This document shows positions 1 through 58,740 of a stretch of 58,740 nt of DNA, piece by piece; position 1 is the stretch's first letter; every line of letters starts with the position of its first letter. Both the position numbers and the translations under genes were made by a program. The notes under the pieces were generated by a model. It saw nothing but the letters and a program-made list of their open reading frames with translations. It was not told the DNA's origin and ran no database searches. Source of the stretch: Candidatus Cloacimonadota bacterium (GTDB taxonomy: Bacteria; Cloacimonadota; Cloacimonadia; Cloacimonadales; TCS61); contig JAUVLU010000014.1 in assembly GCA_030600585.1 (NCBI GenBank), forward strand, positions 1 through 58,740, written 5' to 3'.

Positions 1-2
1 GC

Positions 3-149
3 TTCAGCTACGAAGCCGGACTAATCACCAAAAAATTCGTTCAAAACTTCGCCATAGAAAAGATGAAAGAAGTGAGATCGTTTTGTGATGAATCACAAAG
101 CCAACTCTTGGCAGGCCAATGTATTACGTATATATTTTACAAAGCTTAG
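3..149 (+). pseudogene. 3' fragment of an unidentified coding frame
   Basis: An open frame enters from the left edge and runs to TAG at 147-149, about 48 codons. It includes the peptide YEAGLITKKFVQNF. Nearly the same peptide (YEAGQITKEFVQNY) ends in a stop at 5247-5249, so this looks like the tail of a repeated gene or an insertion-site duplication. The last 30 bases overlap the GIY-YIG gene. I do not recognise the family. It could equally be the genuine end of a gene that starts outside the window. Confidence 0.35.
8..50 (+). repeat. Imperfect 43-bp direct repeat, left copy
   Basis: About 38 of 43 bases match 5192-5234 in the same orientation, beginning CTACGAAGCCGGA in both. The two copies enclose a 5.2-kb accessory segment. 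They may be remnants of a duplicated gene end or of an integration target. Confidence 0.6.
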
Positions 150-358
150 CATTTTCAACTAAACATTATACCGGTTTTACAACCGACTTAAAGAAAAGAT
201 TTATCAAACATAACAACGGAGAAGTACCTCATACAAGTAAATACAAACCCTATAAAATTATAATTTATACAGCATTTGAATCTGAAGATAAAGCAAGATC
301 ATTTGAGAAGTATTTAAAATCTCATTCCGGACGTGCTTTTGCTCAAAAACATTTTTAA
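119..358 (+). CDS. GIY-YIG nuclease domain protein (79 aa)
   Basis: This is a stand-alone GIY-YIG endonuclease-superfamily domain of the small UPF0213/YhbQ-like type. The signature YYVYILQS is at residues 2-9 and YTGFTTDLKKRFIKHN spans the second tyrosine, the catalytic-type Arg and the following helix. The C-terminus (KARSFEKYLKSHSGR) carries the usual glutamate region. The length is normal for the family. In other bacteria such proteins are structure-specific nucleases or orphan mobile-element relatives; which applies here is unknown. The gene sits at the edge of a segment flanked by direct repeats, and its upstream leader (about 78-116) resembles the leader of the FKBP gene at 49859-49895, which suggests a dispersed repeat rather than a dedicated promoter. 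Confidence 0.85.
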   Translation: MYYVYILQSLAFSTKHYTGFTTDLKKRFIKHNNGEVPHTSKYKPYKIIIYTAFESEDKARSFEKYLKSHSGRAFAQKHF

Positions 359-473
359 GAAATAGAAGAAATAGTATCATGTATGATATTATTATCCTTG
401 ACGAATACGAACTTGAGACTTTTAGGATTCTCAGAGAAATAACTTTGTTATTTAGGATGGTGTAATAAATAAA

Positions 474-2387
474 ATGCATAGACTCAAATTTTATTCATTA
501 AACGATATGTCAATCGGGTATAATCTCAATAAACTTGTAGAAATTGTTAGTAATTTCGAAGATACAAAACAAGATTATACAATAAATGAAATCATAGAAT
601 TTTATAATATCACAATATTTATTGATAATAATCTATTCTTAACAAAATGGTCAGAGGAAGAAGTAACGTTAATTAAGGATTCAAACAAGCAATTTAAAAC
701 TATAGTCAATAAGTATTTTAGTTCTATTCCAGGTAGTGACTTAGGGCAAATATACGAAAATATTGATTGGAATTATAAAGACAATTTTTGGGAAATAATT
801 GAAAAGTTCAATACGTTTAAAGCATTTGAAGAAAGTGAGTTTATTGTATTTTTAAACCTGAGTTCTCCCAATTTAAGAAATATTCTGTGTAATAAGAAAA
901 CAGTCTCTCATTTTGATACTGCTGTTAAAGATTACATCATATCCATTCCTGTGCATATTGAAGTATTAATGGATGATTTTGAAGTTTATGATAATCAAAA
1001 CAAGTTAAATCTACCCAAATCATTAACAATCGAAGATAAAGAACTATTGATTATCAATTATATTAATAGTGCAAATCCAAATCTTAACTACTTGCGCTTA
1101 ATATCCAATATTCAAAATAATAAAGACAAGATCGTGATTTCAGATAAAGTTCGTTTATCCACATTGAAAAAAATAGAAGAGTTCGAGAATAAAATATTCG
1201 CTAACAGTAGTGGATTTAATACAAAACTTGTAGTAAAGTTCAAAGAGCAAGAAGAAGAAGTTCTTGATAAATCAAACTCTCATTCATTCGAATACTCATA
1301 TAGTACAAATTGGATTAAAGAAAATAATGATTACAATTCTCTTTTAAATAATTTCATTTATTTATTTGAATATGTAGATCTACAAATGAGGATTACTTTA
1401 ACCAATAATATCTCCGAAATGGGTACAATTGAGAGAATTGTTACCCCACGATCTCAAAATTCGTATAATCCAAGTATGTGGTATTTTCAAAAAAATAACA
1501 TGGCAAATCTACAAATGATTGGCTATTATGGTCAATTGAAGCAAATGAATATTTTTTTAGAGGATATCATAGAATGGTTTTTTCACGAGTATCTTTCGAC
1601 TGAATTTAATGTGAAAGATTATCGTATAAAAATTCCATCCCAGGAATCTAAATATTTCGAGAAATGTAGAGCTATTTTACCAGAGATGGAAAGTATTTTG
1701 AAACAATTCAACCTTTATGTCAATGACAGGAAAATAGATCACGAATTACTTCAGATATCTTCAGAACATTTACTACTTAATAATTGTAAGAGTTTAATTG
1801 AAAATAAATACATTTATGCAGAAAATAAAGATTTCCAGAGGATAACTCATTACTTATTTTCAGATCAGTGTATGTTGGCTTATGTTGATAGGATAACCGA
1901 CGGATATAAAAATTTTTATAAATTAATTCAAAATGAGTCCGTAAGTATTGATGATTATGCTGAATATCAAAAACCTGACTTAAACTGGTTGTTAGAAAAT
2001 AATTTTATTGAAATCATTGAAAATAAAATAGAATTTTCTAACGTGATTCAGATCGAAATCTTAGAAGATTTATATTATAATGAGGTAATAAGTTACCTAC
2101 GATATCCTCCAGAAATGCGAGCAGAAATTTATAAATTCATTATAAAAGGCTTATTAAAATCTGAATCATCTTTATTTTCAACACCCGAACAAGATTATTT
2201 CAATTATCATTTAAATAAATCGACTTTTAATGATTCATTAGATCTGCGTAATAAATATAGTCACGGTACTCAACCAAATTATAAAGATGATGAAGCTATC
2301 CATAAGAATAATTATATGATCATATTAAAATTATTTATTTTGATTATATTAAAAATTAATGATGAGTTCTGCCTTGGAGATGAGTAA
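474..2387 (+). CDS. Large hypothetical protein with C-terminal HEPN-like RX4H motif (637 aa)
   Basis: I do not recognise the family by name. The protein is soluble-looking and acidic, rich in Asn, Ile and Glu, with no signal peptide or membrane segment. Near the C-terminus, DLRNKYSHGTQ gives an Arg-X4-His arrangement followed by a long hydrophobic helix. That is the layout of HEPN-type RNase domains in many abortive-infection and toxin proteins and of related C-terminal domains in large bacterial unknowns. HEPN membership and an RNase role are inference only. Base composition is more AT-rich than the housekeeping genes, and the neighbours are accessory genes, which fits acquired DNA. The start is the first ATG after an in-frame stop; GGATGG about 13 bases upstream is only a weak ribosome site. 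Confidence 0.7.
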   Translation: MHRLKFYSLNDMSIGYNLNKLVEIVSNFEDTKQDYTINEIIEFYNITIFIDNNLFLTKWSEEEVTLIKDSNKQFKTIVNKYFSSIPGSDLGQIYENIDWNYKDNFWEIIEKFNTFKAFEESEFIVFLNLSSPNLRNILCNKKTVSHFDTAVKDYIISIPVHIEVLMDDFEVYDNQNKLNLPKSLTIEDKELLIINYINSANPNLNYLRLISNIQNNKDKIVISDKVRLSTLKKIEEFENKIFANSSGFNTKLVVKFKEQEEEVLDKSNSHSFEYSYSTNWIKENNDYNSLLNNFIYLFEYVDLQMRITLTNNISEMGTIERIVTPRSQNSYNPSMWYFQKNNMANLQMIGYYGQLKQMNIFLEDIIEWFFHEYLSTEFNVKDYRIKIPSQESKYFEKCRAILPEMESILKQFNLYVNDRKIDHELLQISSEHLLLNNCKSLIENKYIYAENKDFQRITHYLFSDQCMLAYVDRITDGYKNFYKLIQNESVSIDDYAEYQKPDLNWLLENNFIEIIENKIEFSNVIQIEILEDLYYNEVISYLRYPPEMRAEIYKFIIKGLLKSESSLFSTPEQDYFNYHLNKSTFNDSLDLRNKYSHGTQPNYKDDEAIHKNNYMIILKLFILIILKINDEFCLGDE

Positions 2388-2511
2388 TTGAATTTTCTAT
2401 CGTTTTTTCACCATTTTTTCACAGTGCAGACTTGGGTGTCACTTTTTAATTTGTATTATTATTTGCTACGAAGTAAGTCTGATTGTGTTTTATCTTAAAT
2501 TAACAAGTTAT

Positions 2512-4485
2512 TTAAATATCAAATGAAATCTGAATAAAATATGCTAAATCGAAAGACGCTCCAATCGGATGATAAATGTAATTTTCATCGAATAAATTTT
2601 GCACAATCAAACTTCCGGTTATTTTTTTATTCAAGAACTTTTTTTGTATTTTAATGTTTGTAGTTTTAATTGCTTTTAATGATGCTGTGTAAAATATTTC
2701 CTGTGAAGAAATATTATATGATTCACCCTCAATCTGATTGTAATTGCTCCATTTTGTTTTTGAGAAATAATTGAATATAATTCCGATTTCAATATCATTA
2801 AAAAGAGAAAGATTACATTGATATGAAAATTTATTCTGAGGAATTTTCTCCCAGTTTGAAATGAAAAGATCATCACCTTTTACAGATTTTTGATATGAGA
2901 AGAAAAAAATGTGATTAAAGTTTTGATTAATATTTTGCTTTAATCTCAAACTGATTTCAATTATCTTTCCATTAATACCTGAAATTATTTCTGTTGGGGA
3001 ATCAAAGGAAAATGTCTCATTATTAAATGTGTATGATTGCTTTTCAAGATTTAAATTTTGAAAAGATCTGAATTTTCCATTTAAAGTTATATCAAAATAT
3101 TTATTATAATTACTCTTGAAAATCAAATCGTAAGTCAATTTGGATTCACTTTGTATAGGATCTTCGAAAATGTAATCAAAGCCATTAACTTCCAACAAAT
3201 TGTATCCATTTTTTGACCAATATAATAGATTTGGATTTTCTTCCGGTAAATTACTTATGTAGGAAATCGAAGAAAGGATTTTATTATGATTATCAATTGT
3301 AAATATTTGGGACAATGAGGTTTTGGGAACATACTTTTTTTTATTTGTGACAATTTTTAAGCTTGCATCAATTTCAAATTTATCGTTAATAAAATATCTC
3401 GAATTGCAATAGAATTTAAATAAGAAAAAATGATCTTTATGAAGTTGATAATCTGTGTTAAGTTTATCATACTCCGCAATAACACCAATTCTATCAATTA
3501 TATTTTGTTGTTCCAATTCAAGAGTTGATGTTACAATGTGCAAATTCCAATCAAAATCGAAATTGTAAATATTTGGATATTTCTTTAATTGATTAAATGA
3601 ATATTGAATAGAGGATTTTATTTTTCGCTTTGAGCTAATTATTTTTTCATTTTTGTATCCAATATTAGAAAATGTACTATAAGTTGGAATCTCTCTTCCC
3701 AAACTTTCAAGAAAAAATGGATATTTATCAGAATAAGAAAAATTCGCATTTAATTCATGTTGGATAGTTTCTGCTCTTTTTATTATCGTCAATGATGGAG
3801 AAATTCTTTTTATCCCTGCCCAAGTTTCACCATCAGTAATTGAATATTCATTTCTTTTTCTGAGTTTCGAATCAGAAAAGCAATGAGAATGCCCGATAAA
3901 TGAAGTTATAATTTGAAAGTCATTTACATTGAATTTATTTCGAATGGACAAAATTGGACCTGTTTTATCAACATTTGGAGAAGAATGGTTTTCGACAGTA
4001 TTGTATGGACCACCATCACCTGTCTCGCTGCCGATAACAGCATAACCTGAATATTTATTTTTACTTTCTACACTTCTATCAGTATGAAAATGAATCATAC
4101 CACTTTCCACAAATTCCGAATTACATAATCCCGGAACATTAAATATTTCTACATACAAAATATCAAAAAGTGTTATTGGGAGCATATTCAAATTGTTTAC
4201 ATCAAATAGATTCCTGTAATATCGAACATCATCGATCTTGATTATCCAATTTTGATTTTGATACGAAGATAATCCGTTTATACTTGCTTTCCAGGTAAAT
4301 CCTTCATGAGATATAACTCTGCTATCATCGATTAAAAGTAAGACTTCTGAAATTCTGACAATCCCGGAATTTTCTATATCATTCTTTGTAATAATCTGAG
4401 AAAAAACGATATCCGAATTAATAAATCCGGAAATTGAAACCATCCAATAAGAAAAGAGGAATAAAAAAAAGTGCTTGATGATCAT
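2512..4485 (-). CDS. TonB-dependent receptor-like outer membrane protein (657 aa)
   Basis: The N-terminus is hydrophobic and signal-peptide-like. A plug-type region follows (about residues 30-135, with ITKNDIENSGIVRISEVLLLIDDSRV and an IDDVRYYRN turn), then a long stretch of alternating polar and aromatic strands. It ends with LFDENYIYHPIGASFDLAYFIQISFDI, a typical receptor ending in which the last strand finishes on an aromatic/Ile pattern. At 657 residues it is at the short end for TonB-dependent receptors. I see no carboxypeptidase-like N-terminal extension and no clear TonB box. The substrate cannot be told from sequence. It overlaps the upstream gene by 4 bases (ATGA), so the two are translationally coupled. 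Confidence 0.7.
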   Translation of the reverse strand: MIIKHFFLFLFSYWMVSISGFINSDIVFSQIITKNDIENSGIVRISEVLLLIDDSRVISHEGFTWKASINGLSSYQNQNWIIKIDDVRYYRNLFDVNNLNMLPITLFDILYVEIFNVPGLCNSEFVESGMIHFHTDRSVESKNKYSGYAVIGSETGDGGPYNTVENHSSPNVDKTGPILSIRNKFNVNDFQIITSFIGHSHCFSDSKLRKRNEYSITDGETWAGIKRISPSLTIIKRAETIQHELNANFSYSDKYPFFLESLGREIPTYSTFSNIGYKNEKIISSKRKIKSSIQYSFNQLKKYPNIYNFDFDWNLHIVTSTLELEQQNIIDRIGVIAEYDKLNTDYQLHKDHFFLFKFYCNSRYFINDKFEIDASLKIVTNKKKYVPKTSLSQIFTIDNHNKILSSISYISNLPEENPNLLYWSKNGYNLLEVNGFDYIFEDPIQSESKLTYDLIFKSNYNKYFDITLNGKFRSFQNLNLEKQSYTFNNETFSFDSPTEIISGINGKIIEISLRLKQNINQNFNHIFFFSYQKSVKGDDLFISNWEKIPQNKFSYQCNLSLFNDIEIGIIFNYFSKTKWSNYNQIEGESYNISSQEIFYTASLKAIKTTNIKIQKKFLNKKITGSLIVQNLFDENYIYHPIGASFDLAYFIQISFDI

Positions 4486-5075
4486 TGAAGAAACCTTTTG
4501 ATGAAAGCGGGAGTATTAATTGAATAGCTAATTCCAATAAAATAAAATGAGTGATTAATTTTATGAAAAGTGTACATTGTTGAATATTTTATTCCAGCGA
4601 TAAATTTATAATTTCCAAGAAAATTGTATTTTACTTGAGAATTAATATTTAATGAAATTTCACTTTCTGAAGAAATTTCTGAAGTGTAAATTATTTTCAT
4701 TATATGATTAACAAAAGAAACAGAATTATACAACTCCACTTTTTTGAATATCGGAATACTTTTACCCCAACCGAGAGAGATTGAAATATCTTCCAAATCT
4801 TTAGCTTTATTCTCTTTTGCTTTGTATTCTGTATATTGAAATCCGAGTTCAAAAGAACCATAATAGTATGGAACTATTGCAAATGAATTAATCGAAATAC
4901 CTTTATCCCAATATTCATGATATCTGTTTTCGGTAATTTCAGAACCAGCTTCAAATCCAAATTCTATTGTTGAAAATACTTCATTCGTTTTTGCAAAAAG
5001 TAAAACTGAACAGAAACTGAAAATATAAAAAAGTATAAAAGTCTTATTCAAAATCATCCTCACTTCAATAATCAT
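4482..5075 (-). CDS. Small outer-membrane beta-barrel-like protein (197 aa)
   Basis: The frame stays open to 5126, but the ATG at 5075 lies 12 bases after AAAGGAG and gives a protein that begins just before a signal peptide (MILNKTFILFYIFSFCSVLLFA). The mature part alternates hydrophobic and polar residues, with many Tyr, Phe and Ser as in 8- to 10-strand barrels, and ends in an aromatic-rich segment. No family was recognised. Its stop overlaps the start of the TonB-receptor-like gene (ATGA), so the two products are probably made together and may function as a pair, for example as an accessory barrel and its receptor; that is inference. An internal ATG at 5057 is a possible alternative start. 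Confidence 0.6.
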   Translation of the reverse strand: MIIEVRMILNKTFILFYIFSFCSVLLFAKTNEVFSTIEFGFEAGSEITENRYHEYWDKGISINSFAIVPYYYGSFELGFQYTEYKAKENKAKDLEDISISLGWGKSIPIFKKVELYNSVSFVNHIMKIIYTSEISSESEISLNINSQVKYNFLGNYKFIAGIKYSTMYTFHKINHSFYFIGISYSINTPAFIKRFLQ

Positions 5076-5191
5076 ACATTTTCTTTGCTCCTTTCTAAAT
5101 TTGTACAAATCACTTATAAAACACAAAAATATATTCTTAAAAACTAGAAGAGGAAAAATATGTCAAATCTTTTTAATGCTTAGTAATTCAA

Positions 5192-5249
5192 CTACGAAGC
5201 CGGACAAATCACCAAAGAGTTCGTTCAAAATTACACTCTGGAGGGCTAA
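5192..5249 (+). repeat. Imperfect direct repeat, right copy, with short coding tail
   Basis: This matches 8-50 over about 43 bases. The frame reads NYEAGQITKEFVQNYTLEG and then stops at 5247-5249. It marks the right edge of the 5.2-kb segment that carries the GIY-YIG, HEPN-like and outer-membrane genes. Confidence 0.55.
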
Positions 5250-5271
5250 TTTATAATTGAATTTGTTTTAT

Positions 5272-6192
5272 TTACAAATAATCTCTAAGCAAAGTTAAGC
5301 AATCACAATCTTGTATTATAAATTCATTAATGGGTTTTTTATCAACATAGGATTTTAATTTCCATTTAGTTTTTTCTATTTCATTCTTTGTTAAACCATA
5401 AGCTGTTCCAAATATCTGTTGATTATTGTTTAAATTCTCAGTTAAATTTAAAACATCTAAATTTTCATCTGCATAACCAAAACCTAAGAAAAAAATCCGT
5501 TGAGCACTTTGTAAACTTTGATCAATTAATTCCCTATTTTCTATATCTCTCTGATCATAAAGAACACTAATATTATTTAAGTAATCTATTTTTTTCACTA
5601 TACCCAAACCAGTCTTATATCTAATACCATCTACTTTTTCCCAATCTAAAGGTACTATTTTCCCGTAAACATGCATAATATTTAGTCTTAACATTTCATT
5701 TTTAAATTCACTCACATTAATTGAAGTAAATGTATTGCATAGTGCCTTATAAAGACTATTTTCAACTAATCTATCATAATTAAATGTTATAATTTTTAAC
5801 TTATTGTCAGCTATTTTATAATAACTGCTATCTTTGAATTTTTTTGTAATTCTGTCATACAAATAGCTTATCCAATTCTGTTTACCATAAATATCAGAAG
5901 GTTCTTTACTCTCAAGTTCAGCATTGAGTATTTGATTAATAATTGCATATTTGCCAATTGATTCAAATTGTTTATTTCTCGATAGAAAAAGATCTATTGA
6001 GAGATTTAATGAATTTGAAAATTTAATCTTGAAGTTTTCAATCTCATAATAAGGTATTAATCTATTATCTTTTAGTACGATCTTATCAATTTTATCATGG
6101 CAAATTCTTTCACGTAATTCAATACTTGTTGGATAGCCAAATGGTACACTAGCACCAGCGCCTAGAATGAAAACAGTTTTTTGTTTTATCAT
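5272..6192 (-). CDS. SIR2-like NAD-binding domain protein (306 aa)
   Basis: The N-terminus FILGAGASVPFGYPT (residues 8-22) is the glycine-rich NAD-binding loop of SIR2-like proteins. Further hallmarks are TFNYDRLVENSL (mid-protein), MHVYGKI, and IFFLGFGYADENL near the C-terminus, where true sirtuins bind the ribose. The 306-aa length suits the stand-alone SIR2_2-type proteins. In defence systems such as Thoeris ThsA, related domains degrade NAD+ during phage infection; others are of unknown role. I see no fused sensor domain here, so any partner would have to be a neighbouring gene. The start is supported by AGGAG seven bases upstream. AT-rich composition and accessory neighbours fit a mobile origin. 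Confidence 0.8.
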   Translation of the reverse strand: MIKQKTVFILGAGASVPFGYPTSIELRERICHDKIDKIVLKDNRLIPYYEIENFKIKFSNSLNLSIDLFLSRNKQFESIGKYAIINQILNAELESKEPSDIYGKQNWISYLYDRITKKFKDSSYYKIADNKLKIITFNYDRLVENSLYKALCNTFTSINVSEFKNEMLRLNIMHVYGKIVPLDWEKVDGIRYKTGLGIVKKIDYLNNISVLYDQRDIENRELIDQSLQSAQRIFFLGFGYADENLDVLNLTENLNNNQQIFGTAYGLTKNEIEKTKWKLKSYVDKKPINEFIIQDCDCLTLLRDYL

Positions 6193-6250
6193 TAATTCTC
6201 CTATATGAATTTGAAAATCAAAGAGTGATATTTAACATTATCTTTTCTAG

Positions 6251-6282
6251 AAACAAAACCCCTGTGTTATCCGGGGTTTCTT
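6251..6282 (-). terminator. Rho-independent terminator after the three-gene operon
   Basis: Read on the minus strand, GAAACCCC pairs with GGGGTTTT around a 10-base loop and is followed by a T-rich tail. It starts just past the TAA at 6286. Confidence 0.7.
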
Positions 6283-6285
6283 TCA

Positions 6286-6480
6286 TTAAGCGTTGTCGGG
6301 TTTAACTGGTGTAACTGGCAATATTCGTTTTTCATCATACCATACCGAAATAATAAGATTACCTTCTTTACTCAGAGTTTGTTTAACAAAATGTATTTTC
6401 CCATTATGAGATATCAACCAAATATTTATGTTATTTTCTGTAGTCGCGGGACTTTGGTTTTTAAAAATTTTTACTTTCAT
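6286..6480 (-). CDS. Small hypothetical protein (64 aa)
   Basis: This is a short soluble protein of unknown family. It is basic at the N-terminus (MKVKIFKN), has a central strand-rich part (IWLISHNGKIHFV) and ends in a proline-rich tail (LPVTPVKPDNA). A strong ribosome site, AGGAGG, lies 6 bases before the ATG. It is the last of three closely spaced minus-strand genes and is followed directly by an intrinsic terminator, which supports it as a real gene. No function is assigned. Confidence 0.6.
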   Translation of the reverse strand: MKVKIFKNQSPATTENNINIWLISHNGKIHFVKQTLSKEGNLIISVWYDEKRILPVTPVKPDNA

Positions 6481-6491
6481 TTCATCTCCTC

Positions 6492-6773
6492 CTATTTTAT
6501 TATTTCAAAGGTTAATAAATTAATAGTATCATCTACATATACCTCAATATCTTTATAATCAATAATATGTTCACGAATTTCTATATTAAAAAAATCATTG
6601 AGGTTGGCTCTGAATCTCTCTTTGATAATACAACCATTATCAAAGTGAAATTTTACAGTTTGTATTTTTTTTAGATTATATCCACGTTCTTTCGCTTGGA
6701 ATTCCGAATGAAACAATGGGCTGATATCAATATAATCATGCAGTTGCCTTTTTGTGACAATTACAAAACTCAT
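6492..6773 (-). CDS. Hypothetical protein (93 aa)
   Basis: The family is unknown. The protein has no signal or membrane segment and mixes short strands and helices. Its ATG overlaps the stop of the 143-aa gene (ATGA), and AAAGGAG lies 7 bases upstream. The 11-base gap to the next gene means all three genes form one operon. The family content resembles phage or plasmid cargo of unknown role. Confidence 0.6.
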   Translation of the reverse strand: MSFVIVTKRQLHDYIDISPLFHSEFQAKERGYNLKKIQTVKFHFDNGCIIKERFRANLNDFFNIEIREHIIDYKDIEVYVDDTINLLTFEIIK

Positions 6774-7201
6774 TTGCTCTCCTTTGCTAAGAAACTAATA
6801 TAATCTTCAACACATGTTTTAATATGATGGTCTAAACAGAAACGGTTAGCCCAATCACATAAGAAAAATATCTGAGATGCTGTAAGAACAACTAGCTTGT
6901 TATTTAATTCCTCATAATCAATTTTAATTTCTTCATTGAATTGTTCTTCAAATTTCTGTATTTCCATGCAAAATAAATCTATATCTGAAGCTAAAGAAGG
7001 TACAAATGTTCTACGGTTAATAAACTTCATAAGAAATTTTAATTCATTTACAGAAAACATTTTTCGTAACTCAAACAATGTAAATATTTGTAAATCATTC
7101 CAACTTTCAACTGCTCTTTGAGCACCTCTGTTACGGTTTCCATAAGTTTCAGCAAGTCTTTCTGCAAGCTGATCTGATATTTTAAATGCTATCGGTTTCA
7201 T
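6770..7201 (-). CDS. Hypothetical protein, first gene of a three-gene operon (143 aa)
   Basis: This is mostly helical. The N-terminus KPIAFKISDQLAERLAETYGNRNRGAQRAVESW resembles short DNA-binding proteins of the ribbon-helix-helix type (one strand, then two helices), but that is only a guess. The rest (LRKMFSVNELKFLMKFINRR; LTASQIFFLCDWANRF) looks like a helical bundle. AAAGGAG precedes the ATG by 5 bases. It is transcribed away from selD. If the N-terminus does bind DNA, it could autoregulate the operon from the 274-base spacer upstream. Confidence 0.6.
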   Translation of the reverse strand: MKPIAFKISDQLAERLAETYGNRNRGAQRAVESWNDLQIFTLFELRKMFSVNELKFLMKFINRRTFVPSLASDIDLFCMEIQKFEEQFNEEIKIDYEELNNKLVVLTASQIFFLCDWANRFCLDHHIKTCVEDYISFLAKESK

Positions 7202-7475
7202 TTTTACTCCTTTTCTTTACATTCTTTCATGATTATAAGATTCACATTCCAGATTGAAAGAACTTTTATTTATAAATCTAAACAAAACCAAAATTATTAT
7301 TTACGATTATACCGTCAAGAATATTTTCAAGAACTTTTTCAAGAAAACAGAATAGTAATAATATTTCAACTTTCCAATCAATTTTAACATTCAATTTTCT
7401 AACAAACAATCTATTGGAATTCATCTTGACATAATTTCCATATCTAATCATTTGAACATAATTATCGGAGAATAG

Positions 7476-8528
7476 ATGAATAAAAAAGAAGATATAATTA
7501 AATTAACAAAATATGTTAAGGCGGCTGGCTGAGCTGGTAAAGTAAGTCCGGCGGACTTAGGTATAATATTAAACGGGTTAAATTTTCCAACTTCAGATAG
7601 AACTTTAGTCGATAGATCCGATAATGATGATTCGGGTGTTTACAAGATCACGGATGATATTGCCATAGTGCAAACTGTTGATTTTATTACACCTGTAGTT
7701 GATGATCCATACATTTACGGACAGATAGCAGCAGCCAATAGTCTGAGTGATATTTATGCAATGGGAGCAAAAGTTGAAACAGCACTTAATCTTGTTGCTT
7801 ATGATAATTGTCATATTACAAAAGAAATCCTGCGAGAGATAATTCGCGGTGGAATAGATAAAGTTAAAGAAGCAGGCGGTGTTGTTCTCGGCGGACATAC
7901 TATCGAAGATATCGAGATGAAATATGGGCTTTCCGTTACGGGTACGATCCATCCTGATAAAATATTAAGGAATAATACAATAAGATCCGGTGATAAAATA
8001 ATCCTGACTAAACCTTTGGGAATGGGAGTTATTACAACTTCCATCAAAGCAGATGAAGCTCCGATAAGCGCTATAGATAAAGCTGTTTTTCATATGAGTT
8101 ACTTGAATAAAACAGCTTCGGAATCAGCAATCGAGATTGGTGTAAATGCCATTACCGATGTAACAGGATTCGGTCTTCTCGGGCATCTTTATGAAATGAT
8201 AAATAAATATACATCTGTGGAACTTGATTTCAATGCTGTTCCATTTATTGAAGAGGCTTTTGAGTTAGCTGAAATGGGACTATTCCCCGGTGGTTCTTAC
8301 CGGAATGAGCAATATTATAAACCACACATTGAACTTCAAAACAAATCTATTGCCGAACATAAATTGATGCTGATGTATGATGCTCAAACCTCCGGCGGTC
8401 TTCTTATTTCTGTTCCAAAAGGAAAAGCAAATTTACTCTTGGATAAATTAAGATCAGCCGGAATTGAATGGGCTGCTATTATCGGTGAAGTTACTGATTC
8501 AGCGAAAAATAATATAGTCATAGGTTAG
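7476..8528 (+). CDS. selD: Selenide, water dikinase, selenocysteine-containing form (350 aa)
   Basis: SelD makes selenophosphate from selenide and ATP, the selenium donor for selenocysteine tRNA and selenouridine. The frame from ATG 7476 reads MNKKEDIIKLTKYVKAAG, then TGA at 7530-7532, then AGKVSPADLG, with no break until TAG at 8528. The TGA falls where SelD proteins carry their catalytic Cys or Sec (GxGU/C followed by the conserved Lys). Downstream, QTVDFITPVVDDPYIYGQIAAANSLSDIYAMGA and the Asp/Gly-rich TDVTGFGLLGHL match the family. Full length is about 350 aa as usual. GGAG lies 7 bases before the ATG. A caller that treats TGA as stop would wrongly start at 7668 and lose the active site. 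Confidence 0.93.
7533..7565 (+). promoter_or_regulatory. Bacterial SECIS-like hairpin after the selD UGA
   Basis: TAAGTCC (7543-7549) pairs perfectly with GGACTTA (7553-7559) around a GGC loop. The loop starts 18 bases after the UGA, within the spacing that SelB-bound bacterial SECIS elements use. The hairpin lies inside the coding region, as bacterial SECIS elements do. Confidence 0.75.
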
Positions 8529-8589
8529 AACTTTTTTATGCAGAATTCATAAGAAAAAATACCATAATAGTTCTACATAATACCTTTTA

Positions 8590-8727
8590 GTCATTGTTCC
8601 GATTCATCTGGAAAGCAATCTAAGTTTATAAACAATTATTATAAAAGAGATTGCTTCCGTCTACGCTAAAGCTACGACGAGACAAGTCATTTGTAACAGC
8701 ATCCGGCAACTGCCGGACGCAAAGACA
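8590..8727 (+). repeat. Dispersed palindromic repeat (family with AGCAATCT / AGATTGCT arms), copy A
   Basis: AGCAATCT (8614-8621) and AGATTGCT (8648-8655) form a hairpin in an AT-rich centre. An extra hairpin, CCGGCA-ACTGCCGG, lies before the closing GCAAAGACA (8719-8727). The same skeleton occurs at 17812-17926. Copy A is the more degraded of the two. Confidence 0.65.
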
Positions 8728-8745
8728 TCGATATTTTTTTTTAAC

Positions 8746-8787
8746 TTGACGGTTAATCCCACATAATTTACTTAACTATGTAGTTAA
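8746..8787 (+). promoter_or_regulatory. Promoter with probable repressor operator
   Basis: A TTGACG -35-like box (8746-8751) is followed by a perfect inverted repeat, TTAACTA-TG-TAGTTAA (8772-8787), over the likely -10 and start region. It is 20 bases before the S24/XRE gene, so autoregulation is a reasonable inference. Confidence 0.5.
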
Positions 8788-8807
8788 ATGGAAATTAGGA
8801 GGATTGT

Positions 8808-9455
8808 ATGCCATTTGGAAAAAGAATGAAAGAAGTTCTAAAAAAACTTGAACTCACACAAGTTGGTCTGGCTGAGAAGATCGGGATTTCCAATGTTGTG
8901 ATAAACCGATACATAAAAGGGAAAACCCACCCGAATTATGATTTTCTAAATAAACTTGCTACCACTTTTAACATAAATATTACCTGGCTTATCACCGGTG
9001 AGGGTCCCATGTTCCCCACCCGGAATATCAAAACGGTGGGAAATCGTGAATATTATTATTTGCCAATACTCGATAATGTAAGCTGCGGTTCACCTCAAGA
9101 AATAGATTCAGCAGAGCCACTCGATCATATTATGATGGACACAAGCTCGCTATCGGGAGATTTCAATTCCTACTTTGCCTTTTATGCCAGCGGAGATAGT
9201 ATGGAACCTTATATTTCTAATGGTGATGTTGTTATTATTAAGCAATGTGATAACTGGGTTGCTGCTGATGAAAGAATTTGCATTATACGTGTGGAAGGTG
9301 AAGTAACGCTTAAAAAGGTAAAATCTTTTGCGGAAGGAAGGGAGATATTGCTTCAACCGTATAATAAAGATTATGCGCCCATCCTGCTTGATAGATACGC
9401 TTTGAAGGATGCTCTTCTTATCGGTATTGCTGTTATGTCTGTTAGGAATTTGTAG
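8808..9455 (+). CDS. XRE-S24 (LexA/CI-like) repressor (215 aa)
   Basis: An N-terminal Cro/C1-type helix-turn-helix (about residues 5-62, LTQVGLAEKIGISNVVINRYIKG) is joined to a C-terminal S24 peptidase fold. The catalytic Ser131 lies in SGDSMEP and the general-base Lys169 in EVTLKK. Such proteins repress phage or stress genes and cleave themselves when RecA is activated. The cleavage site is not obvious; AG/CG-type dipeptides near SCGSPQE (residues 92-98) are candidates. AGGAGG lies 5 bases before the ATG. The palindrome just upstream is its likely operator. The gene overlaps the convergent DUF2809 gene by 14 bases. Confidence 0.9.
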   Translation: MPFGKRMKEVLKKLELTQVGLAEKIGISNVVINRYIKGKTHPNYDFLNKLATTFNINITWLITGEGPMFPTRNIKTVGNREYYYLPILDNVSCGSPQEIDSAEPLDHIMMDTSSLSGDFNSYFAFYASGDSMEPYISNGDVVIIKQCDNWVAADERICIIRVEGEVTLKKVKSFAEGREILLQPYNKDYAPILLDRYALKDALLIGIAVMSVRNL

Positions 9456-9831
9456 ATTTTCTGATTTTTTCAAGCAAAGCCCAGCCGGCAAGAGAACCAA
9501 GAATATAATAAATAAAATCACTCGGAACAAATGATGTTCCAATTAGTGTTCTTCCGATAAACGTGCTTCTGATCATTTCCAAAAATATTGGATGCCAAAG
9601 TTGCAGAAATTCAAGGATACAAGTAATAATAAACACATTCAACGCAATCTTCCAAGGTCTGATTTTGATCAGGATCAAAGATATTACAAGGCACCAGAAA
9701 ACTTCATACAAACTGCCGCATAAAGAATCGTTGAACCATTTAGCCCCGATACCATCATAAAATTTACTGGCAAATCCTAATGGGATAATTACTAAAATTG
9801 ATATTATTGTAACTAATTTAAATTTATTCAT
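9442..9831 (-). CDS. DUF2809 family membrane protein (129 aa)
   Basis: This is an integral membrane protein with about four helices. The conserved DUF2809 features are visible: GIGAKWFNDSLCGSLYEVFWCLV, PWKIALNVFIITCILEFLQLWHP, and the RSTFIGRTLIGTSFVPSDF loop before the last helix. The length matches the family. The function of DUF2809 is not established. No strong ribosome site precedes the ATG. The gene is convergent with the repressor gene and overlaps its last codons. Confidence 0.85.
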   Translation of the reverse strand: MNKFKLVTIISILVIIPLGFASKFYDGIGAKWFNDSLCGSLYEVFWCLVISLILIKIRPWKIALNVFIITCILEFLQLWHPIFLEMIRSTFIGRTLIGTSFVPSDFIYYILGSLAGWALLEKIRKSTNS

Positions 9832-9907
9832 ATTACAAAATTAATTATTGATAAACTCTCAAAATTTGAATTAATTTTAATAAAATTTACATATTTTTTT
9901 TATCTTA

Positions 9908-10075
9908 TTAATGAAAAAAAGGTTTCTTATGTTTATTAGGACTTTTCTTATCTTCGATATAAGCTCCTTCGTGCTTATGTTCCTCTTGGATTGTTAGAGC
10001 TTCTTTAATATCATCTGTAAGTTTGATGATTTTTCCCTTTCCTGTTTTAATTGTATATCGCTCTTTTCTGCTCAT
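9908..10075 (-). CDS. Small basic hypothetical protein (55 aa)
   Basis: This short ORF starts at ATG 10075 with AAAGGAGAG six bases upstream. It reads MSRKERYTIKTGKGKIIK, then an acidic/helical middle and a His/Lys-rich tail. It ends at TAA 9908 (a second TAA follows the first). The good ribosome site, charged composition and otherwise empty spacer support it as a real gene. It may be a small nucleic-acid-binding protein, but no family was recognised. Confidence 0.55.
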   Translation of the reverse strand: MSRKERYTIKTGKGKIIKLTDDIKEALTIQEEHKHEGAYIEDKKSPNKHKKPFFH

Positions 10076-10437
10076 AATACTCTCCTTTTAAGATTATTTT
10101 TATCTACAAATTATTTATGATTTCTTCATTGAATATGTCAATTTAAAAAATAGGAAAATCGATACAACTGCTGTTAATTATTCTTTTATCTGAACAAGAT
10201 CAATAAAAGAAATAAAAATTATTATAAATACAAAACTAAATTTTGATCCAATAATATATTTTTATAAACTATTAATTCTTCATAATTTTGGATTGCTAAA
10301 TATAATATTTCAATATCATTTTATTAAGACAATTAGTTTCAAATAAGCATTAAGAAGCTTTATACTTGACAAATATTTCGTTTAATCTAATTAAGTGTAC
10401 AGTTGATTTTAAAATAATTTCAAAAAAGGGAGAGGAT
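10076..10437. other. AT-rich intergenic spacer
   Basis: This is about 360 bases of very AT-rich DNA between divergent genes. I find no ORF with a ribosome site. The only clear signal is TTGACA at 10366-10371, a likely -35 box for the lipoprotein/LysM pair with a weak -10 around 10388. That TTG can be misread as a start codon for the gene that follows. Confidence 0.6.
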
Positions 10438-10686
10438 ATGAAAAATTTAGTTAAAATTTTAGTAGTAGTAATGATTCTTTCGATCCTTCTTTCTGCATGT
10501 GCACCTCCACCACCACCGGTGACAAAAGGTCAATTGGACACAGCAGAAGAAGAAGCGATCCAGGAAGAGAAGACGGCAGACAACTTGAATAACGAGATGA
10601 ATGCTCTTGAAGCAGATTTAGCTGAGCAGGAAGCTGAATTAAAAAGTTTACAAGAGTATCAAAAAGAACTGGAAGCAGGGAAATAG
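10438..10686 (+). CDS. Small coiled-coil lipoprotein (82 aa)
   Basis: The ATG at 10438 follows GGGAGAGG by 2-3 bases. The N-terminus is a lipoprotein signal (VVVMILSILLSAC, Cys21 as the lipidated residue), followed by a proline run (APPPPPV). The rest is an acidic helix rich in Glu, Ala and Leu (AEEEAIQEEKTADNLNNEMNALEADLAEQEAELKSLQ), which should form a coiled coil reminiscent of Lpp-like or outer-membrane spacer proteins. It is followed after 9 bases by the LysM gene, so the two probably work together in the periplasm, one anchored in a membrane and one binding peptidoglycan; that is inference. Confidence 0.8.
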   Translation: MKNLVKILVVVMILSILLSACAPPPPPVTKGQLDTAEEEAIQEEKTADNLNNEMNALEADLAEQEAELKSLQEYQKELEAGK

Positions 10687-10695
10687 GAGTAAGCT

Positions 10696-11583
10696 ATGAA
10701 AAAAATTATACTTATATCATTAATGGTTTTGTTAGTATTACCCGTATTAGTCCAAGCTAGAGTTACTTATCTTTCTGAAGAAGAATATAAAGATCTTAAG
10801 AAAAAAGAAAGATTAGTTTATTGGGAAAATCTTGAAACTGATCTTGCTGAATTACAACAGAGAAAAGCAGATGCAATTGCAAATCAGGAAAAATATTCTG
10901 CAAAAATTGAAGAATTAAATGCTAATATTATACCTTTGAAAGCTGAGTATGACAAAGTTCATGCCGATATTCTCGCTTTTCTCGGTGTAACGGAAGCAGA
11001 TTTTGCATCAATCATGGAAAAGATCAAATATTTCAATGGCGAAATTACTAATTGGGATGGACTTACAGATAAAGAACTTTGGAAAGCTAAAAAAGTTGTT
11101 CGTGCTCTTGTTGTTGAATATAACGAATACAGAGAATCAAAATTTGGTAAGGTTCCCGATTTCAGAAAAGATTTCTCTGACCTCGATAACAAAATCGTAA
11201 ATCTTGAGAATAATCTTGAAGCTGCAAAGCCTAAATATTATGAAGATGATTATACTATTGTTAAGGGCGATTGGCTTTCTAAGATAGCTCAATACAGTTT
11301 CATTTACGGTGATATGTCTAAATGGCCTGTTATCTATAGAGCAAATAGAGATAATATTAAAGATCCTAACTTGATCTATCCTGACCAAGTTATTAAAATA
11401 CCTCGTGGTCTTCCTTATGAATGGAAAGTTTATAAAGGTGAATGTCTTTGGAGGATTGCCGGTTATCAGGAAGTATATGATAACGCTGCAAAATGGCCTC
11501 TCATATATAGAGCCAACAAAGATCAGATCAAAGATCCAGATCTTATTTATCCTAACCAGATATTTGAAATCCCTAGAGATTAA
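10696..11583 (+). CDS. Periplasmic coiled-coil protein with two LysM domains (295 aa)
   Basis: A signal peptide (residues 1-21, ending VLVQA) is followed by a long helical region with coiled-coil character (about 25-180). Two C-terminal LysM-type modules follow: YTIVKGDWLSKIAQ...IYPDQVIKIP (about 189-236) and WKVYKGECLWRIAG...IYPNQIFEIP (about 242-293). Both carry the extra NRDNIKDPNLIYP-type loop found in FCB-group LysM proteins. LysM binds N-acetylglucosamine in peptidoglycan, so the protein probably tethers or spaces the cell wall. It ends directly before a strong terminator and forms an operon with the lipoprotein upstream. Confidence 0.85.
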   Translation: MKKIILISLMVLLVLPVLVQARVTYLSEEEYKDLKKKERLVYWENLETDLAELQQRKADAIANQEKYSAKIEELNANIIPLKAEYDKVHADILAFLGVTEADFASIMEKIKYFNGEITNWDGLTDKELWKAKKVVRALVVEYNEYRESKFGKVPDFRKDFSDLDNKIVNLENNLEAAKPKYYEDDYTIVKGDWLSKIAQYSFIYGDMSKWPVIYRANRDNIKDPNLIYPDQVIKIPRGLPYEWKVYKGECLWRIAGYQEVYDNAAKWPLIYRANKDQIKDPDLIYPNQIFEIPRD

Positions 11584-11596
11584 TTTAACTAAATAC

Positions 11597-11631
11597 AAGA
11601 AGCCTCTTCTTTTCCGGAGAGGCTTCTTTTT
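11597..11631 (+). terminator. Rho-independent terminator
   Basis: AAGAAGCCTCT (11597-11607) pairs with AGAGGCTTCTT (11618-11628) around a 10-base loop and is followed by T residues. It ends the lipoprotein-LysM operon. Confidence 0.9.
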
Positions 11632-11641
11632 AATATAACCA

Positions 11642-13732
11642 TTGAAACTACATAAAATTTACCTTATTCTGCTTGCGTCGATTATTATTGCACTGTTGCA
11701 TTTTATCTTCAGTCCATATCGGGTCGTATCGCATATTTATGATTTGAAATTAGGTGAAATAACAGAAAAAGATATAAATGCACCTTTCGATTTTTATGTA
11801 TATAAAACCAAGGAGACATTAGAAGCTGAGCAAACAGCGGCTGCCGCAAAAGTACAACCTATTTATAAAGTCTCTGAGAATCTTAAATTTAATGCTCAAA
11901 AGAATCTGGACTTTGTTTTCCAACATTTTATTCTTAATGATGGTTCAGATATTCAAAAAACCAATAGAAAATTAAGACAGAACGGCTATGAATTATCTAT
12001 AGAAAATATTAAATTCTTAATGAATGATAGTAGAAGAATAAGAATCTATAATTTTCTAAGTGAGAATATTACAAAAATATTTACTATCGGGATCTATTCA
12101 GATAGTTATCGTTATCAGGAAATCAAAATTTCCAAATCGAATAGAATTGTTAATTATGGGCTTAATCGATTATATTCGTTGGAAGAAGCAAAGAACAAGT
12201 TGGTCAGTTGGCATACAACTCAAGATGAAAAACTTCTAATTCATGAACTTGCAGATATAATTTTGATTGAAAATATAATTATCGATCAAGATATGACGGA
12301 AGTAGAAAAAGGAAAAGCAAAGGAAAAGGTTTTACTAACACTGGGAAAAGTGCAAAAGAATGAACGGATCATTGGAAAGAATCAAAAAGTGACTTCTATT
12401 GAACTACTTAAACTACAATCACTTTTAAAAACACAGAAAGGCCATCACCCCATCAAAAATAATTTTCAATTAATACTATCTTCATTGGGAATACTTCTTC
12501 TCTCAATACTCATATTGATTCTATTCGATTACATTCTTGTACTTTTTTTTCCAAGCAATTTTTCTTCAATTCCAAGAACCATTATTATTCTTGGCAGCAT
12601 TATAATATCAATAATACTAACTATTTTTATAAATAATCTATTAGTAATTCCTTCTCTGATTATTCCGTTCAGTTTATCTGTGCTTTTAATTGCTTTGGTA
12701 TTCAATCCGCATATCGGAATTCTTTTCAATTTTATTACTTTGATATTTGTTTCATTGTTTCTTAATTGGAGTTTTACTAATCCAATGATCTTAAGTTTAA
12801 CCACTTTAGGAGGGATCATTGCTATAAAACACATGAAGAAAAAGCAAGAATTCTATCCGATCACAATATATCTGCTAATCTCTTTCTTTGTCGTTAATAC
12901 TGCAGTATCACTTATTAAGTTCGAAAGTTTAACGATCTATTTCTGGCATCTTTTATGGGGAGTAATTTCCTGTGTTATTTCTGTTGTCGGATTGATCCTC
13001 TTAACACCGTTTGTTGAAAGAAAATTGAATCTCGCAACAAAACAAATATTATTGGAACTGCTTGATTTCGATAATGAATTACTAAAAAAAATGGCAACAG
13101 TTGCACCTGGAACTTATCATCATTCAATTATCGTAGGAAATCTTGCAGAAAGTGCTGCAGAAGCTATCGGCGCTAATCACCTACTTGCCAGAGTTGGAAG
13201 TTATTATCACGATATTGGCAAGTTGGAAAATCCCCAATTTTTTATCGAGAATAACCCTGAATCATCTGACCTTCATGATAAAATGATGGCTACAGAAAAT
13301 GCTTTTCTTATTAAAAATCATATTAATGATGGATTAGCTTTAGCAAGGAAGCATAATTTACCTAAATCTGTTATTGAGATAATTCAGCAGCATCATGGAG
13401 TAGGACAGATCAAGTATTTTTATAATAAAGCTGTTGAAACAAATCTTGATTTTGATGAAGAGCAATTTCATTATTCCGGACCAAAACCTCTTACAAAAGA
13501 AGCATCTATTGTGATGATAGCCGATATAGTTGAATCTACTACCAAATCCTTAGATGATTTTTCCGATAAGAGAATTAAAAAAGTGTTAGACGATACGATC
13601 CATAATCTTATCAATGAAGGACAATTGGATGAATCGCCACTTACACTAAAAGAACTTGAGAAAATTAAAACATACATGCTGCCGATATTAATGGGTGTTT
13701 ATAGGAAGCGTCTTGAATATCCCGAAAATTAA
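11642..13732 (+). CDS. 7TM-HD family cyclic-dinucleotide phosphodiesterase, PgpH/YqfF-like (696 aa)
   Basis: The domain order is one N-terminal helix (about residues 7-25), an extracytoplasmic 7TMR-HDED-type region (to about 270), a bundle of membrane helices (about 275-460) and a cytoplasmic HD domain. The HD domain has TYHHSIIVGNLAE, YYHDIGKLENP (HD at about 523-524) and QQHHG. In Firmicutes the homologue PgpH hydrolyses c-di-AMP; that activity is assumed here. An in-frame TAA at 11636 leaves TTG 11642 as the only start before residue 127, and no ribosome site is visible, so the true start is uncertain. It heads an operon with ybeY and three membrane or envelope genes, and its end overlaps ybeY by about 20 bases. 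Confidence 0.88.
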   Translation: MKLHKIYLILLASIIIALLHFIFSPYRVVSHIYDLKLGEITEKDINAPFDFYVYKTKETLEAEQTAAAAKVQPIYKVSENLKFNAQKNLDFVFQHFILNDGSDIQKTNRKLRQNGYELSIENIKFLMNDSRRIRIYNFLSENITKIFTIGIYSDSYRYQEIKISKSNRIVNYGLNRLYSLEEAKNKLVSWHTTQDEKLLIHELADIILIENIIIDQDMTEVEKGKAKEKVLLTLGKVQKNERIIGKNQKVTSIELLKLQSLLKTQKGHHPIKNNFQLILSSLGILLLSILILILFDYILVLFFPSNFSSIPRTIIILGSIIISIILTIFINNLLVIPSLIIPFSLSVLLIALVFNPHIGILFNFITLIFVSLFLNWSFTNPMILSLTTLGGIIAIKHMKKKQEFYPITIYLLISFFVVNTAVSLIKFESLTIYFWHLLWGVISCVISVVGLILLTPFVERKLNLATKQILLELLDFDNELLKKMATVAPGTYHHSIIVGNLAESAAEAIGANHLLARVGSYYHDIGKLENPQFFIENNPESSDLHDKMMATENAFLIKNHINDGLALARKHNLPKSVIEIIQQHHGVGQIKYFYNKAVETNLDFDEEQFHYSGPKPLTKEASIVMIADIVESTTKSLDDFSDKRIKKVLDDTIHNLINEGQLDESPLTLKELEKIKTYMLPILMGVYRKRLEYPEN

Positions 13733-14153
13733 ACCGGTTATTCTAACAAATAGAACCGAAGACAACATTGATACTAATATCTTTGAAGAATTGTTTCTCA
13801 TTGTTATTAATGGTGAATCCAGACCTCCGGATAGCTTTATAAATCTTGAACTTACAAACGATGGAACGATAAAGCAGCTTAATAAAAAATATCTTGGTAG
13901 AGACGAAATTACCGATGTTCTCTCTTTTACCGCAGATATCCCCGGCATTAACTTGATCGGCGATATAATTATTGACACCAATGCAGCTAAAGAGCAAAAG
14001 GAAAACAGAACTTTAGCAGATGAATTGAAGATATTATTCTTGCATGGTCTTTTGCATTGTCTCGGGTACGATCATCTGGCTGTGAGTGATAAGAAAATTA
14101 TGGAAGCAAAAGAAAAAGAATATATGAATTTATTAATAAAGGAGATAAGTTAG
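13713..14153 (+). CDS. ybeY: Endoribonuclease / rRNA maturation factor YbeY (146 aa)
   Basis: The metal-binding signature HGLLHCLGYDH gives His111, His115 and His121 of the conserved H-X3-H-X5-H site. Other family parts are TIKQLNKKYLGRDEITDVLSF and GDIIIDT. YbeY takes part in 16S rRNA 3'-end processing and ribosome quality control. The TTG at 13713 follows AGGAAG and gives a normal N-terminus; GTG 13695 in the same frame is an alternative. Both lie inside the end of the HD gene, so translation is coupled. The next gene starts 4 bases downstream. Confidence 0.92.
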   Translation: MNIPKIKPVILTNRTEDNIDTNIFEELFLIVINGESRPPDSFINLELTNDGTIKQLNKKYLGRDEITDVLSFTADIPGINLIGDIIIDTNAAKEQKENRTLADELKILFLHGLLHCLGYDHLAVSDKKIMEAKEKEYMNLLIKEIS

Positions 14154-14157
14154 ACAC

Positions 14158-15423
14158 GTGAGTGAAAGTTTCTCGGTTATATCAATTATTGGGTTTCTAA
14201 TACTTTCCGCTTTTTTTTCAGGATCTGAAACTGCTTTCTTTTCGTTATCAAAGATCCAAATAAAAAAATTGGATAAGAGCAACAAAAAAAGTTCAAAACG
14301 TATATTACGATTACTTCATAACTCTAAAGAACTGCTTATAATCATACTCCTTGGAAATACCATTGTAAGCGTAGCTGCTGCCTCGACGGCTGCTCTTATC
14401 GCAATAAATATAGGAGAAAAATATCTCCAGAATTTTTCTCAATCTATCCTTATGACTATCGAGATCATTATTATGACTATTTTACTATTGGTCTTTGGTG
14501 AGATAGCGCCAAAATTATTAGCATTCTCATCTCCGGAAAAAACCGCTCGTTTCTCCAGCTTTATTTTAGAAATAATCAAATATGCTTTTTGGCCTATTAT
14601 TAAAATATTGGAATTGATCACTATGATCTTCTCCATAAAAAAAAGGCAAATTGAACAAACCGATATAACATCGGAAGATTTTAAAAACCTTATACAATCT
14701 AAAGTTACAAAGCACACTTTAGAAGAAAGTGAAAAGAAAATTATTACCAGTATCTTCCGTTTTTCTTTCACTGATGCCAAAAAAATAATGACGCCAAGAG
14801 TAGATATTGCAGGAATCGATACATCTGAAGGACTTCAAAAAATTAAAGATTTGATCATTAATTCGGGTCATTCTAAGATTCCAATATACAAAACAAATAT
14901 TGATAATATCATCGGGATAATTTACGCAAAAGATATCATTCTAAACCCAAAGAAACAATCAATAAGTTCACTTCTGCGTCCCCCGCTTTTTGTTACGGAA
15001 AACACAAAGATACAGAATCTTCTAAACAATTTTAAAAAAAGCAAGATACAGATAGCAATAATTGTTGATGAATACGGCGGAACTGCGGGACTGATAACTT
15101 TAGAAGATATTTTAGAGGAACTTGTAGGTGAGATCCGCGATGAATATGACAAGGAAAAACCAAACATTATAAAACAGAGTAATGGTACTTATAGCATCAA
15201 TGGGATGTACTCTATCTCTGAATTAAACGATAAGTTCATGTTGGATATTGACGAAGAGAAATATGATAATCTCGCTGAATTCATATATGATAATTTCAAT
15301 AAAGTTCCGGAAGAAAATGAGAGCTTCATTTATAAAGGTCTGGTAAAATTCACTGTTAAGCAAATTAAAGCCAGACGAATCCAATATATAACATTAGAGA
15401 TCATCAATAACAGCAATGAATAA
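14158..15423 (+). CDS. CNNM/CorC-HlyC family membrane protein (421 aa)
   Basis: The order is DUF21/CNNM membrane domain (about residues 1-180, with FFSGSETAFFSLS at the start), two CBS domains (about 200-330, including MTPRVDIAGID and IVDEYGGTAGLITLEDILEELVGEI) and a C-terminal CorC_HlyC domain (about 345-420). Members are implicated in Mg2+ or Co2+ homeostasis; the relatives in Bacteroidota include GldE of gliding motility. The gene starts with GTG, preceded by GGAGAT. Co-occurrence with ybeY and a 7TM-HD protein is a widespread and conserved arrangement. Confidence 0.9.
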   Translation: MSESFSVISIIGFLILSAFFSGSETAFFSLSKIQIKKLDKSNKKSSKRILRLLHNSKELLIIILLGNTIVSVAAASTAALIAINIGEKYLQNFSQSILMTIEIIIMTILLLVFGEIAPKLLAFSSPEKTARFSSFILEIIKYAFWPIIKILELITMIFSIKKRQIEQTDITSEDFKNLIQSKVTKHTLEESEKKIITSIFRFSFTDAKKIMTPRVDIAGIDTSEGLQKIKDLIINSGHSKIPIYKTNIDNIIGIIYAKDIILNPKKQSISSLLRPPLFVTENTKIQNLLNNFKKSKIQIAIIVDEYGGTAGLITLEDILEELVGEIRDEYDKEKPNIIKQSNGTYSINGMYSISELNDKFMLDIDEEKYDNLAEFIYDNFNKVPEENESFIYKGLVKFTVKQIKARRIQYITLEIINNSNE

Positions 15424-16132
15424 GAAACAAATTATATTAATATTCCTCCTGATTCCTCTCTTATTATTAGCAGAAACATTTGATATTTCGATCAAGTATC
15501 TCGGGTTCAGTGTAGTTAACGTTACAGTAACCAATACAGACTCGATACTTACCATAAATGCGAGATCAACCTTTATTGCCAGTATTGCATCTAATATGGA
15601 TAATTCCTACAGATCGGTTTATTCCGGTAACTTTTTACCTTCCAAATATGAAAAGCACATTGATCAAGGTGATTATTTCGAGGATAGAATAATTGAATAC
15701 AACAGGCAGACACTCACAGCAAAAAGAATGAGTAACATCTCACCTGACCGCAATTGCGAATATCCCATTAAACTACAAAGCCGAGATTTCTTCTCAGCTC
15801 TCTTTTATCTTCGTGAGGCAATTAATGAACCTGCCGGTGAATTGTGGATAGATGCTAACAAACTTATTTGGAGAGTTGAATACTCAATTACGGGAAAAGA
15901 AGAAATATCTACAGCATTTGGAAAGAAAGATGCCATCAAAGTGAAGATGAATTTCCATAATTATTTAAATGAAGAAAAAGAGCGTTCCGACATGCTCACC
16001 AATAACCTGGTTAACGAAGAAAGATCGCTTATCTTCTGGTTTTCTGATGATGAACAAAGACTTCCTCTTAAAGCAAAATTTATGATGAAACCTTTTGCTG
16101 TTGCTTGGAAACTAAATTCTTATACAAAATAA
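15416..16132 (+). CDS. DUF3108 domain periplasmic protein (238 aa)
   Basis: A signal peptide (KKQIILIFLLIPLLLLAE) leads into a DUF3108-type beta-rich domain. Features include FDISIKYLGFSVVNVTV, YRSVYSGNFLPSKYEKHIDQGDYFEDRI and KLQSRDFFSALFYLRE (the usual D-x-xS-A-hydrophobic-Y core). The length is normal. The function is unknown; the fold resembles lipoprotein carriers of the LolA/LolB type only in outline. The gene overlaps the CNNM gene by 8 bases and so belongs to the same operon. Confidence 0.8.
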   Translation: MNKKQIILIFLLIPLLLLAETFDISIKYLGFSVVNVTVTNTDSILTINARSTFIASIASNMDNSYRSVYSGNFLPSKYEKHIDQGDYFEDRIIEYNRQTLTAKRMSNISPDRNCEYPIKLQSRDFFSALFYLREAINEPAGELWIDANKLIWRVEYSITGKEEISTAFGKKDAIKVKMNFHNYLNEEKERSDMLTNNLVNEERSLIFWFSDDEQRLPLKAKFMMKPFAVAWKLNSYTK

Positions 16133-16142
16133 TATTGCAGTA

Positions 16143-16511
16143 ATGAAAAAAAAGTATTATAAAATTGCGTTCTATATTTGGGCTGGAATATTATTTACTT
16201 TAACATCAATTCCAAAATTAAAATCGCCGATAGATGATTCACTGAATATTGATAAATTAGCTCATCTCATTGTTTATTTGATATTTGCCTATTTATTCAT
16301 GAAGATGTTCGATAGGAAACAGTATCTACAAAAGCTGAAATTATTATCCATCTTAGCTGTTATTATCCCAATCTTCGATGAATTACATCAAATACCAATT
16401 CCCGGTAGATGTTTTTCCTATTATGATATTCTCGCTGATTTTCTGGGATTCCTCACAATTATCATTTACTATAAGATAATGTGTAAACGATCTTCAGAAA
16501 TTAATCCTTGA
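16143..16511 (+). CDS. VanZ-like family membrane protein (122 aa)
   Basis: This is a small four-helix membrane protein. The VanZ-type hallmarks are IDKLAHLIVYLIFAYLF (residues about 39-55), FDELHQIPIPGRCFSYYDILADFLGF (about 78-104, the conserved E-x-x-Q and D-x-x-x-N/D segment). VanZ itself gives low-level teicoplanin resistance; for most members the role is unknown. It is the last gene of the plus-strand operon and overlaps the convergent gene by 11 bases. Confidence 0.85.
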   Translation: MKKKYYKIAFYIWAGILFTLTSIPKLKSPIDDSLNIDKLAHLIVYLIFAYLFMKMFDRKQYLQKLKLLSILAVIIPIFDELHQIPIPGRCFSYYDILADFLGFLTIIIYYKIMCKRSSEINP

Positions 16512-16881
16512 TTCGTTTAAGTGAGACTACCAATTCATAATGAAATGGCGGTTTTAGCCAGATTTGCTTTTTGAGATATTTTTTAGGATTATTCATTATC
16601 TCTTTTTCCGGCACTTCTTCTACTTGATTGTCTTTTGATACCACCAAATAGATTTTTTCATTTGTTTTGGCTGTTTTTTCAGTTGGCATAAGCTCTCCTA
16701 CTAATTTATATTTTGGATGTTTTTCAATAAAATCTAAAAGTATTTCATTTGTGATCTTATCTTTGTATTCCCTGCAGTATCTTCTATCCTCACAACTTGC
16801 AGCACACACAACAATATCTGTATGCCGCTTATTTTTAGGACAAATAACAAGGTTTATATCGGATCGAATTTGCTTTCTCAA
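16501..16881 (-). CDS. Hypothetical protein with N-terminal cysteine cluster (126 aa)
   Basis: The N-terminal part carries four cysteines at residues 14, 27, 31 and 37 (CPKNKRHTDIVVC, then CEDRRYC), a spacing that could bind Zn or an iron-sulphur cluster. The remainder is soluble, Lys/Glu-rich and unrecognised. No ATG lies near the N-terminus; TTG 16881 is used here, 6 bases after the stop of dapA, with no clear ribosome site. Tight linkage with dapA suggests co-transcription, but I cannot assign a function. Confidence 0.6.
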   Translation of the reverse strand: MRKQIRSDINLVICPKNKRHTDIVVCAASCEDRRYCREYKDKITNEILLDFIEKHPKYKLVGELMPTEKTAKTNEKIYLVVSKDNQVEEVPEKEIMNNPKKYLKKQIWLKPPFHYELVVSLKRIKD

Positions 16882-16887
16882 TTTTTA

Positions 16888-17763
16888 TTACACTAATTTA
16901 TATTTTCTTAAAACTTTTTCTAACATTTTCAAATTATCCTCTTCCATAAAACAAAGCGGTAAACGTAATTCTCGTTCGATCATATTCATCAGATGTAATG
17001 ATTCTTTTACCGGAATCGGATTTGTCTCGATGAACAATGCTTTATTAATCTCGATTAATTCCTGATGAATTTTTAGTGCCTCTACATAATTTTGGTTGGA
17101 ACATAACGCAACGAGATCATGTAATTTGCGTGGTAAAATGTTTGCAGTTACCGAAATTACTCCATCTCCCCCACACGACATGATCGGCAGATTCAAAGCA
17201 TCCTCGCCGGACATCACAGAAAAATCTTTGTCTGTGTTCTTAACAATGCGTGAAAGTTGATCAAGATCTCCGCTTGCCTCTTTTATGCCTACAATATTAC
17301 TGAATTCATTGGCTAATTTTATTGTTGTTTCCGCATTGATATTAACACTTGTTCTTCCCGGAACATTATAGATCACAATAGGAATGGCAGTATTTTCTGC
17401 AACAGCTTTAAAATACTTATATAAGCCATTCTGAGTTGGTTTATTGTAATATGGAGTTATTATTAATGCGTGATCTACGCCCCATTCCTGAGCTTTGATA
17501 GTAGCAGAAATAGTGTGCTGCAAATTGTTGCTGCCGGTTCCCAGTATTACCGGAATTCGTTTATCAATTATTTTGATTCCAAAACGAACTAATCTCTCCT
17601 TTTCATCACCGGCGAGAGTTGGAGATTCTCCGGTTGTTCCGCAAAAAAGAATTCCATCAGTTTTATTCTCAATTTGAAAATTAATAAGCTTCTCAAGAGA
17701 ATTGTAATCTATCTCATTATTCTTGAATGGAGTAACCAATGCAACATACGAACCCTTCAACAT
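16888..17763 (-). CDS. dapA: 4-hydroxy-tetrahydrodipicolinate synthase (291 aa)
   Basis: DapA condenses pyruvate with aspartate semialdehyde, the first committed step to diaminopimelate and lysine. The Schiff-base Lys161 lies in GIKEASGD, Tyr132 in YNVPGRT, and the GTTGES loop at residues 42-47. The length is standard. The frame stays open upstream to 17853, but GAGGAGG sits 7 bases before the ATG at 17763 and fixes the start; the extension is repeat DNA. The DAP product fits the DNPR-type MurE encoded at 34.3 kb. Confidence 0.95.
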   Translation of the reverse strand: MLKGSYVALVTPFKNNEIDYNSLEKLINFQIENKTDGILFCGTTGESPTLAGDEKERLVRFGIKIIDKRIPVILGTGSNNLQHTISATIKAQEWGVDHALIITPYYNKPTQNGLYKYFKAVAENTAIPIVIYNVPGRTSVNINAETTIKLANEFSNIVGIKEASGDLDQLSRIVKNTDKDFSVMSGEDALNLPIMSCGGDGVISVTANILPRKLHDLVALCSNQNYVEALKIHQELIEINKALFIETNPIPVKESLHLMNMIERELRLPLCFMEEDNLKMLEKVLRKYKLV

Positions 17764-18179
17764 ACAACCTCCTCGCGTATTCTTAAGTAAGGGTTCTACA
17801 AAGTTCCGAATTGTCATTGCGAGGTTTCTTACAAAGGAATTCTTCCGAAGCAATCTAAATTTTTAACTAACTAATATAAAAGAGATTGCTTCGTCTGAAA
17901 CAGCAAGAAGAATACTCGCAAAGACATCTGTTTTTGAGTATTCTATAAAAAACACCCAATTATGCAGAACACTTATTCCTAATTCAAAGAATTGAGCAGG
18001 TAAAAAAACGTCAACCAACATTTCATAAATATATTTAATCTTACTTCATTCGTAAGTTTAATTATCAATTTTTGTAGGGATAGCTCAGTGAGCTGTTCAA
18101 GAAAATGTTAGGAATATTCTAAATTTGTCATCCTCGCGATCAATTCTCCGTAGTAGGCTACTGCAAAGGATGAAAAGCG
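17764..18179. other. Intergenic region with palindromic repeat
   Basis: This is about 415 bases between dapA and the RhuM remnant. It contains the palindromic element at 17812-17926. The remainder shows only a short tRNA-D-arm-like AGCTCAGTGAGCT near 18082-18094, which does not extend into a tRNA. No gene was found. Confidence 0.6.
17812..17926 (+). repeat. Dispersed palindromic repeat, copy B (115 bp)
   Basis: The outer arms TGTCATTGCGAG and CTCGCAAAGACA are inverted repeats (11 of 12). The inner arms GAAGCAATCT (17847-17856) and AGATTGCTTC (17883-17892) are a perfect inverted repeat around an AT-rich loop. It is related to 8590-8727 and to a type of nested palindrome I recall as widespread in bacterial genomes. 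It lies directly upstream of dapA. Confidence 0.75.
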
Positions 18180-18180
18180 A

Positions 18181-18608
18181 GAATCTTAATTTCAGCTTGA
18201 CTAAAACACAATTTGATAAGAACTTCGCAATTGAGTTCAATAGAAATGGAAGAGAATATGGTATGTGCAAACTTTGCACATACCACTCAGCACGGTGCTA
18301 TCAAAGGAATATCTCAAACCCAAAATGTAAAATTTTACAATCTCGATGTAATAATTTCAGTAGGTTACAGAGTAAAATCTCACCGTGGAGTTCATTTCAG
18401 AATTTGGGCAACTCAAAAACTAATGGCTGAATTGTTTCAAACAACAATTCCCAATATTAATATGCATCTAAAAAGTATTTATGATGAAGGTGAACTCGAA
18501 GAACAGACAACTATTAAGGATTTCTTAATAGTTCAAAAAGAAGGCAATCGAGAAGTAAAACGAAAACATAAATTTTATAAATATGAGTTTGCTCTAAAAA
18601 GGGTATAA
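18181..18608 (+). pseudogene. Rearranged RhuM-family remnant
   Basis: Frame 18213-18608 contains two recognisable parts of a RhuM-type virulence/accessory protein in the wrong order. VCANFAHTTQHGAIKG with YNLDVIISVGYRVKSHRG and FRIWATQKL, normally the later part, comes first. MAELFQTT...MHLKSIYDEGELEEQTTIKDFLIVQKEG, normally the N-terminus, follows directly. The sequence then breaks after RKHKFY, exactly where the inverted-repeat element at 18585 begins. This looks like the 3' part of one copy fused to the 5' part of a second, with the second cut by the element. No start codon with a ribosome site is evident. Confidence 0.7.
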
Positions 18609-18718
18609 TTAGAAATATGTTAGAAAATTCATCAAATATTTGGAAACCGATGAATCGGTTAAGAGTTACCATCTTCTCATTAACCACCAACTTAAGTTGG
18701 TGGTTAATGAAACAAAAA
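18585..18718 (+). repeat. Inverted-repeat element, partial copy with 32-bp perfect palindrome
   Basis: About 95% identical to 49151-49284. It begins GAGTTTGCTCTAAAAAG, a match to the terminal repeat of the longer copy. It contains a perfect 32-bp palindrome at 18678-18709 centred on CTTAAG. The right part of the 49-kb copy is missing here. Confidence 0.8.
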
Positions 18719-18951
18719 TACTAACATATTGAAATATATAAAATAGATATTTTTCTAAGAAGCTCACGAATTTATTCGTGGGAACCAGAAACACACAGCT
18801 CCACCGCCAAGCAAGAAGAAAAGTAGGAAGAGTCGTGGCAGCTGCCAAATATTAATCAACACTTGTCCGCCTCTGGCGTGACTTGTCCGCCCTGGTGTAT
18901 TCCGCTTCGCTTCAGACCAGCACTATACACAAAATGAAACTATACTAACAA
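18609..18951. other. Repeat-rich spacer, no gene
   Basis: After the inverted-repeat element it holds a short hairpin (CACGAATTTATTCGTG, about 18766-18781). It then has a block with GTGGCAG, ATTAATCAAC, two CTTGTCCGCC boxes and TTCCGCTTCGCTTCAG (18834-18918). The same words recur in order at 53967-54010, so this is a second dispersed repeat family. No coding sequence was seen. Confidence 0.6.
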
Positions 18952-19419
18952 TTAAAATCCTATTTGCCGCCATGCTTCATAGATAATTATTGCAACACTA
19001 TTCGATAGGTTTATTGATCGAATTTGAGAACTCATTGGAATAGTAATATTTTGCTTTTTATTTTTATTCAGAATATCTTCAGGAATTCCTTTTGATTCGG
19101 GTCCAAAAATGAAAACATCACCCTTTTTAAATTTCCTTTCAGTATAATTACTTTCGGTTTTTGTTGTGCAAAAATATATGTTATTATCAGGAAATTCTGC
19201 TAGAAAGTCATCAAGAGAATCATGGATATTCAGAGAGAGTTTATCCCAGTAATCAAGTCCGGCACGTTTAACATATTTATCTGTTAAGAGAAACCGCATT
19301 GGTTTGATAATATGAAGCATAGAATTTGTGCCGACACAAAGCCGTCCTATATTGCCGGTATTAGCCGGAATTTCAGGTTGATACAAAGCTATATGGAAAT
19401 TTATTTCGGAACTGTTCAT
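18952..19419 (-). CDS. trmL: tRNA (cytidine/uridine-34 2'-O)-methyltransferase (155 aa)
   Basis: This is a SpoU/TrmD (SPOUT) knotted methyltransferase. HIALYQPEIPANTGNIGRLCVG is near the N-terminus, FIFGPESKGIPEDIL gives the SAM-binding loop, and IPMSSQIRSINLSNSVAIIIYEAWRQ the C-terminal knot. At 155 residues it is the size of E. coli TrmL, which methylates the wobble ribose of tRNA-Leu. The ATG at 19419 overlaps the stop of the upstream gene (ATGA), and this start gives the normal N-terminus; the frame remains open to 19467. It is the last gene of the dnaB operon. Confidence 0.92.
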   Translation of the reverse strand: MNSSEINFHIALYQPEIPANTGNIGRLCVGTNSMLHIIKPMRFLLTDKYVKRAGLDYWDKLSLNIHDSLDDFLAEFPDNNIYFCTTKTESNYTERKFKKGDVFIFGPESKGIPEDILNKNKKQNITIPMSSQIRSINLSNSVAIIIYEAWRQIGF

Positions 19420-20441
19420 TTCAACATTATCCGCTTCCATTTTTCTATCCATACACCATACTGCCATTTTGTTTGCCTGGTTGAAATTTCTTTAGTATAA
19501 TCGTTAGTGATTTGCGTCAGGATCTCGTAATCTACTGGAAGATTGATCTTCTTATTAGCCGGTTTCATCCACATTTCTTCAGTTATCATTTTCTGAAAAT
19601 CTTTAGAAAGTAGGAAGTCAACAAACTTACGAGCGAGATATTCCTGCTGTGTTGATCTTAAAATCCCAACACCTAATATAAATTTAAATCCACCTTCTTT
19701 CGGGATCGTAGATTTGTATTTATCTGTATTATCATGCTGTATATGATAAATTGGAGTTGTCTCTATTCCAATGATCATCGGTGCTTCCCCGGCTAAAAAA
19801 GCATTATAGGCATCATCCTGATTATCATAAATACTGAAGACATTTTCTTTAATACTCCGCCAAAAGTGACCATATCCATTTCTACCGAAAGCAGCAACAG
19901 ACCAGAACAGCATTGCTCTTCCAATACTGGAAGTTCTGGGATCCAACATTATTATTTGATCTTTGAATTTACCATCCTGCATTTCACCGAATGTCGATGG
20001 AGGATCAGAGATTCTGTAACTATTATAATTAAAGGCGATATAACTGTAACAAACCGGATTAATTCGATGTTCTTTATCGAAGATGAGATAATCATGAATG
20101 TTATATAAATTATTTGGTTCGTATTGCAAAAACAGGCTTTCCTGCTCTGCTTTGAAAAGCAGCGTATTATCGATTCCGAACAGTATATCAATATTTGTGC
20201 TGTCTTTCTCTAAAATGGCTTTATCAAGCATGGAGAGTGCATTGGGGAATTTTGTTACCTTTACCTCACACTTAAATAGATCCGTAAATATCGGGATAAT
20301 ATTTTCATAAAAATCATCATTCAGGAAAACATCGACAGCATAAATATTTAAAGTTTGAATTTCATCGGGAGTTTTATTAATATCCTGTTTACTGCAGGAC
20401 AAGATCAAGATCAAAATGAGAAACAATAATATCTTTTTCAT
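19416..20441 (-). CDS. Extracellular solute-binding lipoprotein, thiamine/iron type (341 aa)
   Basis: The lipoprotein signal LILILILSCS places the lipidated Cys at residue 16. The mature protein resembles periplasmic binding proteins of the TbpA/Fbp class: IDILFGIDNTLLFKAEQESLFLQYEP, LDPRTSSIGRAMLFWSVAAFG, FLAGEAPMIIGIETTPIYHI, and a C-terminal FVDFLLSKDFQKMITEEMWMKPANK. Thiamine or a related compound is the most likely ligand by similarity, but this is not certain. No ABC permease or ATPase of that class lies next to it; its partners must be elsewhere. Its start overlaps the MlaE stop by one base and its stop overlaps trmL. Confidence 0.8.
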   Translation of the reverse strand: MKKILLFLILILILSCSKQDINKTPDEIQTLNIYAVDVFLNDDFYENIIPIFTDLFKCEVKVTKFPNALSMLDKAILEKDSTNIDILFGIDNTLLFKAEQESLFLQYEPNNLYNIHDYLIFDKEHRINPVCYSYIAFNYNSYRISDPPSTFGEMQDGKFKDQIIMLDPRTSSIGRAMLFWSVAAFGRNGYGHFWRSIKENVFSIYDNQDDAYNAFLAGEAPMIIGIETTPIYHIQHDNTDKYKSTIPKEGGFKFILGVGILRSTQQEYLARKFVDFLLSKDFQKMITEEMWMKPANKKINLPVDYEILTQITNDYTKEISTRQTKWQYGVWIEKWKRIMLK

Positions 20442-21202
20442 TACATCGATCCAAATAATGTTGCTGCTACAATAAAATCCATGATTAGGATAAGGATTGA
20501 GGAATATACAACTGTAATGGTTGTAACCGTTCCCACACCTTCTGCTCCGCCTTTTGCCTTACTTCCTGCAAAACAGCCGACTACAGTAACTATTAATCCA
20601 AAGAAAATTGCTTTTATTAATCCACCAAGAAGGTCGGAAGGTAGAAAGAAATCACGCATATTTGTAAAAAAGCTAAAAGCATTAATATGGTATTTGTAAA
20701 CCGATAAAAGGAAAGCGGAAAAGATCCCGATAAGATTGGCAAAAATTGTGAGAACCGGAAACATAATAACACCGGCAATTATCCGCGGCATATAAACAAA
20801 ATCAACAGGATCGATTGCCATTGTTTCCAGGGCATCGAGTTGTTCACTTACCTTCATCGTACCTATTTCTGCAGCAATTGATGCGCCAACTTTTCCTGCC
20901 AGCACAAGCCCGGTAAGCACAGGCGCAAGTTCTATCATTGTAGATTTTCCTATTAATACACCAATAAGACTTACAGGAATGTAGCCGCTGGTTTGATACA
21001 AAGCCTGAACAGAAGTTACAAGTCCGGTAAAAGCAGATGTAACAGCAATAAGCAGAAAAGAATCATAACCGATCCTTTTCATTTGCTTCATTATTTCGTT
21101 AAAACGTTTTTTTATTTTGGTGATGTGACTTAAAATAGCAGCATTGAATAAAACAAATTCACCAATTAAATTAATAACTGTGAACTTATACTTCATATTC
21201 AT
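20441..21202 (-). CDS. MlaE-family ABC transporter permease (253 aa)
   Basis: An integral membrane protein of the MlaE/YrbE family, which moves phospholipids or other lipids between inner and outer membrane. Hallmarks are SFLLIAVTSAFTGLVTSVQ, ELAPVLTGLVLAGKVGASIAAEIGTMKVSEQLDALETMAIDPV (the conserved coupling region) and SKAKGGAEGVGTVTTITVV. The ORF is open to 21280, but ATG 21202 (or 21196) matches the usual N-terminus and overlaps the end of dnaB by 11-17 bases. The MlaF ATPase and MCE protein are not next to it, which is unusual. Confidence 0.9.
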   Translation of the reverse strand: MNMKYKFTVINLIGEFVLFNAAILSHITKIKKRFNEIMKQMKRIGYDSFLLIAVTSAFTGLVTSVQALYQTSGYIPVSLIGVLIGKSTMIELAPVLTGLVLAGKVGASIAAEIGTMKVSEQLDALETMAIDPVDFVYMPRIIAGVIMFPVLTIFANLIGIFSAFLLSVYKYHINAFSFFTNMRDFFLPSDLLGGLIKAIFFGLIVTVVGCFAGSKAKGGAEGVGTVTTITVVYSSILILIMDFIVAATLFGSM

Positions 21203-22526
21203 TAAGATCTCTGAAGGCTGTAAATTCCGGTATAAAACGTAATTTGATTCTTCCAATAGCTCCGTGACGGTTTTTTCCAATAATTATCTCTGCAACTCCA
21301 GGATCTTCGGTTTCTTCATTATATACTTCATCACGATAAATAAACATTACAATATCGGCATCCTGTTCGATTGCGCCTGATTCTCTCAAATCGGAAAGTT
21401 TAGGTCTTTTATCATCCCTGTTTTCAAGTCCACGATTCAGTTGGGATAAAGCTATTACCGGTAATCCTATTTCTTTTGCCAGAATTTTAAGATAACGGGA
21501 AATTTCTGATATCTCCTGCTGTCTATTCTCCCTGTTACGGCTGGCTGACATTAGCTGCATATAGTCGATAATAATGACGTCGAGCCCTTTCAATTCAGCT
21601 TTCAGGCGTCTGGTTTTTGCTCTGATATCCAAGATAGTGTTAGCGCCGCTGTCATCGATATAGATCTCTTTTCCCGAAAGAACTTCAGCAGCTCCGGCAA
21701 TGCGAAGCATTTTTTTCTGATTCATTCCGAATCCTTTAAGCATATTATCCATACTTACTTCAGAAGCGGAACTCATCATTCTCATGAGAACCTCATTACT
21801 CTCCATCTCCATCGTGAATATGCCAACTTTTTTATCATACTGTACTGCTGCATTACTGGCAAGATTTAGAGCAAAAGAGGTTTTTCCCATTGCCGGTCTT
21901 GCAGCGACAATGATCAGTTGCCCGGGACGTAATCCACCAAGTTTTCTATCCAGATCTATGAAACCGGTCGGTACTCCTAAAACACTTTTCTTAGATGCTG
22001 CAGTTTCTTCAATATTCTTTACGGTTTTAGATATAATATTGTGAATCCATTCAAATGTTTTTCGGTTTGGACGCTCGGCAATATTGAAGATCATCTGCTC
22101 TGCTTCATCAACAATATCATTAGCATCTCTATCGGATACATAACATCCTTCGATAATTTTATTGGATGCTTCTATAAGTTGTCTCAGCAATGCCTTTTTA
22201 AGTACGATATCTGCATGATATTCAATATTAGCACTACTTAAAACAACATCGGACAACTCATTAATAAATGCTTCTCCGCCAGTTATTTCAAGCTGTTTAT
22301 TGGTTTTTAGTTTATCGATTAATGTAATAATATCAATTTCCACATTATTCTCAAATAGCTCACAAATTGTCTTGAATATTATCTGGTGTGTTTTACGGTA
22401 GAAATGTTCTACTTCGAGCATTTCAATTGCTTTTGCAACAGAATATGTATCTATCATCATTGCGGAAAGAACTGCAGCTTCCGCATTTATGTCGTTTGGT
22501 ACTTGTCTTTCAATTCTCTTTGCCAT
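21186..22526 (-). CDS. dnaB: Replicative DNA helicase DnaB (446 aa)
   Basis: This is the hexameric helicase of the replication fork. The N-terminal domain (about residues 5-110; VPNDINAEAAVLSAMM) interacts with primase. The RecA-like C-terminal domain has Walker A ARPAMGKTS (209-217), Walker B LDVIIIDYMQLM and the ESGAIEQDADIVMFIYR and NRHG motifs. The length is normal with no intein. AGGA lies 8 bases before the ATG. It heads an operon with the MlaE permease, solute-binding protein and trmL, all overlapping. Confidence 0.97.
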   Translation of the reverse strand: MAKRIERQVPNDINAEAAVLSAMMIDTYSVAKAIEMLEVEHFYRKTHQIIFKTICELFENNVEIDIITLIDKLKTNKQLEITGGEAFINELSDVVLSSANIEYHADIVLKKALLRQLIEASNKIIEGCYVSDRDANDIVDEAEQMIFNIAERPNRKTFEWIHNIISKTVKNIEETAASKKSVLGVPTGFIDLDRKLGGLRPGQLIIVAARPAMGKTSFALNLASNAAVQYDKKVGIFTMEMESNEVLMRMMSSASEVSMDNMLKGFGMNQKKMLRIAGAAEVLSGKEIYIDDSGANTILDIRAKTRRLKAELKGLDVIIIDYMQLMSASRNRENRQQEISEISRYLKILAKEIGLPVIALSQLNRGLENRDDKRPKLSDLRESGAIEQDADIVMFIYRDEVYNEETEDPGVAEIIIGKNRHGAIGRIKLRFIPEFTAFRDLNEYEV

Positions 22527-22640
22527 AATAATTCCTATATAATATATAATTCTTAATCAATTTTTATTATACTTAAAATAGTGCAACTTTTTTTTAAAAT
22601 AATATTAAGATAGAATGGAAATGATATTTATAATTTATTG

Positions 22641-23279
22641 TTAGAAGTAATCTTTTTGCAGGTTTTGAAGATCGATCCATGCAAATTTTTTCCAACTTGG
22701 ATTTCGTAATAACGCAGATGGATGGTATGAGACGTATGTTTTTACTCCTTTGAAATTATATGTCTGCTGTCTGAATGCTTTCAACGTCTGATCAATTTCC
22801 AATAACGTAACCGCTGCAACTTTACCGAGCAGGAGAATAAGTTCCGGCTGTATAATAGAAATTTGTTCTTCGAGATACGGCAGACATGCGCTTTTTTCTT
22901 CGGGTAATGGATTACGATTATCAGGTGGACGGCATTTTACGATATTGGTGATATAAACTTCATCACGGGACAAATTTATAGCACTCAGCATTTTAGTAAG
23001 TAACTGCCCTGATCTGCCCACAAAAACCTTTCCAATTCTGTTCTCATCGGCACCCGGACCTTCACCAATGATCATTAATCTCGCATCGGGATTCCCATTT
23101 CCATAGCAGAATTTATTACGTCCCGAATGTAAAGCGCACTTTGTACAAGTATGATATTTTTTTTCAAGTTTTTGAAGCAGTTCTGCTTTGTTTATTTTAA
23201 ATGGGGGTTTAACAAAAATATCTTGAATACCGGATAATTTCAAGTATTCAAGATATTGTTTAATAGCTTTGTTATACAA
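22641..23279 (-). CDS. Type-4 uracil-DNA glycosylase (212 aa)
   Basis: It removes uracil from DNA. The iron-sulphur-cluster cysteines C45 and C48 (CTKC), C116 and C132 are present, and GEGPGADE (72-79), GRSGQLLTKML and SYHPSALLR give the active site and DNA-binding loops. There is a 30-residue N-terminal extension before the core, as in many bacterial family-4 enzymes. It begins with TTG (23279), 15 bases after the rpoZ stop. It is the last gene of the gcvH-gmk-rpoZ-udg cluster. Confidence 0.92.
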   Translation of the reverse strand: MYNKAIKQYLEYLKLSGIQDIFVKPPFKINKAELLQKLEKKYHTCTKCALHSGRNKFCYGNGNPDARLMIIGEGPGADENRIGKVFVGRSGQLLTKMLSAINLSRDEVYITNIVKCRPPDNRNPLPEEKSACLPYLEEQISIIQPELILLLGKVAAVTLLEIDQTLKAFRQQTYNFKGVKTYVSYHPSALLRNPSWKKFAWIDLQNLQKDYF

Positions 23280-23294
23280 ATGTATCTCGATAGA

Positions 23295-23528
23295 TTATGT
23301 TACTTCTTCTTCGTCTTCGTCAATTTCCACAACATAATCAGGAATATCATTTGCAGCGATGTGCTCCAGAGCATTTGTAGTAACTTTACCCTGTAATTTT
23401 CTTTTAATGGAAAATGGTAAACTACTAATTCTTTCCGCTTCGAGATTAGCAAGAAGCAGGAAAAGATAGGTCATATTATTGTCTTCCAAAAATTTTTCTA
23501 CAATGCGCGAATTACCGTTTAGACTCAT
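23295..23528 (-). CDS. rpoZ: RNA polymerase omega subunit (77 aa)
   Basis: A short RNA polymerase omega-type protein. YLFLLLANLEAERISSL and KVTTNALEHIAANDI correspond to the conserved helix and the TTxALxEIA segment. It is acidic at the end, as is common. GGAGG sits 4 bases before the ATG. It directly follows gmk with no spacer, the conserved gmk-rpoZ order, which strengthens the call despite the divergent sequence. Confidence 0.85.
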   Translation of the reverse strand: MSLNGNSRIVEKFLEDNNMTYLFLLLANLEAERISSLPFSIKRKLQGKVTTNALEHIAANDIPDYVVEIDEDEEEVT

Positions 23529-24140
23529 TTATCCTCCATAATAATCTTTTATATTATTATATCTCTCAATTTTATTTTCTTCAGCTTTAATTATTGTTTC
23601 AATATCATTAACAGCTTTATCAAGATCATCATTTATAATTAGATATTGGAAATCTCTGATCTCCTGAATTTCCTTCTCGGCAGTTTTCAATCTTACATGA
23701 ATTACTTCATCAGAATCTGTTCCTCTACCCTTTAACCGCTTCAGCCACACTTCCCGGGATGGTGGAAGAATGAAAACAGTTATATGATCAACATTTGAAT
23801 TCATGATCTGTTTTGCACCTTGCACATCAACATCCATGATGATATGATTTTTCTTTAACACTTTATTTATATAACTCTTGGAAGTTCCATACCAAAAGCC
23901 ATGAACTATTGCTGACTCAAGAAAATCACCCGAGTTTCTCATTTCCAGAAACTTTTCTTCAGAAATAAAATTATAATGAACTCCATCGATTTCATTGATG
24001 CGAGCCTTTCTTGTTGTGAAAGAAACAGAGTATTTTATCTCACTATTTTCTGCTAATATCTTTGTGAATATAGCAGTTTTTCCACCACCGGAAGGCGAGA
24101 TGAGAATGATTAAAAAATTTCTTTTATTATTACTGCTCAA
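23529..24140 (-). CDS. gmk: Guanylate kinase (203 aa)
   Basis: It phosphorylates GMP to GDP. The P-loop is SPSGGGKTA (15-23); the first residue is usually Gly. SVSFTTRKARINEIDGVHYNF is the GMP-binding region, DVDVQGAKQI the Walker-B-like segment, and LKRLKGRGTDSDEVIHVRL the lid. The size is normal. TTG 24140 is the most likely start, with only a weak ribosome site. The gene lies 11 bases after gcvH. Confidence 0.95.
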   Translation of the reverse strand: MSSNNKRNFLIILISPSGGGKTAIFTKILAENSEIKYSVSFTTRKARINEIDGVHYNFISEEKFLEMRNSGDFLESAIVHGFWYGTSKSYINKVLKKNHIIMDVDVQGAKQIMNSNVDHITVFILPPSREVWLKRLKGRGTDSDEVIHVRLKTAEKEIQEIRDFQYLIINDDLDKAVNDIETIIKAEENKIERYNNIKDYYGG

Positions 24141-24151
24141 AATAATGTACT

Positions 24152-24529
24152 TTAGCCTTCTATTAACTGCTTATATTTTTCTGCATTTATAAGATCTTCA
24201 AGTTCATTCTTATCGGCAATCTTGAGCTTCATGATCCATCCATCTCCAAAAGCATCTTTATTTATGATTTCAGGTACATCTTCAAGCTCTTCGTTAATTG
24301 CAATAACTTCTCCGCTGATTGGAGAGAGAATATCTTCAACTGCTTTTACAGCTTCAATCGAGCCAAAACCTTCTCCTCTTTCTACATTATCTCCAATTTC
24401 AGGAAGTTCCACATATACTATATCACCAAGTTCATGTTGAGCATAGTCTGTAATACCAATCACAGCTTCGTCACCAATGATCTCTACCCATTCATGGGTT
24501 TCTGTATAGAGCAAATTATCTTTAACCAC
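24152..24529 (-). CDS. gcvH: Glycine cleavage system H protein (125 aa)
   Basis: It is the lipoyl carrier of the glycine cleavage complex. The lipoylated Lys62 lies in SIEAVKAVEDI, after YTETHEWVEI and GDIVYVELPEIGD. GGAGG ends 4 bases before the GTG at 24529; a TTG a little upstream (24541) is in frame but lies within or before the ribosome site, so GTG is the start. No gcvT or gcvP lies in the window, so the protein may instead serve as a lipoate donor or work with distant gcv genes. Confidence 0.93.
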   Translation of the reverse strand: MVKDNLLYTETHEWVEIIGDEAVIGITDYAQHELGDIVYVELPEIGDNVERGEGFGSIEAVKAVEDILSPISGEVIAINEELEDVPEIINKDAFGDGWIMKLKIADKNELEDLINAEKYKQLIEG

Positions 24530-24552
24530 TATTTCCTCCAATATTTTTTGGG

Positions 24553-24583
24553 ATTATGCATTCAAATAGCGTTATTGTGTCAA
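24553..24583 (-). promoter_or_regulatory. Candidate promoter for gcvH-gmk-rpoZ-udg
   Basis: On the minus strand, TTGACA (24583-24578) and CATAAT (24558-24553) are separated by 19 bases, longer than ideal. TG precedes the -10 box, giving an extended -10. Confidence 0.35.
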
Positions 24584-24631
24584 GTTTTATAGTATTATAA
24601 TATATGATTAATTTTTTATAAAAAACTGGTA

Positions 24632-25990
24632 TTAATCGGGGAAAAAGAATTCATTATTTTTAAACAGAGCTAAACAAGTTTCGACCACACTTTCATCGTA
24701 CAATATTCCCTTCTTTGAGTTTATTTCTTCCAGGGCAAAATCTATTCCCAGTGATGGTCTGTATGGACGATGTGAAGCTATTGCTTCAACCACATCGGCA
24801 ACCGAAATGATTCGCGCTTCAATAAAGATTTCATCACCTTTTAAACCGTTTGGATAGCCACTGCCGTCTATTCTCTCTTGATGCTGTAAAACTATTTCTG
24901 CTACCGGCCATGGGAAATTTATAATCGATAAAATTTCAAAACCAGCTTGTGGATGTGTTTTAATAAGATCAAATTCTGCATTTGTTAATTTACCCGGTTT
25001 ACTCAGAATTTCCGAAGGCACATTAATTTTGCCAATATCGTGTACAATTGCTGCAATTCTTAATCCATCAGATCGGAATTTTTCCAACTCCATTTTTTCA
25101 GCAATCGCATTTGCCAGTAATGAAACCCGGCGCTGATGACCGGCAGTGTAAGGATCTCTTTTTTCTACTGCTGAAACAAGACCATTCACCGTTTCTTCCA
25201 TCAATTCCTGCAAACGAATGAAACTATTTTTCAATTCTGTAATATCAACAGAGACGCCAAGCAAAACCTCGGGATCATAAGGTGAATCCAACGGAACTTT
25301 AGTTGTTTGGAACCAGATCTTCTTACCATCTTCTAAAGAGAGTGATTCTTCAGGTATTAGAATTTTTTTCTTCCCATTGATCACATTAATATCATCTTTA
25401 ATAAGATTTTCTAAATCTTCGTTTTTGATCTTTGATTTTTTAATTAATTCTCGATCAGTTTTCCCTATCATTTCTTTTGGTGTTGTATTATATAATTCAG
25501 CTAAAGAATTATTAACCATTAAATACTTGCCATTCTTATCTTTAACAAAGATATTATTGGGAACCGTATCGATAACCCTTAAAAGAAAATTTCTGTTTTT
25601 CCTGAGTTCCATTTCCATTCTAGATTTATAAAATGCCATTTCAATTGTAGCACGTAATTCTCTATCTTCAAACGGCTTAATTAGATAACCAAAAGGTGAT
25701 GATTCTGCAGCCTGCTCTAAAATTTTCTCGTCAGCATAAGCAGTTAGGAAAACAATAGGTATTCTAAATTCGCTTTGAATCAGTTTTGCAGCTTCAATTC
25801 CATTCATATTACCTTCGATCATAATATCCATTAAGATCAAATCGGGGTTAAGTTCCTCAGCTTTTTGAATTGCTTTTTCACCGCTGGAAACGATAGCGGG
25901 AACTTTATAATTGAATTTTACTAATGTATTCCTAATATCTTCAGCAATGATATTTTCATCTTCAACTATTAGTATTCTTTTACTTTCCAT
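24632..25990 (-). CDS. Receiver-PAS-HD-GYP response regulator (452 aa)
   Basis: A CheY-like receiver (residues about 5-120, Asp55 in LILMD as phosphoacceptor), then a PAS domain (about 130-255, VIDTVPNNIFVKDKNGKYLMVNNS) and an HD-GYP domain (about 270-450). The HD-GYP domain has AGHQRRVSLLANAIA, VHDIGKINVP and HQERIDGSGYPNGL, all the conserved metal and GYP residues, so c-di-GMP hydrolysis is expected. ATG 25990 has AGGG 6 bases upstream; ATG 25996 is also possible. No histidine kinase lies nearby. A truncated copy of its receiver sits directly upstream. Confidence 0.93.
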   Translation of the reverse strand: MESKRILIVEDENIIAEDIRNTLVKFNYKVPAIVSSGEKAIQKAEELNPDLILMDIMIEGNMNGIEAAKLIQSEFRIPIVFLTAYADEKILEQAAESSPFGYLIKPFEDRELRATIEMAFYKSRMEMELRKNRNFLLRVIDTVPNNIFVKDKNGKYLMVNNSLAELYNTTPKEMIGKTDRELIKKSKIKNEDLENLIKDDINVINGKKKILIPEESLSLEDGKKIWFQTTKVPLDSPYDPEVLLGVSVDITELKNSFIRLQELMEETVNGLVSAVEKRDPYTAGHQRRVSLLANAIAEKMELEKFRSDGLRIAAIVHDIGKINVPSEILSKPGKLTNAEFDLIKTHPQAGFEILSIINFPWPVAEIVLQHQERIDGSGYPNGLKGDEIFIEARIISVADVVEAIASHRPYRPSLGIDFALEEINSKKGILYDESVVETCLALFKNNEFFFPD

Positions 25991-26002
25991 TAGCATCCCT
26001 AA

Positions 26003-26170
26003 TTAGAACAGAACCAGATCATGATTGTTGTTCTTAACAGTTTGAATTGCTGATTCTCCTGATTTTGCAATATCAATAACATTATATCCGAATTTTTCTA
26101 ATGTCATTTTAACATCATTGACAATGATAATTTCATCCTCAACAATTACAATACGAATCTCTTTCTGCAT
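26003..26170 (-). pseudogene. Truncated receiver domain (55 aa)
   Basis: It reads MQKEIRIVIVEDEIIIVNDV and continues through the second helix to DLVLF before a stop. The acidic pair (ED at 11-12) and helix 1 match the start of the downstream receiver, so this looks like a duplicated receiver. It stops exactly where the phosphoacceptor Asp should stand (DLVLF-stop against DLILMD), so it cannot be a working response regulator. The ATG at 26170 lacks a strong ribosome site. It ends only a few bases before the intact gene. Confidence 0.7.
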
Positions 26171-26325
26171 AACCCAACCCCAAACACAATTTTCATTAAC
26201 ACTTACATTTTATACAATGAAAACAAAAATTACTTTTTTAATGTTTTACCGCAAGTTATTTTTATTTTAATGATAAATAACCTGCCCGTTTATGGGTAGA
26301 ACAAGATGATAAAAAAAATACTATT

Positions 26326-26494
26326 AAGCCGTTTACGGCTTTACCTTTATTTTTTTGGAAGGACGTAAACGTCCTGATAAATAATCTGTGTCCCTACCTA
26401 CCTATGCGTAAACGCATAGATTATTGATGTTATAAAAGTTACAGCTTTTTATGTAATGAATTACATACCATATTCCCAAACTGAGGTTTGGGAA
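26326..26494. repeat. Cluster of five REP-like hairpins
   Basis: Three related short palindromes with a CGTAAACG-type core are followed by two unrelated ones. Their compact size and extragenic position match REP-type repeats mobilised by REP-associated transposases such as the one at 50994. Confidence 0.6.
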
Positions 26495-26667
26495 CAAGCT
26501 TCACTGGAATGACATTAATTTTATAGCTCATATTTAAAAAACTGTTTTTATTGCATTTGAGTCAAAATAAATAATGAGTGATATAAAATATTACAAACAA
26601 ATTCTACACCGTTTTACACATTAAATTTGGAGCAGCTTAAGGGAACATGTTAAATTTATATTATATT

Positions 26668-26753
26668 TGTCAATAAATATATTGACACAATAACCTCATT
26701 TGTCAACAAATGTATTGATGTTATTTAAATTCTTGTCAATATATCTATTGACA
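26668..26753 (+). promoter_or_regulatory. Three palindromic operators at 33-bp spacing
   Basis: Twenty-base palindromes of the form TGTCAATANATNTATTGACA start at 26668, 26701 and 26734, exactly 33 bases apart. The first and third are near-perfect; the middle copy is weaker. The third ends 14 bases before the MmyA ATG. TTGACA/TTGATG words inside the copies can serve as -35 boxes, so binding would block transcription. MmyA, an XRE protein, is the probable ligand. Confidence 0.75.
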
Positions 26754-26767
26754 TATAGGAGGTTGAA

Positions 26768-27235
26768 ATGAAAAAAAATACAAAGCTTATCAGGGAACAA
26801 GTTCAAAGACAATTAGCAAAATCTCAATCTTTGCTTGATATTTCAGTTCCCCATAAGGGCTGGATCAAAGCTATTAAGGATGCTTTAGGAATGAATGGAA
26901 GACAACTTGCAAAACGTATTGGTGTCACGAGACAACGTATATCATTACTGGAGAAACAAGAGGTTGATGGTACTGTCACTCTCAATACTATGAAAAAAAG
27001 CGCTAAGGCACTTGATTGTGTTTTCGTTTACTGTCTAATTCCTCGAATAAATCTTGAAGAAACTGTTCGGGATCAAGCAAGAAAAATTGCAATTAACCGA
27101 CTTAACAGAGCTTCTCATACTATGGATTTAGAGAATCAAGCACTCGGTAAAAAAGAGAATAAGGATATCCTAAATCACATGATTGAAGAAATCATGAATG
27201 AACAGCCATCAAACCTATGGGATAATGATGCTTAG
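26768..27235 (+). CDS. Mobile mystery protein A, XRE-type antitoxin/repressor (155 aa)
   Basis: It matches the MmyA pattern: an N-terminal helical extension (REQVQRQLAKSQSLLDISVPHKGWIKAIKDALGMNGRQLAKRIGV), an XRE helix-turn-helix (TRQRISLLEKQEVDGTVTLNTMKKSAKAL, about residues 47-85), and a C-terminal helix (HTMDLENQALGKKENKDILNHMIEEIM). MmyA is normally found next to the Fic protein MmyB, as here, and probably acts as antitoxin and repressor. AGGAGG lies 6 bases before the ATG. Three palindromes upstream are the presumed operators. It overlaps MmyB by 11 bases or fewer. Confidence 0.9.
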   Translation: MKKNTKLIREQVQRQLAKSQSLLDISVPHKGWIKAIKDALGMNGRQLAKRIGVTRQRISLLEKQEVDGTVTLNTMKKSAKALDCVFVYCLIPRINLEETVRDQARKIAINRLNRASHTMDLENQALGKKENKDILNHMIEEIMNEQPSNLWDNDA

Positions 27236-27815
27236 TTTACATTATCCGAAAGGAACAACACCTATTGACTCGGATGAAGCTCAAGGCTTGCTTCTATCAC
27301 ATATAACAACACGTGGAGAATTGGATAGATGGGAACAGGAAAATATTATTGAAGCAATGACGTGGTTAGATAAAGCAAAACCTAAAGATATTTTGAATGA
27401 ACAATTCGTTAAAAAGCTTCATAAGCGTATGTTCTGTAATGTCTGGGAATGGGCAGGAATCTTTAGGAGAAGTGATAAAACTATTGGTGAACCATGGTAT
27501 CAAGTTCCAATAAGTTTAAAAAATTTGTTTGATGATACACAATTACGGATTGAGTTAAAGAATGAATCGAATGATGAAATAGCTGTCCATTTTCATCATC
27601 GCCTTTTGTTGATTCATCCATTTCCCAATGGTAATGGTCGTCATGCACGTTTAATGACTGATCTGCTTCTTGAAAATGTTCTTAGTTGTTCAAGGTTTAC
27701 CTGGGGAGGTGAGGAATTATCTAAAACCGGTAATATCCGACAAAAATACATTGAAGCTCTTCATAAAGCGGATGAATTGAATTATGAACCACTGCTGCAA
27801 TTTGTACGGACTTAA
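27225..27815 (+). CDS. Mobile mystery protein B, Fic-domain protein (196 aa)
   Basis: It is a Fic/Doc-fold protein with the active-site loop HPFPNGNGRHAR (residues 131-142), which carries the catalytic His, Asn-Gly-Asn-Gly-Arg and second Arg of AMP-transferases. The MmyB start LHYPKGTTPIDSDEAQGL is also present, along with WEWAGIFRRSDKTIG. I do not see a clear N-terminal inhibitory motif; regulation would then depend on MmyA. Either of the paired ATGs at 27225 or 27228 can start it, both inside the MmyA stop region. It probably modifies a host protein by AMPylation and functions as the toxin, by analogy. Confidence 0.88.
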   Translation: MMLSLHYPKGTTPIDSDEAQGLLLSHITTRGELDRWEQENIIEAMTWLDKAKPKDILNEQFVKKLHKRMFCNVWEWAGIFRRSDKTIGEPWYQVPISLKNLFDDTQLRIELKNESNDEIAVHFHHRLLLIHPFPNGNGRHARLMTDLLLENVLSCSRFTWGGEELSKTGNIRQKYIEALHKADELNYEPLLQFVRT

Positions 27816-27886
27816 TAGTTATTTTTCATTCTGTTGAGAATGAAAAGTGGCAGGGGTTTGTTATATTTGACAAGAATCAGTTACAA

Positions 27887-28135
27887 TTACTTTAATGATG
27901 GTACTAAATTTATGCTGTCAATTCCGTTTAAACTTTCATTTGGTTGTACTCTCTTCAACGTGTATTCAATCATAGGTTCTAAATCACCACAACCTATCGG
28001 TATTGGGATTCTATTTCCTGAATTAATTTGCCCGAACATATTATGTTCATGCTCTCTTTGAGTAACTCTGAACTCACGTACTCTTGGTTTTTTATTGTTA
28101 TCAATTGTATTTATCTTACAGTGGACTTCCAACAT
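27887..28135 (-). CDS. Hypothetical protein (82 aa)
   Basis: The family is unknown. The protein is soluble, with alternating charged strands (KKPRVREFRVTQREHEHN) and a Gly/Pro turn (NRIPIPIGCGDLEP). The ATG is preceded by GGAGG 4 bases upstream, which favours it over the plus-strand frame in the same place. It ends 71 bases from the convergent MmyB gene. It is the last of four minus-strand genes. Confidence 0.55.
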   Translation of the reverse strand: MLEVHCKINTIDNNKKPRVREFRVTQREHEHNMFGQINSGNRIPIPIGCGDLEPMIEYTLKRVQPNESLNGIDSINLVPSLK

Positions 28136-28210
28136 TTAGCCTCCATATAAATTGACAATTTCTATTCCACTTCACCACCATCAGACCTCGCAAGCTGCAC
28201 CAGCAACCCA

Positions 28211-28786
28211 TCATATATTATTAATTTCATTTTCTGCTTTTGTTATGATTTTTACTGTATGTTGCTGAATCCTTGCATTTATCCTGCTTATTTTTTTAGC
28301 TGTTTCTTCATAAGTAATAGAATCATAATCTATCAATTCTTTTATAGCCCTTGCTATTTCTTTTGCATTTTGATCTTTAGAATTGCAATGTAATGTTATT
28401 CTATGCATATAGTTAATTAAATTAATAATGTCTTCAATTGTTATAATTCCTTGATTATTTTCTCTTACCACAATTTGATAAAAAAAGGTTTTTATATCTA
28501 GGATAATTTCTTTAAATTGATTTAACCATTTCTGTTTTTCTTTTAGAATCAAATCAGATTTTATCTTTTTTTCTTCAATTTCCTTAGTTTCTTTTATCTT
28601 CTTCTCATCAATATTCCTTTGTTTCTTTGCAACATGAAGACTTATCAATGGACCAACAACAACTGCTACTAAAGCAATAAGAAGAGTAATTAACTGCAAC
28701 ATAAAACCACTATTCTCACTTGACTGTAATGCTAATTTTAACGTATCCTGAACAGCAGTAACTACGTACAAAGTATCAATCATCAT
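28211..28786 (-). CDS. Membrane-anchored coiled-coil protein (191 aa)
   Basis: One transmembrane helix (about residues 29-51, LQLITLLIALVAVVVGPLISLHVA) is followed by a charged coiled coil (KKQRNIDEKKIKETKEIEEKKIK) and a soluble helical domain with KQKWLNQFKEIILDI. This order occurs in a widespread family of unknown bacterial membrane proteins often found near defence or mobile genes. The function is unknown. GGAG lies just before a double ATG; 28783 has the better spacing. It may form a system with the DUF6602 protein upstream. Confidence 0.7.
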   Translation of the reverse strand: MMIDTLYVVTAVQDTLKLALQSSENSGFMLQLITLLIALVAVVVGPLISLHVAKKQRNIDEKKIKETKEIEEKKIKSDLILKEKQKWLNQFKEIILDIKTFFYQIVVRENNQGIITIEDIINLINYMHRITLHCNSKDQNAKEIARAIKELIDYDSITYEETAKKISRINARIQQHTVKIITKAENEINNI

Positions 28787-28898
28787 CTTCTCCTAAAGTT
28801 AAATAATTATTTACTCCACCCCACTACCATCACTCCCAAAATTATATATGAGCTTATAGTATGAGATATTTTTCAAACTAAGTGCATAAATGTACTTA

Positions 28899-29759
28899 TC
28901 AAGAATATTTTTCAAAAAATTTCTTAGTTGCTACTTGATCTCTAATGTAGATACTATTAAAATCAAAATGATGTGAATTTAAAAAACTTTTTCTATAATT
29001 GGCTATAGTTAATATATTATCAATTAAAACCGCTATAAATCTTTTGATTTCATAATGATTCTTTACCGTTCTAGCAATACTCCATCTTCTTAAATTCATC
29101 CAACAGAATTTCTCTGCATAGCATATTGCGAACAGATTATTCACCTTATTTTCTAGAAATATGTTTGGATCGTTTTTTAGAATTTTTGGTCCATAACCAG
29201 AAAAAACAAATAACCCGTTAAGAGGTTTAAAATTATATTCATAGAATTTTATGAGTTTAATAACTTTACTTTTGTTGTAATCATTATTATTTGTATTAAT
29301 CAATCTTTTACAGAAATCGTATGTATATCCATATAGAGAGGATTTTTCATTGAAATATAGACTATTTCTCCCATTAGCAATTACATCATTTAAGTAATTA
29401 GCTTTTTCATTAACTTCTATAAAATCTTTTTTAGAACAAATACTTTTTACTTCGATAGTGGCTATCACTGATTCAATAGGAAAAACTCCTGAAATGCTTT
29501 CAGATATAAATGGAGGTAATATACTTTTATCGTAAATCACTAAGTCAGTTTGATGACTTTGTTTTCCTTTCTGGTTTACTATTATTCCTGAACCGATGTC
29601 AAATTGATGAGGAAGAAATTTCTTAAGTAAATCTGTAATAAATAACTCTCGAAACTGACCTTTTGAAAGATTATGCTTCATTTTCTTGATAGATTCTGCT
29701 TTTATAAGTAGAGCAGAAATTATTGAAGAGGCATATCTTTGAATTAATGTTTGTTCCAT
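28899..29759 (-). CDS. DUF6602-type nuclease-like protein (286 aa)
   Basis: The N-terminal half resembles DUF6602, with a predicted PD-(D/E)XK-like fold. KGQFRELFITDLLKKFLP gives the acidic helix (Glu), QTDLVIYDKSILPP the Asp and SVIATIEVKSI the E-x-K strand; together these are the classic D...ExK metal site. The rest is a helical/strand region of unknown role. GGAGGAG precedes the ATG. DUF6602 proteins are found in defence islands. Whether this one cuts nucleic acid is inference. Confidence 0.75.
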   Translation of the reverse strand: MEQTLIQRYASSIISALLIKAESIKKMKHNLSKGQFRELFITDLLKKFLPHQFDIGSGIIVNQKGKQSHQTDLVIYDKSILPPFISESISGVFPIESVIATIEVKSICSKKDFIEVNEKANYLNDVIANGRNSLYFNEKSSLYGYTYDFCKRLINTNNNDYNKSKVIKLIKFYEYNFKPLNGLFVFSGYGPKILKNDPNIFLENKVNNLFAICYAEKFCWMNLRRWSIARTVKNHYEIKRFIAVLIDNILTIANYRKSFLNSHHFDFNSIYIRDQVATKKFFEKYS

Positions 29760-29830
29760 ATTCTCCTCCCCACAACCATCACACCCGGAATCATCTTCCG
29801 GGAAAACACTCTCAAAGCACTTCGGTTATA

Positions 29831-30181
29831 CTAATTATTCCGATCTTCTTCGTAAACTTCAATCCATATTGGTATTTCTAATTTATTGTGATATTTTATC
29901 ATCTTCGCATAATTTTTGGTAGTCTTTACTTCGCATATTTCACAATCCACCATTTTTTCATATGGATCTAGACAAATTACTTTAAAATTAAAATTTGGAA
30001 TTTTGCCATCCTTTTGATAGCTTTTTAAAATTCTACGTGACTTCATGCTAGGTGGCACTTCAATTTTTTTAAAAAGTATCTCCACCACTACACCTTCATC
30101 CTCAATACCATTTGCAGCGTACCAATTAAGTTCACATCCAAATGCTTTGGATCTAAAATTTTCATCTTTTTCCCTTACCAT
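29831..30181 (-). CDS. Hypothetical protein (116 aa)
   Basis: It is soluble and not recognised. FGCELNWYAANGIEDEGVVVEILFKK and CLDPYEKMVDCEICEVKTT carry three cysteines in the central part (CLDPYEKMVDCEIC), possibly metal-binding. No clear ribosome site lies upstream. It is the first of four minus-strand genes and starts opposite the mraZ promoter region, so the two operons diverge from the 232-base spacer. Confidence 0.5.
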   Translation of the reverse strand: MVREKDENFRSKAFGCELNWYAANGIEDEGVVVEILFKKIEVPPSMKSRRILKSYQKDGKIPNFNFKVICLDPYEKMVDCEICEVKTTKNYAKMIKYHNKLEIPIWIEVYEEDRNN

Positions 30182-30330
30182 TTGCGATGTTAATTATCAA
30201 TTTTCTAATTCACATCTAAAAAGCTCTTTTTATTGTATTTGCGTCAAGCTAAAAAAATTGTATTGTTAAGATTAATTAAAACATATAATTAAATATATAA
30301 TATAAAAACCCATAACAACTCAAAAAAAAC

Positions 30331-30397
30331 TTGACGAGTCCCGGATTTATCTCACGTTTGACTCAGAGTTTCTCAAAGATTCTCATTTTTACTCAAA
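30331..30397 (+). promoter_or_regulatory. mraZ promoter with MraZ-type direct repeats
   Basis: TTGACG at 30331 can act as -35. (T/A)CTCA repeats follow at 30350, 30361, 30371, 30381 and 30391, so four are at exactly 10-base spacing and the first at 11. Repeated boxes at one helical turn just before mraZ are how MraZ autoregulates dcw clusters in other bacteria, although the word itself differs. Confidence 0.7.
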
Positions 30398-30413
30398 TGA
30401 CGAGGAGGTTGCG

Positions 30414-30854
30414 ATGTCCGGTGAATTTTTAGGCACGTTCAAGAATTCGGTTAATAAGCTTAAATGGATCACTATTCCAGCTGTTTTCAAAAAGAAATTC
30501 AACACGCAGGTAAAGCAAACTGTAGTAATTACGCTTGGTCCGAATGGAAATATCGCAATCTATCCTCTCGATAACTGGAACGATAAGATCGATAAACTAA
30601 AGGAAGGCACCGACCGAGATAAGCAGCTCCTTTCCAACCTGCGCACATTTGCCTCTTCCGAACAAAAAATGGAAAAGAACGGTAGAATTAAAATTGGTAC
30701 AGAGCTTTTAGAAATTGCCAATATCAAAGATAAGGTGATAATCAAAGGAACCGGAAATTATATTTCTGTTTGGAGTCCGGAAAATTACGAGCAATTCCGT
30801 CAGAAACGATTGGAAGAGCACAAGAAACTATTTAATTCAATGGATTATCAATAA
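30414..30854 (+). CDS. mraZ: Transcriptional regulator MraZ (146 aa)
   Basis: Two AbrB/SpoVT-like halves are present: FKNSVNKLKWITIPAVFKKKF at the start, then LRTFASSEQKMEKNGRIKIGTELLEIANIKDKVIIKGTGNYISVWSPENY, with the family's typical DxxGRIxIP-like turn. MraZ binds tandem boxes upstream of its own gene and controls the division cluster. GAGGAGG precedes ATG 30414. The stop overlaps the rsmH start by one base. Confidence 0.95.
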   Translation: MSGEFLGTFKNSVNKLKWITIPAVFKKKFNTQVKQTVVITLGPNGNIAIYPLDNWNDKIDKLKEGTDRDKQLLSNLRTFASSEQKMEKNGRIKIGTELLEIANIKDKVIIKGTGNYISVWSPENYEQFRQKRLEEHKKLFNSMDYQ

Positions 30855-31786
30855 TGAAAGAATACCACGTTCCCGTATTATTATCTGAATGCATCGAGGC
30901 TTTGGATCTGCAGGATGGGAAGATATTTGTAGATGCAACTTTCGGGGGCGGCGGACATTCCAAAAAAATACTGGAAAGTGGAAAAGATATTAAGTTATTC
31001 GCTTTCGATCAGGATCCCGATTCTATTGAACAAAGTAAAATCTTACAGAATAAGTATCCTGAAAAGTTCGTCATGATCAAAGAGAATTTTGCCAATATAA
31101 GAACCGGACTTGCGCTTGAGAGAATTAAGAAGATCGACGGCATACTTTTTGATCTTGGTGTTTCATCCCATCAGATCAACGATCCAAGCCGCGGCTTTAG
31201 TTTTCGTGGTGATGGTTATTTGAATATGCGGATGGATCAGGATTCTTTACTTACGGCAGCCGACGTTGTTAATACTTATTCATTTGAAGAACTAACCAAA
31301 ATATTCCGCGAATACGGCGAAGAGAAAGAAGCTGCAAGAATTGCCCGAAACATAATTCTCGAAAGATCAAAGAAAGAGATTAAAACCACCCTGCAATTAT
31401 CTACTATAATTGAGAATTGTATAATTTCCCATAAAAGCATTAAAGCTAAAGCAAGGATCTTCCAAGCTTTGCGGATCTATATTAATAAAGAAATGGATGT
31501 TCTGCAAACAGCATTGAATGACTCTATTAAAATTTTGAACCTGGGCGGCAGAATTGCTGTTATTTCTTATCATAGTTTGGAAGATAGAATTGTTAAAAAT
31601 TTATTCAAATATGAAGAAAAATCATGTATTTGCCCGCCTGAATTCCCAAAATGTGTTTGTGATAAAGTATCAACCTTAAAAATATTAACAAGAAAACCGA
31701 TCATTCCAACATTGCAAGAAATAGAAAATAACCCGCGCTCCAGAAGCGCAAAATTGAGAATAGCCCGGAGGAGGAAAGTTTTATGA
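30854..31786 (+). CDS. rsmH: 16S rRNA (cytosine-1402-N4)-methyltransferase (310 aa)
   Basis: It methylates C1402 in the ribosomal P site. The SAM-binding motif DATFGGGGHSKKIL, the FDQDPD and DLGVSSHQINDPSRGFSFR segments, and LNLGGRIAVISYHSLEDRIVK near the end are standard for RsmH/MraW. The length is normal. Its stop overlaps the ftsL start by 4 bases. Confidence 0.96.
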   Translation: MKEYHVPVLLSECIEALDLQDGKIFVDATFGGGGHSKKILESGKDIKLFAFDQDPDSIEQSKILQNKYPEKFVMIKENFANIRTGLALERIKKIDGILFDLGVSSHQINDPSRGFSFRGDGYLNMRMDQDSLLTAADVVNTYSFEELTKIFREYGEEKEAARIARNIILERSKKEIKTTLQLSTIIENCIISHKSIKAKARIFQALRIYINKEMDVLQTALNDSIKILNLGGRIAVISYHSLEDRIVKNLFKYEEKSCICPPEFPKCVCDKVSTLKILTRKPIIPTLQEIENNPRSRSAKLRIARRRKVL

Positions 31787-32112
31787 ACTGGAAATTTATA
31801 GTTGTTGTCTTATTAATTTTTGTTTCAATATTTTGTCATTATAGTAATAAACACAAGATCATAGTTTACGGACGCAAACTCGATGAATCACGAGAACTCT
31901 ATCAAGCCCAAAAGGTTAATAATTTGAACTTGATAACTTTGAACAGTAAACTAAGCTCTCGCGACAGAATACAAAGGCTTGCTTCTGAAAACCTGAATAT
32001 GTTCTTCCCCACTAATAATGAGAATGTACACAACATCAAATTCGACAATAATGAAAAAACTTTCCGCCTGATCGATTACATTGTCCCCTCAGCCGAAGCA
32101 CTCACAAGATAA
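31783..32112 (+). CDS. ftsL: Cell division protein FtsL-like (109 aa)
   Basis: A short N-terminal cytoplasmic part and one transmembrane helix (WKFIVVVLLIFVSIFCHY) are followed by a coiled-coil-like periplasmic segment (KLDESRELYQAQKVNNLNLITLNSKLSSRDRIQRLASENLNMFFP). The size, topology and position between rsmH and ftsI support FtsL, which bridges FtsB/FtsQ and FtsI at the septum. The sequence itself is poorly conserved in this family, so the call rests largely on context. Confidence 0.82.
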   Translation: MNWKFIVVVLLIFVSIFCHYSNKHKIIVYGRKLDESRELYQAQKVNNLNLITLNSKLSSRDRIQRLASENLNMFFPTNNENVHNIKFDNNEKTFRLIDYIVPSAEALTR

Positions 32113-32118
32113 TCACGT

Positions 32119-32146
32119 TGCTCATTCTTCTGAATGAGCATTTTTT
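32119..32146 (+). terminator. Intrinsic-terminator-like hairpin directly before ftsI
   Basis: TGCTCATTC (32119-32127) and GAATGAGCA (32132-32140) form a perfect 9-bp stem with a TTCT loop. Six T residues follow, and the ftsI ATG begins at 32147. The GAATGAG arm is the only candidate ribosome-binding sequence, so the hairpin may regulate both transcription and translation of ftsI and everything downstream. Confidence 0.75.
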
Positions 32147-34327
32147 ATGAATACAAGAATTAAATTTTTCCTGGTTTTTAATATTATCCTGATCATTATC
32201 TGGATCGGTTATCTTTTCTCTATTCAAATATTAGATGCCCATCATTTAAAATCAAATGTACAGATCCGGCAAAATCCTTCCAAAGAAATATTGATCCCCG
32301 ATCGGGGAAATATTTATGATCGTGATGGTAAACTTCTTGTAAGCTCAATAAAGTATTATCAGCTCGATGTTGATAGACGTGCTATAATAAACGATCGTAA
32401 AAAAGAATCACAATTAACATCTAAAGAAGTTTTTGATAAAATTGCCGAGATCATATCCAATAATAGTAAAGCTGATAGAAATTTTCTGTTAAAGCGTTTA
32501 AATAAAGAACCGTTATTTTCAAGTGTTTATCTTACAAATAATATTTCCGAAAATCAACTTCATCTTATCAAACAGGAATTTGCCAAGCAGAAAATAAAAG
32601 GTCTTGTAGTTTCATTCAGTAATATTAAACGTTCGTATCCTCATAATAAACTTGGCGCAAATTTCTTAGGGATTATTGATGATAAAAATCAGGGAAATTC
32701 GGGAAACGCAATCTATACCGCTTTTGGGGGAAATGGGATAGAAGCAACATATAATGAACATCTTTCCGGTGAAATTGGTTGGAAAGAAATGATCTACGAT
32801 GCAAATAATAGAATGATCCCGTTATTATTCCTCAAAGAAAAAGCTGCTCGACCCGGGAAATCTATCTATCTCACAATAGATAAAAATATTCAGGAAATAT
32901 TAGAAGAGAATTTAATAATCGGGCTTAAGGAATATAAGGCAAAAAATGCAATTGGTATTGTGATGGAGCCGAATACTGGTGAGATATTGGCAATGGTTGG
33001 TCTTACTGAAGATCATGAAAAAAAATCTGCAAAAGAGCTTCGTTCTGTTACAAATATCGCTGCTTCTTTTATGTTTGAGCCGGGATCTACATTAAAACCG
33101 ATCACAGCTCTTCTCGCTTTAGAAAAAGATATTTATAAACCAACTGATAAAATCGATTGTACAGATTACCACCTGGAATATGAATCGGAAGAACGAGTTA
33201 TTAAAGATGATCATAAATACAAAACACTCAGTTTTAAAGATATTATTGCGTATTCGAGTAATGTAGGAATTAGCAGGATAGTTGAGGAAATTGGCAGTAA
33301 AGTGCTTTATGAGCGCATGATAGCAATGGGGTTCGGTCATAAAACCGGCTCGAACATTTCCGGCGAAGCATCCGGAATTTTCAGGAAACTTAAAGACTGG
33401 CAGGGCTTTTCTCTTCATTCGATCTCGTTTGGACAGGAAATTTCGGTAACTGCATTACAACTGGCAAATGCTTATTGCTCGCTTGCAAATGGCGGGAAGA
33501 TCATGCAGCCGCATCTTGTAAAAGAGATAAAAGACGAAAACAATAAAACAATTACATCCTTTAAACCAAAAGTTATGCGAACAATTTCCGATAAAAGATC
33601 TCTCGATACATTAAAGGTATTTCTAAAAAGTGTGGTAGATTACGGAACTGCTACCGGAACAAAGTTGGAACACATCACAATAGCCGGAAAAACCGGTACT
33701 TCAGAAAAAGCGATCAGCGGAAAAATAGGATACGAAAAAGAAAAATATACTTCTATTTTCGCCGGATTCTTCCCGGTAAAAAAACCTCAATACATTATGG
33801 TGATAATTTATGATGAAGCAGATTACAAATCATATTCTTATTATGCATCACTTTCTGCTGTTCCCACCTTTAAAAATGTAGTAAAAAAAATCGTAAATCT
33901 CCCTGAAACAGATATAATTGCAAATGTTAAAGAAGATAATAAAAAGTTCATTTTTGCCCCTGATGTAACAGGTCTGCAATTAGAAAAAGCAATTAAAATT
34001 TTACAAAAGAAAAAAATAAATTTTCTCGTAGTCGGCGAGAATCATGAAGGGAAAATAATGGATCAATATCCAAAACCCAATACTTCATTTGATAAAAACG
34101 AGAAGATCATCCTTAATCTTGACAATAAACAAGTCGCAGAACAATTGAATGTCGATGATTATGCAATGCCAAACCTTATAGGATTGACCTTGAGGAAAGC
34201 AATTGCCGCATCAAATAGAAGCAGTGTAAAATTGGTGATCCGCGGGAATGGAATCATCTCTGCCCAGTCAATTGAGCCGGGATCTAAAATTAAATTTGGA
34301 GATATATGTACAATAACAGCAAAATGA
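32147..34327 (+). CDS. ftsI: Division-specific transpeptidase FtsI/PBP with PASTA domains (726 aa)
   Basis: A single N-terminal transmembrane helix, a PBP dimerisation domain (about residues 45-215), then the transpeptidase: SxxK at Ser314-Lys317 (GSTLKP), SxN at Ser370-Asn372 (YSSN), KTGT at 515-518. Two C-terminal PASTA repeats (about 600-665 and 668-726; APDVTGLQLEKAIKIL, MPNLIGLTLRKAIAAS) follow, as in Spo5D/PBP2x-type enzymes. It crosslinks septal peptidoglycan. The ATG follows the terminator-like hairpin with no free ribosome site. The end overlaps murEF. Confidence 0.95.
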   Translation: MNTRIKFFLVFNIILIIIWIGYLFSIQILDAHHLKSNVQIRQNPSKEILIPDRGNIYDRDGKLLVSSIKYYQLDVDRRAIINDRKKESQLTSKEVFDKIAEIISNNSKADRNFLLKRLNKEPLFSSVYLTNNISENQLHLIKQEFAKQKIKGLVVSFSNIKRSYPHNKLGANFLGIIDDKNQGNSGNAIYTAFGGNGIEATYNEHLSGEIGWKEMIYDANNRMIPLLFLKEKAARPGKSIYLTIDKNIQEILEENLIIGLKEYKAKNAIGIVMEPNTGEILAMVGLTEDHEKKSAKELRSVTNIAASFMFEPGSTLKPITALLALEKDIYKPTDKIDCTDYHLEYESEERVIKDDHKYKTLSFKDIIAYSSNVGISRIVEEIGSKVLYERMIAMGFGHKTGSNISGEASGIFRKLKDWQGFSLHSISFGQEISVTALQLANAYCSLANGGKIMQPHLVKEIKDENNKTITSFKPKVMRTISDKRSLDTLKVFLKSVVDYGTATGTKLEHITIAGKTGTSEKAISGKIGYEKEKYTSIFAGFFPVKKPQYIMVIIYDEADYKSYSYYASLSAVPTFKNVVKKIVNLPETDIIANVKEDNKKFIFAPDVTGLQLEKAIKILQKKKINFLVVGENHEGKIMDQYPKPNTSFDKNEKIILNLDNKQVAEQLNVDDYAMPNLIGLTLRKAIAASNRSSVKLVIRGNGIISAQSIEPGSKIKFGDICTITAK

Positions 34328-37089
34328 TCTCAACAACTGAGATCACGGAGATATTACAGAAGCATGGACTTTTTATTGAGTCTATCAATATTGATCTCTC
34401 AGAAAAATATTCCGGCATACAGACCGATTCCAGAAAAATTAGAAAAGGACAGATTTTCGTTTGTATTTTCGGCTTTATCGATGATGGACATAATTTTGCT
34501 CAAGCTGCTGTTGATGAAGGTGCACAGCTTTTAATCGTTGAAAGAGAACTTGAAATAGATATTCCCCAAGTAGTTGTATTAAATGCTCGAAAAGCCACTG
34601 CTTTATTGGCTACATTATTTTTTAATAACCCTTCCAAAAAATTAAAGATAATTGGGATAACCGGTACAAATGGAAAAACAACTATTGGCAGTATTATAGA
34701 ACATATTCTTTTGGATAACGGTAAAAAAGTTGGTCTTATCGGAACATTGGGCTACTCAATAAATGGCGCAGCTTACAAATCCGAAAGAACAACACCCGAT
34801 ATTATTGACCTGAATACGATCTTTTGTAAAATGATCGATGAAAATGTAGAATTTGTGGTTATGGAAGTTTCATCACACGCCTTATCGTTAGATAGAACAT
34901 TCGCAATACATTTCCATACCGCAATCTTCACAAATCTCACACAAGATCATCTTGATTTTCATATTAGTATTAATGAATATGCAAAAACAAAATTTAAATT
35001 ATTTGAAAATACAAATAAAGCTTTTATAAATATAGATGATGAACACGGAGAGAGACTTTATAGAAAATGTTCATTCACTAAATATGGAATTTCATTCAAA
35101 GACGGCGATATCAATATTGCAGAACATGATTACAGTATCTCAGGTTCAAATTTCAAACTGAAAATCGATGGGTATGAATTCCAAATTAACACAAATTTAA
35201 TAGGAAAATACAATATATTCAATACGGCAACTGCATTTTCTGCAGCACTCGATCTTTTGGGAAAAACAAGTGCACAACAAATTATTGAATCTATACAAAA
35301 GATCGATTGCATTCCAGGCAGATTACAGCAAGTTCCAAACGACCGCAATCTTGGTGTTTATGTTGATTACGCTCACACTCCCGATGCTTTGGATAATGTT
35401 CTTAAAACTCTTAATGAGATCAAGAAAGAAAAAATGATCTGTGTATTTGGAGCAGGCGGCAGCCGCGATAAAACTAAACGATCTAAAATGCTTAAAGCTG
35501 CCGGATATGCCGATAGAATTATCATTACAAACGATAATCCGCGCGATGAAGAACCTGCCGATATTATTCGTGATATAATCAGAGATGCAGAAGAAAATAC
35601 GCCATTCTGGATAATTCGCGATAGAAAGAAAGCCATTCAAACTGCAATTAATTTTGCAAAAGAAAATGATATTATTCTTATCGCCGGAAAAGGACATGAA
35701 AAATACCAGGAGATCAAAGGAGAAAAATTTGATTTCGATGATATAAAAGAGGCAGGAAATGCGCTTTCTCATTCATCTGAACATAATGATCTTCTTTCGC
35801 TTCCAATCGATCCTCTTCAGCTTGAATTTATCTTCCAACAAAACCTGATCATTAATAACGATCCTCTAATTGAAAATATTTCTACCGATTCACGTTCCAT
35901 AAAAGAGAATTCTCTCTTTTTTGCTTTGGAAGGCGAAAATTTCGATGGTCATAATTATGTTGAAGATATACTCAAAAAGAAAAACTGCCGGGCAGTTGTA
36001 AATATGGACTACCAAGGCACTTCAACAAACATTATTCGGGTAAAAGATACATTAGAAGCTTATGCTTTACTTGCAAAAAAATATAAACAACAGTTCGATC
36101 TTACAACAATTGCCTTAACCGGAAGTTTCGGTAAAACTACAATGAAAGAGTATTTGTATAATATTCTTTCTGAAATTGCTCCTACTTATAAAACTTTTGG
36201 GAATGAGAATAATCTTATCGGTGTTCCTAAAACTATCTTCCGGCTCGATCCAAGATATAAATATTCAATTTTAGAGCTTGGAACAAATCAGTTTGGAGAA
36301 ATCGAGAAACTGGTTGAGATCGCCGATCCGGATATTGGTGTTATCATTTCTATTGGAGCTTCACACCTTGAGTTCTTAAAAGATGAATTTGGTGTATTCA
36401 AAGAAAAAACCGCACTCTTCCAGCATGATTTGAAACTTAAGTTTTTCCCTGCTGATGATGATAGATTCAGAAAATTCTCGGGAATTTCTTTCGGTTCTTC
36501 CCCGCATTCCGATTTCAGATTTACCGATATTCATTCTGAAAATGAAACTACTTTTTTCAAAGTTAATGATATGAATTTTTCAATCCCAACTCCTTTTACA
36601 AAATATTCTTTTAACGCCGGAATCGCAATTTCCATTGCTCTTGAATTACAAATTGATAAAGCTGTTATTCAGAATGGATTGAATAAACCACTTCAATTAT
36701 CTCAAAGAATGGAAATAATCAAACAAAATGGGAAAACACTTTTGATTGATTGTTACAATGCAAATCCTGATTCTATGAAAGCTGCAATTGAATTCTGGAA
36801 TGAATACGAAGTGGAAAAACCACATTATGCAATTCTTGGAGATATGCTGGAACTTGGAAAATTGACAAGAGAACTGCATGAAAATATATTGATCGTGCTT
36901 AAAGATAAGAATTATAAGCAGTTGATATCTGTTGGAGATATGTCGCGTGCATTCAATGCTGATGCACATTTTAAAGATGTTGAAAAATTACTATCATCTG
37001 GAATGTTAGAAAATATTCCGGCAAATGCTGTTGTTCTTATCAAAGCTTCTCATGGAATAAAATTAGAAAAAATAATAGGAAGGATTTAA
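34306..37089 (+). CDS. murE-murF: Fused MurE-MurF ligase (927 aa)
   Basis: The N-terminal part (about residues 1-485) is MurE: GTNGKTT at 120-126 and the DNPR motif at 410-413, which selects meso-diaminopimelate. The C-terminal part (about 495-927) is MurF: STDSRSIKENSLFFAL and TGSFGKTT at 605-612, then DCYNANPDSMKAA. Together they add DAP and then D-Ala-D-Ala to UDP-MurNAc-dipeptide. The single uninterrupted frame contains a short linker (SEHNDLLSLPID) and no internal start with a ribosome site. GGAG sits 4 bases before ATG 34306; ATG 34324, overlapping the ftsI stop as ATGA, is an alternative. Such fusions occur in a few other bacteria but are uncommon. Confidence 0.93.
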   Translation: MYNNSKMISTTEITEILQKHGLFIESINIDLSEKYSGIQTDSRKIRKGQIFVCIFGFIDDGHNFAQAAVDEGAQLLIVERELEIDIPQVVVLNARKATALLATLFFNNPSKKLKIIGITGTNGKTTIGSIIEHILLDNGKKVGLIGTLGYSINGAAYKSERTTPDIIDLNTIFCKMIDENVEFVVMEVSSHALSLDRTFAIHFHTAIFTNLTQDHLDFHISINEYAKTKFKLFENTNKAFINIDDEHGERLYRKCSFTKYGISFKDGDINIAEHDYSISGSNFKLKIDGYEFQINTNLIGKYNIFNTATAFSAALDLLGKTSAQQIIESIQKIDCIPGRLQQVPNDRNLGVYVDYAHTPDALDNVLKTLNEIKKEKMICVFGAGGSRDKTKRSKMLKAAGYADRIIITNDNPRDEEPADIIRDIIRDAEENTPFWIIRDRKKAIQTAINFAKENDIILIAGKGHEKYQEIKGEKFDFDDIKEAGNALSHSSEHNDLLSLPIDPLQLEFIFQQNLIINNDPLIENISTDSRSIKENSLFFALEGENFDGHNYVEDILKKKNCRAVVNMDYQGTSTNIIRVKDTLEAYALLAKKYKQQFDLTTIALTGSFGKTTMKEYLYNILSEIAPTYKTFGNENNLIGVPKTIFRLDPRYKYSILELGTNQFGEIEKLVEIADPDIGVIISIGASHLEFLKDEFGVFKEKTALFQHDLKLKFFPADDDRFRKFSGISFGSSPHSDFRFTDIHSENETTFFKVNDMNFSIPTPFTKYSFNAGIAISIALELQIDKAVIQNGLNKPLQLSQRMEIIKQNGKTLLIDCYNANPDSMKAAIEFWNEYEVEKPHYAILGDMLELGKLTRELHENILIVLKDKNYKQLISVGDMSRAFNADAHFKDVEKLLSSGMLENIPANAVVLIKASHGIKLEKIIGRI

Positions 37090-37091
37090 AA

Positions 37092-38207
37092 ATGTTTTAT
37101 CACCTTTTTGCCCCTCTAGCCAATACAGAAATATTTGGATACAACTTATTTAATGTATTTCAGTATGTAACTTTTCGCTCGATCGCAGCCTTTATCACTG
37201 CAATCTTTTTCTCGATCTTATTAGGACCCAAATTTATTAAAACGTTAAAGAAACACCAGGCTGTTGAAAGTATCAATGAATATGTTCCAATCTCGCATAA
37301 AGAGAAAGAAGGAACACCTACGATGGGTGGTCTCATCGTGATTTGCAGTATTTTGCTTTCTGTACTTTTATGGAATAACCTTGTAAATAGCTATATCTTG
37401 ATCATGATAATTACTACGATTTGGTTAGGCGCAACCGGTTTTCTTGATGACTACCTAAAAAATTTCTTACATACAAAAAAAGGATTGATCGCAAAATACA
37501 AATTACTTGCTCAGATCACTCTGGGCTTGTTTATTGCACTTGCCTTATATTACGGTTCACAAGATCTGGATACAATCACAAAAATACATTTACCATTTTT
37601 TAAAGATAGTTCAATACAATTAAAACTCTTTTTCATTCCATTTGTTGTTTTCATGGTCACAGCCACTTCAAATGCTGTAAATTTAACCGATGGATTGGAT
37701 GGATTAGCCGGCGGCACAGTAGCAATAGCTGCATTGGGACTTGGCATAATGGCTTATATCAAAGGTAACTTTGTTATAGCTGAATATTTGAATCTGGATT
37801 TTATTCAAAATGCCGGCGAACTTACTGTATTCATTTCCGCACTTATTGGAACATTACTCGGATTTTTGTGGTACAATGTGAAACCGGCTCAGATCATACT
37901 TGGTGATACAGGATCACTTTCTCTCGGTGGAATTTTAGCCGTTCTTGCTGTATTGCTGAGAGAAGAGTTATTCTTTGCAATTGTCGGAGGAGTATTCGTT
38001 ATCGAAGCTTTTTCTACTATTATTCAACGTTATTATTTTAAATATACAAGATATAAAACAGGCGCCGGCAAAAGAATTTTTCTTTGCGCTCCAATACATC
38101 ATCATTACGAGTTAAAGGGGATTTCAGAAGAAAAGATCGTGATAAGATTTTGGATCGTAGCTGCACTTCTTGTTGGTATAGGCTTAGCAACTTTAAAACT
38201 CAGGTAG
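37092..38207 (+). CDS. mraY: Phospho-N-acetylmuramoyl-pentapeptide transferase (371 aa)
   Basis: This multi-spanning membrane enzyme makes lipid I. The family signatures are KEGTPTMGG (about residues 73-81), FLDDYLK near 118-124, NAVNLTDGLDGLAGG (about 195-209) and LGDTGSLSLGG, and the APIHHHYELKG loop near the C-terminus. The length is normal. It starts 2 bases after murEF and ends 3 bases before murD. Confidence 0.96.
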   Translation: MFYHLFAPLANTEIFGYNLFNVFQYVTFRSIAAFITAIFFSILLGPKFIKTLKKHQAVESINEYVPISHKEKEGTPTMGGLIVICSILLSVLLWNNLVNSYILIMIITTIWLGATGFLDDYLKNFLHTKKGLIAKYKLLAQITLGLFIALALYYGSQDLDTITKIHLPFFKDSSIQLKLFFIPFVVFMVTATSNAVNLTDGLDGLAGGTVAIAALGLGIMAYIKGNFVIAEYLNLDFIQNAGELTVFISALIGTLLGFLWYNVKPAQIILGDTGSLSLGGILAVLAVLLREELFFAIVGGVFVIEAFSTIIQRYYFKYTRYKTGAGKRIFLCAPIHHHYELKGISEEKIVIRFWIVAALLVGIGLATLKLR

Positions 38208-38210
38208 GAA

Positions 38211-39539
38211 ATGAAAGTAAAAAATAGGAGATTTGGAATTCTTGGAATGGCAAGAAGCGGGATTTCCGCAGCCGCAAAGATCAAGGAACTCGGTGGAATT
38301 GCCTTTATCAGTGAGTATAAGAATGAAACCGAAATAACCAATTCCAAACAAATTAAAGAAACTTTTCAATGTGAATTCGGAGGACATACAAAAAAGCTTC
38401 TGCAAAATGATGTATTGATATTAAGTCCGGGAATTCCACGGGATATTCCAATTTTGAAGGAAGCTGAGAAACAAAATATCAAGGTTATAAGCGAAATAGA
38501 ATTCAGCTACAGGATAAAGCATCCTCACAGCAAGATAATTGCTATCACAGGTTCTAACGGCAAAAGCACAACTGTGAGTCTTATCCATCATATCTTACAA
38601 ACTGCCGAATACAAATCGATACTGGCAGGAAATATCGGAACTGCTTTTTCATCTTATCCGATAGAGAAAGAAAATATAGATTTTATCGTGTTGGAACTCA
38701 GCAGCTTCCAACTTGAGATCATCGATAAATTCAAAGCTGATGTTGCAGCAATTCTTAATATTACACCTGATCATCTTGATCGTTATGATAGTTTTGATGA
38801 TTATGCAGAAACTAAATTCAATATTTTCAAGAATCAGAATTTCCAAGACCTTGCTATTCTAAATTTAGATGATATTACTTCTATAAAATTCACCGGTAAG
38901 ATCAATTCTGATCTTAAATGTTTTTCTCTGAATTCCAATACTGATATTTATTTTAAAGAAAATTCAATTGTTTTTGGTTCAGAAAATTTTTCTACTCGGA
39001 ATGCAGCAATTCAGGGTCCTCATAATATCGCAAATATGATGTGCGCAATTCTTGCCGTCTCTCCTTTCCATATTGAAAGAGACATTATTCAGCAGTCATT
39101 GGAAACGTTCTCACCTCTTGCCCATCGTCTGGAATTTGTAAAAGAAGTGGATGGAATAAAATTCTACAACGATTCCAAAGCTACAAATACAGATTCTGTA
39201 AAATACGCATTGCAATCTTTTGACAGACCGATAAGAATTATCATGGGTGGAGCCGGTAAAGGCGAAGATTACAGCATTTTAATACCATACTTGCAGGAAC
39301 GGGCAAAAAAAGTGTATCTTACCGGCGATACTATAGATGAAATGAAAAAGGCATTTGAAGGTTCTGTAGAAATCGCATCTATCAAAGAATTTGAAGATGT
39401 TATCCAAAAAGCATTCTCCGATTCTAAAGAAGGAGATATCATCGTTCTTTCTCCTGCCTGCACAAGTTATGATAGATTCAAAAACTTCGAAGAGCGTGGT
39501 AACACATTTAAAAAAATTGTTTCAGGGCTAAAAAAATGA
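38211..39539 (+). CDS. murD: UDP-N-acetylmuramoylalanine-D-glutamate ligase (442 aa)
   Basis: The ATP-binding ITGSNGKST (112-120), SSFQLE and LNITPDHLDRYDSFDDYAETKFNIF in the central domain, and the C-terminal YNDSKATNTDSVKYAL are MurD hallmarks. It adds D-Glu to UDP-MurNAc-L-Ala. The length is normal. The ATG follows mraY by 3 bases, and the stop overlaps ftsW (ATGA). Confidence 0.95.
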   Translation: MKVKNRRFGILGMARSGISAAAKIKELGGIAFISEYKNETEITNSKQIKETFQCEFGGHTKKLLQNDVLILSPGIPRDIPILKEAEKQNIKVISEIEFSYRIKHPHSKIIAITGSNGKSTTVSLIHHILQTAEYKSILAGNIGTAFSSYPIEKENIDFIVLELSSFQLEIIDKFKADVAAILNITPDHLDRYDSFDDYAETKFNIFKNQNFQDLAILNLDDITSIKFTGKINSDLKCFSLNSNTDIYFKENSIVFGSENFSTRNAAIQGPHNIANMMCAILAVSPFHIERDIIQQSLETFSPLAHRLEFVKEVDGIKFYNDSKATNTDSVKYALQSFDRPIRIIMGGAGKGEDYSILIPYLQERAKKVYLTGDTIDEMKKAFEGSVEIASIKEFEDVIQKAFSDSKEGDIIVLSPACTSYDRFKNFEERGNTFKKIVSGLKK

Positions 39540-40681
39540 AAACCAAAACTTATATTGCTCAATACGATATCGTTCTTCTCTTTACATATATCGTTTTGAT
39601 CGATATTGGAATCTTCATGCAGCTAAATATAAGCTCTGTGCGGACTACAATGGGTTTTTTCTATCGCCAATCCATCTGGCTTTTGCTTTCTTTTGGATCT
39701 CTTTATTTTGCTTTTAAAGTTATAGATCTTGAAAAATTCAGAAAGTGGATATTCCCACTTTTATTTGTCATTATCCTCATGTTGATAGCTGTTCTCGTTT
39801 TCGGAGACACCGTTAAGGGAGCTGTAAGAAGTATTCACATTTGGAAAATAAATATTCAACCAAGTCTATTAGCCAGAGTTATCCTTATCTTCTATTTTGC
39901 ACATATTTTAGATAAACGAAAAAGACAAATTGATGATACCAGACCAAAAGGATTCTGGAAACACTTTAACCAACTTATTGTAATTACCATCATCATCTAT
40001 TCATTGATCCTCGCCGAGAAACATTTCAGTCCTCTTATAATCTCCGGTATCACATTACTTTCGCTTTTGTTTATTGCAAAGATCAGGTTATCAACTATTG
40101 GAATTATCCTCGCAACTTGCCTGATAATAATACTTTTGGTAATTCAATTTGGACCTGCCTACCGTTCTGAAAGAATGAAAATTTATACCAAATATTCCCT
40201 TTTCCATAAAGCCCTGAATAAAGAAAGTGATTACACAGGAACTCAGGATTACCAGGTAAAGGAGAGCCTGCTATCATTGACAGGCGGCAGATTAACAGGA
40301 ACATCATCAAAAAGAGGAACAGGCAAACATTATTTCCTACCCGAAGCAAAAACCGATTATATATTTTCGATCATTGGTGAAGAATATGGATTTCTGGGAG
40401 CACTTTTTGTAATTGGACTTTATATTCTCCTGTTTTCCAGAGCAATTATCAATTCTCTACGGCAGGACGATATATTCCTGAAATTAGCAGGTATTGGTTT
40501 GGGAATGAATATTTTTTTCAACGCAATTGTTAACGTTGGAGTTTCGATAGCAATATTACCATCAACCGGTGTAACTTTGCCATTCATAAGTTATGGCGGT
40601 ACTTCATTACTAGTGAATTCATTCTCGGTAGGACTTTTGCTGAATATAAGCGCAACAAAACAGAAATTGCAGAGTTATTAA
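39536..40681 (+). CDS. ftsW: FtsW/RodA/SpoVE glycosyltransferase, septal type (381 aa)
   Basis: A SEDS protein with about ten membrane helices. It polymerises lipid II at the septum with FtsI. The conserved LPEAKTDYIFSIIGEEYGFLG segment carries the catalytic Asp, and ILPSTGVTLPFISYGGTSLLV is the C-terminal signature. In the helix where most members read QPSE (FSxQPSExAK), this one reads QPSLLAR, a substitution of the normally conserved Glu. Position between murD and murG supports FtsW over RodA. The family is clear; the variation is noted. Confidence 0.93.
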   Translation: MKTKTYIAQYDIVLLFTYIVLIDIGIFMQLNISSVRTTMGFFYRQSIWLLLSFGSLYFAFKVIDLEKFRKWIFPLLFVIILMLIAVLVFGDTVKGAVRSIHIWKINIQPSLLARVILIFYFAHILDKRKRQIDDTRPKGFWKHFNQLIVITIIIYSLILAEKHFSPLIISGITLLSLLFIAKIRLSTIGIILATCLIIILLVIQFGPAYRSERMKIYTKYSLFHKALNKESDYTGTQDYQVKESLLSLTGGRLTGTSSKRGTGKHYFLPEAKTDYIFSIIGEEYGFLGALFVIGLYILLFSRAIINSLRQDDIFLKLAGIGLGMNIFFNAIVNVGVSIAILPSTGVTLPFISYGGTSLLVNSFSVGLLLNISATKQKLQSY

Positions 40682-40692
40682 AGGAAATTTAA

Positions 40693-41772
40693 ATGAAGAA
40701 TAAAAAAATTATTATTGCAGCAGGTGGAACCGGCGGACACATTATTCCTGCAATTTCTATAGCTAAAGAGCTTATGAAAGAAGGAGTTCAAATTCTCTTT
40801 GTTGGAAACAGGAACAGCATGGAACAAAAGCTGGCAATGGAGAATAACATTGATTTCGCAGAGATAAATGTTCAGAAATTCTACCGTAAATTAACTTTTG
40901 CACATTTCAAATTTCCATTCAAATTGATAAAAAGCATTTTGGATTCCAAAAAAATTATCCGCAATTTTAAACCCGATGCATTTTTGGGAACCGGCGGTTT
41001 TGTCAGTGGTCCGGTAGGTTATGCAGCTCACCTGCAAAAAATTCCTATCTTCCTGCAGGAACAAAACAGTTATCCGGGTGCAACTACAAAAATACTCAGT
41101 AAATATGCTGTAAAAATATTTTTAGGAAATTTTAAAGCAAAGAAATATCTGCCTTCAAATAAATTGGTTTTTTCCGGTAATCCCATTAACCAAACGGTAA
41201 TAAGCGAAACTACAGAAATTGATTATGCGAAATATGGTTTAAAAAAAGATGTTACAAAAATATTTTTGACCGGTGGGAGTCAGGGTTCGGTAGTTTTGAA
41301 TAAAGCATTTTTGCCAATTATAGACGATATTTTAAAAAAAGATTTTGAAATAATCTGGCAGATCGGAAAACATAGTTTTGATGAATTTTATCCAAAAGTC
41401 AAAGATATTAAAGGTGTTTACGCTTTTGATTTCACAAATGAAATGGGTAAAATATATAATTCTGTTGATATTGCGATTGCACGTGCAGGTGCGTTAAGTC
41501 TGGCAGAGATGGAAACCAAGAAAATTCCTGTCATTCTGATACCTTTACCCTCTGCTGCAGAAAATCACCAATATTTTAATGCTCTGGAATTAAAAGAAAA
41601 AAATGTTGCGGAAATAATTGAGCAGAAAGATCTGGATTCGGAGATATTGAAAAATACTCTATTTAAAATGTTAGATAAAATTAATGAAATTAAAGATAAT
41701 TTCACTTCAACTGTGCATACCAATGCAGCAGAGAATATTGCAGAGCATTTATTAAGAAATCTGGGGAAATAA
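40693..41772 (+). CDS. murG: MurG lipid II synthase (359 aa)
   Basis: It adds GlcNAc to lipid I. GGTGGH at 11-16, FLGTGGFVSGPVGYAA and the EQNSYPG loop are in the N-domain. TGGSQGSVVLN and RAGALSLAEMETKKIPVILIPLPSAAENHQYFNALEL form the UDP-GlcNAc site. The size is standard. GGAAATTTA precedes the ATG. The AbiEi-like gene follows after one base. Confidence 0.95.
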   Translation: MKNKKIIIAAGGTGGHIIPAISIAKELMKEGVQILFVGNRNSMEQKLAMENNIDFAEINVQKFYRKLTFAHFKFPFKLIKSILDSKKIIRNFKPDAFLGTGGFVSGPVGYAAHLQKIPIFLQEQNSYPGATTKILSKYAVKIFLGNFKAKKYLPSNKLVFSGNPINQTVISETTEIDYAKYGLKKDVTKIFLTGGSQGSVVLNKAFLPIIDDILKKDFEIIWQIGKHSFDEFYPKVKDIKGVYAFDFTNEMGKIYNSVDIAIARAGALSLAEMETKKIPVILIPLPSAAENHQYFNALELKEKNVAEIIEQKDLDSEILKNTLFKMLDKINEIKDNFTSTVHTNAAENIAEHLLRNLGK

Positions 41773-41773
41773 A

Positions 41774-42508
41774 ATGTGTAAAGACTTATCAAAGAAAGAT
41801 CTAATTCTGAAGTTAATTGATAATTATAAATCTTCGGGGAAAAAATACTTCAACTTGAAAAATCTTCGACAGGATTTGCTTATGGTTTCTCCACACTTTA
41901 ATATGGAAACTTTAAAGAAGAATCTCTCTCGCCTGAAGAAAGAAGAATTAATTTATTCCGCCGGAAGAGGTTGGTATTCTTTTCTACCCGATGTTTTTAA
42001 ATTAGATACAACACCGGTAAGAAATATTATAAATTTATTGAAAAGAGAATTTCCATTATTAGAGTTCAATGTTTGGAGCACAGAACAGCTTGCCGCTTAT
42101 TTCCATCATATTCCTACTCGGTTCTTCACTTTCATTTATGCAGATAAAGATTATTTGCAGGCAATCTATGAAAAATTAATCATTAAAGGAAAAAATATAA
42201 TTTTGAATCCTACACCCAAAGAAGCAGATAAGATATTCAATGTGGAAAAAGAAACTTTCATTCTACGACCTTCAACAACTGAAGCTCCGGTTGATGAACA
42301 TTTTGCAAAGATCGAATTAATTTTAGTAGAATTATTTCGGGAAAAGAATAAAATTTCCATTTTAGATGAATGGGAATATAATGTAATATTTAGAAATATT
42401 GTACCTAAATCAAGAATTAACATTTCTGTTTTTACCTTATACAATAGGCGTTTAGATGATTCTTACACGTGTCCTCTAATGGCAGTATTTGAGGATAACT
42501 GCGGTTAG
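41774..42508 (+). CDS. AbiEi-like antitoxin/regulator (244 aa)
   Basis: A winged-helix-like N-terminus (about residues 5-70: KKDLILKLIDNY, NLRQDLLMVSPHFNMETLKKNLSRLKKEELIYSAGRGWYSF) is followed by a larger domain (VWSTEQLAAYFHHIPTRFFTFIY, IILNPTPKEADKIFNVEKETFILRPSTTEAPVDEHFAKIELILVELFREKNKI). This layout matches AbiEi/DUF6577-type partners of AbiEii nucleotidyltransferases. It lies one base after murG and 17 bases before the AbiEii gene, and is read in the same direction as the dcw operon. The family call depends on the neighbour as well as the sequence. Confidence 0.75.
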   Translation: MCKDLSKKDLILKLIDNYKSSGKKYFNLKNLRQDLLMVSPHFNMETLKKNLSRLKKEELIYSAGRGWYSFLPDVFKLDTTPVRNIINLLKREFPLLEFNVWSTEQLAAYFHHIPTRFFTFIYADKDYLQAIYEKLIIKGKNIILNPTPKEADKIFNVEKETFILRPSTTEAPVDEHFAKIELILVELFREKNKISILDEWEYNVIFRNIVPKSRINISVFTLYNRRLDDSYTCPLMAVFEDNCG

Positions 42509-42525
42509 AGGACAAAGGAATAAAA

Positions 42526-43602
42526 ATGATAAGAGAGATTTGTTTTGAATTGGAATGGATAAAAAAAATTCAAAAAATGAATGAACGCTTGAATCCGGTT
42601 TTTATAGAAAACACGGTATATGCTTTTGAATTGTTGTCTGAACTTGTAAAATTAAACATAGATTTTGTTTTTAAGGGTGGAACAAGCTTATTATTGCATT
42701 TCCCTAAGCCAAGAAGATTATCTACCGATATTGATATTGTCGGTGAGTTTGATATTGAAGTTCTTGATAAAATAATTCAAAACAATCCCAAGTTTAAAAG
42801 TTACAAACCTGCAAACAGGTTTCATACAAAAAAGATGATTAGAAATTTTGAATTTTATTATGATACAGTAATACCTGATGTAAGTGAACAATTTGTTTTA
42901 CTTGATATTATTTTCGCCAAACCTTGTCATCCGGCAGTTGAAAAAATAGATATAAAATCACCACTATTTGAATGTGATGAAACATTGAATGTGCAGGTTC
43001 CTTCAATAGAATCTCTCCTTGGAGATAAACTCACAGCTTTTGCACCTGAAACAATCGGCATTCCATTGAAAAATGATGATTATAGACCTGTAAATAATAT
43101 TAAGCAGTTGTATGATATTTCAGTTTTGTTTGATAAAGTTGAAAATCTTAAAATGGTTTATGAATCGTATTTGAGCAATCATCAGCAAAATTGCAAGATC
43201 AGAAATCAAGAGTTTGAAATTATTGAGACATTAAATGATACGATTGATACGTGCTTACTGTTGTCATCCTCAGGTTTAAAAAAAGCTGGAATTGATAGAA
43301 AGTTATACCTTTTGGAATTGGGATGTGATCGTTTAAATCAGTTTCTTTTATCAGATACATTTTCCGTTCAACTATCCAAAAAACATGCAGCAAAAGTTGC
43401 TTTAATTGCAGTAATACTCAAAAAAGAAAGGTTTAATTTTGATCTTAATAATTTTAGATTTTCCAAAAGTAAATTGAAACAATTAGAAGATGCAAAGTTG
43501 AGTTCTATTTATACTTCGCTTGAAAAGTTAAAAGAAATTGATTCAGAAGCTTATTATTACTGGCATCTGGTTTCGCAAATAGAAGAGGGTAAATTATGTT
43601 AG
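42526..43602 (+). CDS. AbiEii/AbiGii-type nucleotidyltransferase (358 aa)
   Basis: The minimal nucleotidyltransferase signature is clear: FKGGTSLLLHF (GG at 51-52, GTS loop) and LSTDIDIV (Asp68 and Asp70), followed by the second acidic strand (VLLDIIFA) and VPSIESLLGDKLTAF. AbiEii toxins block growth by transferring nucleotides to an RNA or protein target; recent work on relatives (MenT) shows tRNA as target, but the target here is unknown. The stop overlaps the murC start by 7 bases, so translation of murC would pass through this gene. Confidence 0.85.
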   Translation: MIREICFELEWIKKIQKMNERLNPVFIENTVYAFELLSELVKLNIDFVFKGGTSLLLHFPKPRRLSTDIDIVGEFDIEVLDKIIQNNPKFKSYKPANRFHTKKMIRNFEFYYDTVIPDVSEQFVLLDIIFAKPCHPAVEKIDIKSPLFECDETLNVQVPSIESLLGDKLTAFAPETIGIPLKNDDYRPVNNIKQLYDISVLFDKVENLKMVYESYLSNHQQNCKIRNQEFEIIETLNDTIDTCLLLSSSGLKKAGIDRKLYLLELGCDRLNQFLLSDTFSVQLSKKHAAKVALIAVILKKERFNFDLNNFRFSKSKLKQLEDAKLSSIYTSLEKLKEIDSEAYYYWHLVSQIEEGKLC

Positions 43603-44963
43603 GCAGAACCAAAAAAATTCATTTCGTCGGAATTGGTGGAATAGGTATGAGTGGAATTGCAGAGTTGTTATTAAATCAAGGTTTTATGATCAGTGGCTCC
43701 GATCTGAACGAGACTGAAATTACCGAGCATTTAAAATCGAAAGGTGCAATCATCACTCAAGGTCACAATGCAAATTTGATTCACAATGCAGATGTTGTTG
43801 TAAAATCTTCCGCTGTGAAAGATGACAATCCGGAAATTGCTGCTGCTTTGGCGAATAAAATTCCTGTAATACGAAGAGCAGAAATGCTTTCTGAAATTAT
43901 GAGAATGAGTTATGGTATTGGAATTGCCGGAACACACGGTAAAACATCCACAACTTCGATGGTTGGCAGTGTTCTCTCGGCAGCTTTATTGGATCCGACA
44001 GTAATAGTCGGCGGCATCGTAAAAAATTATGGTTCCAATAATCTTCTCGGTTCAGGGGAATATATTGTAGTAGAAGCCGATGAATTTGATCGTTCTTTCC
44101 TCACACTCAGCCCGATTATTGCCGGCATTACAAACATTGAAGCCGATCATCTGGATTGCTATTCCAACCTGGAAGGAATTAAAAAAGCATTTATAGAATT
44201 TGCTAATAAAGTTCCATTCTTCGGCAGTGTGATCGCCTGTCTGGATGATCATGGTGTTCAATCTATCATCCCGAAAATAAATAAAGAGATACTCACTTAT
44301 GGTTTTTCACAGCAAGCTGCACTCAGAGCTATCGATGTGAAATTTAACGATTTTAAGAGCAATTATACTGCTGTTAATAATGGTGAAAAATTAGGGACTA
44401 TTAATTTAAATGTGATGGGTGAACATAATATTCTCAATTCGCTGCTGGCTGTCGCAATTGGACTTGAACTGGATATTCCATTCAAATCAATTCAGAAAGG
44501 ACTAGCAGACTACAATGGTGTTTTTCGCAGATTTGAATACAAAGGTGAAAAAGACGGAGTTATCTTATATGATGATTACGCACATCATCCTACCGAAATT
44601 GAAGCGACCTTGAAAGGTGTGAGAGACAGCAGTTCAAGCCGAATAGTAGTTGTTTTCCAACCTCACCTTTATTCACGAACACAAGATTTTTATGAAGATT
44701 TCGGGCGCGCCTTTTTTCAATCTGATATACTTCTTATTGCTCCCATTTTCCCTGCAAGAGAAAAACCGATTTCAGGTGTTACCGGAAAATTAATTTCTGA
44801 TGCAGCAATTCAATCAGGACATAAAAATGTTCATTACATCGAATCGAATGAAAACATCATAAAAAAAATCAAAGAGATAACTAAACTGGGAGATATTCTC
44901 ATTACAATGGGTGCAGGAAATATTTACAAATTCGGTGAGAATTTCTTGGACGATAAAAATTAA
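43596..44963 (+). CDS. murC: UDP-N-acetylmuramate-L-alanine ligase (455 aa)
   Basis: The ATP-binding AGTHGKTST (111-119), FVGIGGIGMSGIAELL at the start, EADEFDRSFL and YDDYAHHPTEI in later domains, and IYSRTQDFYEDF-like LYSRTQDFYEDF confirm MurC. It adds the first L-Ala to UDP-MurNAc. The ATG lies inside the last codons of the AbiEii gene, preceded by AGAGGG. Confidence 0.96.
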   Translation: MLGRTKKIHFVGIGGIGMSGIAELLLNQGFMISGSDLNETEITEHLKSKGAIITQGHNANLIHNADVVVKSSAVKDDNPEIAAALANKIPVIRRAEMLSEIMRMSYGIGIAGTHGKTSTTSMVGSVLSAALLDPTVIVGGIVKNYGSNNLLGSGEYIVVEADEFDRSFLTLSPIIAGITNIEADHLDCYSNLEGIKKAFIEFANKVPFFGSVIACLDDHGVQSIIPKINKEILTYGFSQQAALRAIDVKFNDFKSNYTAVNNGEKLGTINLNVMGEHNILNSLLAVAIGLELDIPFKSIQKGLADYNGVFRRFEYKGEKDGVILYDDYAHHPTEIEATLKGVRDSSSSRIVVVFQPHLYSRTQDFYEDFGRAFFQSDILLIAPIFPAREKPISGVTGKLISDAAIQSGHKNVHYIESNENIIKKIKEITKLGDILITMGAGNIYKFGENFLDDKN

Positions 44964-44982
44964 ATTGAGTAAAAAGGAAAAA

Positions 44983-45852
44983 ATGTTTGACAGTAAAATG
45001 CTAACTTCGTTTGTTATAAAGAGTTCCTTATGTAAATATTCTAACATGAAGATCGGTAATGAAGCTACTTATCTTCTTGCGCCACTGAACGTTAGTGATC
45101 TGTCTTCAATAATTATAGAAGCTAATGCTCAAGATTTGAAGATAGTTCCCGTTGGCGGCGGCTCTAATATCCTTTTTGGAAATGTTGGAAATAGAGTGAT
45201 TATTCTGGATGCTTATCTTCCTGAAATTTTCATTGTAAATGATAAAATTGTTACCGTATCTTCCAATATGAAGATCAGCTCTTTTATTGATAAAGCAATG
45301 CAGCATGGATTGGGTGGATTGGAATTTATTTCCGGAATTCCGGCACATATTGGTGGAGCTATTCACATGAATGCCGGAGCTTTTGAGAAATGTATTTTCG
45401 ATTATATATCATGGATCGAGTATGTTGACCTGGAAGGAAAATTAAAAAAGATCAACCGTAAAGACCTTGAATTCGGATACAGAACTACATCAATAAAAGG
45501 TTTTATTGTGAAAGCTGCTTTTATTTTGGATAGGAAGACAAAAGAGAAAATTTTAGCTGATAAGGAAGATATTATTTCCAAAAGATTTGAACGACATCCC
45601 TACGATTATCCCAGTTTAGGCAGTACATTCAAGAATCCAAAAGGCAAATTTGCCGGACAGTTAATAGAAGAATGCGGTTTAAAAGGATTGCAGATCGGTG
45701 GTGCGCAAATAAGCGAGAAACATGCAAATTTCATTATCAATAAAGGAAGTGCGACATTCAACGATGTAACCGAATTAATTAAAATAGTTCAAAAAACAGT
45801 GAAAAAACAGAAAGGTATAGAACTTGAATTGGAGATAAAGGTAATAAACTGA
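44983..45852 (+). CDS. murB: UDP-N-acetylenolpyruvoylglucosamine reductase (289 aa)
   Basis: An FAD-dependent enzyme that makes UDP-MurNAc. VPVGGGSNILFGN is the FAD-binding loop, GLEFISGIPAHIGGAIHMNAGAF the second, and SLGSTFKNPKGKFAGQLIEECGLKG carries the catalytic Ser and substrate loop. The length suits the type II enzymes. The ATG at 44983 follows AAAAAGGA. The frame is open further upstream into murC, but this start gives the normal N-terminus. It overlaps ftsQ by one base. Confidence 0.94.
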   Translation: MFDSKMLTSFVIKSSLCKYSNMKIGNEATYLLAPLNVSDLSSIIIEANAQDLKIVPVGGGSNILFGNVGNRVIILDAYLPEIFIVNDKIVTVSSNMKISSFIDKAMQHGLGGLEFISGIPAHIGGAIHMNAGAFEKCIFDYISWIEYVDLEGKLKKINRKDLEFGYRTTSIKGFIVKAAFILDRKTKEKILADKEDIISKRFERHPYDYPSLGSTFKNPKGKFAGQLIEECGLKGLQIGGAQISEKHANFIINKGSATFNDVTELIKIVQKTVKKQKGIELELEIKVIN

Positions 45853-46604
45853 TGAATAAAAAACGATCCGGCTCGAGTAGATATTTCTTTTTCTTTCTTG
45901 TTCTTGTTGTACTTATCTACGCAGCTTATATTGGCATAAACAGCCTGTTTACTAAACTTGATCTGTTCAAAATAAAATCCATTGAGATCAGTGGAAATGA
46001 CAATTTAGAAACAGCTTTCCTAACAAATATCTGCAACGATTTCATCAATTTGAATTTATATTCGATTTCTAAAAAGGATGTAGTAAAGAAATATGAGAAT
46101 ATCGTTCGGATCGACGACATTAAAGTTTCCAGAATATTTCCAAATAAATTAAAAATAAAAATTAATGAAAAGAAGGGGGAGTTTTTTTTCCGAACAGAGA
46201 ATGGAACTATCTTCCCTATTGATAAAAACAGAGTTGTTCTAGATAATTTAAATTTTTATGAGAATGAGGTTCTGCCTGTAATTGGGACCAATATTCCCGA
46301 TGCTGAGATAATTATCGGAGAAAAAATAGATAATGTTCTTATTGAAGAAATTTTTTTATTAAAAAAGAAATTTGCGAATATAGACCCGGATTTCATTAAT
46401 AGTATTTCCGAGTTTTATTTAAAAGATGAAAATATAGTTTTAGTGAATGCCGACATTGGGTATAGGATCGTATTGGGAAATAATGAGATCGAAGAAAAAC
46501 TTAAGAAGCTCATATTTCTGGAGCAGAATCGTATTTTTGAGAAGGGTACTATAATAGACTTGAGGTTCAAAGATCAGCTTGTGATCAGGTCGGAGGAGAT
46601 ATGA
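45852..46604 (+). CDS. ftsQ: Cell division protein FtsQ/DivIB (250 aa)
   Basis: One N-terminal transmembrane helix (YFFFFLVLVVLIYAAYIGI), then a POTRA domain (FKIKSIEISGNDNLETAFL to LKIKINEKKGEFFF) and a beta-domain (FPIDKNRVVLDN...). This is the FtsQ architecture. It recruits FtsL/FtsB at the divisome. The overlap with both murB (1 base) and ftsA (4 bases) shows an operon. Confidence 0.9.
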   Translation: MNKKRSGSSRYFFFFLVLVVLIYAAYIGINSLFTKLDLFKIKSIEISGNDNLETAFLTNICNDFINLNLYSISKKDVVKKYENIVRIDDIKVSRIFPNKLKIKINEKKGEFFFRTENGTIFPIDKNRVVLDNLNFYENEVLPVIGTNIPDAEIIIGEKIDNVLIEEIFLLKKKFANIDPDFINSISEFYLKDENIVLVNADIGYRIVLGNNEIEEKLKKLIFLEQNRIFEKGTIIDLRFKDQLVIRSEEI

Positions 46605-47866
46605 AGATTGGTCAGGTGATTACAGCAATAGATATTGGCACAACCAAAATCTGTGTTATTATCGCACAAATAAACGAAGATGATAAATTAGAAGTTAAAG
46701 GGATTGGTACAAGTAAGTCTATTGGCATGGTCAATGGTATTGTTGTTGACATCATGAAAGCTTCAAAATCTATGAGCGATGCAATTAAAGAAGCTGAAGA
46801 GATGGCAGCCTTCAAGGCTAAGAATATTTATGTTGGAATTGCAGGCGAGCATATTAAGAGTCAGAATACAATTGGGCGAATTTCATTAACTTCCGGTACA
46901 CATCCTTGTGACATAGATCAGCAGCATGTAGAGAACGTTATCTCAAATTCTAAAAATAATGTTAAGATACAGCAGGGAAATGAAAGGCTAGAAATCATTC
47001 ATGCTATTCCTCAATATTACAAGATCGATGATCAGGATGGTATAATGAATCCCGTAAATATGAGTGGATTCAATCTTTCCGCTCATGTCCATATTGTAAT
47101 GGCAGACATCAATGCGCTCAGAAATATAAATAAATGTATTGAGATAGCCGGCTACAGAGTAGAGGAAACCTATTTGGAACCTATCGCTTCCTCACATGCG
47201 GTTTTAGACGGTGTAGAAAAAGAACTGGGTTCTATCATCATTGATATTGGCGGCGGAACAACTGATATTGCGATATTCTACAAAGACAGCATAAGATTCA
47301 GCGCAGTTCTTCCAATTGGCGGCAAGAATATTACTCATGATCTTTCTGTCGGATTGCATACTTCTCCTCAAAATGCAGAAAAGCTCAAGATAGAATTGGG
47401 AGATTCACTTTCAGGAAATATCCCTGACGATAAGATAATCGAGATCGAAGGAATTGGCGGCAGAGAACCAAAGATGAAAAAATTAAAGTATATGACTGAG
47501 ATAATCGAAGCCAGAATGCGAGAGATATTTGAAGATGCTTATAATATCCTGAGCGAGCACCATGATCTGAGTTTAATTTCTGCCGGACTCGTACTTACAG
47601 GAGGAGCTTCACTTTTAAAAAATAGTGCCGCTCTTGCCGATCAGATATTTAGCATGCCTACCAAGATTGGATATCCATATCTCTCCGACCTTGCAGGACC
47701 AACAGAAAGATTGGAAAACCCTAAATATGCTACAAGTGTAGGTATCCTCTATTATGTTTATGATGAACTTCAAAACAGGGAAGACAAGATAAGCAGTATA
47801 AAAATTGGTAATTCATTTGCCAATTTCTGGCAGAAAATAAAAGCCATATTTAAAGATTATATTTAG
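46601..47866 (+). CDS. ftsA: Cell division protein FtsA (421 aa)
   Basis: An actin-like ATPase that tethers FtsZ to the membrane. AIDIGTTKICVIIA is the phosphate-1 loop, IIDIGGGTTDIAIFY phosphate-2, and GLVLTGGASLLK the adenosine loop. The C-terminus (FANFWQKIKAIFKDYI) is the amphipathic membrane-binding helix. The length is normal. Confidence 0.96.
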   Translation: MKIGQVITAIDIGTTKICVIIAQINEDDKLEVKGIGTSKSIGMVNGIVVDIMKASKSMSDAIKEAEEMAAFKAKNIYVGIAGEHIKSQNTIGRISLTSGTHPCDIDQQHVENVISNSKNNVKIQQGNERLEIIHAIPQYYKIDDQDGIMNPVNMSGFNLSAHVHIVMADINALRNINKCIEIAGYRVEETYLEPIASSHAVLDGVEKELGSIIIDIGGGTTDIAIFYKDSIRFSAVLPIGGKNITHDLSVGLHTSPQNAEKLKIELGDSLSGNIPDDKIIEIEGIGGREPKMKKLKYMTEIIEARMREIFEDAYNILSEHHDLSLISAGLVLTGGASLLKNSAALADQIFSMPTKIGYPYLSDLAGPTERLENPKYATSVGILYYVYDELQNREDKISSIKIGNSFANFWQKIKAIFKDYI

Positions 47867-47898
47867 AAATATAAATTAGATATATTTTCGGAGGCAAT

Positions 47899-49053
47899 AT
47901 GTTAGAATTAGATTTGAATCATGATGAAATACCTTTCGGTACACATATAAAGATAATTGGTGTTGGTGGAGCGGGTGGAAATGCTGTTAGCACAATGATC
48001 GAATACAACTTGAACGGCATGGAGTTTATCGTTGCAAATACAAATATCATCGATTTAAAAAAATCAAAAGCAAAAATAAAATTACAACTTGGAAAAGAAT
48101 TAACGAAAGGACTTGGTGCGGGAGCAAATCCCGATACAGGTCGGAAAGCTGCTGAAGAATCCCGCGAAGATATAAAGAATAATTTAAAAGATGCCGACCT
48201 CCTTTTCCTAACAGCCGGGATGGGCGGAGGAACAGGAACCGGCGCAACACCCGTAATCGCAGCTCTTGCCCGCGAAATGGGAATCCTTACAATTGGAATC
48301 GTGAGCAGACCATTCAAAAGTGAAGGAAAAAAACGTATGGTCAATGCTGAAAATGGAATTAAAAAACTCCGCGAAAATGTTGATACTCTCATCGTTATAC
48401 CAAATGAAAAACTCAACGAAATATATCCCGATATGACTGTTATCGACGCATTTAAAAACGCAGACAATATACTTTATGAAGCAGCAAAGGCAATTTCGGA
48501 TATTATTCATTACAGCGGTTATATGAACGTAGATTTTGCAGATGTTCAAACCGTAATGAAAAATCGTGGTCTTGCCATGATAGGTTCAGGTTTAGGAGAT
48601 GGAGATCAAAGAGCAGTAGATGCAGCTCAAAAAGCAATGAACAATCCCCTGCTTTCGGATGTTCCAATTGAAAATGCTAAAGGTGTTCTTATTAATATAA
48701 CTGCGGGTAAAGATTTTAAAATGGATGAGTTTGAACTTATTACAAACGAAATTATTAAGCAAACCGGTGATGATGGCGATATTATTACAGGAATTATTAT
48801 TAATGATGCAATGGAAGGAAAGATCAAGGTAACGTTGATAACGACCGGACTCGATACGCCCAGCACATCAATTTATGAACGAGAAAACATAATCCATGAT
48901 AAAACAGATAATTCGGAGGATATTAGCCACACTCTACAAAGAATAAGAAAAGCCGGCTCTTTGAACTTGAATAAAAATACTGAAGAAAAAACCAGTGTAT
49001 TTCCTGATAAACAAATGGAAATTCCGGCTTTCTTAAGGAAATTCTCAAATTAA
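47899..49053 (+). CDS. ftsZ: Cell division GTPase FtsZ (384 aa)
   Basis: The tubulin-like ring protein. GVGGAGGNAV near the start, the signature GGGTGTG at 109-115, NVDFAD at 210-215 (T7 loop) and a short linker ending IPAFLRKFSN, the C-terminal peptide that contacts FtsA. GGAGG precedes the ATG by 7 bases. It is the last gene of the cluster; no intrinsic terminator is obvious in the first 90 bases after it. Confidence 0.98.
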   Translation: MLELDLNHDEIPFGTHIKIIGVGGAGGNAVSTMIEYNLNGMEFIVANTNIIDLKKSKAKIKLQLGKELTKGLGAGANPDTGRKAAEESREDIKNNLKDADLLFLTAGMGGGTGTGATPVIAALAREMGILTIGIVSRPFKSEGKKRMVNAENGIKKLRENVDTLIVIPNEKLNEIYPDMTVIDAFKNADNILYEAAKAISDIIHYSGYMNVDFADVQTVMKNRGLAMIGSGLGDGDQRAVDAAQKAMNNPLLSDVPIENAKGVLINITAGKDFKMDEFELITNEIIKQTGDDGDIITGIIINDAMEGKIKVTLITTGLDTPSTSIYERENIIHDKTDNSEDISHTLQRIRKAGSLNLNKNTEEKTSVFPDKQMEIPAFLRKFSN

Positions 49054-49464
49054 TATTATGGAAAAAGCTTGAAAAGGAAGTGGATAAAAGCTTCAATCGT
49101 GTATTCCGATCTGCTGCCAAACATTTGAAATAATATGAATAAAAATTTAAGAGTTTACTCTAAAAAGGGTATAATTAGAAATATGTTAGAAAATTCATCA
49201 AATATTTGGAAACCGATGAATCAGTTAAGATTTACTATCTTCTTATTAACCACCAACTTAAGTTGGTAGTTAATGAAACAAAAAAAGTCATTAACCGTTT
49301 TAACAATGCATTGGCTTTCAGCTTGCTGAAAACGATGCTGATATTCTCCTTGCATTCCAACGGTTTCTCCTTTTATTGAATCTGACTTTTTAGAGTGGAC
49401 TCAATTAATTATAAGAAATATGAACTTTTACGAAAATATTTGAAATGTTTAAGAGGAGCAGTTT
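49054..49464. other. Intergenic region occupied by a MITE-like element
   Basis: About 410 bases without a gene. The inverted-repeat element covers 49151-49402. The remaining flanks are AT-rich, with no promoter I can name. Confidence 0.65.
49151..49402 (+). mobile_element. MITE-like element with terminal inverted repeats (252 bp)
   Basis: The ends GAGTTTACTCTAAAAAG (49151-49167) and the complement of 49386-49402 (GAGTCCACTCTAAAAAG) match 15 of 17. Inside are a near-perfect 30-bp palindrome at 49245-49274 and an AACCGTT...AACGGTT inverted pair (about 49298-49370). The first 134 bases recur at 18585. It encodes nothing, so it is probably moved by a transposase elsewhere. Confidence 0.75.
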
Positions 49465-49854
49465 ATGGCAGAGATCAGGATAACAATCTCGGAAATTGTA
49501 GATATTTGCATAGCTAATGATCTAATCCCGGATTCCGTATCGAATATTGAGATTTTAGGTGAACAGATTAAATTCCGATACAAAAAGAAACATCCGATTC
49601 CAACTAATATAGATTTGGAAATTAATTATAAAGATTATAATAACGGTATGTTATTTTTGGAAGTACAAACAAACTGGATAATAGATAAATATTTACGTTT
49701 TAAGAAATTTTCTAACATCCAATACATCCAGTACGAACATCCTACACTCACTTTTCTCTTACAGCAATTTCTTATTGATAAAACAAATATTGTACACATA
49801 GAAAATATCCACTTCGAAAACGGATATTTCAAAATAAAAACATTTAATGAATAA
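49465..49854 (+). CDS. Hypothetical protein (129 aa)
   Basis: A small soluble alpha/beta protein of unknown family. The start ITISEIVDICIANDLIPDSVSNIEI suggests a helix after a strand, and the end GYFKIKTFNE is beta. It has no signal peptide. GAGGAG precedes the ATG by 7 bases. The FKBP gene follows after 54 bases. I cannot assign a function. Confidence 0.6.
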   Translation: MAEIRITISEIVDICIANDLIPDSVSNIEILGEQIKFRYKKKHPIPTNIDLEINYKDYNNGMLFLEVQTNWIIDKYLRFKKFSNIQYIQYEHPTLTFLLQQFLIDKTNIVHIENIHFENGYFKIKTFNE

Positions 49855-49908
49855 AGAAAAAGAGATCGTTTTGCTTTGCAAAGCCGACTCGTAAAAGGAG
49901 AAAAAAAA

Positions 49909-50706
49909 ATGAAAAAAATAATGCTGATAATGATCGTAACAATTGTTTCGATAAATTTGTTTAGTGTTCAAAAAGGAGAAGAGATGACTTACACAAAAAC
50001 GGATTCCGGTTTGGAATATGTAATTACTGAGAATGGAAGCGGAGAACAAGCAACAGCAGGATGCAGAGTTAAGGTTCATTATACCGGAAAACTTGAAGAT
50101 GGAACTAAATTTGACAGTTCTTTAGATAGAGGAGAACCTTTTGCATTTGAGCTGGGAGCCGGAATGGTGATAAAAGGTTGGGATGAAGGATTCACTTTAC
50201 TGCACGTTGGCGATAAAGCTATTCTTAAAATTCCACCTTATCTGGGATATGGAGAGAGAGGCGCCGGCGGTGTAATTCCTCCAAACTCTACTCTAATTTT
50301 TGAAGTTGAACTTCTTGAAATAATGCCTGCAATAAAAATCGAAGAATTTGATATTAAAGATAAAGTTACTTCCAAAACAGAATCGGGACTTGGATATATT
50401 TTAGTTAAGGAAGGTGACGGCATCAAAGCTGCTGCTGGAAATACGGTAAGTGTGCATTATACCGGATATCTTGAAGATGGAACTATTTTCGATTCTTCCA
50501 TGAAAAGAGATCAGCCATTCAGCTTTATTTTAGGAATGGGAAGAGTTATAAAAGGTTGGGATGAAGGAATTGCTTTGATGAGAGAAGGTGACAAAGTCCG
50601 GTTGATAATTCCTGCTGATCTTGCCTATGGTGAAAGAAGTGCCGGTGGAGTAATTCCTCCTAATGTTGCTCTTATCTTCGATGTAGAGTTGCTGGAAGTT
50701 AAATAA
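49909..50706 (+). CDS. Tandem FKBP-type peptidyl-prolyl isomerase, exported (265 aa)
   Basis: A signal peptide ([16 protein letters not shown]) is followed by two FKBP domains (about residues 27-138 and 155-265). Each has VHYTG, DGTx[30 protein letters not shown] / [15 protein letters not shown] and the closing [16 protein letters not shown] strand. Both appear active. It helps fold exported proteins. ATG 49909 has AAAGGAG 9 bases upstream. A copy of its last 13 codons occurs at 51895-51934, past the transposase block, so the region was rearranged. Confidence 0.93.
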
Positions 50707-50750
50707 TTAAGTTTTCTTTACTTATTAATATTAGCAAGAAAATTCATCGG

Positions 50751-50980
50751 AATCCCAAAGGGACTCAACATGAATAACCGCAAGTGAAACTTGCATAATG
50801 AAAACGAAAAGAAACGAATCCCAAAGGGATTCAACATGAATAACCGCAAGTAAAACTTGCAGAATGGAAACGAAAAGAACAAGAATCCCAAAGGGATTCA
50901 ACGTGAATAACCGCAAGTGAAACTTGTGGTTACAGAAAAAAAGACAAAGCAGAACCCTGAGAGGGTTAAACAAAAAGCGA
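50751..50980 (+). repeat. REP array, left copy
   Basis: Three units start at 50751, 50817 and 50884 (66 and 67 bases apart). Each has AATCCCAAAGGGATT-like and ACCGCAAGTGAAACTTGCGG-like hairpins joined by CAACATGAATA. The array closes with an AACCCTGAGAGGGTT hairpin and ACAAAAAG. Minus-strand frames through it are repeats, not genes. Confidence 0.85.
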
Positions 50981-50993
50981 GGATTAAAAACTT

Positions 50994-51440
50994 ATGTCAA
51001 CTTACACACAAATCCTTTATCAGATTGTATTCTCAACAAAGAAAAGAGAAAGAACACTAATAGAAAAAAATCAAGAAAAACTATATTCATATATTTGGGG
51101 AGTTATTAAAAATAAAAAATGCCACCTCTATCGGATTAATGGTATTGAAGATCATATTCACATTATCACTCATCTTCATCCAAGTATTGCACTTTCTGAT
51201 TTTGTAAAAGACATAAAACTTTCAACTTCTTCTTGGATAAAGGAAAATTCGTGTTTCCCTGGTTTTAGCGGATGGCAGAAAGGATACGGAGCTTTTACAT
51301 ACTCGATATCAGAAAAAGACAGGCTAATAGAATATGTGAAAAATCAAAAAGCACATCATAAAAAGAAAAGTTTTAAGGAAGAGTATATTGAATTATTGCG
51401 TGAACATAAAATTGAATTTGATGAGAAGTATCTGTTGTAA
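50994..51440 (+). CDS. IS200-like REP-associated tyrosine transposase (148 aa)
   Basis: A Y1 HUH transposase: HIH at 54-56 (DHIHIITHLHP) is the metal-binding pair and Tyr114 in LIEYVKNQ is the probable catalytic tyrosine. KKKSFKEEYIELLREHKIEFDEKYLL is the C-terminal segment typical of the RAYT branch. It cuts single-stranded DNA at hairpins and is thought to mobilise REP sequences. It lies 13 bases after the left array, followed by reverse-oriented units and the right array. ATG 50994 lacks a strong ribosome site. Confidence 0.92.
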   Translation: MSTYTQILYQIVFSTKKRERTLIEKNQEKLYSYIWGVIKNKKCHLYRINGIEDHIHIITHLHPSIALSDFVKDIKLSTSSWIKENSCFPGFSGWQKGYGAFTYSISEKDRLIEYVKNQKAHHKKKSFKEEYIELLREHKIEFDEKYLL

Positions 51441-51443
51441 TGT

Positions 51444-51530
51444 TCAAGCCCTTCAGGCTTGGATTTGTGCTTGTCGCATCTCTACGGGTTTCACCCGTAG
51501 TTATTCAAGTTCAACTCCTTCGGAGTATGG
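51444..51530 (-). repeat. Reverse-oriented REP-like hairpins after the transposase
   Basis: Hairpins AAGCCCTTCAGGCTT, CTACGGGTTTCACCCGTAG (51482-51500) and ACTCCTTCGGAGT (about 51513-51525), joined by TTATTCAAGTTCA, are the same unit design as the flanking arrays on the opposite strand. Confidence 0.7.
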
Positions 51531-51562
51531 AAAGGACACTAATACTTGTTAATAATTACAAA

Positions 51563-51788
51563 AATCCCAAAGGGATTCAACATGAATAACCGCAGGTGAA
51601 ACCTGTGGAATGAAAAAAAAAGGACCGGAATCCCAAAGGGATTCAACAAGAATAACCGTAAGTGAAACTTGCGGAATGAAAACGAAAAGAACCGGAATCC
51701 CAAAGGGATTCAACATGAATAACCGCAGGTGAAACCTGTGGTTACTGGAAAGTAGAAGAAGCAGAACCCTGAAGGGGTTCAACAAAAA
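51563..51788 (+). repeat. REP array, right copy
   Basis: Units start at 51563, 51629 and 51696, the same 66- and 67-base spacing as the left array. It ends in the same GTGGTTAC, AGCAGAACCCTGAAGGGGTT and ACAAAAAG sequence. It is therefore a direct duplicate of the left array, not just a relative. Confidence 0.85.
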
Positions 51789-51796
51789 GAAATATA

Positions 51797-51934
51797 ATGC
51801 TCGATAACGAAACAAAAAGGAGAATAGACACAGCTCGGAACATCCTCGTTAGAAAAGTTCCCGATCCGAAATCTCAGGTGGAACAGATCACAATTGCTCT
51901 TATCTTCGATGTTGAACTTTTAGAAATAAAATAA
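51797..51934 (+). pseudogene. Chimeric remnant: hsdM N-terminus joined to FKBP C-terminus (45 aa)
   Basis: Codons 1-33 read MLDNETKRRIDTARNILVRK, then VPDPKSQVEQITI, which is how type I restriction N6-adenine methylases (HsdM-like) begin. From ALIF the sequence switches to FDVELLEIK and a stop, the end of the FKBP gene at 50706. Bases GCTCTTATCTTCGATGT are shared at the join, so recombination through this short identity is likely. The product cannot be a methylase. Confidence 0.75.
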
Positions 51935-51960
51935 TTAAGATTTCTGCATTATTGTTATAA

Positions 51961-52026
51961 ACCTTCGCAATGGTTGGTTGGATTCGGGAAACCGTTCCAA
52001 AGGTTTTCAACCGTTTGGAAGGTTAC
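51961..52026 (+). repeat. Dispersed hairpin repeat, copy 1
   Basis: CCTTCGCAATGGTTGG is followed by AACCGTTCCAAAGGTTTTCAACCGTTTGGAAGGTT-type arms (two nested inverted halves). It is repeated at 56909-56968. Confidence 0.8.
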
Positions 52027-52213
52027 CCTGCTTGGATACGCCGTTAAAAAAAACAAAAAAAGACAAATTCTTCTTTAATAATTAATGTCTTGACGCAATC
52101 TAATTCATTATAAAATTTCTGTAACTAAATGAAGATCAAATTAAAATGAATTATTTGGAAAGATAAAAGTGAGATATAAATTTGAGAAAATACGGGAAAA
52201 ATGGAGGCGAAAA

Positions 52214-53890
52214 ATGAAAAAGCAAGTGTTTCTAATAATATTCATTAGTATTTTGGGATTAAATCTTTATGCACAACTTATTCCCGATGACAACTTTAAA
52301 GCAAAAATTAATCAAAATCTTGGTCAACCACCGGAATATGAACCAACGATTGAAGACCTAAATGGGATAACCGGTACATTGATGGCATTTTTAGCTGGTA
52401 TATCATCAATTGAAGGGGCACAATATTTAATTAATGTAACTTCTCTTGATTTATTTTTTAATCAAATTGATGATATTTCTCCTATTTCTGGGTTAACCAA
52501 TTTGATATCTCTTCAATTATTTGATAATCAAATCAGTGATATTTCCGCTGTTTCTGGATTGAACAATTTAACTTCTCTTAACTTAAAGGAAAATCAAATT
52601 AGTGATATTTCTGCTGTTTCCGGATTGAACAGTTTGAATTTTCTTTATTTAGATGAAAATCAAATTAATGACATCTCTGCTGTCTTTGAATTGAGCAATT
52701 TGACTTATCTTGATTTAAGTGAAAACCAAATTAATGATATTTCTCCTGTTTCTGGATTAACAAATTTGACATCTCTTCATTTATATGATAATCAAGTCAG
52801 TGATATTTCTGCGGTTTCTGATTTAATTAATTTGACTTCTCTTGGCTTATCCTCTAATCAAATCAGTGATATTTTGGCGGTTTCTAATTTAACTAATTTG
52901 AATTATCTTAATTTAGGTGTTAATCAAATCAGTGATATTTCGGCAGTTTCCGGATTGACTAATTTGATTGGTCTTATTTTAGGTGTTAATCAAATCAGTG
53001 ATATTTCTGCAGTTTCTGGATTAATCAATTTAACAACTCTTAATTTAGGTGGTAATCAAATCAGTGATATTTCAGCTATCTCCAATTTGACGAATTTGTT
53101 TTTACTATATATTTATGATAATCAAATCAGTGATATTTTTGCTCTTGTTGAGAATACTGGTTTGGGCTTTGAGGATAATTTATTTATTAATGATAATTAT
53201 CTTTCTCAGGAAGCACTCGATGTTCACATTCCGATTTTGGAAGATAGAGGATTTGAAGTGTTAGTTTATTCATCAAATCCAAATGTTTACGCTGCTTGTT
53301 ATCCTAATCCTGCTCGGAATGCAATAGAAGTTCCAATAAATACTACTTTGGAATGGTGCGGAAATTTTCCAACTCGGGAAGTAACTTATGATGTATGGTT
53401 AGGAGAGACAAGTGAAAACCTACTAAATGTTGGTACGGGTACAGCTGTCAACAACACACTTTATTCGTTTACTCCAAACTTGAATGAAGATACAGATTAT
53501 TGGTGGCGAGTAAGAGCAATTACAGAAACCGATACAATATGGAGTGGTTTATGGCATTTTGCTGTTGGAAATTCAATTTCAACCGATGATGAAATCTACT
53601 CTTTAAAAACCTCTCAAATAGTTGGAAATTTTCCTAATCCTTTCAACCCATCCACAACAATTTCTTTTTCAGTAACACAAAATTCCGATTTTGTGACTCT
53701 TGAAATTTACAACATAAAAGGTCAAAAAATCAAGACTTTAACTAATAATTTGTTTACTCAAGGTACACATTCCATAATTTGGAACGGAGATGATAAAAAT
53801 GGAGCATCTGTTAGTTCTGGAATTTATTTTTATAAATTGTTTGTTAATGGTAAAGCCAAAGCAGTTAAGAAATGTCTACTGTTGAAATAA
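52214..53890 (+). CDS. Secreted leucine-rich-repeat protein with C-terminal sorting domain (558 aa)
   Basis: A signal peptide (VFLIIFISILGLNLYA) leads to ten 22-residue LRR units (about residues 88-307; consensus ISAVSGLTNLTSLNLxxNQISD) of the internalin type. An Ig/fibronectin-like domain (about 350-450, TTLEWCGNFPTREVTYDVWLG to YWWRVRAITETDTIWSGLWHF) follows. The C-terminal FPNPFNPSTTISFSV...GIYFYKLFVNGKAKAVKKCLLLK is the T9SS/FlgD-like sorting domain typical of FCB bacteria. It is probably exported and attached at the surface for binding proteins or glycans. GGAGG precedes the ATG at 52214. Confidence 0.9.
   Translation: MKKQVFLIIFISILGLNLYAQLIPDDNFKAKINQNLGQPPEYEPTIEDLNGITGTLMAFLAGISSIEGAQYLINVTSLDLFFNQIDDISPISGLTNLISLQLFDNQISDISAVSGLNNLTSLNLKENQISDISAVSGLNSLNFLYLDENQINDISAVFELSNLTYLDLSENQINDISPVSGLTNLTSLHLYDNQVSDISAVSDLINLTSLGLSSNQISDILAVSNLTNLNYLNLGVNQISDISAVSGLTNLIGLILGVNQISDISAVSGLINLTTLNLGGNQISDISAISNLTNLFLLYIYDNQISDIFALVENTGLGFEDNLFINDNYLSQEALDVHIPILEDRGFEVLVYSSNPNVYAACYPNPARNAIEVPINTTLEWCGNFPTREVTYDVWLGETSENLLNVGTGTAVNNTLYSFTPNLNEDTDYWWRVRAITETDTIWSGLWHFAVGNSISTDDEIYSLKTSQIVGNFPNPFNPSTTISFSVTQNSDFVTLEIYNIKGQKIKTLTNNLFTQGTHSIIWNGDDKNGASVSSGIYFYKLFVNGKAKAVKKCLLLK
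52475..53134 (+). repeat. 66-bp tandem repeat encoding LRRs
   Basis: Ten in-frame 66-base units with strong DNA similarity (AATCAAATCAGTGATATTTC recurs). Such homogeneity allows unit gain or loss. Confidence 0.85.
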
Positions 53891-53934
53891 AAATAAAGCT
53901 GCTAGCAAAAGCACCCACATTCAGATTGAGAGAA

Positions 53935-54020
53935 AATGAGAAGAGCCCGCCAGAGGCGGGCAAGCGTGGCAGGTTCTAAACATTAACCAACCTTCCGCTT
54001 CGCTTCAGGTTGATTAATGG
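53935..54020. repeat. Dispersed repeat with GC hairpin
   Basis: GCCCGCC-AGA-GGCGGGC (53945-53961) is followed by GTGGCAG, ATTAACCAAC, TTCCGCTTCGCTTCAG and a closing GTTGATTAAT that pairs with the ATTAACCAAC part. The related block is at 18834-18918. Confidence 0.6.
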
Positions 54021-54048
54021 CGGCAAAAATTAATTAAGGAGTAAATGT

Positions 54049-54423
54049 ATGAAAACAATTGTAATCATAATATTCAGTTTAGTATTATTGATTTCATGTT
54101 CAAATGATATCACAAAACCAGATTTTGAAGACATAGTTCGGGTAACAAGTGAACACTATGCTGGTGTTTTTCCGAATCCCAACAATGGAGAGTTTATAAT
54201 TAGTTTCTATTTACTACAGAATGCACACATAAAAATCGTAATATTAAATTCTCAAAATGAAACGGTCCGACATTTAGCGGATGGGGATTTTGAAGCGAAT
54301 TATTATTACTATTATTGGGATTGTAAAGATGATGATGATAACATGGTTTGTTCAGGAATTTATTATGTGAAGTTCAATGTAAATGGCTTTCTATTCCGCG
54401 AAGGTATGTGTTTCTTAAAATAA
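54049..54423 (+). CDS. Lipoprotein with FlgD/sorting-like domain (124 aa)
   Basis: The lipobox LVLLISCS gives Cys17. The rest is one beta-sandwich domain, VFPNPNNGEFIISFYLLQNAHIKIVILNSQNETV ... YWDCKDDDDNMVCSGIYYVKFNVNG, the same pattern as the C-terminal domain of the LRR protein but without cargo. AAGGAG precedes the ATG. It is 12 bases from the PorV-like barrel gene, so the two may interact at the outer membrane. The role is inferred. Confidence 0.8.
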   Translation: MKTIVIIIFSLVLLISCSNDITKPDFEDIVRVTSEHYAGVFPNPNNGEFIISFYLLQNAHIKIVILNSQNETVRHLADGDFEANYYYYYWDCKDDDDNMVCSGIYYVKFNVNGFLFREGMCFLK

Positions 54424-54435
54424 TTAGGAGAATTT

Positions 54436-55527
54436 ATGATAAAAAAAATTATATTAGCAATTACATTTAGTTCGATCTCATTATTACTTTTTAGTTATGC
54501 TGCTTATGCGTGCCCATTCTTAATATTTAATCAATCTCTCTCCAATGCAGCTTTTGGTTTAGAGAGTGGAACAGCTGATATACGACATCTTGATGCATCA
54601 TCATTTTTAAATAATCCTGCAAAACTTGGTTTGATCAGAGGATTTAGGATTAATTACAGCAACTCAGATTACTATTTTGCAAAATATAACATAATGAAAA
54701 TAGCTTTTAATTATAAAGGTATTGGCATCTCTTTACCAATGTATAATTTTGAGAATTTCAAATTTAAACGTGAGAACTTTGGTTACAAGATAGAACACCC
54801 TATACAATTTCTCTCTGATGAAAATGGAAATTTATTAGCAACATTTATACCTGTAGAAAGTGTTCTTTCTTTTTCAATAGGGATTGATTCTTCAACTCTT
54901 TTCAATAATGAAGAATTATTTTTAAATTCATTTAATTTCTATTTTGGTTCTACTGTTAATTTAATAAAAAGTCAAATTGCACCTCCTGCAATGGGGGAAT
55001 CAAATTATATCGGAATTGGAAATTGTACATTTTTTAATTTTGGATCTTTAGTTACCTACAAACCACCTACAATACAAAAGCAAAATTCTAAATTGATGTT
55101 TGCATTGGGTACAAAAACCGTTGTTGGGAATAATATGCACTATGTTAATGAGAGTCAAGATGATCCATTACCACAATATACATCTATTGGGTTCTCTTCA
55201 GATTATTCAGCTTTTGGAATTCACCCTTATTTTAAAGAGACACGTGAGAAATACCACATTTATAGTAGTATTGATTTTAGAAAATATAGTATAGACAGGT
55301 TAGTAATTGGCAGTGGAATCGAATTAGGTTATTTAGATTTATTATCATACAGATTAGGCTATACATTCTATTCGGATAGTAAAACTTATGGTGTATCACA
55401 TTCATTGGGTCTTAATGTTATTCTAAATAGTGGTTTCGGGTTTAGTACTAATTATTTAACTATGTTAGGTGACAATGAATTAGGATATAAAGACAGACTG
55501 GATTTTTCGTTAAAATATGTTTTTTAA
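54436..55527 (+). CDS. PorV/PorQ-like outer membrane barrel protein (363 aa)
   Basis: A signal peptide (IILAITFSSISLLLFSYAAYA) is followed by FNQSLSNAAFGLESGTADIRHLDASSFLNNPAKLGLIRG, the start pattern of PorV/UPF0164 FadL-like barrels (A-F-G ... N-P-A). The remainder is strands rich in Tyr, Phe and Gly, ending DRLDFSLKYVF with a terminal Phe as expected for BAM substrates. PorV works in type 9 secretion; whether this copy does is unproven. It is coupled with the lipoprotein upstream. Confidence 0.75.
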   Translation: MIKKIILAITFSSISLLLFSYAAYACPFLIFNQSLSNAAFGLESGTADIRHLDASSFLNNPAKLGLIRGFRINYSNSDYYFAKYNIMKIAFNYKGIGISLPMYNFENFKFKRENFGYKIEHPIQFLSDENGNLLATFIPVESVLSFSIGIDSSTLFNNEELFLNSFNFYFGSTVNLIKSQIAPPAMGESNYIGIGNCTFFNFGSLVTYKPPTIQKQNSKLMFALGTKTVVGNNMHYVNESQDDPLPQYTSIGFSSDYSAFGIHPYFKETREKYHIYSSIDFRKYSIDRLVIGSGIELGYLDLLSYRLGYTFYSDSKTYGVSHSLGLNVILNSGFGFSTNYLTMLGDNELGYKDRLDFSLKYVF

Positions 55528-55665
55528 GGTTCTAATAGAATGTGTTATGAAAGTAGAATTATTGCCACTAACAAGTGTGTTCTGCGGTTCAGTCTCGTGG
55601 TTTGTTTCGTCTGATCCGGCAGGCTCTAACCATAAAATTTTAATAAAATTAACAGGAGTTTAATT

Positions 55666-56877
55666 ATGAAAAGCACAAAATTATTATTGTTAATATCGAT
55701 TCTATTTTCCGTTCAATTATTATCTGTTGAAGTGGATTCACTATTTCTGGGGAATGTTGGTCAATACCGAACATTATATCTAAAGAACGATAACATTTTT
55801 TATGGAGAGATACTGAAGATCAATGAAGATGGTTCGGTTCAGATCGATACAAAAGAGGGAATACTTACAATTCCGTGCAGTGAGATTCTGGAAGAGACGT
55901 TGAAAGTGAAGAAGAATAACGGTACAACCTATTCCGGTAAGCTGCTTGGAGAAGATGAAGTATTCATCGACATCGAAACCGATTATGGTAATGTAACGGT
56001 GAACAAAGGTGATATTAAAGATCTGAAGCGTTTCTTCGGTGGTAAACGAGAAAAGGTGATTCAGCAAAAGATATTCTTCGCCGGAGAAGAACAGATCACG
56101 GATCTGTTTGGCGATCCAACTGCTTTTGTTTTACCGCCCTACGCTTTTTATATCTCCGGATTCTCGATGGGATACGGATTTTCCAACAGATTTCATCTGT
56201 ATTCCAAGATAACAAATAATTTGAATGAAGACTTGAACTTATCCTGCCGCTATATCCTGTTCAAAAAGAATATTGGTGCAAAGAAAGTGCATTTTGCTAC
56301 TCAGGTTAAGATTTTTTCTAACCATGATATGAATAAAGAATATGGAAAATATTATGATGAATGTGATATTGACGGATCATCTGATGATGATGTTATGGAT
56401 GAACTTTATGGGAAAGATAACCGTCAATTTTATTGGGAAGCTTCTTTTATTTACAGCTTCCGAAATCCATTAAAATCGGGTAGAGGAAATTGGGGATTTC
56501 ATACCGGTGTCACAATAGACCAACTTTTATTTGAAAAACCGGTTACACAATCTGAGTATTCGGATAATTTAGAAGGTGGTTTTTCCGATTCTCAATTCCA
56601 TTCATATAGAGTCTATGCCGGCTTCGATTATGACCTGAGCAAAAGAATAAAGTTCATAAGTCTGGTCTTTTATGATCCGGGAAACCGTTACCAAACGCTT
56701 GGGGAATCAATAGCAAATTATTTTACGAATAGTTTTGTACAGGATGGTCATGTCGGTGAGAGAAAACCTCTCGATTTTGATTTCGGTATTACCTTTACAC
56801 CTAACGAAACCTTACGAATCGGCTTCCATTTCCAAAATCCGTTCCTAACAGTATATTGGAAGTTCCTGGATTATTGA
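55666..56877 (+). CDS. Hypothetical exported protein with barrel-like C-terminus (403 aa)
   Basis: A signal peptide (LLLLISILFSVQLLSVE) is followed by two small strand-rich repeats (TLYLKNDNIFYGEILKINEDGSVQIDTKEGILTIPCSEI and TTYSGKLLGEDEVFIDIETDYGNVTVNKGDI, about residues 35-118), which resemble Sm/SH3-like modules. The C-terminal two thirds look like an outer membrane barrel, ending FLTVYWKFLDY. The family is not recognised. AGGAG precedes the ATG. Confidence 0.65.
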   Translation: MKSTKLLLLISILFSVQLLSVEVDSLFLGNVGQYRTLYLKNDNIFYGEILKINEDGSVQIDTKEGILTIPCSEILEETLKVKKNNGTTYSGKLLGEDEVFIDIETDYGNVTVNKGDIKDLKRFFGGKREKVIQQKIFFAGEEQITDLFGDPTAFVLPPYAFYISGFSMGYGFSNRFHLYSKITNNLNEDLNLSCRYILFKKNIGAKKVHFATQVKIFSNHDMNKEYGKYYDECDIDGSSDDDVMDELYGKDNRQFYWEASFIYSFRNPLKSGRGNWGFHTGVTIDQLLFEKPVTQSEYSDNLEGGFSDSQFHSYRVYAGFDYDLSKRIKFISLVFYDPGNRYQTLGESIANYFTNSFVQDGHVGERKPLDFDFGITFTPNETLRIGFHFQNPFLTVYWKFLDY

Positions 56878-56908
56878 ATAAACCTTGCGAATGGTCGAGT
56901 TAGCGAGA

Positions 56909-56968
56909 ACCTTCGCAATGGTTGGATTAAAAAACCGTTCCAAAGATTTTCAACCGTTTGGAAGGTTA
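56909..56968 (+). repeat. Dispersed hairpin repeat, copy 2
   Basis: It matches 51961-52026 over most of its length. It extends to the stop codon of the convergent nitronate monooxygenase gene. The two copies bracket the surface-protein block. Confidence 0.8.
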
Positions 56969-58081
56969 CGTTAATGCAATCTTTTTTCCCTGCAATTTTG
57001 AAACTGCTTCCTCAAATTCAACTCGAAGAGATTCCATCAATTCTTTCACAGAAACTATCTGCTTGATCCTATAAGCATTGGCGCCTGCAAAACTGAAGCC
57101 ATTGGTTAAATTTCCTATCTTTGCCTTCATTAATGCGTCTGCAATACAATATAATGATTCTTTCATGTTGCATGTCTTCAAGCATTTCCAAGGACAATTG
57201 AACGGCATCTTAATCCCTGATGTTACATCTTTTAAGAATTTATTGATTATTGCTCTTCCGGGCAGTCCAACCGGACTTTTGATAATTCCAATATCTTCTA
57301 TGTTACAATTCACAAACTGCTCTTTAAATTTGATATTTGCATCGCATTCATGTGTTGCCACAAAACGCGTTCCCATTTGCACTCCTGCAGTTCCCATCTC
57401 AAGGAATTTATGAATATCCTCTCCATCGAAGATCCCGCCGGCAGCAATAACCGGAATATCTTTGCTAAAACGTTGTTTGAAAGGCTCAATAATTTTGATA
57501 ACATCCGGTATTATATTTTCCAGTGCATAATGCGGGTCGTTTATCTGTTGTAGTTTGAAACCAAGATGACCACCCGCTTTGGGTCCTTCTACCACTACTG
57601 CATCGGGAATATAATTGTATTTCTTTTCCCAACTGCGGAAGATCAAATTTGCTGCTCGATCCGAAGATACGATTGGAACTATTTTGGTTTTTACTTCTTT
57701 TAAATATTCTAATGAAAGATTTCCCGGAATTTTAAGCGGTAATCCGGCTCCTATAAACAGGATATCGATCTTTTCTTCGATAGCTGTTTTAACAATATCG
57801 TCATAATCGGATACTGCGACCATAATATTAAGTCCGATCACACCATCTGACATTGCCTTTGCCTTACGTATTTCATTTTGCAGGGAAATCAAATTCTGCT
57901 TACGGTAATTCTTTCTGTTTGTCTGGTTCAGCAAGCCCAAACCAACCGATGATATAACACCGATCCCACCCTCATTCGCTGTTGCAGAAGCTAAACCCGA
58001 CATAGAAATTCCTACTCCCATTCCACCTTGAATTATGGGAATCCGTGCAATTAATTCACCTATTTTTAATTTTGGAAACAA
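56966..58081 (-). CDS. NAD(P)H-dependent flavin oxidoreductase / nitronate monooxygenase family (371 aa)
   Basis: An FMN-dependent TIM-barrel enzyme of the 2-nitropropane dioxygenase/YrpB class. IPIIQGGMGVGISMSGLASATANEGGIGVIS opens the barrel, PDAVVVEGPKAGGHLGFK holds the conserved His, and IPVIAAGGIFDGEDIHKFLEMGTAGVQMGTRFVATHE is the phosphate-binding region. A Cys-rich insert (MPFNCPWKCLKTCNMKESLYC) occurs at about residues 295-315. FabK-like enoyl reductases share the fold, so the substrate is uncertain. It starts with TTG, preceded by GGAGG. Confidence 0.85.
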   Translation of the reverse strand: MFPKLKIGELIARIPIIQGGMGVGISMSGLASATANEGGIGVISSVGLGLLNQTNRKNYRKQNLISLQNEIRKAKAMSDGVIGLNIMVAVSDYDDIVKTAIEEKIDILFIGAGLPLKIPGNLSLEYLKEVKTKIVPIVSSDRAANLIFRSWEKKYNYIPDAVVVEGPKAGGHLGFKLQQINDPHYALENIIPDVIKIIEPFKQRFSKDIPVIAAGGIFDGEDIHKFLEMGTAGVQMGTRFVATHECDANIKFKEQFVNCNIEDIGIIKSPVGLPGRAIINKFLKDVTSGIKMPFNCPWKCLKTCNMKESLYCIADALMKAKIGNLTNGFSFAGANAYRIKQIVSVKELMESLRVEFEEAVSKLQGKKIALT

Positions 58082-58149
58082 TATTTACCTCCATAAATAT
58101 TCTATTTGACCATTTTCATTTCTTTGATCGAATTATAAATATAAAAAAT

Positions 58150-58722
58150 CTAACGGTTTGCAATGCCGTTAAAAATTACATCGAGCATATCATTACTCTC
58201 TTCCACCGGATCATAGTCTTTGGCTTCAATAAATAGAGGAAACTCTAATCCTTTAATAGCAATTGTTATCATTCGAGAGATAACAACAACATCATCAACA
58301 TCGAAGCTATTCTGCTCGATTCCTTCTTTAAGTATATTTTTTAGAACTGTGTTTTCATATTCGTAGAAATCTTTTCTCGCTTCCTCTACGAATAAATAAT
58401 GATCGAGATACTCATCAGTAAGAGTTGAATAAAATTTACTTAGATCCTGCAGGTGAGTCATCCTGGTGATAACATAAGCCCTAATTTTATTTTCCGGTGT
58501 ATCTGCACTATTAACTGCGTCATCCAATTTCTGTTGGAAATTTACAGTATCTTTACGGATAACTTCAGCAAAGATGTCATCTTTACTTTTGAAATAATAA
58601 TAGACGGAAGATTTTCCCATATGCGCTTTTTTGGCAATATCTTCCATTGTGGTTTTGAGGAAGCCATACTGCGCAAAAAGCTGTTCTGCAATTTCAATTA
58701 TCCTCTTTTTTTTATCATCCAT
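58150..58722 (-). CDS. TetR/AcrR-family transcriptional regulator (190 aa)
   Basis: An N-terminal TetR helix-turn-helix (about residues 3-50: KKKRIIEIAEQLFAQYGFLKTTMEDIAKKAHMGKSSVYYYFKSKDDIFAEV) is followed by an all-helical ligand/dimer domain. ATG 58722 has AAAGGG 7 bases upstream; a GTG at 58728 is in frame. It probably represses nearby genes, perhaps itself and the adjacent oxidoreductase, which lies 68 bases downstream on the same strand. Confidence 0.92.
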   Translation of the reverse strand: MDDKKKRIIEIAEQLFAQYGFLKTTMEDIAKKAHMGKSSVYYYFKSKDDIFAEVIRKDTVNFQQKLDDAVNSADTPENKIRAYVITRMTHLQDLSKFYSTLTDEYLDHYLFVEEARKDFYEYENTVLKNILKEGIEQNSFDVDDVVVISRMITIAIKGLEFPLFIEAKDYDPVEESNDMLDVIFNGIANR

Positions 58723-58740
58723 TTTCACACCCTTTAGTTC

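Follow-up and report, generated by a model that had tools for sequence, protein, structure and literature searches.

A selenophosphate synthetase gene of Candidatus Cloacimonadota with an internal UGA that is most probably read as selenocysteine

Selenophosphate synthetase (SelD) of the selenocysteine (Sec) type is the second most widespread selenoprotein family of prokaryotes. It has been known for two decades that a SelD of the Sec type can support its own synthesis (PMC1794560, PMC4561486), and published rules for bacterial SECIS (bSECIS) elements specify a loop of 3-9 nt with a G in the first two loop positions, an upper stem of 4-16 bp, a spacing of 16-37 nt from the UGA, and an energy of -7.5 kcal/mol or lower (PMC13188914). 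Our literature search found no paper linking Cloacimonadota with selenoproteins, and one paper that mentions a Cloacimonetes-type tRNA-Sec. The DNA analyzed here, a stretch of 58,740 nt referred to as the window, comes from a member of the Cloacimonadota near Ca. Tenebribacter, because the named relatives are Candidatus Cloacimonadota, including Ca. Tenebribacter burtonii, mawsonii, and davisii; one relative bin is labelled Candidatus Delongbacteria. The window almost certainly contains an ordinary bacterial selenophosphate synthetase gene with an internal UGA read as selenocysteine, and its features are as follows:

7464..7475, forward strand: likely ribosome binding site region, ATCGGAGAATAG, just 5' of ATG 7476, as judged from the sequence
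7476..8528, forward strand: selD, Sec-containing selenophosphate synthetase, 350 aa with the UGA read as Sec (predicted), stop TAG included
7530..7532, forward strand: predicted Sec codon UGA for residue 19, within the motif G-U-A-G-K; the close orthologues all have TGA here, and distant SelDs have TGC/TGT
7543..7559, forward strand: putative bacterial SECIS hairpin with a 7-bp stem, a GGC apical loop, and 17 nt from the UGA to the loop, supported by covariation and codon conservation

The only in-frame stop between ATG 7476 and TAG 8526-8528 is TGA 7530-7532, the codon of residue 19 of 350, and both the reading of the frame and the SelD alignment bore out the claim of an earlier note on this DNA that the frame is open save for a TGA at the catalytic Cys/Sec position. 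The purine-rich stretch listed above lies immediately upstream of the ATG. The product is a full-length SelD (selenide, water dikinase) of standard length, as had also been claimed. In a profile search it matched TIGR00476 (selD) with 358.2 bits against a cut-off of 125 (E 3.5e-107), residues 9-316 aligning with positions 1-309 of the 311 in the profile, so that the whole model is covered when the UGA is read through. The domain search found AIRS and AIRS_C domains, and the best solved relative is 2yye, a selenide, water dikinase (E 8e-69). The segment G-U19-A-G-K22 aligns with G-C-A-A-K of 2yye and with the Cys homologues, and the conserved Lys after the Sec/Cys position is present as K22. 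From established knowledge of SelD, we take residue 19 to be the catalytic Sec/Cys position. A search of the window's own genome found no second SelD.

A TGA is one base from TGC or TGT, and some more distant relatives have a Cys-type SelD, as would be expected if the TGA were a sequencing or assembly error and the gene encoded a Cys-type SelD. The earlier note had recognized that such an error would overturn its reading and had proposed an alignment to Sec- and Cys-type SelDs, which was carried out on a sample of 40 related genomes. The full-length SelDs from the same genus (six genomes, 75-89% identity) each had exactly one in-frame TGA in an otherwise open frame (6/6), and the next closest orthologues (59-72% identity) all had exactly one as well, while more distant homologues had either TGA or a Cys codon (TGC/TGT) for residue 19. 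An identical TGA in many separate, independently assembled genomes at 59-89% protein identity, followed by a conserved hairpin, makes an assembly error extremely improbable, and this explanation was rejected; retention of the TGA across relatives rules out a sequencing error and, equally, a pseudogene. Among SelDs of other kinds, the Cys-type SelD of a relative in the same order (L040) keeps an AGGAC-CGTGC-GTCCT hairpin behind its Cys codon, resembling what a SECIS would leave behind once Sec had been replaced by Cys. In addition, frames of 734-776 aa with a SelD domain and without an in-frame stop were seen in seven relatives, two of which have such a frame alongside a Sec-type SelD.

The hairpin behind the TGA has the sequence TAAGTCC-GGC-GGACTTA (UAAGUCC-GGC-GGACUUA in the RNA), and its seven base pairs are perfect. 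The stem and the GGC loop are thus as described in the earlier note, but the gap from the UGA to the stem is 10 nt rather than 11. Taken alone, this hairpin is weak evidence, because there are 14 perfect hairpins with a 7-bp stem and a 3-nt loop in the whole window, a comparable hairpin follows 6 of the 1252 forward-strand TGAs, and in single-sequence folding the energy of the region does not stand out from that of shuffled sequences (z about -0.7 to -0.9). Since this z-score was not significant, comparative evidence was preferred. In 23 Sec-type SelD genes from relatives, the pairing was kept in 91.3% of cells, including 7 cells that were changed on both sides yet still paired, and the closing pair of the loop was open in 4 of the 23. 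None of 500 shuffles reached the observed pairing value, the double-sided compensatory count, or the covariation score. The relatedness of the sequences can inflate the shuffle test, and therefore more weight is given to a control in which the partner strand was slid by one to three columns, which lowered the pairing to 58% or less, and to the codons of the hairpin. In an alignment of 18 genes, Ser24 was AGT in 16/16, Pro25 was CCG in 18/18, and Asp27 was GAC in 18/18; over these genes as a whole, CCG and GAC make up only a minority, 49 of 208 Pro codons and 73 of 420 Asp codons with the hairpin sites counted in. When selD was scanned for excess codon identity, the best 6 of the 205 segments scanned all overlapped the hairpin. 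Its position at the catalytic codon of SelD, the conserved TGA, the codon conservation, and the compensatory pairs together set the hairpin beyond chance, and the aligned sequences show that 7543-7559 is a real, conserved hairpin. Rfam returned no relevant family, whether 6500-9500 or the whole window was scanned.

To a standard gene caller, the frame is open only from 7668, which could mean that selD is a pseudogene or that translation starts at this codon and yields a shortened protein lacking the active site. This is scarcely credible and was rejected, for the residues on both sides of the TGA are conserved in all orthologues, the strongest codon constraint of the whole gene is found around the TGA, and selD has no other disablement. 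The earlier note had predicted that standard callers would start at an ATG at 7668 and miss the active site. The frame is indeed open from 7668, but the start codon there is GTG. Automatic callers would probably start selD at or after this position, with loss of the active site.

The earlier note had also expected UGA decoding, with selA, selB, and selC elsewhere in the genome, and had made its reading depend on the presence of selB and selC. Both were found when the genome was searched. Contig C80 carries tRNA-Sec with a UCA anticodon (1500-1594 of L001, near 41574-41662 of the contig) and, adjoining it in divergent orientation, selB (649 aa, 339 bits against a cut-off of 242). The last ~105 aa of selA lie at the start of contig C45, at the contig edge, and score under the model cut-off as a fragment; selA is over the cut-off in 9/9 other genomes of the genus, two of them partial, and is full length in most relatives. 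Of the 21 relatives searched, 19 have selA, including every one with a Sec-type SelD, and 20 have tRNA-Sec over the cut-off. The selenouridine synthase SelU/YbbB is encoded on contig C19. Contig C45 also carries a gene for the formate dehydrogenase alpha subunit (fdhA, 3508-4632 of L066) with an in-frame TGA in 'DHCARL*HSS' and, behind it, a strong GGCC-GGTCT-GGCC hairpin with a GGUCU loop; it lies ~3.2 kb from the selA fragment, with NuoE-like and NuoF-like genes between. The fdhA gene is a second selenoprotein gene of this genome, whose selenoproteome was sampled by family searches. FlpD (FrhD/MvhD-like) is often a selenoprotein, and the family search did not find it in the genome. Directly adjoining selB on contig C80 is a CRISPR-Cas9 locus (Cas9 of 1060 aa, Cas1, Cas2, and a repeat array; 3182-9152 of L065).

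At least two genes, selD and fdhA, have a UGA that is read through, and it might be supposed that this codon stands for another residue throughout the genome, as it does in codes 4 or 25, rather than serving specifically for Sec. Both UGAs are at known Sec positions, the other genes read are open without an in-frame TGA, none was seen at conserved positions of housekeeping genes in the window, and the Sec machinery is present. This explanation therefore has almost no likelihood and was rejected. The further frames of the window that are joined by a TGA look like chance upstream extensions.

The standard bacterial pathway accounts for everything seen. SelB with Sec-tRNA(UCA) would bind the stem-loop at 7543-7559, and we infer that UGA 7530-7532 is thereby decoded as Sec in the organism. 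SelD, if enzymatically active with a catalytic Sec at residue 19, would convert selenide and ATP to selenophosphate. This could be used by SelA in the conversion of Ser-tRNA-Sec to Sec-tRNA-Sec, which would serve SelD itself as well as formate dehydrogenase, and by SelU/YbbB in the formation of 2-selenouridine in tRNA. SelD would thus be required for its own making, a loop already described for Sec-type SelD (PMC1794560). It is unlikely, on the other hand, that the Cloacimonadota have a lineage-specific mode of Sec insertion in which a short-helix tRNA-Sec and a near-invariant small CCGG-type selD SECIS, unlike the fdhA hairpin with its GGUCU loop, are co-adapted to SelB.

Several other features were observed in the window. 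An IS200-like Y1 transposase gene at 50994-51440 (PF01797, E 1.5e-22) is flanked on both sides by tandem repeats of ~66-67 bp with palindromes, and the whole of 50750-51741 looks like a REP element/RAYT unit. An AbiEi/AbiEii-like toxin-antitoxin pair (41774-43602; PADLOC E 1.6e-31 and 2.2e-84) is located inside a cell-wall/division gene cluster, between murG-like and murC-like genes. A 637-aa protein encoded at 474-2387 matches the candidate defence family PDC-S56 (E 1.1e-224), and a SIR2-like protein is encoded on the opposite strand at 5272-6192. At 26768-27815, the overlapping frames of an HTH protein and then a Fic-domain protein are perhaps a two-gene toxin-antitoxin-like unit.

This work corrects the annotation of selD, a good example of a gene that standard callers would cut short, and assigns to this Cloacimonadota lineage the decoding of Sec, selenouridine, and a formate dehydrogenase with Sec. 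The understanding of selenoproteins is unchanged by this selD, which is an unremarkable case of a well-known kind. When compared with the bSECIS consensus, the hairpin shares the small loop starting with GG, the 7-bp stem, and the 17 nt from UGA to loop, and thus has the published geometry, with a 3-nt loop at the small end of the range. Its predicted energy is marginal relative to the limit of -7.5 kcal/mol, at -7.1 kcal/mol for 7533-7570 and -6.3 for the bare hairpin, values that vary with the program and the length folded; the hairpin of a relative was predicted at -8.4. The acceptor helix of the tRNA-Sec is short, with 6 Watson-Crick pairs (GAGAGG/CCUCUC) and a 5-bp T stem, and in the relatives compared the pair just outside the helix is mismatched; this tRNA fits roughly the 'Cloacimonetes type' with 7+5 (PMC5330540). 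The ~734-776 aa Cys SelD-domain frames in the same family and order fit the NADH dehydrogenase-like/SelD fusions (PMC4561486) by length alone, and the selD of the window differs from these fusions in being stand-alone and Sec-type. With described Sec-type SelDs (TIGR00476; 2yye), it has in common a full-length AIRS/AIRS_C kinase, an N-terminal Sec/Cys loop followed by the conserved Lys, and a hairpin directly behind the UGA, and it differs in detail only, the residue two after Sec being Gly here and Cys in many Cys forms.
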